Shown here piece after piece: positions 1-33,652 of a stretch of DNA of 33,652 nt; the stretch's first letter is position 1; each line of letters starts with the position of its first letter. The notes under the pieces are model-generated. The model ran no database searches. It saw only the letters and a list, made by a program, of their open reading frames with translations, and was not told the DNA's origin. The DNA is from Candidatus Uhrbacteria bacterium RIFCSPHIGHO2_02_FULL_53_13. GTDB lineage: Bacteria > Patescibacteriota > Patescibacteriia > UBA9934 > UBA11717. The translations under genes were made by a program, and so were the position numbers. The DNA is taken from assembly GCA_001791035.1 (NCBI GenBank), contig MGDX01000018.1:1-33652 (forward strand), given 5' to 3'.

Positions 1-343
1 GCTCTTTTGGCACCACCTTCACTCCGTAGCGAATCGACGCGATGATCCAGTACAAAAATCCGAGATCCCAGAGTAGCAACCAAAAGCGCGACGAAAGAAA
101 CGGCACGTGTTGCCAAGCGGCAAACCAATACAGCAACCCGAGGACACCCATCACGACGAGCATCACGGCCACGCGGCGTCCGATCTCTTTGCCGAACTTA
201 TCTTGCGCCTGTCGTCGCGTGACGAGCCGAACAATAGCGCCGACAATGACCGCCGCCAAAAAGAGAATGAAGTACAACTTCAACGTGACCGGCTCTTGTT
301 GCGGCGCACGATCGAACCAGAATGTGAGTGTAAGAATGCTCAT
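1..343 (-). CDS. Membrane protein, 3' end outside window
   Basis: The first 114 codons of a minus-strand gene can be read; the rest lies beyond the window edge. The product has a short N-terminus, a first hydrophobic helix (roughly residues 22-40, around YFILFLAAVIVGAIV), a basic loop rich in R/K/Q (RRQAQDKFGKEIGRR), then a second hydrophobic stretch (about 58-75) and a third (about 87-103, LLLWDLGFLYWIIAS). It is probably a small inner-membrane protein. Its ATG overlaps the stop of the methyltransferase gene upstream as ATGA, so the two are almost certainly co-transcribed and translationally coupled. I do not recognise a family and assign no function. Confidence 0.7.
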   Translation of the reverse strand, partial: MSILTLTFWFDRAPQQEPVTLKLYFILFLAAVIVGAIVRLVTRRQAQDKFGKEIGRRVAVMLVVMGVLGLLYWFAAWQHVPFLSSRFWLLLWDLGFLYWIIASIRYGVKVVPKE

Positions 344-894
344 GTTTTATGACAGACAAATGCGTAATGGTATGGACCGACGTGGACATCGCCCTCGTAT
401 CGAAGCCCCGTCACAAGACAGATGGATCGAGCTTCGGCGTCCGTGATACGGCGTTTGATGTGCGGCCCATGGCGGATGGTTCCGGTTGGCTTCCAATCAA
501 CCACGACGATACGCCCGCCGGATTTTAGCAGACGGATGGCTTCCTTTACAACTTCGAGGCGATCGTCGAGAAGCGACAGGCCGTTGACGAGGAGTACAAC
601 GTCCGCCTCGCCGGACGGAAGCGGGATGCCACCGTGGCGCTGTGCGTTTCCCCAGATGGGCTCCACGTGTCCAAATCCCGCTACTTGGGCGCGTGCACGA
701 ATGCTGTCGAGCGCGGAGCGGCGAATGTCGATGGCAAACACGCGCCCGTCGGATCCCACAAGTTCCGCAGCCGGAAGCGTGCAGACACCGTGATGTCCGC
801 AATGCATATCCACCACCGATGCGCCACTGCGCAAACCGGCGGAGCGGCACACCGCGTATGGGTCAAAAAAATCCGTTGTTTGAGAAAGGCGCAT
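340..894 (-). CDS. Class I SAM-dependent methyltransferase
   Basis: This 184-residue protein has the fold markers of a class I (UbiE/Methyltransf_11-like) methyltransferase. Motif I is VVDMHCGHHG near residues 27-36, a variant of the usual D-x-GCGxG SAM-binding loop. An acidic strand end follows (VFAIDI, binding the SAM ribose), then a post-motif ADVVLLVNGL and a late LLKSGGRIVVVDW segment. The substrate cannot be inferred. An in-frame extension to 1026 exists, but I chose the ATG at 894 because it overlaps the preceding stop as TAATG, and the extension only re-reads the upstream gene in another frame. It is the middle gene of a three-gene overlapping unit flanked by two membrane proteins. 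The HCGHHG loop is unusual but should still bind SAM. Confidence 0.82.
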   Translation of the reverse strand: MRLSQTTDFFDPYAVCRSAGLRSGASVVDMHCGHHGVCTLPAAELVGSDGRVFAIDIRRSALDSIRARAQVAGFGHVEPIWGNAQRHGGIPLPSGEADVVLLVNGLSLLDDRLEVVKEAIRLLKSGGRIVVVDWKPTGTIRHGPHIKRRITDAEARSICLVTGLRYEGDVHVGPYHYAFVCHKT

Positions 895-1154
895 TACCGC
901 GGTTTTGGAATGAAGGGGGATACGAGCCAAGCCATCAGGTCCATGTGCAGATTCGTCATGATAAAAAATCCGATAAAAATGGCGACCGTTCCGACGATTT
1001 TCATGATGCCCGTCGTACCGCCCCATATGGCAAATTGCGTTTCCGCCCAGTACGAGCGCCCCATCAAGTCAACAACATCAGAAGACTTCCATACCACCAA
1101 AAAACCAAACGCCGAGACGATGAGTCCAATGATGATGCGCCAAAACCAAGACAT
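894..1154 (-). CDS. Small membrane protein (86 aa)
   Basis: An 86-residue protein with two hydrophobic helices: residues about 4-22 (FWRIIIGLIVSAFGFLVVW) and about 46-72 (GTTGIMKIVGTVAIFIGFFI and following). A short loop between them carries WKSSDVVDLMGRSYW. The family is one I recall as common but uncharacterised in Patescibacteria; no function can be named. It is the first gene of the unit with the methyltransferase and shares a TAATG overlap with it. No Shine-Dalgarno sequence precedes the ATG. An extended -10 candidate lies upstream at 1189-1197. Confidence 0.72.
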   Translation of the reverse strand: MSWFWRIIIGLIVSAFGFLVVWKSSDVVDLMGRSYWAETQFAIWGGTTGIMKIVGTVAIFIGFFIMTNLHMDLMAWLVSPFIPKPR

Positions 1155-1188
1155 AAGGTGAAATAAGAATGCGTATATTCACCTGTGC

Positions 1189-1197
1189 AGTATACCA
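1189..1197 (-). promoter_or_regulatory. Extended -10 promoter candidate
   Basis: The minus strand reads TGG-TATACT here, an extended -10 form, 34 bases before the ATG at 1154. No good -35 is visible at the right spacing. An inverted repeat AGGTGAA...TTCACCT lies between this and the start codon and could be an operator. Both are weak inferences. Confidence 0.35.
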
Positions 1198-1280
1198 AGA
1201 AAGAAGAGATCGAGAGAAACGAGCCGTGTCAAGAGCTCTGCAAACGAAAAACAACAATATCGCTGCCAATTGGTGCGCAT

Positions 1281-2003
1281 CTATATTTTTCCCGTAAACA
1301 CGTTTTCGAGCACGTTACTTTTCATCAACTCCTTCGGTTTCCCGTGAGCCACGACGCGCCCTTTATCGAGCACGTACCCGCGCGTTGCAACGGAGAGCAG
1401 CGACTTGATGTTGTGCTCAACCACCATGATGGCTGTGTTGCGACGCGCGTTGATTTCTTGCATAAGCGCAAAAACCTCTTTCACTATTTTGGGCGCAAGA
1501 CCTAGCGACGGTTCGTCCAAGAGCAAGACCTTTGGATCAGTCATCAGCCCTCGGGCAATCGCGAGTTGTTGCTGTTGCCCTCCCGAAAGCGAACCGGACG
1601 GAACAAAGAGTTTTGTTTTGAGCGCTGGAAATAATTCCAGAACCTCATCGATTCTTGCACTCGTCAGCTTCTTGTCCCGATTCGCATATCCACCAACTTC
1701 CAAGTTCTCACGCACCGTCAGACCAGAAAATACGCGCCGCCCTTGCGGAACAAATGCAATGCCGCGTTCCACAACCTCGTGCGAGATTGGCGTGAACGCC
1801 CTCTCGTGCCACAGCACTTCGCCATGCGTGATAGGTGCAAGGCCAAACATCGCTTTGAGGATCGTTGACTTCCCCGCACCATTTGGCCCCATCAAAGCCA
1901 CAATCTCGCCTTCATCCAGCGTAACCGTTACATGATCAAGAGCGTGCACGCCGCTGTACTGAACCGAAACGTCCTTGAGTTGTAAAAGCGTTTCCGTTTT
2001 CAT
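1281..2003 (-). CDS. livF: Branched-chain amino-acid ABC importer, ATPase LivF
   Basis: One of the two ATPases that power the importer encoded here. The 240 residues match the usual LivF length (about 235-240). Visible motifs are Walker A GPNGAGKS (39-46), a Q-loop near FVPQGRRVF, the ABC signature LSGGQQQQ (139-146), Walker B VLLLDEP (about 159-165), and the H-loop in VVEHNIKSL. The FVPQGRRVF segment and poly-Q after the signature are typical of LivF rather than LivG. The start overlaps the livG stop by 4 bases (ATGA). It is the last gene of the operon; I see no convincing terminator in the 126 bases before the next minus-strand gene. Confidence 0.93.
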   Translation of the reverse strand: MKTETLLQLKDVSVQYSGVHALDHVTVTLDEGEIVALMGPNGAGKSTILKAMFGLAPITHGEVLWHERAFTPISHEVVERGIAFVPQGRRVFSGLTVRENLEVGGYANRDKKLTSARIDEVLELFPALKTKLFVPSGSLSGGQQQQLAIARGLMTDPKVLLLDEPSLGLAPKIVKEVFALMQEINARRNTAIMVVEHNIKSLLSVATRGYVLDKGRVVAHGKPKELMKSNVLENVFTGKI

Positions 2004-2737
2004 ACGCCCAAATACGCCTCAATCACTGCTGGATTTGTCAGAACTTGCTTGGGCATTCCTTCTGCAAGAAGTTGCCCCGCATCCATCACAATAATGCGGT
2101 CACAGAGCTCACGAATGATAGCCATGTCGTGTTCAATAAGCACGACGGTTTTTTCTCCGGCTCGGAGTTCCTTTAGGATATCGGAAACGACTCTCACCAT
2201 CTCGGGAAAAAGACCAGCGAACGGTTCATCAAAAAGAATCATATCAGCACTGGTGGCAAGAGCACGCGCAATCTCCAAGAGTTTGCGCTGCCCATACGAA
2301 AGCTCTTTTGCAAGCGCGCGGCGCTTATCATACAGCCCAACACGAGTAAGCACTTCTTTGACGAGTGTCTCGTGAATATCACGATGTCTTTCAAATAACG
2401 CAGCAAGAGGCGAGCGCTTCGTCATGGCAATGAGCACGTTATCCTGCACGCTCATCTGCTCAAAGAGTCGAATGTTCTGAAACGTGCGCGCGATCCCAAG
2501 CTCGAATACCTCCCATGCCTTAATCCCCCCTTTTTCTTGTTGATCTCCTATGACGACACGCCCACCATCCATCGCGCTGATACCGGTGAGCACATTGATG
2601 AACGTGGTTTTGCCCGAACCGTTTGGACCGATGATGCCCGTGATTTCACCTTTGCGAATCTGAACAGAAAAACGATCAATCGCGACAACCCCGCCAAATT
2701 TTTTCACGAGCTGCTTTGTTTCAAGAGCGTTCGTCAT
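2000..2737 (-). CDS. livG: Branched-chain amino-acid ABC importer, ATPase LivG
   Basis: The second ATPase of the importer, expected to pair with LivF under the LivH/LivM channel. Walker A is GPNGSGKT (37-44). FQNIRLFEQMSVQDN is the Q-loop region diagnostic of LivG. The signature is the LivG-type LSYGQRK, followed by Walker B MILFDEP and the H-loop VLIEHDM. The conserved C-terminal A-I-x-x-A-Y-L-G tail (PAVIEAYLGV) is present. At 245 residues it is near the normal length (about 250). It overlaps livM upstream and livF downstream by 4 bases each, so the order livM-livG-livF is tightly coupled. Confidence 0.93.
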   Translation of the reverse strand: MTNALETKQLVKKFGGVVAIDRFSVQIRKGEITGIIGPNGSGKTTFINVLTGISAMDGGRVVIGDQQEKGGIKAWEVFELGIARTFQNIRLFEQMSVQDNVLIAMTKRSPLAALFERHRDIHETLVKEVLTRVGLYDKRRALAKELSYGQRKLLEIARALATSADMILFDEPFAGLFPEMVRVVSDILKELRAGEKTVVLIEHDMAIIRELCDRIIVMDAGQLLAEGMPKQVLTNPAVIEAYLGV

Positions 2738-3600
2738 AGTTTATAAGTGCCGACAAGTCCCTGTGGTCGGTACAGCATCAGCAAAACAAGTATGACACCG
2801 TACAAGAGTTGGCGCATTTGTGCGGCGATATCGGAAGGAAGACCGACAAATCGTAGTAGCTCTGGCAAGAGCACAAGGACAACGGCTCCCATGAGCGGTC
2901 CGCGCAATGATCCGGCACCGCCGAGAATCACGATCGCGAGAATGAAAATGGATTCATTGACCGAAAAGGCCGACGGCGCAATAAAGGTGATGTAACTTGC
3001 GTACAAGCCACCAGCAATCGCCGCCATGCCAGCGGCTATCGTAAAAATGATAAGTTTGTATGAAGTCGTACGATATCCAAAAACAGAAATTGCGGTTTCG
3101 TCTTCACGGATCGCCGTAAGAATTCTGCCGAATGAAGAACGAACCATGAAGCGTGCGAGAGCGTACACACACGCAAGCACAACAAGAGCAAGCAACAAAA
3201 AGGCAACGTTTTCGACAAACGTGAAACCAAACATGTCTGGGCGCGGTATGCCCGGAATCCCAAAGGGCCCACGCGTCACTTGAAGCCAGTTTTGGAATAC
3301 AACATAAACGATCACCCCAAAACCGAGTGATGCGAGAGCATAGTAATCCGTTTTGAACTTTGAGAGCACAACGCCAATCAGGAGCGCAACAAGCATCGTG
3401 ATCACCACTGCAAGCGGAAGAGCAAAAAAGAAATTCAAACCGAGCATCTTCAACAAAAGTGTCGTCGCGTACGCACCAATGCCATAAAATGCCGCGTGCG
3501 CAACCGAAAGCATGCCGGTATAGCCGACGATGAGATCAAGCGAGATCGCCAAGATGCCAAAGATGGCAGAGAAGATCGCAATGTGAATCAGGTACTCCAT
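2734..3600 (-). CDS. livM: Branched-chain amino-acid ABC importer, permease LivM
   Basis: One half of the membrane channel of the importer. The 288-residue protein is almost entirely hydrophobic, with about eight to ten predicted helices. It carries the family hallmark DLIVGYTGMLSVAHAAFYGIGAY near the N-terminus and a cytoplasmic coupling loop IREDETAISVFGYRTTSYKL before the last helices. ILGGAGSLRGPLMGA matches the conserved G-G-x-G-S-x-x-G-x-x-x-G segment. A longer reading begins at 3699, but the ATG at 3600 gives the normal LivM start (MEYLIHIAIF) and lies 2 bases after the livH stop. It lacks the long N-terminal extension of E. coli LivM. Confidence 0.92.
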   Translation of the reverse strand: MEYLIHIAIFSAIFGILAISLDLIVGYTGMLSVAHAAFYGIGAYATTLLLKMLGLNFFFALPLAVVITMLVALLIGVVLSKFKTDYYALASLGFGVIVYVVFQNWLQVTRGPFGIPGIPRPDMFGFTFVENVAFLLLALVVLACVYALARFMVRSSFGRILTAIREDETAISVFGYRTTSYKLIIFTIAAGMAAIAGGLYASYITFIAPSAFSVNESIFILAIVILGGAGSLRGPLMGAVVLVLLPELLRFVGLPSDIAAQMRQLLYGVILVLLMLYRPQGLVGTYKL

Positions 3601-3602
3601 AC

Positions 3603-4472
3603 TTATTTTCTTCCGAGAATACCGAAAGGTCTCAACAGCAAGAACAGAATCAGAATAGAAAATGAGATCGCGTCTTTCCACTCCCCGGGAATAAACCACA
3701 CTCCGACATTCTCTGAAAACCCCAAAAGATAAGCGCCTAACAATGCGCCCGGTACAGATCCCATACCGCCGATGATCGCCGCAATCACTCCTTTGAGAAG
3801 AAGGGGCAGCCCCATAATGGGTTCAATGCCGGTATCAAAGCCGGATAGAATGCCCGCCATGCCAGCAAGCATGGAACCAATCACAAATGTTTTGCCGATC
3901 ACTTTATGAGTGTTAATGCCGACGATTTTTGCAACTTCCTCGTCGTCGGCGGTGGCGCGAACGACTTTGCCGAACGACGTTTTTTTGAGAATCAACCATA
4001 CACAAACGAATGCCGCCAATGCGGTCCCTACAAGAACAATTTGCACATCGGTGATCGTGGCTCCCGCAACCGTGAATGGAGATCCTCCTTCAAGAATCGG
4101 AGCGAGTGTCAAAAATTGCGAACCAAACAACAGAGCAATGAGCGCCTGAATAGCCGTGAATGCCCCAAGAGATGCGACAAGAAGAACGAGCGCGGAAGAT
4201 TTGCGCGATCGAAGTGGAGAAAACACACATCGCTCTAGAAGCCATCCCACGAGCGTGGCGATGAGAATGCCCAGTGCGACCGCAACCATCACAGGGAGCC
4301 CGAGCATTCTTCCAAAGAAAAACACTCCATATCCACCCACAGCTGCCAAAACACCATGAGCAAGATTAAAAAACTTGGTGACGCTATATATGAGCGAGAA
4401 GCCCATCGCCACAAGCGCATAGAGCGATCCTGCGATGATGGAATTGATGATGATCTGTGGAACAATACTCAT
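3603..4472 (-). CDS. livH: Branched-chain amino-acid ABC importer, permease LivH
   Basis: The other half of the transmembrane channel. It has 289 residues, close to the family norm (about 290-308). The N-terminus QIIINSIIAGSLYALVAMGFSLIYSVTKFFNLAHG is the LivH signature region. The coupling loop is VRATADDEEVAKIVGINTHKV, and the late segment IIGGMGSVPGALLGAYLLG is the conserved G-G-x-G-S-x-x-G motif. It lies 64 bases downstream of livK and separated from it by a hairpin, and just 2 bases before livM. Its role with LivM, LivF, LivG and LivK is uptake of leucine, isoleucine and valine, or related small amino acids or amides; substrate is not decided by sequence. Confidence 0.93.
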   Translation of the reverse strand: MSIVPQIIINSIIAGSLYALVAMGFSLIYSVTKFFNLAHGVLAAVGGYGVFFFGRMLGLPVMVAVALGILIATLVGWLLERCVFSPLRSRKSSALVLLVASLGAFTAIQALIALLFGSQFLTLAPILEGGSPFTVAGATITDVQIVLVGTALAAFVCVWLILKKTSFGKVVRATADDEEVAKIVGINTHKVIGKTFVIGSMLAGMAGILSGFDTGIEPIMGLPLLLKGVIAAIIGGMGSVPGALLGAYLLGFSENVGVWFIPGEWKDAISFSILILFLLLRPFGILGRK

Positions 4473-4501
4473 ACGGGTTTACTCCCGAGAGTGAAACAGC
4501 A

Positions 4502-4527
4502 AACTGCCCCACTCTCGCGGGGCAGTT
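4502..4527 (-). terminator. livK-livH intercistronic hairpin
   Basis: A perfect 9-base stem (4502-4510 with 4519-4527) and 8-base loop sits between the livK stop and livH start. Only a poor T-run follows on the minus strand, so it is more likely a 3'-end stabiliser or partial terminator. It would allow more binding protein than permease to be made, a common arrangement for binding-protein operons. Confidence 0.6.
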
Positions 4528-4536
4528 GTTGTTACA

Positions 4537-5655
4537 TTACTTTACGAGCTCTGCCTTTCCGTTTTTATAGACAAAGACTTCGTAGGCGGCCTTTTCCAGA
4601 TCGCCATTATCATCGTAACTGATCTCTGGGAATGAAACTCCTTCGGTATAGGTAAGATCATTGAGCCCCTTCACCACCGCGGCGGCATCCGTGCCGGATT
4701 TCTCCATGATGCCCGCATAAATCTTGAGAGCATCGTAGGCGAGCGGTGCGATGATGTTTGCATCGACACCGGTCAATGCCTTCACTTGCGCCTTAAACTC
4801 GTCTGTATTATTAACCTTTGCGGCCGTGTACATCACTCCCTCACTCACGCCAGAGTTTACGATCTCATCTCCAAGAAATGCATCTCCACCGATCAGCGGT
4901 ACATCTACACCGGCTTCCTTGAATTGCTTGATGGCTGCAATGCCCCCCGCTGGGAAAAGAGGTACATACACGATGTCCGGATTTGTATTCTTGATCTTAC
5001 TGACTTGTGTGCGCACATCTTTCACATCCTGTGCCACGCCCTCATCAAAGAGAATCTCGCCGCCAAGCTCCTTAAAACGCTCAACGAACACTCGACGAAG
5101 CCCAACACCCCATTCGTTGTTCACATACAGAACGGCAACTTTGCGCGCGCCAAGGTCGCTATAGAGATATTCGGCGGCAAACTTACCCTGGAACGCATCA
5201 GACGGATACGTACTGAAGATCGAGTCTGGCCCGCCAGCGAGTCCCGGGGCAGATGCTCCAATCAGAATGAGCGGCACTTCGGCAGAGCGAGCAATTGGGA
5301 TTGCCGCACCGGCAACCGGCGAACACACAGGTCCGATGATTGCACTGACCTTATCAACGTTCACGAGCTTCTGCATGGCACTCACGCCTGACGGACTGCA
5401 AGTGTCGTCCTCGAACACGAGTTCGATCATGCGGCCGTTGACGCCGCCGGCTTCGTTAATTTCTTTCTGTGCAAGAAGCGCACCGGCACGAGCACTTTCA
5501 CCGTAACTTGCCGCCTCACCAGAGAGCGGTGAAGAGACACCGATTTTAATGGGTCCCTCCTCACTCACGGTTTTATTATCGCCAGAAAGAAGCCACAAGC
5601 CCCCTCCTACAACAATGACCGCAACGACTATCCAAAGGATATTCCTATTATTCAT
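4537..5655 (-). CDS. livK: Branched-chain amino-acid ABC importer, binding protein LivK
   Basis: The extracellular receptor of the importer (Peripla_BP_6, type I fold). It has 372 residues. One hydrophobic helix at about 7-23 (ILWIVVAVIVVGGGLWLL) has no lipobox cysteine, so the protein is probably held by an uncleaved N-terminal anchor. The mature part begins IKIGVSSPLSGEAASYGESARAG, the typical opening of this family. The cysteines in DDTC and GPVC match the disulfide of LivJ/LivK proteins. The C-terminal half carries DIVYVPLFPAGGIAAIKQ and PLAYDALKIYA. It is the promoter-proximal gene of the operon. No Shine-Dalgarno sequence precedes the ATG. The ligand may be Leu/Ile/Val or another small amino acid or amide. 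Confidence 0.92.
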   Translation of the reverse strand: MNNRNILWIVVAVIVVGGGLWLLSGDNKTVSEEGPIKIGVSSPLSGEAASYGESARAGALLAQKEINEAGGVNGRMIELVFEDDTCSPSGVSAMQKLVNVDKVSAIIGPVCSPVAGAAIPIARSAEVPLILIGASAPGLAGGPDSIFSTYPSDAFQGKFAAEYLYSDLGARKVAVLYVNNEWGVGLRRVFVERFKELGGEILFDEGVAQDVKDVRTQVSKIKNTNPDIVYVPLFPAGGIAAIKQFKEAGVDVPLIGGDAFLGDEIVNSGVSEGVMYTAAKVNNTDEFKAQVKALTGVDANIIAPLAYDALKIYAGIMEKSGTDAAAVVKGLNDLTYTEGVSFPEISYDDNGDLEKAAYEVFVYKNGKAELVK

Positions 5656-5729
5656 ACTGATCGCCGACTAAAAATGAATGATCTGTTACTCTGACAGCTT
5701 ACATGTTCTGCGTTTTTTGCGCCACAGTT

Positions 5730-5755
5730 ATTCTACCCCCCCGCAAGTAGGACAA
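5730..5755 (-). promoter_or_regulatory. livK: Candidate livK promoter
   Basis: The minus strand has TTGTCC (5750-5755) and TAGAAT (5730-5735), 75 bases before livK. The 14-base spacer is shorter than ideal and includes a run of seven G, so only the -10 is convincing. Confidence 0.35.
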
Positions 5756-5781
5756 GACAGTGTATCTCTAGCAAAACGACG

Positions 5782-5860
5782 TGGTGCGCGCTGAGGGATT
5801 CGCCCTCACCTCTCGCCGCTGCAGCGGCTCGGGTTCGAGCCCGGGCCTCACGATGCGCAC
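5782..5860 (-). pseudogene. tRNA-like element carrying the 3' end of tRNA-Val
   Basis: Bases 5782-5802 repeat exactly the last 21 bases of the tRNA-Val(UAC) gene at 6247-6323, including the encoded CCA. The 79 bases to 5860 can fold on the minus strand into a cloverleaf-like shape. Its outer stem is GTGCGC with GCGCAC, continued by TGAGG with CCTCA. Inside are arm GGCTCG-AACC-CGAGCC and arm GCCGC-TGCA-GCGGC. There is no standard D arm, 7-base anticodon loop or T loop (GGCGAATC replaces GGTTCGAATC), so it cannot be a working tRNA. It may be a decayed tRNA, an attachment-site half left by an integrated element, or a tRNA-like 3' end on a longer RNA. A second hairpin (8-base stem, 5853-5872) overlaps its 5' side. 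Confidence 0.5.
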
Positions 5861-6000
5861 TGCTGTGCGCATATCGCTCCGGCCGTTCTCATCCCAAGGG
5901 CTTGTTCCCGAATGTGTCTTTGGATGAATTTTGCACAGAAGCGAGCGAGCCGAAGAGAAAAAACGCAGAAATAGCAGAGCTATAATGTGCTGCAAAACAT

Positions 6001-6022
6001 CGCCCCGCTAGACGGCGGGGCG
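6001..6022 (-). terminator. GC-rich hairpin after the small RNA
   Basis: Perfect stem CGCCCCGC/GCGGGGCG with a 6-base loop. On the minus strand it follows the small RNA and is trailed by ATGTTTTGC. It would act as a second terminator behind the RNA's own T-run. Confidence 0.5.
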
Positions 6023-6031
6023 AAAATAGAG

Positions 6032-6154
6032 AAAAAATGTGAGCACGAGATAACGACAAGTCCGGTAGATGACTGACCGTCTGTTCATGGGATCGGTGAC
6101 CTGCCGTGATCTCGTGCTCGAAGGACGCATCCACCAACCTGATTTCCCACGAAC
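6032..6154 (-). ncRNA. Unassigned structured small RNA (about 120 nt)
   Basis: A strong promoter on the minus strand (6161-6188) points into a non-coding stretch that folds as one long hairpin. The base is a perfect 11-base stem, GAGCACGAGAT with ATCTCGTGCTC (6109-6119 with 6041-6051). Above it is an internal bulge, then an imperfect upper stem (GGCAGGTCACCGATC against GGTCAGTCATCTACC with a few mismatches) and a terminal loop near CCATGAACAGA. The basal stem is followed at once by ACATTTTTT, so the hairpin also works as an intrinsic terminator and the RNA would end near 6032. The shape (long rod with a central bulge) recalls 6S RNA, but I see no sequence proof. It lacks the GGAA-tetraloop core of SRP RNA. 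Start and end are predicted, not known. Confidence 0.6.
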
Positions 6155-6160
6155 GACCAT

Positions 6161-6188
6161 ATTGTACACACAGAAAAAAAACAGTCAA
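6161..6188 (-). promoter_or_regulatory. Promoter of the small RNA
   Basis: TTGACT (6183-6188), a 16-base spacer containing a run of eight T, and TACAAT (6161-6166) on the minus strand. This is one of the best matches to the housekeeping consensus in the window. There is no gene immediately downstream other than the structured RNA. Confidence 0.7.
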
Positions 6189-6246
6189 TTTCTTCGCTCC
6201 TTGGATTCACGACAGTAAACAAAAAAACGGCAGTGCCCTTGTCGTT

Positions 6247-6323
6247 TGGTGCGCGCTGAGGGATTCGAACCCCCGACCCTCTCGGTGTAAACGAGATGCT
6301 CTAACCAACTGAGCTAAGCGCGC
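6247..6323 (-). tRNA. tRNA-Val (UAC)
   Basis: A full cloverleaf on the minus strand: acceptor GCGCGCT/AGCGCGC, D arm GCTC...GAGC, anticodon stem TCTCG/CGAGA around loop TTTACAC (anticodon TAC), T arm with loop TTCGAAT, discriminator A and encoded CCA. The last 21 bases are repeated at 5782-5802. Confidence 0.97.
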
Positions 6324-6356
6324 GTATTTATTGCACGGTGCAGACTAGCATTGCTC

Positions 6357-6392
6357 AAAAAAAAAGCCAAGAGGCTTGGGGCTAGCCTCTTG
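6357..6392 (-). terminator. Intrinsic terminator of the 189-aa orphan gene
   Basis: Stem CAAGAGGCT/AGCCTCTTG (6384-6392 with 6368-6376), 7-base loop, then a run of nine T on the minus strand. The stem begins inside the last codons and stop of the gene it ends. Confidence 0.85.
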
Positions 6393-6951
6393 AAGCATCG
6401 AGTGTGCTGCACACGGTCGCAGCAAGATCAGAATACGGCTTAGACAGCCATCTGCGCTCGCGATGTGCGCCGACCCAAAGGGCTATCACTGCTTTTTCGA
6501 GCGCACGCCCCTTCTGCTCGCATTTTGCCATCCTCCAAACAAACGCAAGTGCCATCAGCGTCGAAAGAAAGTTGCAGTAAAACCAATCGGGGTTGACAGC
6601 CGCGGACTGCGCGAACGCATACGTCCACAGATTCTCCTTGAATACTGTTGGCTGAAACGCTGACAAGTTCGGTCGGAAAAGATATGGAGTGCACTTCCAT
6701 ACTGTCACTCTTGCTGTTGCTGCACGATCCATGATGACGGCACGCATAGCGCTCGCGCTATCGCATGCCTCGCTCGCGCGTGGCGGAACAAACACCTGAT
6801 ACCGATAGGCTCCGTCAGGGAGAAAATCCGCTCCAGTCAATCGCACGAACGGTACATCGGGCATCCCCATATGTACCGCAACCAATCCAACCGCCTTAGC
6901 GATTTGATCGCCGGAAGGCTCAAGCGTAAGCAGAAGAACGCGATCTTCCAT
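6382..6951 (-). CDS. Hypothetical protein (189 aa)
   Basis: I do not recognise this protein. It opens with a strand-helix pattern (VLLLTLEPSGDQIAKAVGLVAVHMG), has a middle rich in Pro and aromatic residues (DGAYRYQVFVPP, WKCTPYLFRPN), and a mostly helical C-terminal third (FLSTLMALAFVWRMAKCEQKG, AVIALWVGAHRERRW). A helix around STLMALAFVW is only weakly hydrophobic, so it is probably soluble. A longer reading from TTG at 6987 adds 12 residues; I prefer the ATG at 6951, which has a weak TAGG about 10 bases upstream. The gene stands alone, between two tRNA genes, and has its own strong terminator. Arg/Trp/Cys content is higher than in neighbours. Confidence 0.6.
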   Translation of the reverse strand: MEDRVLLLTLEPSGDQIAKAVGLVAVHMGMPDVPFVRLTGADFLPDGAYRYQVFVPPRASEACDSASAMRAVIMDRAATARVTVWKCTPYLFRPNLSAFQPTVFKENLWTYAFAQSAAVNPDWFYCNFLSTLMALAFVWRMAKCEQKGRALEKAVIALWVGAHRERRWLSKPYSDLAATVCSTLDASRG

Positions 6952-7028
6952 GTTGCGCAACCTACCATGTGTGACTGTATGCGTCAATCGTTGACACTGG
7001 CGCTTCTAATTGGCATACTCCTCTGCGC

Positions 7029-7116
7029 GCGGACGTGGCGGAATGGTAGACGCGCTAGCTTGAGGGGCTAGTGGGCTCTTTTGCCCGTGGAGGTTCAAGT
7101 CCTCTCGTCCGCACCA
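7029..7116 (+). tRNA. tRNA-Leu (GAG)
   Basis: Class II tRNA with a long variable arm: acceptor GCGGACG/CGTCCGC, anticodon stem CTAGC/GCTAG around loop TTGAGGG (anticodon GAG), variable arm GGGC-TCTTTT-GCCC, T loop TTCAAGT, encoded CCA. It reads CUC/CUU codons. Confidence 0.96.
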
Positions 7117-7444
7117 ATAGGGAACTCAACGATTTTTTCGGTGGATTCAAGCGGACGGCGCAAAGCGCCGACCAAGAATTTTTTGGCGGGATTGCAAGGG
7201 AATTCAGAATTTCTGGCGCGCAAGCGCGCAGTGTTTTTTCGCCGAGAAGGAGGTGCGAGCCAAAGATTTCTTTGGCACAGACCTTTTTCGCAAAAAGGTC
7301 TGAATCAGAAGCAATTTTGTCCAAGGATTGAGCGTCTTTTAGCCAGTTTTGGAAAGGTGCGAGCCAATCATTCTGCTTGTGTGAAAAGTTAGAGATTTCT
7401 TCTTCGAGCGACTTCTTTTCAGATAGCAGTTTAGCTTTTTAAGG
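7117..7444 (+). other. Gene-free hairpin-rich spacer
   Basis: No convincing gene lies here. It contains several separate hairpins: CGGCGC-aaa-GCGCCG (7156-7170), GCGCGC-aa-GCGCGC (about 7216-7229, followed by GTGTTTTTTC), and CAGACCTTTTT-cgc-AAAAAGGTCTG (7278-7302). TTTTTT with G/C flanks recurs three times (near 7132, 7178, 7233), and AGGTGCGAGCCAA occurs twice (7251 and 7355). The first two hairpins may terminate tRNA-Leu; the rest looks like decayed repeats. Short open frames across it are not gene-like. Confidence 0.5.
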
Positions 7445-7480
7445 AAAAAAATCTATCCCCTCCGCAGAGTCGCGAAGGGG
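7445..7480 (-). terminator. Terminator of the coiled-coil/TPR unit
   Basis: On the minus strand CCCCTTCGC...GCGGAGGGG forms a stem of about 8 pairs with an internal mismatch, followed by ATAGA and seven T. It lies 20 bases after the stop of the TPR gene. Confidence 0.75.
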
Positions 7481-7499
7481 CTTCACAAGAGGTTTTGCG

Positions 7500-9227
7500 T
7501 TACTTGCCCGTGATACGTGGGATGGCATCGGCCTCAAGGTCGCGCGCGATATTTACGATCAGCTCCCAAATACTGACGTAGCTATCGCGAACGATGCTGT
7601 ACTTCTCCATACAATAGTTTGGCGCGCGACCCGGCGGACGGTCGTATTGCGCATTCTCCCCGGAAAGATGCGGCAAGATTCTTCTTTTCCGCAACAGCAG
7701 GCGATACAAATCCACGTGCCGGACAGGCAGGCCGAATCGGAAGTCCTTCGCCGCGTGCTCGAGCACCGTCTGCACCGCGTACGCCATGCTCTTGAACATC
7801 TCCTTGTCCAGAGTCTCGGCATGCCGCTTGCCACAAACATTGCAACGGCCGTAATAGGTCCCAAGAGCTCTAAGTGCAATGATGCGCAGGTCGTTGAAGA
7901 TGTACGCCCACGACCCGTAAGTCTCCACGGATCCAAGGTGCTCGCGGACGCATTTGAATTCCTCGCGCGTTGCGACAAGGAATCCACAGTTTACGGAACC
8001 GCGTACGGAACTCGGCAACTTCCATTTGGCAAAATCCAAATGTTCCCTCGGCCAATCGTCCGTATTTGGACACTCTATGCACCAGGTTCGCACCACCTCA
8101 AAACATTCGTCAACACTCAAATAAGACCGTTGCGCCTTGTATTTCTCAAGCAGGAGTGCGCGCCATGCCTTCTCGTTTCCAACCAAGCGCTCCAACATGA
8201 GGAGCGCGCCAAGAGCCTTCCTTTTTGTGCGAAGACCCTGAACTTTCGCGTATCGGTATGACAGAGAAAGTGCATTGCGAGCGGATTCGATGCCGCCGTT
8301 TTCAAACGCAATCATGCCAAGAAGCAGCCATGCCTCTGCGTTGGAACTGCGCTTCTTCAAAGCGCGCTCCAGATTTCCAATGGCCGCCGGCTGGTTGCCA
8401 GCTTCAAGATCCACAAGCGCGAACTTATACAGCTCTTCCGCCTCAATACTGCGCCCGTTTGCGGCGAGTTCGCGCAGAGTCTCATCAATAGACGCGACTT
8501 CCGTACGCAGTACTTCAACGCCAGTCGTATGCAAATGCGTCATGCGCTCAAGCAGAGCAAGGTGGTGACGTTGGCTGATGACGCCAAGGCCATGCAGAAG
8601 TGCGTGCGTTGCGCGAGCGCTTCCAACAACTGCATCGGATACCCGACGTGCGCCATCGTGAACGGCGTGCACAGTTTGAGCGGCCGCATCATCCACACGA
8701 TCGGCAACGCGATCGAGCCCTTCACGTACGTCATCAAAACCGCGTCCGAGTGTCTCGTCCAAGGAAGCCAGCTCCTCGGATCGGCGTCGATCCGCCTTCA
8801 CAAGGTGCGCCGCCACCACACCAATACCGCCTCCAATACCCATGAGGAGCGCGTTACTCCTCTCTTGTGCATCCAAAACATCGGGCAAATAACTGGTGTA
8901 GGCATTGATCGCATCCAGCGTCTCATTCCCAATGTCCGCCTTCTCTGCCAACACGGTCAAACTGGAATTCATTAGGCGACCTGCTTCGTGGAGTGCGTCC
9001 TGAACCGCACCGAGATTGTCGGAAACGGCGCCAACGTATTCACCAAGTCCGCCCATGTCGACGGTGACCTCCACCGGAGAATATTCGGAATATTCTCGAT
9101 TCCCCGAGCGCTCAATCACACGTTCGATGGCTTCGATAGCCCGAGTTTGGCGCGCAACATGATCCGTGCGCTGTTCCTCAAGCGATGGACCCCACTGGGG
9201 TTCTCGGTCTTCTTTCCTGGTGCTCAT
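7500..9227 (-). CDS. TPR protein with long helical N-terminal region
   Basis: A 575-residue protein of unknown function. The N-terminal half is helical and rich in charged and Ala residues (RTDHVARQTRAIEAIERVIERSG, then DLGEYV..., DDVREGLDRVADRVDDAAAQTVHAVHDGARRVSDAVVG), with one Gly-rich weakly hydrophobic stretch (ALLMGIGGGIGVVAAHLV). Residues about 270-370 hold two to three TPR-like helix pairs (AEELYKFALVDLEAGNQPAAIGNLERAL; AEAWLLLGMIAFENGGIESARNAL). The C-terminal 200 residues include a CNVCGKRH pair that could bind metal with another ligand pair. I chose the ATG at 9227 because it overlaps the upstream stop (ATGA); an earlier start at 9257 is possible. It forms a two-gene unit with the tail-anchored coiled-coil gene, so the two products probably act together. 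A bacterial membrane-associated scaffold is my inference only. Confidence 0.68.
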   Translation of the reverse strand: MSTRKEDREPQWGPSLEEQRTDHVARQTRAIEAIERVIERSGNREYSEYSPVEVTVDMGGLGEYVGAVSDNLGAVQDALHEAGRLMNSSLTVLAEKADIGNETLDAINAYTSYLPDVLDAQERSNALLMGIGGGIGVVAAHLVKADRRRSEELASLDETLGRGFDDVREGLDRVADRVDDAAAQTVHAVHDGARRVSDAVVGSARATHALLHGLGVISQRHHLALLERMTHLHTTGVEVLRTEVASIDETLRELAANGRSIEAEELYKFALVDLEAGNQPAAIGNLERALKKRSSNAEAWLLLGMIAFENGGIESARNALSLSYRYAKVQGLRTKRKALGALLMLERLVGNEKAWRALLLEKYKAQRSYLSVDECFEVVRTWCIECPNTDDWPREHLDFAKWKLPSSVRGSVNCGFLVATREEFKCVREHLGSVETYGSWAYIFNDLRIIALRALGTYYGRCNVCGKRHAETLDKEMFKSMAYAVQTVLEHAAKDFRFGLPVRHVDLYRLLLRKRRILPHLSGENAQYDRPPGRAPNYCMEKYSIVRDSYVSIWELIVNIARDLEADAIPRITGK

Positions 9228-9940
9228 GGACGAAGCTTTTCCAATCTTTCCAAGCAAATTCGCTCACCTGCCGTGGATTCGTGCACTGCAAAGGCCCCAA
9301 ACAACACCAGAATTAGCAAAACTGCTAAAACGGTGAGTGAAAGAGAGACTTTGGCTTCTTTCACTGCTTGATCGAATGCACGGTCTTGACTGGTAAATTC
9401 GAATCGTCGCTGACCAACAGCGGCATCTCGTTCGTCAACAGCTACCGAACGTTTTTTGAGCTCTGCGCGCTCGGCCTCAAGCTCTGCGCGCGCTACAGCC
9501 TGCTCGTCTGCAAAGGTAACGCGCTCGTCCTCAAGATCGGTCTTGTACTTTGCACACACCAAGGCCAACTCGTTTTCAAGGGTTCTTTCAATCTTGAGGT
9601 CGCCTTCAACTTTCGTTTTCTGCTCCCGCAGGTCGACCACTCTTGATTCAAGCCCTTTGATGCTTTGCTGCAGTTCGTCTATTCTACGAGCTAGCGCTGA
9701 ACACGATGCTGTCAGCTGACTCAAACGACTTTCCTGTAAAAGAATCTCTGAGACCAATGAGCTCTCCGTCGTTGACAGAGATGTGAGACGTGCTGTCTTT
9801 GTAGCTATGTCCTGAGAAACAGCCGCCTTCTGCACTTCCAGCTCTCGAAGTTCGGCATCGAGCGCAGTCAAGAAACGATCCAAATCCAAAATGCCCCAAT
9901 CCGGGAACCGCAATGACGTTTGACGTTCAGTCTCTGTCAT
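9224..9940 (-). CDS. Coiled-coil protein with C-terminal membrane anchor
   Basis: 238 residues. After a short N-terminus (DWGILDLDRFLTALDAELRELE) nearly the whole protein, residues about 20-190, is a coiled coil with clear heptads. A single hydrophobic helix follows near residues 198-218 (SLSLTVLAVLLILVLFGAFAV) and a short 20-residue tail. This is a tail-anchored layout: a long rod in the cytoplasm fixed to the membrane at its C-terminus. I recognise no family. The stop overlaps the start of the TPR gene. Its own start has AAGG nine bases upstream, one of the few visible ribosome-binding sites in this window, and a good promoter. Confidence 0.7.
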   Translation of the reverse strand: MTETERQTSLRFPDWGILDLDRFLTALDAELRELEVQKAAVSQDIATKTARLTSLSTTESSLVSEILLQESRLSQLTASCSALARRIDELQQSIKGLESRVVDLREQKTKVEGDLKIERTLENELALVCAKYKTDLEDERVTFADEQAVARAELEAERAELKKRSVAVDERDAAVGQRRFEFTSQDRAFDQAVKEAKVSLSLTVLAVLLILVLFGAFAVHESTAGERICLERLEKLRP

Positions 9941-9967
9941 TTGTGTAACCTTGTAAGGTACGCCATC

Positions 9968-9996
9968 AGACTAGCAAAAATGCCATCTGAGGTCAA
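9968..9996 (-). promoter_or_regulatory. Promoter of the coiled-coil/TPR unit
   Basis: TTGACC (9991-9996), 17-base spacer, TAGTCT (9968-9973) on the minus strand, 27 bases before the ATG at 9940. Confidence 0.65.
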
Positions 9997-10012
9997 TACA
10001 CCACGCCCAAAC

Positions 10013-10032
10013 AAAAAATCGGCGTTTGCCGA
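10013..10032 (-). terminator. Terminator after the lipid-kinase-like gene
   Basis: Minus-strand stem TCGGC-aaac-GCCGA followed by TTTTTT. Located 45 bases beyond the stop at 10077. Confidence 0.75.
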
Positions 10033-10076
10033 CATCATCCATTGCCACAAAGTTGTAAGCGGTGACACCGCAACCA

Positions 10077-10814
10077 TCAAATACTCCGTTCACGGCCGAC
10101 AATCACCTGGAGCGCGCCCGGCTCGGACGAAAGCATAAACTGATTCCCCGTGATTTCCACGCCGTTCGCCTCAACTCGCACCGCGTCTTCAAATAACAAC
10201 TGCGCGCGCTTGAGCGGAAGATGACTTTGCACCTGTCGCTTGCGAAAACGCCCCGGAACATATTGCGTGATAAATAGATCAAGCACACCATCGGTCGGCT
10301 GCGCCATCAAACCCACTTCAGGATCGGTTTCCAAATTCACCACCTGTACATCGCCCTTGCGCTCCATGATGACGTCGTATTGCTTTTCGTAACGCACCAC
10401 GCCGCGCGATGACGGAAACGAGATATTCGTAAAAAATCGGTGATCGTTCACCCGTCCGGCGTCCAGCTTTTCGATATTGCGTTTCGTAAGCACATCGCAC
10501 GCCGCAACACCATTTGGAATCCCCAAAATCCGCGCCATCGAGTTTGGTGTTCCCATCGGAATGATCCCAAGCACCATATGGTGATCCACGATCGCATTGG
10601 CAACTTTGTGCACGGTCTCGTCGTTGCCCACCACCACAACCGTTTTGACACCCGAAGCCACTTCGCGTTCAATAATCTCATTCGGATGCCGAAAAAGCGC
10701 GAGCCGCACAATCTTTCCCTGCAATCCAAGATCCGTGATGCGCGCTTCAATAGCCGCAAGCTCGCGCTCAAACTTTCGCTCCTGAACAAAATCGTCGTAA
10801 ATGTAGCAATACAT
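10077..10814 (-). CDS. Divergent diacylglycerol kinase-fold protein
   Basis: A 245-residue protein of the DAGK_cat/LCB5 superfamily, shorter than the usual 290-310. Family anchors are VVVVGNDETVHKVANAI (about 78-94), which sits where GGDGTxxEV is normal, and LGIIPMGTPNSMARILGI (about 102-119), which replaces PxGTxND(L/F)A. The first Gly and the GDG triad of the nucleotide loop are altered (GND-E-T), so activity or substrate may differ from standard lipid kinases. The C-terminal half has the expected beta-rich layout ending at VEANGVEITGNQFMLSSEPGALQVI. By family it would phosphorylate a lipid such as diacylglycerol at the membrane. It lies 14 bases after the bactofilin gene. Confidence 0.72.
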   Translation of the reverse strand: MYCYIYDDFVQERKFERELAAIEARITDLGLQGKIVRLALFRHPNEIIEREVASGVKTVVVVGNDETVHKVANAIVDHHMVLGIIPMGTPNSMARILGIPNGVAACDVLTKRNIEKLDAGRVNDHRFFTNISFPSSRGVVRYEKQYDVIMERKGDVQVVNLETDPEVGLMAQPTDGVLDLFITQYVPGRFRKRQVQSHLPLKRAQLLFEDAVRVEANGVEITGNQFMLSSEPGALQVIVGRERSI

Positions 10815-10828
10815 GAGGGGAGATTGCC

Positions 10829-11218
10829 CTACGCAACGATCGATCCCTTATTGTGCTTCGGCGTTTCTATGGCGAGTACTCCGTCGGGCATCGTCACTTT
10901 TCCGTTCAGGCGACAGCCTGGCGCCATCAAAATCGTTTGTGCTTCCACGTCGCCTTTCACGCGTGCGGACGATGTCAACTCCAAACGCTCGCCGATACGC
11001 ACGTTACCCTTCACTTCGCCCGAGATGATTGCGTTGTTGGCCGATAGATCGGCGTCAATCATCGCGCGCTCACCAATGGTCACATCGCCGGACGCCGCGA
11101 CGCTCCCACTTACCGCGCCGTCAATCAGCACATTCCCATCGCTCGTAAAATTCCCCTCCACTTTTACCCCCTCGGCAATGATTGTCTCTCCTTGACCTCC
11201 TTTTCCTTTGAATGACAT
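10829..11218 (-). CDS. Bactofilin
   Basis: A polymer-forming cytoskeletal protein (DUF583/bactofilin, 129 residues). Nearly the full length is a right-handed beta-helix with short repeats ending in Gly/Val/Ile: TIIAEGVKVEGNFTSDGNVLIDGAVSGSV and GDVTIGERAMIDADL, then AIISGEVKGNVRIGERLEL, in line with the DUF583 core. A short basic N-terminus (MSFKGKGG) precedes it, and residues after GVLAIETP form a loose tail. I placed the start at 11218 because the N-terminus then fits the family; an ATG at 11236 adds six residues. Bactofilins shape cells and localise wall and polar proteins. Confidence 0.88.
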   Translation of the reverse strand: MSFKGKGGQGETIIAEGVKVEGNFTSDGNVLIDGAVSGSVAASGDVTIGERAMIDADLSANNAIISGEVKGNVRIGERLELTSSARVKGDVEAQTILMAPGCRLNGKVTMPDGVLAIETPKHNKGSIVA

Positions 11219-11276
11219 AGGTGTTTTGAGTATCATGTATCAAGTATCATGTATTCGGTGCCGATCTGATGATTCC

Positions 11277-12989
11277 CTACATCTCCTCGATCGGTTCAAG
11301 CCCCATCATACGCAATGCATGGCTCAACGTTATCAAGATTGCGCGACACAGAGCAAGTCGCGTGGCGCTCGCAGCTGGCTTGGCGTCGTCGATGATACGC
11401 ACATCGTTGTAGTACTTAGAGAACGTTTGTGCCAAGCCAAACGCATAGTTTGGGATGTCCGATAGTGCCAAACGCATCGCGGCCGTCGCCACCACGGATG
11501 GATACAGCGCTAGCTGTCGAACAAGTCCGCGCTCAGCATCGCCAAAAATCCCATCGTGCATGGCCGGCTCCATGGACGCTTTGGCAAGCAAGCTCGAAAT
11601 GCGCGATGTCGTATACAGCAGATACGGACCAGTCGCCCCTTCAAACGCCACCGCTTCCTCGATGCAAAACGTGAGATCTTTTTTTGGATCCTGTTTTGCC
11701 ATGGCGTACACCAGCGCCGCGTGCGAAATCGCCTTCGCCGCCTCATGCACGCGCGCTTGCGACCAGTCCGCGTGACGCTCCTGCGTTTCATCGGCGGCCA
11801 CATGCTGCAACTGATTGCGCAACGCATCGTAGCGCACAATCGTACCTTTGCGCGACGACATGGCACCTTCGGGCAACGTCACAAAGTTGTACGACAGATG
11901 CTCGTACGGAATGTGAACGCCCATACGCTTGAGCGTCGCAAACAGCTGACGCATGGCAAGCGACTGCCGCTCATCCACGACAATCAAGCTGCGGTCGAGC
12001 GCGTAATCGCTCGACTTGCGAACCGCCAAAGCCAAATCCTTGGCGTTATACAACAGTGTTCCGTCCGACTTCACAAGGAGATTCGCGCCCAAATCCTCGT
12101 CCGATAAATCCACAATAATCGCCCCGTCATCAAGCTTGGCAATGCCCTGTTCCTGCAGCTCACGCACAATTTTTTTTGTGTCATCAATGAGATCACTCTC
12201 GTAGTACTGCCGATCAATCGGAAGACGAAACTCTTTAAAAACAGCCTGGAGCGCATCAATGGACCACGCCCGCGACTCCTTCCACGCCTTCTGCCACGGT
12301 CCGCGCCCGGTTTCGAGCGTGCGCTGAATCTCGGAAATCTGCGTGCGCGCCTCCTCGTCCGTCTCCGCCACCGTGCCGGCGTCCACGTACAATTTTTGTA
12401 AAAACTCCATCTCATGTCCGGGTTCCGGACGCTCGCCTTCGTGCAACGCGTTCATGGACCAAATGCATCTGGCGACGTTGTTACCAAGATCGTTAATGTA
12501 CGATGTTGCCACCACCTCGTAGCCCACCGTGCGTAGCAGCTGAATAGTGAGAAAGCCGACGACAAAGTTACGCACGTGCCCCACATGAATATCTTTGTGC
12601 GTGTTGGGGTTGGCGTACTCCACCATCACGCGACGACCTTTGCCGATGTTTTGATGGCCATAGCGCTCCCCCGATAGCTGAATCTCTTTCAAGACTTCGC
12701 CGGCAAACACGTCCAGTTTCAGACGCACGTTCACATACGGACCGCTTGAAGTGACCATCTCAATCATTCCCTTTGGCCCGATTTTCGCCGAGAGTTCGGT
12801 TGCCAGTTCGGTGGGATTGCGTCCCATCCCCTTGGCAAGCACAAAACAGGGATAGGCGATTTCGCCCATCGAAGAGTCGGGAGGCGTCGTGAGCTCATCA
12901 ATCGTCGGCGAGTACCCTTTTCCGATATGTGCCTTGAGCGCCTTCAGAACCTCTTGCTGAACGCGCGTCCATGTGTACTGCGGAATCAT
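11277..12989 (-). CDS. argS: Arginyl-tRNA synthetase
   Basis: Class Ia synthetase that charges tRNA-Arg. The 570-residue length is normal (about 550-590). The N-terminal Add-1 tRNA-binding domain runs to about residue 115. The HIGH-like motif is DIHVGHVRN (ANPNTHKDIHVGHVRN), and the KMSKS-equivalent region is GAMSSRKGTIV. The C-terminal helical anticodon-binding (DALR) domain contains TYNYAFGLAQTFSKYYND-like sequence (NYAFGLAQTFSKYYND) and ends ALRMMGLEPIEEM, a typical ArgRS ending. Only one base separates its start from the tyrS stop, so translation is coupled. Confidence 0.96.
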   Translation of the reverse strand: MIPQYTWTRVQQEVLKALKAHIGKGYSPTIDELTTPPDSSMGEIAYPCFVLAKGMGRNPTELATELSAKIGPKGMIEMVTSSGPYVNVRLKLDVFAGEVLKEIQLSGERYGHQNIGKGRRVMVEYANPNTHKDIHVGHVRNFVVGFLTIQLLRTVGYEVVATSYINDLGNNVARCIWSMNALHEGERPEPGHEMEFLQKLYVDAGTVAETDEEARTQISEIQRTLETGRGPWQKAWKESRAWSIDALQAVFKEFRLPIDRQYYESDLIDDTKKIVRELQEQGIAKLDDGAIIVDLSDEDLGANLLVKSDGTLLYNAKDLALAVRKSSDYALDRSLIVVDERQSLAMRQLFATLKRMGVHIPYEHLSYNFVTLPEGAMSSRKGTIVRYDALRNQLQHVAADETQERHADWSQARVHEAAKAISHAALVYAMAKQDPKKDLTFCIEEAVAFEGATGPYLLYTTSRISSLLAKASMEPAMHDGIFGDAERGLVRQLALYPSVVATAAMRLALSDIPNYAFGLAQTFSKYYNDVRIIDDAKPAASATRLALCRAILITLSHALRMMGLEPIEEM

Positions 12990-12990
12990 A

Positions 12991-14190
12991 TTATTTCAGG
13001 TTTCGGAAGTAACGCTTCCCTTTTTGTAACATTCCAGGACGCGCCGTTTCGTCGCCGTTCATAATCACGCGTCCGTCCAGCTTCACCGCGCCTTGCGCCA
13101 TTTGCCGACGCGCATCGTTTTTCGATGAACACATTTTTGATTCAATGAGTACGTCCGTCCATGTGACGCCGTGTTTGAGCTTAAAGACCTCTGCGTCCAT
13201 TGGCATCTCTTTTCGCGAAAAGACAGATTCAAAGTGCTCCTGTGCCGCTTTCGCTGCGCTCTCATCGTAATACGTTCGTACGAGTTCGTGCGCCAATTTC
13301 ATTTTCGCGCCACGCGGGTCGTCCGCATACTGACGCTTCCATGCGGCAATCTCTCCAAGAGACGCCTGCGTGCACATCTCAAAACACTGCCACGTTACTT
13401 CGTCGGGAAGCGTCATTACTTTTCCAAACAAGTCCTCCGGCGCCGCGTCAACGTTGATGGCGTTGCCTTCGCTCTTGCCGATCTTGCGCCCCGAAGCGTC
13501 TGCGATCATCGGCAGCGTCAGCACACCTTTATTTTTGTTCTTCACCTTTTTCATCAGCGTGCGCCCGGCGAGCATGTTGAACGTCTGATCCGTTCCGCCA
13601 ACCTCAACGTCCACGTCCATCGCGACCGAGTCATACCCTTGCATGAGCGGATACATAAACTCGTGCACGCCGATCGGGTGACCGTCTTCCATGCGCTTTT
13701 TAAACATATCGCGCTCGAGCATTTGCTGTACCGTAAAGTGCGCGGCCAAACTCGTCACGTCCGCAAAACTCATTTTGGCGAGCCACTCGTGGTTTGATTT
13801 TATGGTGATGGGATTCCCGGGCACATCAAAAATGACACGCGTTTTGTCTTCAAATCCCTTGGCGTTGCGGCGCGTGTCTTGAAGCGTCATCGGCTTGCGC
13901 ATGTCCGCTTTGCCCGACGGATCGCCGAGCGTCGCGGTGAACGTGCCCATGAGCACGATCACCTCGTGCCCAAGCTCTTGAAACTGGCGCAGCTTCCACA
14001 TCCACGCCGTGTGTCCGATGTGCACGTCCGTCGTCGTCGGATCCCAGCCCGTATACACACGCAAACGACGGCCGCTCTTGAGCTCGCCGCGCAGCCATTC
14101 GACATCCGGATACACCGAATCCACGCCACGCGTGAGCAGCTCGTCAATCTTGGCTCCGTCTGTATTGATGTTGTATTTTTTGCTAAACAT
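12991..14190 (-). CDS. tyrS: Tyrosyl-tRNA synthetase
   Basis: Class Ic synthetase that charges tRNA-Tyr (399 residues, normal range). The HIGH-like motif is DVHIGHTAW near residue 60, after YTGWDPTTT. The KMSKS-equivalent is KIGKSEGNA. QMLERDMFKKRM and GYDSVAMDVDVEVGGTDQTFN are typical of the bacterial TyrRS catalytic core, including the VGGTDQ tyrosine pocket. The C-terminal S4-like domain is WTDVLIESKMCSSKNDARRQMAQGAVKLDG. A longer frame reaches 14250; I chose the ATG at 14190 (MFSKKYN), 11 bases after the valS stop. It lacks a Shine-Dalgarno sequence. Confidence 0.96.
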   Translation of the reverse strand: MFSKKYNINTDGAKIDELLTRGVDSVYPDVEWLRGELKSGRRLRVYTGWDPTTTDVHIGHTAWMWKLRQFQELGHEVIVLMGTFTATLGDPSGKADMRKPMTLQDTRRNAKGFEDKTRVIFDVPGNPITIKSNHEWLAKMSFADVTSLAAHFTVQQMLERDMFKKRMEDGHPIGVHEFMYPLMQGYDSVAMDVDVEVGGTDQTFNMLAGRTLMKKVKNKNKGVLTLPMIADASGRKIGKSEGNAINVDAAPEDLFGKVMTLPDEVTWQCFEMCTQASLGEIAAWKRQYADDPRGAKMKLAHELVRTYYDESAAKAAQEHFESVFSRKEMPMDAEVFKLKHGVTWTDVLIESKMCSSKNDARRQMAQGAVKLDGRVIMNGDETARPGMLQKGKRYFRNLK

Positions 14191-14201
14191 ATTTTTCGTC
14201 T

Positions 14202-16919
14202 TTACGTCAACGCGTCCAGTTGCGCTCGATAGGCGTCGCGCTTGGCACACGCTTCATCTAATTTGCGCCGTTCGCCATCGACAACCTCAACAGGCGCCGC
14301 TTTGACGAACGCCTTGTTTTTCAGCTTCTTCTCTTGCTGCTTCACATAGTCCTCCACGTCTTGCCATGCGCTCATGAGCCGCGCTATCTCAGCTTTCACA
14401 TCGATCGCGCCCGCCAAATGTACACGCACCTCCGTGTCCCCAAGGCTCGCCACCGCATACTGCGCTCCGGATTCAGCGACGTCACAAACCGAGAGCGACT
14501 CCACGAGAACGAGCGTGCGAATCATCGGCTCCATGTCTTTCCAAAAATCGCATTGCGCCGAGATGAGCGTCACCGGAACTGCCGTACGCTCCGGTACGCG
14601 ATAGGTTGCGCGCAGATTTCGAATCATCGTCACCACATCCTTGACGCGAGAAAATGCTTCATCCGGTTTTGTTTCGAGAGCGTCCGGCCACGCTTCCACG
14701 AGCAACAGACCGTCCTCATCCACCTCCTGCCACAAACGCTGCGTCACAAACGGCATAAATGGATGCCACAGCTTGAGCAACGTTTGCGAGACATACAGCA
14801 GGATTTGCTCGGTTGACGACATTTGGTGTTCATCTTTGAGCTGCCCTTTCGCCACTTCAATGTACCAGTCGGCAAAATCAGACCAGGTAAAATCGCGCAG
14901 CTCCTCGCCCGCCTGCGAAAGCGCAAACACGGGTTCCTCGAGTTTTGCGGTCACGCTCGCGTGCACTGCAGCCAAGCGCCCAAGAATCCAGCGATCCGCC
15001 GCCGTCACAGGCTTGGGCGACACATCCACTCGCACAACTTCGCGCACATTCATGAACACAAACCGCGTGATGTTCCATAGCTTGTTCGTGAAGTTGCGAA
15101 AACCAGCAATGCGTTCCTTGGGCAAATTCAAATCGTTTCCGGGTGTCGAACCAATGACAAGCGACAACCGAACAGCGTCGGTGCCGTATGCTTTGATCAT
15201 GTCCAACGGATCGATGATGTTATCAAGCGACTTAGACATTTTGCGTCCCTGCCCGTCGCGCACGAGACCGTGGAGGTAGGCATAGCGAAACGGTACTTCG
15301 CCCAAACAGTATGTCGACATCAAAATCATACGCGCCACCCAGAAAAAGAGGATGTCGCGACCCGTTTCAAGCAATGCGGTTGGATGGTACGTCTGCAAAT
15401 CCAGCGCCGACTCGTCCGGCCATCCAAGCGTTGAAAACGTCCACAATCCGGCCGAAAACCAGGTATCGAGCGTGTCGGGATCCTGCTTCACGGCCCCTCC
15501 GCAGTGCGGACAAGACGTCACGTTCTCGGTAGACACGATGGGTTCTTTGCAGCGCTTCATCGCTTCTTCCGACGCTCCCTTGCCACAGGCGACGCAATAC
15601 CACACCGGAATGCGATGGCCGTACCACAACTGGCGCGAGATGCACCAATCGCGCAAATGATCGATCCAGTGAAAATACGTCGCTTCGAATCGATCCGGAA
15701 TAATCCCAACTTGCCCGGATTTCACCGTGTGTTGCAGGAGGCGCTTGAGCGTCACCTTCTTCCCGTTCTTGAGTCCACGGATCGGAGCGTGCTTCGACTG
15801 TGAAAAGGCAAACTCTTTGTTGACGTCAATGAACCATTGCAATTTCGGCAGCGGCTCAATCACTTCGCCCGTGCGCTCGGCCGTGGAGACGTTTTGCGTA
15901 ATTTCCTGTTCGCCGAGCATGAGATCGTTTTCCTTGAGCCACGCAACAATGTGCTCGCGCGCATCTTGCACCGACATCCCGCGCACCAATTCCCCCGCTG
16001 CGTCCGTCATCTGAGCATGCTCATCAATCACCTGCACCATCGGCAACATATGGCGCTGCGCCATCTCGGCATCAACCATCGAGTGCGCGGGCGTAACGCC
16101 AAGCGCCCCCGTGCCAAATGTCTCGTCAATCTGTTCGTCGCCTATAACGCGCAGATGCAAAGACGCACCGGCAAACTCAACGTCGTATTCCCGCCCGATG
16201 TATTTTTTCCACCTGCCTTTTGGATGCACCGCAATCGCCGTGTCGCCCACTTTTGTTTCCGGGCGCGTCGTGGCAATAGGGATAGGCACATCCTTGCCGT
16301 AGTGAAACGTATACAATGTCGCTTGTCGCTCCTCGTACACGAGCTCGTCGTCGGAAATCACCGTTTGGCCTTTTGGGTCCCAGTTGATGACGCGGTGTCC
16401 GCGATAAATCAGCCGGTCGTCGTACATGCGCTTGAAGCACGTGCGCACGGCCAAGTTGCGCGCCTCGTCGAGCGTAAACGCCTCGCGCGACCAATCAATC
16501 GAACATCCCATTTTTTCGATTTGGTGACGAATGGTCGCGCGGCTTTTTTCCACAAACGCGTCCACGCGCTTCAAAAACGCCTCGCGCCCAAGGTCGTGGC
16601 GCGTCTTGTGTTCTTCCTGTGCCAACAGTTTTTCTACTTTAACCTGTGTGGCAATCGCCGCGTGATCCGTCCCGGGAAGCCACAGCGATTTTTTGCCGCG
16701 CATACGCTGAAAACGCACGACGACATCTTGAATGGCGAGCATGACCGCGTGACCAATGTGCAACGTCCCCGTCGCATTGGGCGGCGGTAAAATCACCGCG
16801 AACGTTTTTTCGCGGCTTCCCGGAAGCTGATCGGGGTTGTAAAACCCACTCAAGCGCTCCGTTTTGGCTATGGCGTCTTCATATTCCTCCGCAACGTACG
16901 CCTTCGGCAGTTCTGGCAT
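14202..16919 (-). CDS. valS: Valyl-tRNA synthetase
   Basis: Class Ia synthetase that charges tRNA-Val and edits mischarged Thr (905 residues; family about 870-950). The HIGH motif is GTLHIGHAV (PPPNATGTLHIGHA). The CP1 editing domain begins after the YEERQATLYTFHY segment and includes TTRPETKVGDTAIAV. A CVACGKG...CPHCGG zinc-binding pair lies in the CP1/catalytic region. KMSKS is exact (GRKMSKSLDN). The C-terminal arm (DVKAEIARLMSAWQDVEDYVKQQ..) is the ValRS coiled coil that contacts tRNA. I chose the ATG at 16919 (MPELPKAY) over the longer frame to 16991, whose extra residues look unlike ValRS. Confidence 0.97.
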   Translation of the reverse strand: MPELPKAYVAEEYEDAIAKTERLSGFYNPDQLPGSREKTFAVILPPPNATGTLHIGHAVMLAIQDVVVRFQRMRGKKSLWLPGTDHAAIATQVKVEKLLAQEEHKTRHDLGREAFLKRVDAFVEKSRATIRHQIEKMGCSIDWSREAFTLDEARNLAVRTCFKRMYDDRLIYRGHRVINWDPKGQTVISDDELVYEERQATLYTFHYGKDVPIPIATTRPETKVGDTAIAVHPKGRWKKYIGREYDVEFAGASLHLRVIGDEQIDETFGTGALGVTPAHSMVDAEMAQRHMLPMVQVIDEHAQMTDAAGELVRGMSVQDAREHIVAWLKENDLMLGEQEITQNVSTAERTGEVIEPLPKLQWFIDVNKEFAFSQSKHAPIRGLKNGKKVTLKRLLQHTVKSGQVGIIPDRFEATYFHWIDHLRDWCISRQLWYGHRIPVWYCVACGKGASEEAMKRCKEPIVSTENVTSCPHCGGAVKQDPDTLDTWFSAGLWTFSTLGWPDESALDLQTYHPTALLETGRDILFFWVARMILMSTYCLGEVPFRYAYLHGLVRDGQGRKMSKSLDNIIDPLDMIKAYGTDAVRLSLVIGSTPGNDLNLPKERIAGFRNFTNKLWNITRFVFMNVREVVRVDVSPKPVTAADRWILGRLAAVHASVTAKLEEPVFALSQAGEELRDFTWSDFADWYIEVAKGQLKDEHQMSSTEQILLYVSQTLLKLWHPFMPFVTQRLWQEVDEDGLLLVEAWPDALETKPDEAFSRVKDVVTMIRNLRATYRVPERTAVPVTLISAQCDFWKDMEPMIRTLVLVESLSVCDVAESGAQYAVASLGDTEVRVHLAGAIDVKAEIARLMSAWQDVEDYVKQQEKKLKNKAFVKAAPVEVVDGERRKLDEACAKRDAYRAQLDALT

Positions 16920-16953
16920 AGTTGACCCATGGTACCCGAAAAAATGCCGACAA

Positions 16954-18099
16954 TCAAGATGTTTCCCTGTGTATCTTGATGCGCTCGGCAAGCGTCTTGA
17001 TCACATGCGCTTCGGCTTGAGGCAGTGATTTGTCGGTAAAGCAGACGCGCGCAAGCTGACGCGTGCCGACCGGTTTGAGCACGGCGGCAAGCGCAAGGCT
17101 GTCAAACGGCTTGATCGCGGAGATGAGGCCACACACGTGCTTTTCGCGATCCTCATACAACAGCGCCACCACCTGTGCCTCGGGCGCGTTGTGAATGAGC
17201 TCCTCAATCACGTCCGGCAACGCTTCCTCGCTCGCGCCAGCCATGGCAAAATCCTGCTGTGTGAGGAGGCTCCACACCAGTTTGACGCTTGTGTCTTTTT
17301 TGAGTCGCGCCAACGCGCGCCCCCACAACCGTAGCGTCTCCACCGAGCGCGTGCGATACAGGTTGTCGACAATCTCCGCACGACGCGCGCCGTGCTTCAC
17401 AAGCTGGCTCGCGCGCGACAACGTCGTCGGCGTCACATTCGGCGTCTTGAAACTCTTGGTTTTAGCAATCATCCCCGTCATCAGGAGTGTCGACATCTCT
17501 TCGTCAAGCTCAACATCTTTGTTGGAAAGAATGAGCGTCAGCACCACTTCGCCGACACTTGATGCCGTGACGTCCACAAGATTGACTTGCCCAAACTGCT
17601 CGTTCGCGGGTGTGTGATCGATGTTGATGATGGGTGTGCGATAAAAAAAATCGGTATGTTCAAGAAAGAGTTGGCCGAGCGCATCCAATTCCGATGCGCC
17701 AAGTACCAAGATGAGATCGTATTTGTAAGTCCCCGTACGTGTAGTGACATCCGCTTCGCTCCATGCGCCCTGCTTTGGCGTGAGGTAAATGGAAAGCGTA
17801 TCGCCATGCAGATCGTACGAGAGTTCGCCAAGCGATGTCTTGGATGTGTCGACGTCAACGACAAACTTGCGTAGTGCGCCAAATCGCGGACGCACCACCG
17901 GCGGCGAAAGAAACGCCAGCAACGATGGTGTCGGCTCCTCCGCCACGATGTCAATGGTTTTTTCAAGACGCGATGCCGCGAGCACGAGCGCAAATGCCGA
18001 CGCGTACCCATCGGGACCAGCGCCGTTAGGAAGCACGATCACGGGCCTGCGGCTTTGCGTCATCAACTGCCAAACTTGATTGTGGAGTGGGAGAGCCAT
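16954..18099 (-). CDS. DHH-family phosphoesterase-like protein, active site altered
   Basis: A 381-residue protein resembling the NrnA/RecJ-like DHH family, which cleaves nanoRNAs or cyclic dinucleotide products. The first motif, normally H-x-x-PDGDAxGS, reads NGAGPDGYASAFAL: PDG is kept but the His and second Asp are replaced. The third motif, normally IDHHxxN, reads NIDHTPAN, losing the second His. A middle VVDVDTS matches the usual D. Several metal ligands are therefore missing, so it may be inactive or use a changed site. It starts at the ATG at 18099 (MALPLHNQ). It is the first gene of the run upstream of valS (34-base gap), and the expression context is shared with the tRNA synthetases. 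Confidence 0.7.
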   Translation of the reverse strand: MALPLHNQVWQLMTQSRRPVIVLPNGAGPDGYASAFALVLAASRLEKTIDIVAEEPTPSLLAFLSPPVVRPRFGALRKFVVDVDTSKTSLGELSYDLHGDTLSIYLTPKQGAWSEADVTTRTGTYKYDLILVLGASELDALGQLFLEHTDFFYRTPIINIDHTPANEQFGQVNLVDVTASSVGEVVLTLILSNKDVELDEEMSTLLMTGMIAKTKSFKTPNVTPTTLSRASQLVKHGARRAEIVDNLYRTRSVETLRLWGRALARLKKDTSVKLVWSLLTQQDFAMAGASEEALPDVIEELIHNAPEAQVVALLYEDREKHVCGLISAIKPFDSLALAAVLKPVGTRQLARVCFTDKSLPQAEAHVIKTLAERIKIHRETS

Positions 18100-18154
18100 G
18101 TAAAGTAACGCGCCACTGTATAATGCTCGACCCAAAGCGTCAAGATAAATGGAA

Positions 18155-18176
18155 GACCCCGCCTTGAAACGGGGTC
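18155..18176 (-). terminator. Hairpin after the M50 protease gene
   Basis: Minus-strand stem GACCCCG/CGGGGTC with an 8-base loop, 11 bases after the protease stop. The T-rich tail is poor, so efficiency is uncertain. Confidence 0.55.
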
Positions 18177-18186
18177 CACGAGGAAA

Positions 18187-18966
18187 TTACATCAGGAGTT
18201 TGAGCGCCACTTCAGTATCGGGGCTCTGACACACGATCATCGTGTAGAATAGCAAGCCACCGACCACGATGTACCCAAGGAGTCCGAGCACGATACCGAC
18301 AAGACTCAACTCGGGAATAATCGTTTTTCGGGTCAACCACTTGGCAAAAAACTCAAGCAATCCAATCGGCAAAAGAAGCGCAAAGATCCACAGCTTCAAG
18401 TAAATAAGCGCGATCCCTGCTATCAGGCATGACGCAACAAAGAAGAGCACGCCCAGTATATTGCTGATTGAAAAGAAGAGCCCCTCCATCACACGCCCGC
18501 CGTCAAGCGGAATGATGGGCAGGAGATTGAAGAGGTTTACGAGCGCCATCCACACGGCAGAAGCCGTCAACATCGGCATGTCGCCCGCCATTCCCACCAA
18601 CGCGGTGATCATGGAGAGCACCAGTCCCCAAAACGGACCCATCAGAGCAACGACCACTTCCGCTTCTCGTGACGGGCAACGATCCTCCGAGACCGCCGCA
18701 CCGCCGAAGAACGGCAGGAAGTAGATGCCCTTAACCTTCATCCCATACCATTTCATAGCCCAGATGTGACCGCTCTCATGCACGAACAGCGTCAGCATGA
18801 TGAGCGCCGCGAACTTCCAGCTGAACAGGTAGGCGTACGAGCCGGCGGATGCCGCTGCGAGCCCGACTTTCCCTACCTTCAACGTCTTGGCCATCTTTCC
18901 CAACAATCCAAGCATCTTTGGTCCAAGTTTGAGCGCAAGTGCGATGATTCCAGCGCGCAGTTTCAT
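18187..18966 (-). CDS. M50 family membrane metalloprotease
   Basis: A 259-residue intramembrane protease of the site-2 protease (M50) type. The metal-binding HExxH is HESGH (about 62-66, within LTLFVHESGHIWAMKW), and the third ligand lies in NLLPIIPLDGGRVMEG (NxxPxxPLDGGR). There are about six hydrophobic segments, and no PDZ domain. It therefore looks like the compact, PDZ-free M50 group rather than RseP. The N-terminus carries a basic amphipathic stretch (KLGPKMLGLLGKMAKTLKVGK). I chose the ATG at 18966 rather than a TTG at 19008, because the promoter -10 lies between them. It starts close to tRNA-Ile but on the opposite strand. Confidence 0.88.
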   Translation of the reverse strand: MKLRAGIIALALKLGPKMLGLLGKMAKTLKVGKVGLAAASAGSYAYLFSWKFAALIMLTLFVHESGHIWAMKWYGMKVKGIYFLPFFGGAAVSEDRCPSREAEVVVALMGPFWGLVLSMITALVGMAGDMPMLTASAVWMALVNLFNLLPIIPLDGGRVMEGLFFSISNILGVLFFVASCLIAGIALIYLKLWIFALLLPIGLLEFFAKWLTRKTIIPELSLVGIVLGLLGYIVVGGLLFYTMIVCQSPDTEVALKLLM

Positions 18967-18980
18967 GGGATTCCAATGAG

Positions 18981-19008
18981 ACTCTACATGATTATGAAAA
19001 AATGTCAA
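18981..19008 (-). promoter_or_regulatory. Promoter of the M50 protease gene
   Basis: Minus strand: TTGACA (19003-19008), 16-base spacer, TAGAGT (18981-18986). The -10 is only 14 bases from the ATG, so the leader would be about 7 bases. The same TTGACA-16-TAGAGT arrangement precedes uvrA. Confidence 0.75.
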
Positions 19009-19020
19009 TCGTAAGCACCG

Positions 19021-19048
19021 TTGATTTTTGATTGCAAACCTGTATACT
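19021..19048 (+). promoter_or_regulatory. Promoter of tRNA-Ile
   Basis: TTGATT (19021-19026), 16-base spacer, TATACT (19043-19048), 28 bases before the tRNA. Confidence 0.7.
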
Positions 19049-19076
19049 TCTCACGCTCTTTCAATGTAATGACGAT

Positions 19077-19153
19077 GGGCCCGTAGCTCAGTTGGTTAGA
19101 GCGCCGAGCTTATACCTCGGTGGTCCCTGGTTCGAGTCCAGGCGGGCCTACCA
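19077..19153 (+). tRNA. tRNA-Ile (UAU)
   Basis: Cloverleaf with acceptor GGGCCCG/CGGGCCT, D arm GCTC...GAGC, anticodon stem CCGAG/CTCGG around loop CTTATAC, T loop TTCGAGT, discriminator A and encoded CCA. The anticodon is TAT, so it reads AUA directly. Most bacteria read AUA with a tRNA whose CAU anticodon is changed to lysidine by TilS; a UAU anticodon is rare in bacteria and would not need that step. Confidence 0.93.
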
Positions 19154-19243
19154 TTTTGGAAGTCAGGGATCAGAGGTCGGAGATCGGACTGCTCTACGCT
19201 TGAGCGTTTCGCAGAAGTCGAAAGTTAGCTTCCAACATCTCAC
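19154..19243 (+). repeat. Degenerate GGAAGTC/GATCGGA-type spacer
   Basis: A gene-free 90-base stretch made of imperfect short purine-rich words (GGAAGTCAG, GATCAGAG, GTCGGAGATCGG) followed by pyrimidine-rich counterparts (TTAGCTTCC, CTAACTTCC on to about 19262). It looks like a worn-out short repeat. No coding sense. Confidence 0.4.
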
Positions 19244-19273
19244 TTCAAATATCTAACTTCCATTTGTTATACT
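19244..19273 (+). promoter_or_regulatory. Extended -10 promoter, near-leaderless gene
   Basis: TGT-TATACT at 19265-19273 (extended -10), with TTCAAA at 19244-19249 as a weak -35 (spacer 18). The -10 ends 10 bases before the ATG at 19284. Confidence 0.6.
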
Positions 19274-19283
19274 CAAGTGACCT

Positions 19284-19700
19284 ATGTTTGCGCAAGTCGG
19301 CACGCTCATCTTTATCCTGTCACTGCTCTGGTTTTTGGTGTATTGGATTTTTGGCGGCGTCGTGTTCATGATCATCGGACTCGTGCGTCCGGGACGCATG
19401 AAGCGTGTGCGATTCAGCTGCTTGTACACCATCGTCTCCGCACTCACGGGATACGGCGCCGCGCGACTTGGCGTGTATTGGGCCACACAAGCGAGTGGAT
19501 CGCTTCCAAAAACGGCGTCCATTGAAGACGTGGCGTTCCTGCTCGGCAGTTTGGAGTTTATCGGAATTCTGCTCGGACTCGCTGTCGGATTTGCCGTGAC
19601 GTTCGTCACTGGATGGATCATCATGCTCCTGTCGCGTAACCAAGAGTCAACATGGTACGACCGCGGACAAGAGCCCGTTGACGAACCGCCGTCTCGTTGA
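19284..19700 (+). CDS. Small membrane protein (138 aa)
   Basis: An uncharacterised membrane protein. It has two adjacent hydrophobic helices near the N-terminus (about 5-33, VGTLIFILSLLWFLVYWIFGGVVFMIIGLV), a weaker helix around 45-62, and a strong one near 90-115 (LEFIGILLGLAVGFAVTFVTGWII). The tail is charged (SRNQESTWYDRGQEPVDEPPSR). No domain is recognised. It sits between tRNA-Ile and tRNA-Val(GAC). The ATG directly follows an extended -10 promoter with no ribosome-binding site, so the mRNA is probably leaderless. Confidence 0.75.
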   Translation: MFAQVGTLIFILSLLWFLVYWIFGGVVFMIIGLVRPGRMKRVRFSCLYTIVSALTGYGAARLGVYWATQASGSLPKTASIEDVAFLLGSLEFIGILLGLAVGFAVTFVTGWIIMLLSRNQESTWYDRGQEPVDEPPSR

Positions 19701-19717
19701 TACATTTTTGCAAACAT

Positions 19718-19794
19718 GCGCGTATAGCTCAGCTGGTTAGAGCGCCACATTGACATTGTGGAGGTCCCCGGTTCGAATCCAGGTACGCGCACCA
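19718..19794 (+). tRNA. tRNA-Val (GAC)
   Basis: Acceptor GCGCGTA/TACGCGC, anticodon stem CCACA/TGTGG around loop TTGACAT (anticodon GAC), T loop TTCGAAT, discriminator A, encoded CCA. Together with tRNA-Val(UAC) at 6247 it covers all four valine codons. Confidence 0.97.
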
Positions 19795-19800
19795 TTCTTC

Positions 19801-19817
19801 GCTCCACTTCGTGGAGC
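19801..19817 (+). terminator. Hairpin behind tRNA-Val(GAC)
   Basis: GCTCCAC-ttc-GTGGAGC, a perfect 7-base stem with a 3-base loop, six bases after the tRNA. It lacks a T-run, so it may be a processing or stability element rather than a strong terminator. Confidence 0.45.
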
Positions 19818-19861
19818 TTCGGATGGCAGGCCATGGCTCTGTCATTTGAAGTGGTGCGAAT

Positions 19862-19867
19862 GATAGT
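19862..19867 (+). promoter_or_regulatory. Candidate -10, near-leaderless membrane gene
   Basis: GATAGT lies 8 bases before the ATG at 19876. No good -35 at 16-18 bases. It fits the pattern of near-leaderless starts in this window but is weak alone. Confidence 0.3.
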
Positions 19868-19875
19868 CACATCGT

Positions 19876-21396
19876 ATGATAATTACTCCTTGGAAACTGG
19901 TTTTTGCCGCGATCGTGCTGGCCATTTGGTTTGATGTTCTTTTTTACAAAGCTATTGGAATAGGCCTCAATGTGTTCCTTTTTGAGCTTGCCATCCTTGC
20001 CATTTTGTTCCTTTTTACCCACAAAAAGAAAGGTGATATTGCACTTCAAGAGTGGGTCCTTGGCGGGTTTGGAATCGCTTTTTCTGCCACGTTCGCGATT
20101 TGGACTTCCTCTATCGGCCTCAGACTCTCCATGCTTGGCCTTCTGACCACGAATGTATTCCTGCTTCTCTCACTTTTTGAAGAACAGCTCGAACACCGCC
20201 ACCCATTTCAGTTTATTCCCCGCTCCCTCGTTCGATTTGGAGATGCCTTGAGAGGCCTGAATATTGTGGCAAGACTCCGCGTCCAAAAAGTCAGCGACAA
20301 AACCTCCGTCATCCTTCGCGGAGTTCTGATCGCACTCCCGATTGTTGCAATCTTCGCGTTCCTCTTTATTGCGTCCGACCAAATTCTATCCTTGCATACA
20401 GAAACGTTCTTCAACAGAGATTGGTTTCAAAATAGTGAGGATATTGTCGCGCAAACCATCATCATCGTCTTTGCAAGTCTTGCCGCTCTTGGCATCTTGT
20501 CCGCACTCTTTTGGAAAGAAAGCCGTGCAAAACATCTCGCTACACATACGCCAGTCTTCAGAACAGAATCAACCATCATCCTTCTTGGCACGACCGTGCT
20601 CTTTCTCGCCTTTATCCTGTTCCAGTCGTACTACCTCTTTGGCGGCCAGACGGCTTGGCAATCCATTGAAGGAATCACTTATTCACAATACGCCGTACAA
20701 GGATTTAACGAGCTCGCCGTCGTCGCCGCGCTTGTGCTTTTACTCATTCTGTCGCTTCGCTTCTTCCATGGCGAGAGCGCGAACATGCGCCTCAAAGGAC
20801 TCGAAGTCGCTCTCATAGTGGAAACCTTCATTCTTCTCGTTTCAGCATGGATGCGCCTGCATCTCTATGTACAGCAGTATGGGTTCACTCCTGCGCGCCT
20901 GTTTGGGTTTTGGTTTTTTATCACCGTTAGCATCACCCTCGTTGGTCTTGCAATTCATATTTTCAAAGAACAGCATCAGGGAGCGTTCACAAAACACGCG
21001 CTCGTCATGACAGGATGCGCTATGCTCATCTTCACGGCGATGGCGCCGGACTCTCTGTCGGTACGTTTGAACATTGCTCAAGCACAGAAGGCTCACGAAC
21101 CCATTGATACATGGCCGCTGTATAGGCACTTGAGCGCTGAAGCGTACCCGCTCATGCAGTATAGTCTAAATAAGTTTGAGCATAATTTCGAACAAAGCAA
21201 ATTGGAGCTTCAAACGAAGAAGTGGGATGAGACACGGTGCCTCGCGGTCGATGAGAATGGCAATGCTCGAGGCGGTGAAAAGGGCGTGTATTATTTCAGA
21301 GACAGAATAAACTGGAAAAATTGGAATCTCTCGCGCACGCAACTTCCCGTGTGCACGCAGACACCGATCTGGAACGATCGCTCTTTTCAAAATTAA
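19876..21396 (+). CDS. DUF4173-like multi-pass membrane protein
   Basis: A 506-residue protein with about ten to twelve hydrophobic segments up to residue 395, then a roughly 110-residue soluble C-terminus. The markers I associate with DUF4173 are YSQYAVQGFNEL (after QSIEGIT) and the segment RLHLYVQQYGFTPARLFGFWF; both occur here in the expected order. The soluble tail has CLAVDENGNARGGEKGVYYFRDRINWKNW and ends without a known domain. The family has no settled function; membrane placement is clear. Only a weak -10 (GATAGT) is visible 8 bases before the ATG. Confidence 0.75.
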   Translation: MIITPWKLVFAAIVLAIWFDVLFYKAIGIGLNVFLFELAILAILFLFTHKKKGDIALQEWVLGGFGIAFSATFAIWTSSIGLRLSMLGLLTTNVFLLLSLFEEQLEHRHPFQFIPRSLVRFGDALRGLNIVARLRVQKVSDKTSVILRGVLIALPIVAIFAFLFIASDQILSLHTETFFNRDWFQNSEDIVAQTIIIVFASLAALGILSALFWKESRAKHLATHTPVFRTESTIILLGTTVLFLAFILFQSYYLFGGQTAWQSIEGITYSQYAVQGFNELAVVAALVLLLILSLRFFHGESANMRLKGLEVALIVETFILLVSAWMRLHLYVQQYGFTPARLFGFWFFITVSITLVGLAIHIFKEQHQGAFTKHALVMTGCAMLIFTAMAPDSLSVRLNIAQAQKAHEPIDTWPLYRHLSAEAYPLMQYSLNKFEHNFEQSKLELQTKKWDETRCLAVDENGNARGGEKGVYYFRDRINWKNWNLSRTQLPVCTQTPIWNDRSFQN

Positions 21397-21427
21397 GCTC
21401 TGTGTTGGCGTCATGCAATCCAATCCC

Positions 21428-21455
21428 TTGCATTCGCCCTCTTTTCTGATAAAGT
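21428..21455 (+). promoter_or_regulatory. Leaderless promoter of the pseudouridine synthase gene
   Basis: TTGCAT (21428-21433), 16-base spacer, TAAAGT (21450-21455) preceded by TGA as extended -10. The -10 ends 7 bases before the ATG at 21463, the classic geometry for a leaderless message. Confidence 0.6.
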
Positions 21456-21462
21456 GACGTGC

Positions 21463-22452
21463 ATGAACAAATCATTCACTGTTGATACTTTTGACGAAGG
21501 CGTGCGGCTCGACGTGTATTTGACGCGCCAGCTTGGTGGTTCGCGCACGCATGTACAAAAGATGATTAAGAACGGAGAGATTCGAGTGAACGGTGCGGAC
21601 GAATGCGTGCCTCATCGTGCTCTGAAGGCCAATGACCTTGTTGAGGTTGCTTCGGTCGCTTCGCTCCCTCGCAATGACAATCAGAATAGCGCCCATCAGT
21701 CTTCCCACTCATTCTGGAAGCGCTTGTCTCGGGTATTTAAACCGCGTCAATACCGCATCGTCCTCGACACTCTGTTTGAGAATAAGGACGTGCTCGTTAT
21801 CAACAAGCACGCTGGCGACTTGGTGCACCCCACGGAACAGTCGAACGAAGACACGGTGATGCACGCGGCCATTCGACACGACCGACACATCGCAAACGTC
21901 GGCGACGAACCAGCGACGCGCGCCGGAATTGTGCATCGGCTCGACCGCATGGCGTCGGGCGTTTTAATGATCGCAAAAACACAGGAGGCATTTGAGCATC
22001 TCAAATCACAGTTCCAAAACCGTTTAGCCGTCAAGCAGTATCGCACCCTCGTGGAAGGTTCTCTCGACAACGACGTTGGAACCATCACGCGAAAAATCGC
22101 GCGCTCGCAAAAGCAAAGACGTATGGTCGCCCGGCCCGTATCGCAGGAGGGCAAAGAAGCCGTGACGCATTACACCGTGCGCCAACGATACGCGAACGCC
22201 ACCGAGCTTGATATTGAAATCGAGACTGGCCGCACGCATCAGATTCGCGTGCACCTGCACTCAACAGGCCATCCGGTGGTGGGCGACTCACTCTACGCCA
22301 TCAAAAACCAAAAGCGCATTGCGTTTGATCGGCTCTGGCTACACGCGGAGTCGCTCGCGATTCTCCTCCCCAGCGAATCCGAGCCGCGCACGTTTACCGC
22401 GCCGTTGCCAACAGAACTCACGCAGCTCACGGATATGTTGCATAAAGTCTAA
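21463..22452 (+). CDS. rluD: RluD-type pseudouridine synthase
   Basis: Modifies uridine to pseudouridine in rRNA, most likely helix 69 of 23S if it is a true RluD (329 residues, normal about 300-330). An S4 RNA-binding domain occupies about residues 10-70 (RLDVYLTRQLGGSRTHVQKMIKNGEIRVNG). The catalytic motif is GIVHRLDRMASGVL, with the catalytic Asp in HRLD; the usual T of the next position is replaced by A (MASG instead of TSG). GRTHQIRVHLHSTGHPVVGDSLYA is the conserved C-terminal block. The insertion HQSSHSFWKRLSRVFKPRQYR between S4 and catalytic domains is longer than usual. A GTG start at 21454 is possible; I use the ATG at 21463. Whether it is RluD or RluA/RluC-like is not decided by sequence. 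Confidence 0.87.
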   Translation: MNKSFTVDTFDEGVRLDVYLTRQLGGSRTHVQKMIKNGEIRVNGADECVPHRALKANDLVEVASVASLPRNDNQNSAHQSSHSFWKRLSRVFKPRQYRIVLDTLFENKDVLVINKHAGDLVHPTEQSNEDTVMHAAIRHDRHIANVGDEPATRAGIVHRLDRMASGVLMIAKTQEAFEHLKSQFQNRLAVKQYRTLVEGSLDNDVGTITRKIARSQKQRRMVARPVSQEGKEAVTHYTVRQRYANATELDIEIETGRTHQIRVHLHSTGHPVVGDSLYAIKNQKRIAFDRLWLHAESLAILLPSESEPRTFTAPLPTELTQLTDMLHKV

Positions 22453-22465
22453 CGAAGCGACTTCT

Positions 22466-23053
22466 ATGATCATTACGCTTTCCGGATACCCGGGTTCAGG
22501 AAAGTCAACGGTTGCCACACTTGTCGCAGCGCGACTCGGTCTTCAGCGCCACTCCATGGGCGACCTGCGCCGACAATACGCACAAGAGCACGGCATGACC
22601 ATTGACGAGTGGAATGCGCTGGGAGAAACATCCGATGAGACAGATGCTCCGGTTGATGAACGACAACGCACTCTTGGCCAAACGGAAGATGACTTCGTCA
22701 TCGATGGGCGTATCTCCTGGTACTTTATCCCGCACTCATTCAAAGTGTTCTTGGATGTTGATCCCGATGAGGGAGCGCGGCGTATGTTTGAGCATGCCAG
22801 AGCAGGAAAACGACCGAGTGAGAGTGCGTATGGATCCAAGAAAGCTGTACGCGAGCAAGCCGCGGCGCGATCTGCCTCGGACAACGTACGGTATGGAAAA
22901 TACTACGGCATTCAATGGGACGACAAGGCGAATTTCGATCTTGTCGTTGATACAAGCTCCACGCCTCCCGAGAAGATCGCAGAGCAGATTATTGAGGCAT
23001 TAAAAACGTGGGCTCAAAGAGCCGTCATTGACAAAAAACCGGTCCCCCGATAG
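22466..23053 (+). CDS. Cytidylate kinase-like P-loop kinase
   Basis: A 195-residue nucleoside-monophosphate kinase-like protein, shorter than the usual 220-residue Cmk. Walker A is GYPGSGKST (residues 6-14) after IITLSG. LGLQRHSMGDLRRQ follows where cytidylate-kinase-like proteins have their GDL/GDxxR substrate region, and DDFVIDGRISWYFIP is the FVIDGR motif found in CMP kinases. SAYGSKKAVREQAAARSASDNVRYGKYYGI is the lid/NMP region with several Arg, and DFNLVVDTSxxPPE fits the family end. Its substrate (CMP/dCMP) is by family inference. It lies 13 bases behind the pseudouridine synthase and probably shares its message. Confidence 0.8.
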   Translation: MIITLSGYPGSGKSTVATLVAARLGLQRHSMGDLRRQYAQEHGMTIDEWNALGETSDETDAPVDERQRTLGQTEDDFVIDGRISWYFIPHSFKVFLDVDPDEGARRMFEHARAGKRPSESAYGSKKAVREQAAARSASDNVRYGKYYGIQWDDKANFDLVVDTSSTPPEKIAEQIIEALKTWAQRAVIDKKPVPR

Positions 23054-23056
23054 TAT
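23028..23056 (+). promoter_or_regulatory. rplS: Promoter of rplS
   Basis: TTGACA (23028-23033), 17-base spacer, TAGTAT (23051-23056), overlapping the end of the kinase gene and 29 bases before the rplS ATG. Confidence 0.75.
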
Positions 23057-23085
23057 CTGGCCACCTATCTCACAGTCATAAGCTT

Positions 23086-23559
23086 ATGAGCGACGAAGAC
23101 AAGACAACTGAACAACCGGAGGAAAACAAAGAAATCGGAACAAGTGTACAGAAAACAGAGGCAGCTCCAGTGAGTAAAGACGCTCCGGAGGAACATCAAG
23201 ATGAAGCCACCGACGACGGCGCAACGCCCGTCGCGTTCCCGCACCGAGACCTGAAGCCGGGAATGGTTGTGCGCGTGCACGAAGTCATCAAAGATACGAA
23301 CGCTAAAGGTGAAGAGCGTGAGCGTGTGCAGATGTTTGAAGGCACCGTTCTGGGACTCAACGGCAGCGGCATCGGCCGCACGATCACGGTGCGCAAAGTG
23401 TCAGACGGCGTCGGCGTTGAAAAGATTTATCCGCTCGCCTCGCCGCACGTGCGCGAAATAGACATCATCAAACAATATCGTGTGCGACGCGCTAAACTCT
23501 GGTATTTGAAGCGCGACAAAAAGAAGCGCCGACTTAAGGAAGTCCCGCTGAAAACCTAA
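23086..23559 (+). CDS. rplS: Ribosomal protein bL19 with acidic N-terminal extension
   Basis: A large-subunit ribosomal protein that lies at the 30S-50S interface. The bL19 core starts near residue 52 (FPHRDLKPGMVVRVHEVIKD) and runs through VQMFEGTVLGLNGSGIGRTITVRK and IYPLASPHVREIDIIKQYRVRRAKLWYLKR, then the basic KKKRRLKE tail. A normal bL19 is about 115-120 residues; this has 157 because about 50 residues of Glu/Asp/Lys/Thr-rich sequence (EDKTTEQPEENKEIG...) precede the core. The extension is low in structure and its role is unknown. It sits at the 3' end of the rluD/kinase unit with its own promoter. Confidence 0.95.
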   Translation: MSDEDKTTEQPEENKEIGTSVQKTEAAPVSKDAPEEHQDEATDDGATPVAFPHRDLKPGMVVRVHEVIKDTNAKGEERERVQMFEGTVLGLNGSGIGRTITVRKVSDGVGVEKIYPLASPHVREIDIIKQYRVRRAKLWYLKRDKKKRRLKEVPLKT

Positions 23560-23560
23560 A

Positions 23561-23595
23561 AAACAAAAGACGGGCTCGCACCCGCTCTTTTGTTT
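23561..23595. terminator. Bidirectional terminator between rplS and the secreted protein gene
   Basis: AAACAAAAGA+CGGG pairs with CCCG+TCTTTTGTTT around loop CTCGCA, with one bulged base. T-runs follow the stem on both strands, so it should end transcripts of both convergent genes. Confidence 0.82.
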
Positions 23596-23611
23596 ATCAC
23601 GATCACACCGG

Positions 23612-25303
23612 TTACTCGGCCATGTTCGTCACAACTTGATATCGGTCAAGCTGTGCTTTGCTCACAACGTGAACATCGTGCCACCAGAACGGACCGTAAT
23701 ATCTGAATGCCGCCGCTTCGTTGACGATCGGGGATTTGTGCGTGTCGTCAACCACCATATGCACGGTGCTAGCTTCCGGCGACTTGATCATCGTCCCTGG
23801 CGCATACGGCGCAAATCCGCCGTCCACATACGCATTCACATTCATCAGCGACAAATCAATGATACGCGCAAAGTTTGGTTCCCAGGAATAGTAGACATCC
23901 TCGTTCGCAACCGTGTAACGCTTCCCATTTCTGAAGAGGTAGACCGAAGGCGAGCCTGCACGTTTGGCAAAGACGTCTCCCTCCGACCGCAGCCACGCCT
24001 GCGGACGCACCGTGACATACTGATGGCCGTTTCGCCCAAGCATCGGAATCATCACATGCGTTGCGTCCACCACATACGCGCGTCCCAAGGGCGCGTAGCC
24101 AATCACGCGCCGTGCCAATCCCTGCGACCACACCACGCGTCCCTGCCGGTCCACAACCACGCGCGCCGATCCATACGCATCCGTCCACTGAATCCCCCCG
24201 TCTTGCAGGACGCGAAGGCCCGTCTCCATGTCGTACGTGTCATATCCGTCCACAAATTGATCCGCGTGCGTAAACGACACGAGCGTGCCGTTTTGCACAA
24301 ACGCCGTCCCATCCCACGTGCCGATGTTCGAGGTCACGCCCGACCGGCGTCGCATGATGTAATGCCGCCCGTCTTTCTCGTTGTACGAGATGTAAAACAG
24401 GGTTCCGTTATGCGCCATCAAGCGGCTTTCCTGATCCAGAATGTTCTTCTCCCACAACAGACGATCGTCGAGCATCGTCGTGCGACCCGAAGCGATCTCG
24501 TAGAGCATGAGCTTCTGATAACGAAAGAACTCGACCGTGTTCCCCACGATGCGCGCTCCAAGCAGATACCCGTTGATGGTGTAACTGTCCGGAATCGCGC
24601 GCGAAGGAACGTTGTTCTCATGCAACCACAATTCCTGATCGCCGTTTTCAAACACGACGCGGGTCAACACGCGTCCTCGTTGGATGTCCTCGATCACCTC
24701 AAACTGGTTGCGCCACATGTTGTTCACCGTCACCGTAGCCCCATTGGAAGACGTGGCGCGCAGAATCTCCACCTGCGGAAAACCGTTCCGCAATGTTTGC
24801 GTATGCTGTACCTCAAAGTAAAACGTCGCGCCATCCACGCGCACAATGACTTGCGACGCGTTACCAAGAAAGATGTCATCAAAACGCCGCACGCGTACGC
24901 CTTGCGCCAAGTCGAGTTCGTAGATATCAAACCGCGCGGGACTCCCCGACGCTTCGGCCCACACGATGCGATTTTGATTTCTCAAGATGGTTGCCGCACG
25001 GAGCGCCGACACCGGCACGCCATCCACGCGTGCCTCTTTGCCATCGCGATACACGTACACGGCTGTGGTCGCCATATCGATTGGCGCTTCGTAGACAATG
25101 GTCGCGTTTCCGACGCGCTGTACCGTGCCCGCTTGCCGCAGAACAGACGTCGCGTGCGTCGGCACGCTCTGCGAACTGGCGACGCGCAAATCCGTAAACG
25201 CATTCACGCTCGCTCCAAACACCGTTGGCGCCGCGGCCATCATGGTCGTAAGCGCCAGCACGAGAGCAAAACTTTGTTGTCGTATGGTGATCATAATCAT
25301 CAT
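23612..25303 (-). CDS. Secreted protein with beta-repeats and GKR/PGT-type C-terminal repeats
   Basis: A 563-residue protein with an N-terminal signal peptide (RQQSFALVLALTTMMAAAPTVFGA, likely cut after FGA or ASA-like site). The middle (about 60-440) is made of many short beta-strands in the style of a propeller: repeats such as FDIYELDLAQG, LMLYEIASGRTTML, RVLTRVVFENGDQELWL. The last 110 residues resemble a repeat I associate with exported Patescibacteria proteins: SVYLFRNGKRYTVANEDVYYSW followed by VDGGFAPYAPGTMIKSP. A second, weaker copy is STVHMVVDDTHKSP...YYGPFWWHDV. The function is not known; a surface or wall-associated role is inferred. Several ATGs compete at the start (25303, 25300, 25294). 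Confidence 0.7.
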   Translation of the reverse strand: MMIMITIRQQSFALVLALTTMMAAAPTVFGASVNAFTDLRVASSQSVPTHATSVLRQAGTVQRVGNATIVYEAPIDMATTAVYVYRDGKEARVDGVPVSALRAATILRNQNRIVWAEASGSPARFDIYELDLAQGVRVRRFDDIFLGNASQVIVRVDGATFYFEVQHTQTLRNGFPQVEILRATSSNGATVTVNNMWRNQFEVIEDIQRGRVLTRVVFENGDQELWLHENNVPSRAIPDSYTINGYLLGARIVGNTVEFFRYQKLMLYEIASGRTTMLDDRLLWEKNILDQESRLMAHNGTLFYISYNEKDGRHYIMRRRSGVTSNIGTWDGTAFVQNGTLVSFTHADQFVDGYDTYDMETGLRVLQDGGIQWTDAYGSARVVVDRQGRVVWSQGLARRVIGYAPLGRAYVVDATHVMIPMLGRNGHQYVTVRPQAWLRSEGDVFAKRAGSPSVYLFRNGKRYTVANEDVYYSWEPNFARIIDLSLMNVNAYVDGGFAPYAPGTMIKSPEASTVHMVVDDTHKSPIVNEAAAFRYYGPFWWHDVHVVSKAQLDRYQVVTNMAE

Positions 25304-25318
25304 GATAGATATGCGACC

Positions 25319-25348
25319 GTCTTAGCAGAATTCGATATGTTTTGTCAA
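25319..25348 (-). promoter_or_regulatory. Promoter of the secreted repeat-protein gene
   Basis: TTGACA (25343-25348), 18-base spacer, TAAGAC (25319-25324) on the minus strand, 15 bases before the first ATG at 25303. It overlaps the space between uvrA and this gene. Confidence 0.55.
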
Positions 25349-25366
25349 CGCAAAAATTCACCCCAC

Positions 25367-28279
25367 TTACACCGACACGGCCTCCTTTGTTTTTGCGGTC
25401 TTTTTGACCGCCGGTGCTTTCGTCGCCACGCGTGAAGGGAAACGCTTCAGCGCTTCTTTTAAGTATAGGCCCGTCAAGCTCTCGGCACATTTTGCCACTG
25501 TCTCCGGCGTCCCTTGCGCCACCACGTATCCGCCGCGCGCGCCTCCCTCCGGTCCCATGTCAATCACATGGTCGGCGTGGCGAATCACATCCAAATTGTG
25601 CTCGACCATGAGCACCGTGTTGCCTTTATCAACGAGGCGATCCAACACTTCCAGCAATCGTTTGACGTCGTCAAAGTGCAATCCGCTCGTCGGCTCATCC
25701 AAAATGTACAGCGTCTTTCCCGTCGAGCGGCGTGAGAGCTCGGTCGCAAGCTTGACGCGCTGGGCCTCTCCGCCCGAAAGCGTCGTTGCCGATTGCCCGA
25801 GCTTGATGTACCCAAGTCCCACTTCGTGCAGAACGTTGAGCTTATCGTGAATCGCAGGAGTGTCTTCAAAGAATCGGCGCGCCTCCTCAACCGTCATATC
25901 CAAAACGTCAGCAATATTTTTTTGTTTGTAGTGAATCTCAAGCGCCTCGGCGTTGTAGCGCTTGCCATGGCACTCATGGCAATCCACATACACGTCCGGC
26001 ATAAACTGCATCTCAATGCGCTGTTGCCCGTCGCCGCCGCACACTTCGCACCGCCCTCCGCCTTTGACGTTGAAACTAAACTTTCCGGCGTCATAGCCGC
26101 GCATCTGCGCCTCGGGCACGTTGGCAAACACATCGCGCATCGCCGTAAACACCCCTGTGTATGTGGCGGGATTTGAACGCGGCGTTCGACCGATCGGCGA
26201 TTGATCCACCGTCACCACCTTGTCCACGTTTTTGATACCCGTGATGCTCTTATGTTCTGACGGATACGCCTTCGCGCGATAGAAATGCTTGGCGAGCGCC
26301 TTACCAAGAATGTCCAAAATCAATGTAGACTTCCCCGATCCTGAAACGCCCGTCACGCACACAAACTGCCCGAGCGGAATATCCACCGTCACATTTTTGA
26401 GATTGTACGCGGTCGCGCGCGAAATCGTCATCTTCTTTGTCTTCTTCAACGGCCGTCGCTTTTTTGGCGTCGGAATTTCCATCTCGCCCTTCAAGTATTT
26501 TCCCGTGAGCGACTCTTCGCACGCCATCAGGGCCTCGGCAGAACCGGCGGCAATAATCTCGCCGCCGTACACGCCCGCGCCCGGACCCACGTCAATCACA
26601 TAGTCGGCCGCGCGCATCATGGCCTCGTCGTGCTCCACAACAATCACCGTGTTGCCAATGTCGCGCAGAGTCTTCATGGTCGCGATGAGTTTGTTGTTGT
26701 CGCGCTGATGCAATCCAATAGACGGCTCGTCCAAAATGTAAATGACGCCCGACAAGTTGGTACCCAGTTGTGTCGCTAAGCGCACGCGTTGACTCTCTCC
26801 TCCCGACAAGCTCACCGCCGCGCGATCAAGCGTCAAGTAGCCTAATCCAACATTGATAAGACTCTCCAACCGGTGCATAACTTCGCGCTTCACATTCTCA
26901 ATCACCTTCGTCTCTATCTCGGAAAGCTCCCGTTGCGCATGCAACGATTGTTCGCTCAATGTGATGAATGTCTCACGCAGTTCATCAAGAGGCATTTGTA
27001 CCAAATCACACAGGTAGTGCCCCGCCACGGTGACCGCCAAGCTCTCCAAGCGCAGCCGCTTCCCGTCGCACTCCGGACACGTCGTCTTGCGCATATACGT
27101 CTCCAGTTCCTTGCGCACGTACTCGGAATCGGTCTCCTTGTACTTTTGTTCGAGCATCCCCAGAATGCCAGAAAACAGCATGTCCTTTCCGCCAATCGTG
27201 AATGTTTCACCGCCCGTGCCGTTCAAGATGAGACGCTTTTTGGATTCCGAAAATTTTTGAATCGGCGTGTGAATATCAAACTGATGCACGACACCGACCG
27301 CTTCGAGCATCTTCAAATACACGGTCGAGTTTCCGGCAATGCGGCTCCATGGTTTGACGGCGCCTTCGGCAAGCGTAAGACGCGGATTTGGAATCACGAG
27401 CTCGGGCTCCAACACCAGCTTCACGCCAAGGCCCGTACACTCGTGACACGCGCCGTTTGGCGAATTAAAGCTGAACATATTTGGCTGTAAGCTTGGCAAC
27501 GAACGCTGACACTCGGGGCACATGAGCGCCTGACTCATGAGAATATCCTCTCCGGTATCTTCGCGCATGAGGGTCAGGCATCCGTTTCCAAGATCCAACG
27601 CTTCCTTGATCTGTGCCGTAAGATCCTCGTTTGAAACCGCCTGTCCCTTTGTATAACGAGCAACGACCATATCAAGATCGTGTGCTTTCTTTTTGTCTTT
27701 GCGCAGTGAGACGAGCTCGTCCAAGTCCATCAAGAGCCCATCGTAGCGCGCCGATGTAAACCCCGCCGCCTCGGCCGCCACGAGCGCCTGTTTGTGTTCG
27801 CCCTTCGCTTGTCGCACCATCGGCGAGAGCACAACAACGTCCGTCTGCTGAACCAGTGCCGTGATGGTCGTCATCATTTGTTCGAGCGTTTGCTCCACCA
27901 CCGGCACATGACACTCCGGACAATGCGCCTGCCCCGCGCGCGCAAACAGCACGCGCAGTGAGTCATAAATCTCGGTCACCGTGCCGACCGTTGAGCGCGG
28001 ATTGGTAGACGCCGTTTTTTGATCAATCGCAATCGTCGGCGACAATCCTTCAATCGCATCCACGTCCGGCTTGTCCTGCATCTCCAAAAACTGGCGCGCG
28101 TACGAAGAAAGACTCTCCATGTATCGACGTTGCCCCTCCGCGTAGATGGTGTCAAACGCGAGCGAGGATTTACCTGAACCGGAAAGTCCCGTCATAACCG
28201 TCAACGTTCCCTTGGGAATGTCAACGTTGATATTTTTCAAATTGTGAACGCGCGCGCCGCGAACAGAAATGGAAGACAT
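25367..28279 (-). CDS. uvrA: Excinuclease ABC subunit A
   Basis: Damage-recognition ATPase of nucleotide excision repair, which loads UvrB onto DNA lesions. The 970-residue length is normal (about 940-960) plus a short C-terminal tail (TKAPAVKKTAKTKEAVSV). It has two ABC modules. Module I has Walker A GLSGSGKSS, signature LSGGESQRVRLATQLG and EP-S Walker B. Module II has GVSGSGKST, signature LSGGEAQRVKLATELS and ILDEPTSGLHF. Zinc fingers are CPEC...C..C around MFSFNSPNGACHECTGLG, and GRCEVCGGDGQQRIEMQFMPDVYVDCHECHGKRYN. The long C-terminal basic tail of about 25 residues is unusual. It is on minus, divergent from the DsbA-like gene. Confidence 0.97.
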   Translation of the reverse strand: MSSISVRGARVHNLKNINVDIPKGTLTVMTGLSGSGKSSLAFDTIYAEGQRRYMESLSSYARQFLEMQDKPDVDAIEGLSPTIAIDQKTASTNPRSTVGTVTEIYDSLRVLFARAGQAHCPECHVPVVEQTLEQMMTTITALVQQTDVVVLSPMVRQAKGEHKQALVAAEAAGFTSARYDGLLMDLDELVSLRKDKKKAHDLDMVVARYTKGQAVSNEDLTAQIKEALDLGNGCLTLMREDTGEDILMSQALMCPECQRSLPSLQPNMFSFNSPNGACHECTGLGVKLVLEPELVIPNPRLTLAEGAVKPWSRIAGNSTVYLKMLEAVGVVHQFDIHTPIQKFSESKKRLILNGTGGETFTIGGKDMLFSGILGMLEQKYKETDSEYVRKELETYMRKTTCPECDGKRLRLESLAVTVAGHYLCDLVQMPLDELRETFITLSEQSLHAQRELSEIETKVIENVKREVMHRLESLINVGLGYLTLDRAAVSLSGGESQRVRLATQLGTNLSGVIYILDEPSIGLHQRDNNKLIATMKTLRDIGNTVIVVEHDEAMMRAADYVIDVGPGAGVYGGEIIAAGSAEALMACEESLTGKYLKGEMEIPTPKKRRPLKKTKKMTISRATAYNLKNVTVDIPLGQFVCVTGVSGSGKSTLILDILGKALAKHFYRAKAYPSEHKSITGIKNVDKVVTVDQSPIGRTPRSNPATYTGVFTAMRDVFANVPEAQMRGYDAGKFSFNVKGGGRCEVCGGDGQQRIEMQFMPDVYVDCHECHGKRYNAEALEIHYKQKNIADVLDMTVEEARRFFEDTPAIHDKLNVLHEVGLGYIKLGQSATTLSGGEAQRVKLATELSRRSTGKTLYILDEPTSGLHFDDVKRLLEVLDRLVDKGNTVLMVEHNLDVIRHADHVIDMGPEGGARGGYVVAQGTPETVAKCAESLTGLYLKEALKRFPSRVATKAPAVKKTAKTKEAVSV

Positions 28280-28322
28280 AGGGAGGTTGTGTCTGTGTTC
28301 ACCATTGAAAATGCTGATGGCG

Positions 28323-28350
28323 ACTCTAACACAAGAAACAGATGTGTCAA
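28323..28350 (-). promoter_or_regulatory. uvrA: Promoter of uvrA
   Basis: TTGACA (28345-28350), 16-base spacer, TAGAGT (28323-28328) on the minus strand, 43 bases before the ATG. I see no LexA-type box (CTGT-N8-ACAG or GAAC-N4-GTTC) over it. Confidence 0.7.
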
Positions 28351-28403
28351 GGCGCCAAGGTGGATGACCAAATCACAAACACGATTGGTTGTCAAATGTT
28401 TGG

Positions 28404-28415
28404 TATACTTATAGT
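28404..28415 (+). promoter_or_regulatory. Twin -10 elements, near-leaderless DsbA-like gene
   Basis: TATACT (28404-28409, preceded by TGG as extended -10) and TATAGT (28410-28415) lie in tandem. The second ends 9 bases before the ATG at 28425. No good -35 is visible. The stretch TATAGTCAT(A/C)ACACTATG recurs at 33503-33520. Confidence 0.6.
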
Positions 28416-28424
28416 CATAACACT

Positions 28425-29216
28425 ATGCAGTTGACTCCACACGAGGAAGCGTCCACGGTGCTGAACGCAAAACAAAAACACACGGGCGTGTGGATTGTGG
28501 TTGGCATTGTCGTGGTGCTGGCGCTCTTGTTTTTGTGGCGCGTGATTGTGTACGCGGTGCAGATTTCCCGCGGAATGGCCATCCCTCCGCAATCATTTTC
28601 TGCGTCTATCACGCTCGATCAAACGCTGGAAAAAAGCGTCCTCAATACTCCGAGCGAAACCGAAACAATTTTGGCCATTGGCACCGGTGCCAGCGATGAT
28701 CCGTCGCTCGGACCGCCCGAGGCGCTCGCCCTTTTGACGATCACCGAGTTTGCGGACTTTGGATGTCCGTTTTCGCGCGAAACGAGCTACATCGCGCGAG
28801 CGCTGGCCGAGCACACGGATATTGTACGCTATGTGTATCGCGATTTTCCGCTCACGGATCTGCACCCCAATGCCGATGTGGCCGCACAAGCAGGACAATG
28901 TGCAAACGAGCAGGGACGCTTTTTTGACTACCACGACAAGCTCTACCAAAATCAATACGATCTTTCTACGGAGCGCTTGAAGCAATACGCGCAAGAGATC
29001 GGCCTTGAGACGCGCTCGTTCAACGCGTGCCTTGACTCGCACCGATACGCCGCCGAGGTTGCCGCCGACAAACAGGCGGGCATGGAGGCAGGCGTGCGCG
29101 GCACTCCAACGTTTTTCTTTAATGGAGCGCGCGTTGAGGGCGCGTTTCCGCGCGCGTTCTTAACCGATATGTTGCGGCAGTTCCGCGGCGTTGCCAATGC
29201 GCAAACCGCTCAATAA
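28425..29216 (+). CDS. Membrane-anchored DsbA-like thioredoxin-fold protein
   Basis: A 263-residue protein of the Thioredoxin_4 (DsbA/DSBA-like) group. A single helix at about 20-44 (GVWIVVGIVVVLALLFLWRVIVYAV) anchors it, the thioredoxin part facing outside. The active site is DFGCPFSRETS: the first Cys is present, but the second Cys of CxxC is Ser. Other hallmarks are RYVYRDFPLTDLHPNADVAAQAGQCANEQGRFFDYHDKLYQ and GVRGTPTFFFNG, with the conserved cis-Pro in GTPTFF. It therefore looks like a mono-thiol thioredoxin-fold protein, perhaps a reductase or isomerase partner rather than a full oxidant. An earlier start at 28389 is possible, but the -10 elements favour 28425. Confidence 0.85.
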   Translation: MQLTPHEEASTVLNAKQKHTGVWIVVGIVVVLALLFLWRVIVYAVQISRGMAIPPQSFSASITLDQTLEKSVLNTPSETETILAIGTGASDDPSLGPPEALALLTITEFADFGCPFSRETSYIARALAEHTDIVRYVYRDFPLTDLHPNADVAAQAGQCANEQGRFFDYHDKLYQNQYDLSTERLKQYAQEIGLETRSFNACLDSHRYAAEVAADKQAGMEAGVRGTPTFFFNGARVEGAFPRAFLTDMLRQFRGVANAQTAQ

Positions 29217-29239
29217 TCCTTGCACGAACATAGATACGA

Positions 29240-29268
29240 TTGACAACAACAGCCCCGCGCGCTACGAT
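29240..29268 (+). promoter_or_regulatory. secG: Promoter of secG, near-leaderless
   Basis: TTGACA (29240-29245), exactly 17 bases, TACGAT (29263-29268). The -10 ends 11 bases before the secG ATG, so the leader would be about 5 bases. Confidence 0.75.
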
Positions 29269-29279
29269 GGCACCCACCT

Positions 29280-29501
29280 ATGGAACTCCTCTTCAACATC
29301 GCTCAAATTGTTTTGGCCATCCTGCTCATGCTCGGCGTTCTGCTCCAGCAACGCGGCGCGGGACTTGGTGCCGGTTTTGGGGGCGATAGCGCGGTGTTCA
29401 CCACCAAGCGCGGTGCTGAAAAAGTGCTGTACAACGCCACCATCGTGATCGCCATCATCTTTTTTACCGTTTCTCTCGTACGTGTGATTGTCTTCGCTTA
29501 G
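29280..29501 (+). CDS. secG: Protein translocase subunit SecG
   Basis: The small third subunit of the SecYEG protein-export channel. It has 73 residues, with two transmembrane helices (about 2-21 and 48-70). The conserved loop QQRGAGLGAGFGGDSAVF, with the family Q-x-RGxGLGxxFG, links them. The short N-terminus and length are normal. The SBP_bac_5-type protein follows 15 bases downstream, so the two probably share a transcript. Confidence 0.94.
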   Translation: MELLFNIAQIVLAILLMLGVLLQQRGAGLGAGFGGDSAVFTTKRGAEKVLYNATIVIAIIFFTVSLVRVIVFA

Positions 29502-29516
29502 CGCGACGGCTCTCTT

Positions 29517-31298
29517 GTGCCCTCCCCTAAAAACAATCCCTTTTCGCGGTGGTTCAAACGAACACGATCCGCATCCTCAAAGCCCGTTGCTTCTTCGCGC
29601 GAAAAACGCGAGAAGCGATTTTTCCAGACGCTCCACGCCGGACGCACATTTCCGGCTCTCACGAAATGGCGTTTTCTTCCGCTCGTGCTCAATAAAAAAG
29701 AGCGTACCTTATTTTGGTGCGCGCTATGCCTTCTTGTCGTAAGTGTCTTTGCGCTCCTCATCAGTTGGTACGTTTCGCACGTGGCGCTCGGTTCATCGCG
29801 CGGAGGCACGTACACGGAGGGCGTTATCGGAACGCCGCAGTTCGTCAACCCCCTCTACGCGCAAGGCAACGACATTGACCAAGATCTTGTGCGTCTCGTT
29901 TACACGGGCCTCATGCAGTGGCATCCCACGGAAGGTCTTGTGACGGATTTGGCCGAGTCGTACACCATCAGCGATGATGAGCGCGTCTATGCGTTTACCT
30001 TGCGCGACGATGCTCTCTGGCATGACGGAACACCGGTGACAATTCGCGATGTCATTTTTACGTTCAATGCCATTCAAAATCCGGAGTACAAAAGCTCTTT
30101 GCATTCAGCGTTTCGCGGCGTAACCATTGAGCAGATTGACGATCGGTCGGTCGCTTTCACCTTGAGCGAGCCGTTTGCTCCATTTTTGGCCGCACTGACC
30201 GTGGGAATTCTCCCTGCGGAATACTGGGGCGACTTGGATCCGACAACAGCAAGACTCGCGGAACGGAATTTGACGCCCATGGGAAGCGGGCCGTATGCCG
30301 TTTTGGAGTTTACTAAAGACAAGCGCGGAGCCATTCAGTCGTACACGCTGGAACGATTCGAGGATTTCTACGGCGGCGAACCGAACATTGACACCATCGA
30401 GTTTAAGATGTATGAGTCCTTGCCCGAGCTCCTGCTCGCGCTCAAAAACCACAATGTTGAAGGCGCCGCGTTTGTGCCAAAGAGCCGCGTGGATGAGTTT
30501 TCCAGCGCTCCGTACCAGCTCATCAATCCGCATCTCCCACAAGTCACTGCCCTGTTTTTCAACGTAAAACACGAGTACGTTGAAGACGCGCGCGTGCGGC
30601 AAGCGCTGAGCGCGGCTTTAGACAAAGACGTTATTGTAGAGACGGTCCTCAAGGGCCACGGTACGGTAGCGCATTCCCTGCTCCTTCCAGATAGCGTTGA
30701 ATCACCTCTTGAAAATCCGCTTGGATACAGCCCCGACAAGGCGCGCACCTTGCTTGAAGAGGTCGGGTTCGACGACGAAACGCATCTCCCGATTACGCTC
30801 ACGACCGTGGATCAAGAAGAGACGGTGCTCGCCGCAAACAGCATCGCGGATATGTGGCGCGCCGTTGGCGTAGACGTGACCGTCAAAGCCGTGGACCCCG
30901 CTCGCCTGCGCGAGGAAGTGCTCAAAGATCGTTCGTATGATATTCTGTTGTCAGGAACGCTCTACGGCATTGATCCGGATCCGTATCCGTTTTGGCACAG
31001 CTCGCAAGCGACACATCCGGGACTCAACCTCTCACAGTACGCCAATCGCGATGTGGATAAAGCGATTGAAAAGGCGCGCACGCTCAGCGACGTGAATGAA
31101 CGACAGGGTTTGTATCGTGAAGTAGCCACGACAGTGAATGCATCGCTCCCGGCCATTTTCTTGTATCAACCAACTTACAGCTACGTGACATCCTCGCGCA
31201 TTCGTGGTATCAACATTGACTCCATCGTCATTCCGGCCGACCGATTCGGCCAAGTGCACGAGTGGTACATCAAAACGCGCAGACAGTTTTATTGGTAA
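29517..31298 (+). CDS. Peptide ABC transporter substrate-binding protein, N-anchored
   Basis: A 593-residue SBP_bac_5 (OppA/DppA-like) binding protein for peptides or related ligands. It opens with about 67 basic residues (KNNPFSRWFKRTRSASSKP..., RFLPLVLNKKERT) before a single helix at about 66-88 (LFWCALCLLVVSVFALLISWYV), so it is anchored without a lipobox. The extracellular part starts GGTYTEGVIGTPQFVNPLYAQGNDIDQDLVRLVYTGLMQW, the family start. ESYTISDDERVYAFTLRDDALWHDGTPVTIRDVIFTFNAIQNP is the diagnostic SBP_bac_5 block, and the C-terminus has RVRQALSAALDKDVIVETVLKGHG. The start is GTG at 29517. The cognate permease and ATPase genes are not in this window. Cys in the helix (FWCALC) is notable but not a lipobox. 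Confidence 0.87.
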   Translation: MPSPKNNPFSRWFKRTRSASSKPVASSREKREKRFFQTLHAGRTFPALTKWRFLPLVLNKKERTLFWCALCLLVVSVFALLISWYVSHVALGSSRGGTYTEGVIGTPQFVNPLYAQGNDIDQDLVRLVYTGLMQWHPTEGLVTDLAESYTISDDERVYAFTLRDDALWHDGTPVTIRDVIFTFNAIQNPEYKSSLHSAFRGVTIEQIDDRSVAFTLSEPFAPFLAALTVGILPAEYWGDLDPTTARLAERNLTPMGSGPYAVLEFTKDKRGAIQSYTLERFEDFYGGEPNIDTIEFKMYESLPELLLALKNHNVEGAAFVPKSRVDEFSSAPYQLINPHLPQVTALFFNVKHEYVEDARVRQALSAALDKDVIVETVLKGHGTVAHSLLLPDSVESPLENPLGYSPDKARTLLEEVGFDDETHLPITLTTVDQEETVLAANSIADMWRAVGVDVTVKAVDPARLREEVLKDRSYDILLSGTLYGIDPDPYPFWHSSQATHPGLNLSQYANRDVDKAIEKARTLSDVNERQGLYREVATTVNASLPAIFLYQPTYSYVTSSRIRGINIDSIVIPADRFGQVHEWYIKTRRQFYW

Positions 31299-31319
31299 GC
31301 TGGCGCCGAGAATACATGA

Positions 31320-31405
31320 GGGCAAGTGGCGGAACGGTAGACGCGCTACGTTCAGGGCGTAGTATCCGCAAGGATGTGAGGGTTCAAATCCCTCCTTGCC
31401 CACCA
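31320..31405 (+). tRNA. tRNA-Leu (CAG)
   Basis: Class II tRNA: acceptor GGGCAAG/CTTGCCC, anticodon stem CTACG/CGTAG around loop TTCAGGG (anticodon CAG), variable arm TATCC-GCAA-GGATG, T loop TTCAAAT, discriminator A, encoded CCA. Reads CUG. Confidence 0.96.
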
Positions 31406-31450
31406 AAATGGAATTTGTCATTTTTGAAACTGAATCTTTGAGCCGTGCCT

Positions 31451-31531
31451 ATCAACGGAAGTTCCAAGCGTCTTGAGGGACGTTGCCAACTCTCGTTGAT
31501 GTCATACGACATCTGTTGGGACTCGTCCCAA
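31451..31531 (+). promoter_or_regulatory. rnj: Folded leader upstream of RNase J
   Basis: Three hairpins stand in line between tRNA-Leu and the RNase J start: ATCAACG/CGTTGAT (31451-31457 with 31494-31500) enclosing AGCGTC/GACGTT; GATGTC-atac-GACATC (31498-31513); TTGGGAC-tc-GTCCCAA (31516-31531). The first two share bases and would compete. They may be leader structures for self-control by RNase J, or ends and processing sites of the tRNA transcript. No clear promoter is visible near the gene. Confidence 0.5.
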
Positions 31532-31561
31532 TGAACATTTATTCATAACGAAGTATTTATT

Positions 31562-33427
31562 ATGGTTGAAAAACCTAAGAGCTCGGCGGCATCGTCGAGC
31601 AAACGGCCACGACGCCCGCAAGGCGGCGGTGACCGACGCGGCGGACACAAACGTCCGCCACACGCGCGCGGAGGACGCCGCCCCGAGGGCGGCCGCACGC
31701 CGCGACGCGCTACGACGACCGACGAAACGTTCGTCGTTCATCCAAAGGACATCAAGGCGCCGGACAGTGAGGTCCTGCGTGTCATTGTGCTTGGCGGCTG
31801 TGAAGAAGTCGGCCGCAACTGCACTTTGCTCGAGTACGGCAACGACATCATTCTCATTGACATGGGGTTGCAGTTTCCCGAGGAGGATATGCCGGGGATT
31901 GACTACATTATCCCCAACACCGCGTATCTGCGCGGAAAAGAAAAGCGCATTCGCGGCCTCATTATCACGCACGGCCACTACGACCACATCGGCGCCATCC
32001 CACACGTCTTGCCTAAAATCGGCAATCCGCCCATTTACGGTTTGCCCATCACCAACGCAATCATTCGCAAACGCCAAACCGACTACAAGGGATACCCGAA
32101 ACTGAATGTCCACGATCTCAAGGTTGACGACAAAATCAAGCTCGGCAAATTTGAGGTGTCGTTCTTCCACATCAATCACAACATCCCTGATGCCGTGGGC
32201 ATTTTGGTAGAAACGCCTTCAACGCGCCTCGTGCATACCGGCGATTGGAAGTTTGACTTTCATCCCGTCGGCGAAGACCGCGCCGACTTTCAGCGCATCG
32301 CGCTCATCGGCTCCAAGGGTGTTGACGTGCTCATGGGCGACTCGACGAACGCGTCCATTCCTGGACACACCATCTCTGAAAAAGTGGTGGGTGAAGAAAT
32401 CGAGCGCCTCATTGAAAAAGCTACGGGACGCCTTATCATCGGAACGTTCGCCTCGCTCTTGTCGCGCGTCAAGCAGATCATTGAGATGGCCGAGAAGCAC
32501 GGAAAGTTTGTCGCGATCGAAGGATACTCAATGAAAACGAATACGGAGATTGCCAAAGAAGTCGGATTCATCAAATGCAAAGCGAGCACGCTCATCCCAT
32601 CGGACCGCATGGACAAATATCCGGACGATAAAATTGTGATTCTCTGCACCGGCGCGCAGGGTGAGTCCAACGCCGCGCTCATGCGCATCGCCAACAACGA
32701 GCATCGCTTTGTGCGTATCCGCCAAGGAGATACGGTGGTGTTCTCCTCGTCCATCATTCCTGGAAACGAATCCACTGTGCAGAAAGTGTACGACACGCTC
32801 TACCGCCGTGGCGCCAAGGTCATCAACTATCACATGATGGACGTGCACGCGGGCGGACACGGCCGACAAGAGGATTTGAAGCTGATGCTTTCTTTGATGA
32901 AACCGAAGTACTACATTCCCATCGAAGGAAATCACTTCATGCTCAAAGACAACGCCGACATCGCCTACTCACTCGGCTGGGACGCAGAGCACGTGTTCGT
33001 GACAGACAACGGACAGCTGATGGAATTCAAGAACGGGCGCGGTGTGATGCGAAAGGAAAAGGTGCCAACAAACTATGTGTTTGTAGATGGGCTGGGCGTT
33101 GGCGATGTGTCGGATGTTGTGCTACGCGATCGCAACGAGCTGGCGTCCGACGGCATGATTGTCATCATCGCGCAAGTCGAACAGAAAACCGGCAAGCTCG
33201 TGGGCCAGCCGGACATTATCTCGCGTGGGTTTGTGCACATGAAAGAAAACCGCGACTTGATTATGGGCATCAAAAAAGTTGTGCAAAAGTCTGCCTCAAG
33301 TTCAGATCCAAAGAGCACCGCGGACGACGACTACGTGCGACGTCAAATCCGCAACGAGGTCGGGCAGTTTGTTTTGCAAAAGACGAACCGCCGCCCGATG
33401 ATTTTGCCGGTAGTGATTGGGGTATAA
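31562..33427 (+). CDS. rnj: Ribonuclease J
   Basis: A metallo-beta-lactamase/beta-CASP nuclease that starts or completes mRNA decay and matures rRNA in bacteria without RNase E. It has 621 residues. The core begins about residue 70 (EVLRVIVLGGCEEVGRNCTLLEYGNDIILID). The metal-binding motif is HGHYDHIG (HxHxDH), with further ligands in HTGDWKFD and later HAGGHGRQED. The beta-CASP block includes ASLLSRVKQI and CTGAQGESNAAL. The C-terminal domain ends NRRPMILPVVIGV, and the sequence is normal in that part. An added N-terminal region of about 55 residues is very rich in Arg, Gly, Pro and Ser and is likely disordered and RNA-binding. Confidence 0.95.
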   Translation: MVEKPKSSAASSSKRPRRPQGGGDRRGGHKRPPHARGGRRPEGGRTPRRATTTDETFVVHPKDIKAPDSEVLRVIVLGGCEEVGRNCTLLEYGNDIILIDMGLQFPEEDMPGIDYIIPNTAYLRGKEKRIRGLIITHGHYDHIGAIPHVLPKIGNPPIYGLPITNAIIRKRQTDYKGYPKLNVHDLKVDDKIKLGKFEVSFFHINHNIPDAVGILVETPSTRLVHTGDWKFDFHPVGEDRADFQRIALIGSKGVDVLMGDSTNASIPGHTISEKVVGEEIERLIEKATGRLIIGTFASLLSRVKQIIEMAEKHGKFVAIEGYSMKTNTEIAKEVGFIKCKASTLIPSDRMDKYPDDKIVILCTGAQGESNAALMRIANNEHRFVRIRQGDTVVFSSSIIPGNESTVQKVYDTLYRRGAKVINYHMMDVHAGGHGRQEDLKLMLSLMKPKYYIPIEGNHFMLKDNADIAYSLGWDAEHVFVTDNGQLMEFKNGRGVMRKEKVPTNYVFVDGLGVGDVSDVVLRDRNELASDGMIVIIAQVEQKTGKLVGQPDIISRGFVHMKENRDLIMGIKKVVQKSASSSDPKSTADDDYVRRQIRNEVGQFVLQKTNRRPMILPVVIGV

Positions 33428-33517
33428 GAAATGGGGGTTAGTGAGTAGTGGACTAGCGGAACCTCACAAGGAGCCAACGGTCGGAAGTAAACAAATGGAA
33501 GTTATAGTCATCACACT
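33428..33517 (+). other. Spacer after RNase J
   Basis: Gene-free. It begins AAGAAATGGGGGTTAGTG and has short GGAAGT words (GGTCGGAAGTAA, ATGGAAGTTA) like the degenerate spacer after tRNA-Ile. No terminator with a T-run is obvious here; the palindrome just downstream may end the RNase J transcript. Confidence 0.4.
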
Positions 33518-33652
33518 ATGAAACAGGAATTAGCATTTTTGAAACAGAGCGAAGTCCGATGCTCTGCAGGGAGAAAAAACCGCAGATGTAGCCGTAGCTA
33601 CATTGAGGATTTTTTCTTCCGAAGAGCTAGGAATTCGCTCTGTTTCAAGAAT
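33518..33652 (+). CDS. Possible 5' end of a further gene
   Basis: An ATG at 33518 begins a frame open to the window edge (45 codons, opening MKQELAFLKQSEVR). It is preceded at 33503-33517 by TATAGT plus nine bases, the same arrangement as the DsbA-like gene start. However, the large palindrome at 33535-33652 covers most of the frame, and its composition is not gene-like. It may be a real promoter whose gene is broken by a repeat, or chance. Confidence 0.25.
   Translation, partial: MKQELAFLKQSEVRCSAGRKNRRCSRSYIEDFFFRRARNSLCFKN
33535..33652. repeat. Large nested palindrome (about 118 bp)
   Basis: Outer arms from 33535-33553 and 33634-33652 pair over 19 positions (one G-T), including a perfect 15-base core TTGAAACAGAGCGAA. 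Inside are stems TCC/GGA, GCTCT/AGAGC, GGGAGAAAAAA/TTTTTTCTTCC (33569-33579 with 33610-33620, one G-T) and ATGTAGC-cgta-GCTACAT (33586-33603). All nest in one axis, so the DNA can form a cruciform or the RNA one long rod. The last arm ends at the window's final base, so it may continue. Confidence 0.75.

Follow-up and report, generated by a model that had tools for sequence, protein, structure and literature searches.

The window, by which we mean the whole stretch of 33,652 nucleotides that was analyzed, ends in a long palindrome downstream from a gene for an RNase J-like protein (Table 1). Positions 33535-33652 were predicted to form one rod-like fold with five stems in register, which from the outside in are 19 bp, 3 bp, 5 bp, 11+2 bp, and 8 bp. 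The minimum free energy was -66.7 kcal/mol, compared to -26.8 +/- 3.7 for shuffled sequences (z -10.8; 0 of 200 shuffles), and the same positions were the top inverted repeat in an inverted-repeat scan of the window. These results confirm the palindrome with 19-bp outer arms and further inner stems that had been described in an initial reading of the DNA from its letters alone (the sequence-only reading). The short open frame around the palindrome, also described there, exists and is trivial (an open-ended frame of 45 codons).

The palindrome is part of a larger repeat unit that is cut by the end of the window. The window stops at 33652 because of an assembly gap: 30 N directly follow this position in contig C18, and this scaffold gap removes the right end of the element. 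The element is approximately 183 bp when intact, and its left end, at 33503, is 75 nt beyond the stop codon of the RNase J-like gene. In intact copies, the inverted repeats are TATAGTCATCACACTATGAAACAG, with TA at each end, and the order of parts is TATAGTCATCACACTATGAAACAGGA, a short unpaired junction, the hairpin, a second junction, and inverted TATAGTCATCACACTATGAAACAGGA; the sequence after the outer stem is GATGGAGTCCTGTTTCATAGTGTGATGACTATA. The limits originally given for the palindrome are exactly those of a hairpin module described below (model positions 1-127); as limits of the repeat unit they need revision, since the unit starts at 33503 and its 3' end is lost in the gap.

Table 1. 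Features at the end of the window, with their positions and the observations behind each assignment.
Feature	Position	Strand	Remarks
RNase J-like gene, upstream neighbor	31562..33427	+	621-aa open reading frame; name from the sequence-only reading, fits the sequence
Left terminal inverted repeat, TATAGTCATCACACTATGAAACAGGA	33503..33528	+	First TA taken as the duplicated target dinucleotide; genome-wide 24-bp pattern, IS630-like ends, empty site with one TA
Junction ATTAGC, unpaired, from inverted repeat to hairpin module	33529..33534	+	TTAG conserved in alignment A1 (36 copies)
Hairpin module, complete	33535..33652	+	118 nt here, 127 positions in the model; R2 match and fold
Outer 19-bp stem, 5' side	33535..33553	+	Partner 33634-33652
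5-bp stem GCTCT	33561..33565	+	Partner AGAGC, 33623-33627
Conserved internal loop, GCA facing GA	33566-33568 facing 33621-33622	+	GGA/GA in most relatives
Stem GGGAGAAAAAACC	33569..33581	+	Partners 33607-33608 and 33610-33620 (A6 versus T6)
Terminal 8-bp hairpin, GATGTAGC-CGTA-GCTACATT	33585..33604	+	Conserved GA-containing internal loops on both sides; terminator-like scan match
Outer stem, 3' side	33634..33652	+	Right terminal inverted repeat expected next, lost in the scaffold gap

The element is dispersed in its own genome. A search of this genome (G000; 927,564 bases or 0.93 Mb in 41 contigs, 94% complete), of the kind that the sequence-only reading had proposed, found 16 full or near-full copies and six partial copies at contig ends. 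Nine of the copies were at least 96% identical and the rest were about 80-85% identical, which indicates one recent burst plus older subfamilies. Every intact copy was bounded by TA. The 24-bp pattern of the terminal inverted repeat had 17 forward and 17 reverse matches, and the reversed control had none. The copies were spread over varied intergenic contexts and were not confined to the 3' ends of genes, a placement that had been raised as something to check. Several contigs end inside copies (C8, C12, C22, C26, C31, and C38), and the element accounts for part of the fragmentation of the assembly.

The ends of the element resemble those of an IS630-family insertion sequence. Of 73 genomes of the order, 12 contained the terminal inverted repeat, and most pairs there were likewise spaced by about 182 bp; a public match (L063) was in a Candidatus Uhrbacteria genome. 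A related genome (G020) contains an insertion sequence of 1118 bp (L102) whose ends have four and five mismatches in 24 to the inverted repeat in the window. It codes for a transposase of 347 aa with DDE_3 and winged-helix domains, and the matches to PF13358 (86.6 bits), PF13592, and PF13565 were all above cut-off. A 440-bp internally deleted relative in G022 (L108) shares these ends and retains a remnant of the transposase N-terminus, and G029 has several copies of a relative at contig ends, with 73% identity to the C-terminus of the transposase. The inverted repeats are common to the short element and to an IS630-family insertion sequence.

Copies of the element in relatives inserted at TA. 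We compared a copy in G013 to the orthologous empty site in G012 and found a single TA at the empty junction, indicating that TA was duplicated on insertion. A second comparison of filled and empty sites (L064) was compatible with TA duplication. Both were made on copies in relatives. The element is also short (approximately 183 bp), non-coding, and multicopy, with paired terminal inverted repeats. Judged by these features of its sequence, the element in the window is an IS630-type MITE. The shared ends suggest that the MITE would be mobilized in trans by an IS630-family transposase. In its own genome (41 contigs, 94% complete), there was no PF13358 match and no match to the L102 transposase, and the mobilizer may be lacking there, may have diverged too far for detection, or may be hidden in a gap of the assembly. 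An autonomous partner in the same genome is not a strict requirement for a MITE. Thus, the dispersed miniature element named in the sequence-only reading stands, given the many copies in the genome, the TA ends, the empty site indicating TA duplication, and the IS630 partner in relatives, and the opposite case that it had named, a single copy with no conservation, clearly fails, as the element is multicopy and is present in related genomes. Carriage by viruses or phages was also considered and rejected, as the inverted-repeat pattern was missing from viral contigs and phage records had no match.

Some copies of the MITE have changed in length. One (L075:161-423, in G013:C50) carries a palindromic insert of about 80 bp that brings its length to 263 bp. 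Others (L088, L100, L074, L085, and L096) are shortened to 120, 120, 112, 78, and approximately 54 bp and have lost the inner hairpin, and some of these deletions are between short direct repeats, as expected of slippage across the hairpin.

The center of the MITE is homologous to a hairpin module that is also found without the terminal inverted repeats. We built a covariance model of the 88-nt core from MITEs only (R1). R1 had matches in 30 of the 73 genomes of the order, many of them without the inverted repeats, and zero matches in the other 43. The MITE-free hairpins are about 125-129 nt long, and their outer arms differ from those of the MITE, typically TAAAACnTTCAAAATTGG. A second covariance model (R2; 51 base pairs) was then built from MITE-free hairpins alone, all of them in other genomes. 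R2 matched the window at exactly 33535-33652, over model positions 1-127, with 79.5 bits and an E-value of 1.2e-18 (covariance-model E-values are rough), and there was no second match in the window at E<=10. That is, the model trained on MITEs finds MITE-free copies and the model trained on MITE-free hairpins finds the copy in the window. The full-length match indicates that the MITE is two arms of terminal inverted repeat, about 26 bp each, around a complete module. As R2 has a single match in the window, we rejected the kinship that had been suggested between the palindrome and the spacer at 7117-7444.

The module has a wider range than the MITE and is enclosed by more than one kind of inverted repeat. 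R2 had matches in 61 of 381 genomes of the class and in 19 of 380 genomes across the phylum. Of the matches outside the class, L258 has the loop motif in full; the strict motif was missing from the other outlying matches inspected, which are at most possible distant relatives. At least two kinds of terminal inverted repeats enclose the module, one of the TATAG(T/A)C kind and one beginning about TTGACCTTCACCAATTACCTTAAC. Inverted repeats of the TTGACCTTCACCAATTACCTTAAC type surround the hairpin core at L227, L228, and L234, with similar ones at L236, all in genomes of the class, and these elements are probably a second MITE family. The module is not a known Rfam family: at the gathering score only tRNAs were found in the window, and the hairpins gave only weak chance matches. 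The variable outer arms and the occurrence of both orientations within one locus argue against identity as an integron attC site.

The MITE-free copies often adjoin gene ends, mostly those of structured RNAs, with the 3' arm nearly always toward the gene. We tabulated the positions of 73 MITE-free copies, chosen by model score from draft genomes with ORF-based gene calls. In 34 of the 73 copies, a tRNA end lay no more than 10 nt from the 3' arm of the module; for the 5' arm this was so in one copy. Among the tRNA-adjacent copies, 20 share the strand of the tRNA and adjoin its 5' end, and 14 are on the strand opposite to the tRNA and adjoin its 3' end. Five copies adjoin the 3' end of 23S rRNA (L151, L153, L170, L175, and L201), as do L226 and L235 of another family, and L200 adjoins the 3' end of tmRNA; 23S and 5S rRNA at L151 were confirmed with Rfam and the other 23S and tmRNA neighbors were read from the sequence. 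Several further copies adjoin stop codons, by simple ORF calling only. A promoter-like site was upstream of the hairpin in 9 of the 20 copies at tRNA 5' ends (p<0.05), and a terminator was beyond the hairpin in two of the copies at tRNA 3' ends, indicating that the module can lie within a transcription unit.

The MITE-free module is present or absent at the same locus in related genomes. At L189:1485-1610 (G038:C4), the hairpin separates the start codon of a uS2-like gene from its likely ribosome-binding site, and it is missing in G039, G040, and G041. At L191, it is directly after the CCA of tRNA-Arg in G040 and is missing in G038 and G039. There was no clear target duplication at either of these sites. 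Based on these differences, we conclude that the MITE-free module itself inserts. G034 has two copies with 95% identical cores, one at tRNA-Gly and one at tRNA-Arg. As some of the MITE-free copies within a genus are orthologs, not all adjacency is fresh insertion.

The same placements might be explained by a module that is not itself mobile and instead serves the host, as an RNA element by which precursors of tRNA and rRNA are matured or controlled (a processing or protective hairpin) and which MITEs took up secondarily. The flush, one-sided placement at tRNA 5' and 3', 23S, and tmRNA ends, the promoter-like sites upstream of copies at tRNA 5' ends, the likeness among copies next to tRNA-Leu in different species of the genus g21, and the bias toward G.U on the sense strand described below are all consistent with such a function. 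However, the module is sense at tRNA 5' ends and antisense at tRNA 3' ends, which is hard to reconcile with one RNA function. In addition, congeners lack it at the corresponding loci, most genomes of the order do not carry it, many copies are away from RNA genes, and near-identical copies stand at different loci. We therefore consider a non-mobile host element unlikely and prefer a module that inserts.

The fold and the internal loops of the module are conserved. We aligned 36 MITEs end to end (alignment A1) and took the structure for the pairing test from one sequence, L078. In this and the counts that follow, related copies are treated as separate and the cells are not phylogenetically independent. 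Among the MITEs, 93.8% of cells paired with the L078 fold compared to 39-46% with partners slid; there were 341 double-change cells compared to 110 when shuffled, with double-sided changes at 40 of 74 pairs. The window subfamily kept 44 of the 48 core pairs of L078 at 56% identity, 17 of them by double change. In an alignment of 63 MITE-free hairpins, 94.1% of cells were paired compared to 37-44% with partners slid, and there were 814 double-change cells compared to 207 when shuffled. Any set of perfect palindromes looks covarying, and correction of one arm from the other by template switching could yield some of the double changes. The internal loops were less variable than the stems (mean entropy of 0.54 versus 0.99), and the loop columns beside the 5-bp and terminal stems (GGA/GA and GA pairs) were nearly invariant, with fixed spacing. 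G.U exceeded A.C in 19 of the 20 differing core columns of the MITE-free set, in 10 of 14 MITE-free arm columns, in 10 of 14 columns of the MITE terminal inverted repeats, and, as a weaker excess, in 9 of 12 MITE core columns. These results suggest that, in the MITE-free form, selection acts on the sense strand as folded, either RNA or single-stranded DNA, which these comparisons of aligned copies do not tell apart.

The conserved loops bear on the view that the element is an ordinary IS630 MITE and nothing else, with the palindrome kept by template-switch arm correction or by repeated birth, and with the likeness of the MITE-free hairpins accounted for by convergence of long hairpins under a model that weighs structure heavily. 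Every IS630-type feature is present, long palindromes always pair, and R2, with its 51 base pairs, gives modest scores to looser hairpins of other classes as well. If the arms were corrected mechanically, mismatched loops would disappear; the loops are kept, which counts against such correction. The mutual detection of the R1 and R2 training sets, the many genomes of the order with no R1 match, and the strand-specific excess of G.U over A.C all argue against this view as well, and we regard it as improbable.

A bidirectional terminator or REP-type extragenic palindrome downstream from the RNase J gene is least likely of all. In its favor are the intergenic position after the RNase J-like gene and the A6...T6 around the 8-bp hairpin, the one place in the element flagged by a terminator scan, where the T run does not directly follow the stem. 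These points are outweighed by the same element in unrelated intergenic contexts elsewhere, by separate terminators beyond the hairpin in relatives, by a length far above that of REPs, and by the lack of REP-type Y1 transposases (PF01797) in G008, G011, G013, and G034, which carry 12, 6, 37, and 11 R1 matches. The large transcription-end hairpin that the sequence-only reading had offered as the other possible identity has no support as the identity of the element: copies in the genome itself are in all sorts of intergenic positions, and in relatives the hairpin can follow a tRNA and precede a distinct terminator, or follow a promoter and precede a tRNA. We rejected a terminator as the primary identity on the genomic context of copies, and a REP/RAYT origin on length and on the lack of correlation with PF01797.

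Based on these comparisons, we conclude with a probability of roughly 0.8 that the sequence at the end of the window is a truncated mobile element with two layers, apparently an IS630/Tc1-mariner-type MITE around an older and more widespread inserting hairpin module of about 127 nt. The outer layer, with its inverted repeats of about 26 bp, would depend on an IS630-family transposase that acts in trans and inserts it at TA. The module, with its covarying stems and conserved tandem G.A-type internal loops, found throughout the class, would be older and wider than the window MITE, and at least two kinds of inverted repeats would have come to enclose it. Apart from MITEs, it would be an inserting unit in its own right, placed flush at the ends of tRNA, 23S rRNA, and tmRNA and at some stop codons, often within a transcription unit and with its 3' arm nearly always facing the gene, and a putative enzyme may recognize its sense strand when folded, whether as RNA or as single-stranded DNA. 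A more specific proposal, which we hold tentatively and at somewhat less than even odds, is that the module is a mobile hairpin family across the class, possibly the phylum, with a putative enzyme of its own that joins the 3' end of the folded sense strand to the boundaries of structured-RNA genes (tRNA or anti-tRNA, 23S, and tmRNA) in a polar and flush manner with no visible target duplication, and that different kinds of IS630-type MITEs have taken it up as a passenger.

The outer MITE is a further example of a kind already known, and the structured module inside it is the unusual part. An example of this kind is RUP of Streptococcus pneumoniae, a 107-bp MITE for which IS630-Spn1 is the proposed mover (PMC2229807, PMC3049150). 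Like RUP, the element is short and non-coding, with IS630-like inverted repeats, a TA target, and a tight fold as a transcript (PMC2229807, PMC3049150). It differs from RUP in that its insertion sequence was found in relatives and not in the same genome, and in that it encloses a conserved module that also occurs without the inverted repeats. Correia/NEMIS and ERIC are palindromic, TA-ended MITEs as well, and their long-hairpin transcripts can alter neighboring RNAs (PMC2229807, PMC10969869). Their sequences are unrelated to the element, and the available portions of these accounts describe neither a module shared across families of inverted repeats nor a rule of flush placement at tRNAs. The Rickettsia palindromic elements, at 105-146 bp and known for in-frame insertion in genes (PMC2229807), are similar in size, are dispersed by no known mechanism, and are in reduced genomes; by description they differ in being in frame within genes, whereas the module is at gene ends, mostly of RNA genes. 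REPs are dispersed extragenic palindromes too, of 20-40 bp with a GTAG or CGTC tag and RAYT transposases (PMC2817692, PMC3733652), whereas the hairpins here are longer and do not correlate with Y1 transposase genes. Mitochondrial hairpin elements such as the sponge RHEs are likewise described as mobile hairpins in small genomes with no known enzyme (PMC2800124).

The hairpin family is apparently large and undescribed in Patescibacteria. In the literature covered, which included few subscription journals, we found no description of MITEs or structured repeats in Patescibacteria, and on hairpins at tRNA genes we found only the mitochondrial analogues and other bacterial repeats. What is unusual is that the module keeps its fold and loops across the class, in at least two transposon shells, and alone is flush and one-sided at tRNA and rRNA ends. 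The module prompts concrete questions about the enzyme behind its insertion, about its active form (RNA or single-stranded DNA), and about the effect of a 125-nt hairpin on tRNA maturation in cells with very small genomes.

Several loci have more than one hairpin. At L178, L180, L195, and L205, two or three hairpins are clustered among neighboring tRNA genes, in both orientations. At L171 (G011:C35:68900-75500), three hairpins on the same strand have genes for Asp-rich, apparently secreted repeat proteins between them; we rejected a cassette-like array at this locus, as these genes are not cassettes with an integrase. Elsewhere in the window, the spacer at 7114-7460, after a tRNA gene (7029-7113), has several local hairpins and a fold slightly better than that of shuffled sequences (z -2.45), and it does not belong to the hairpin family.
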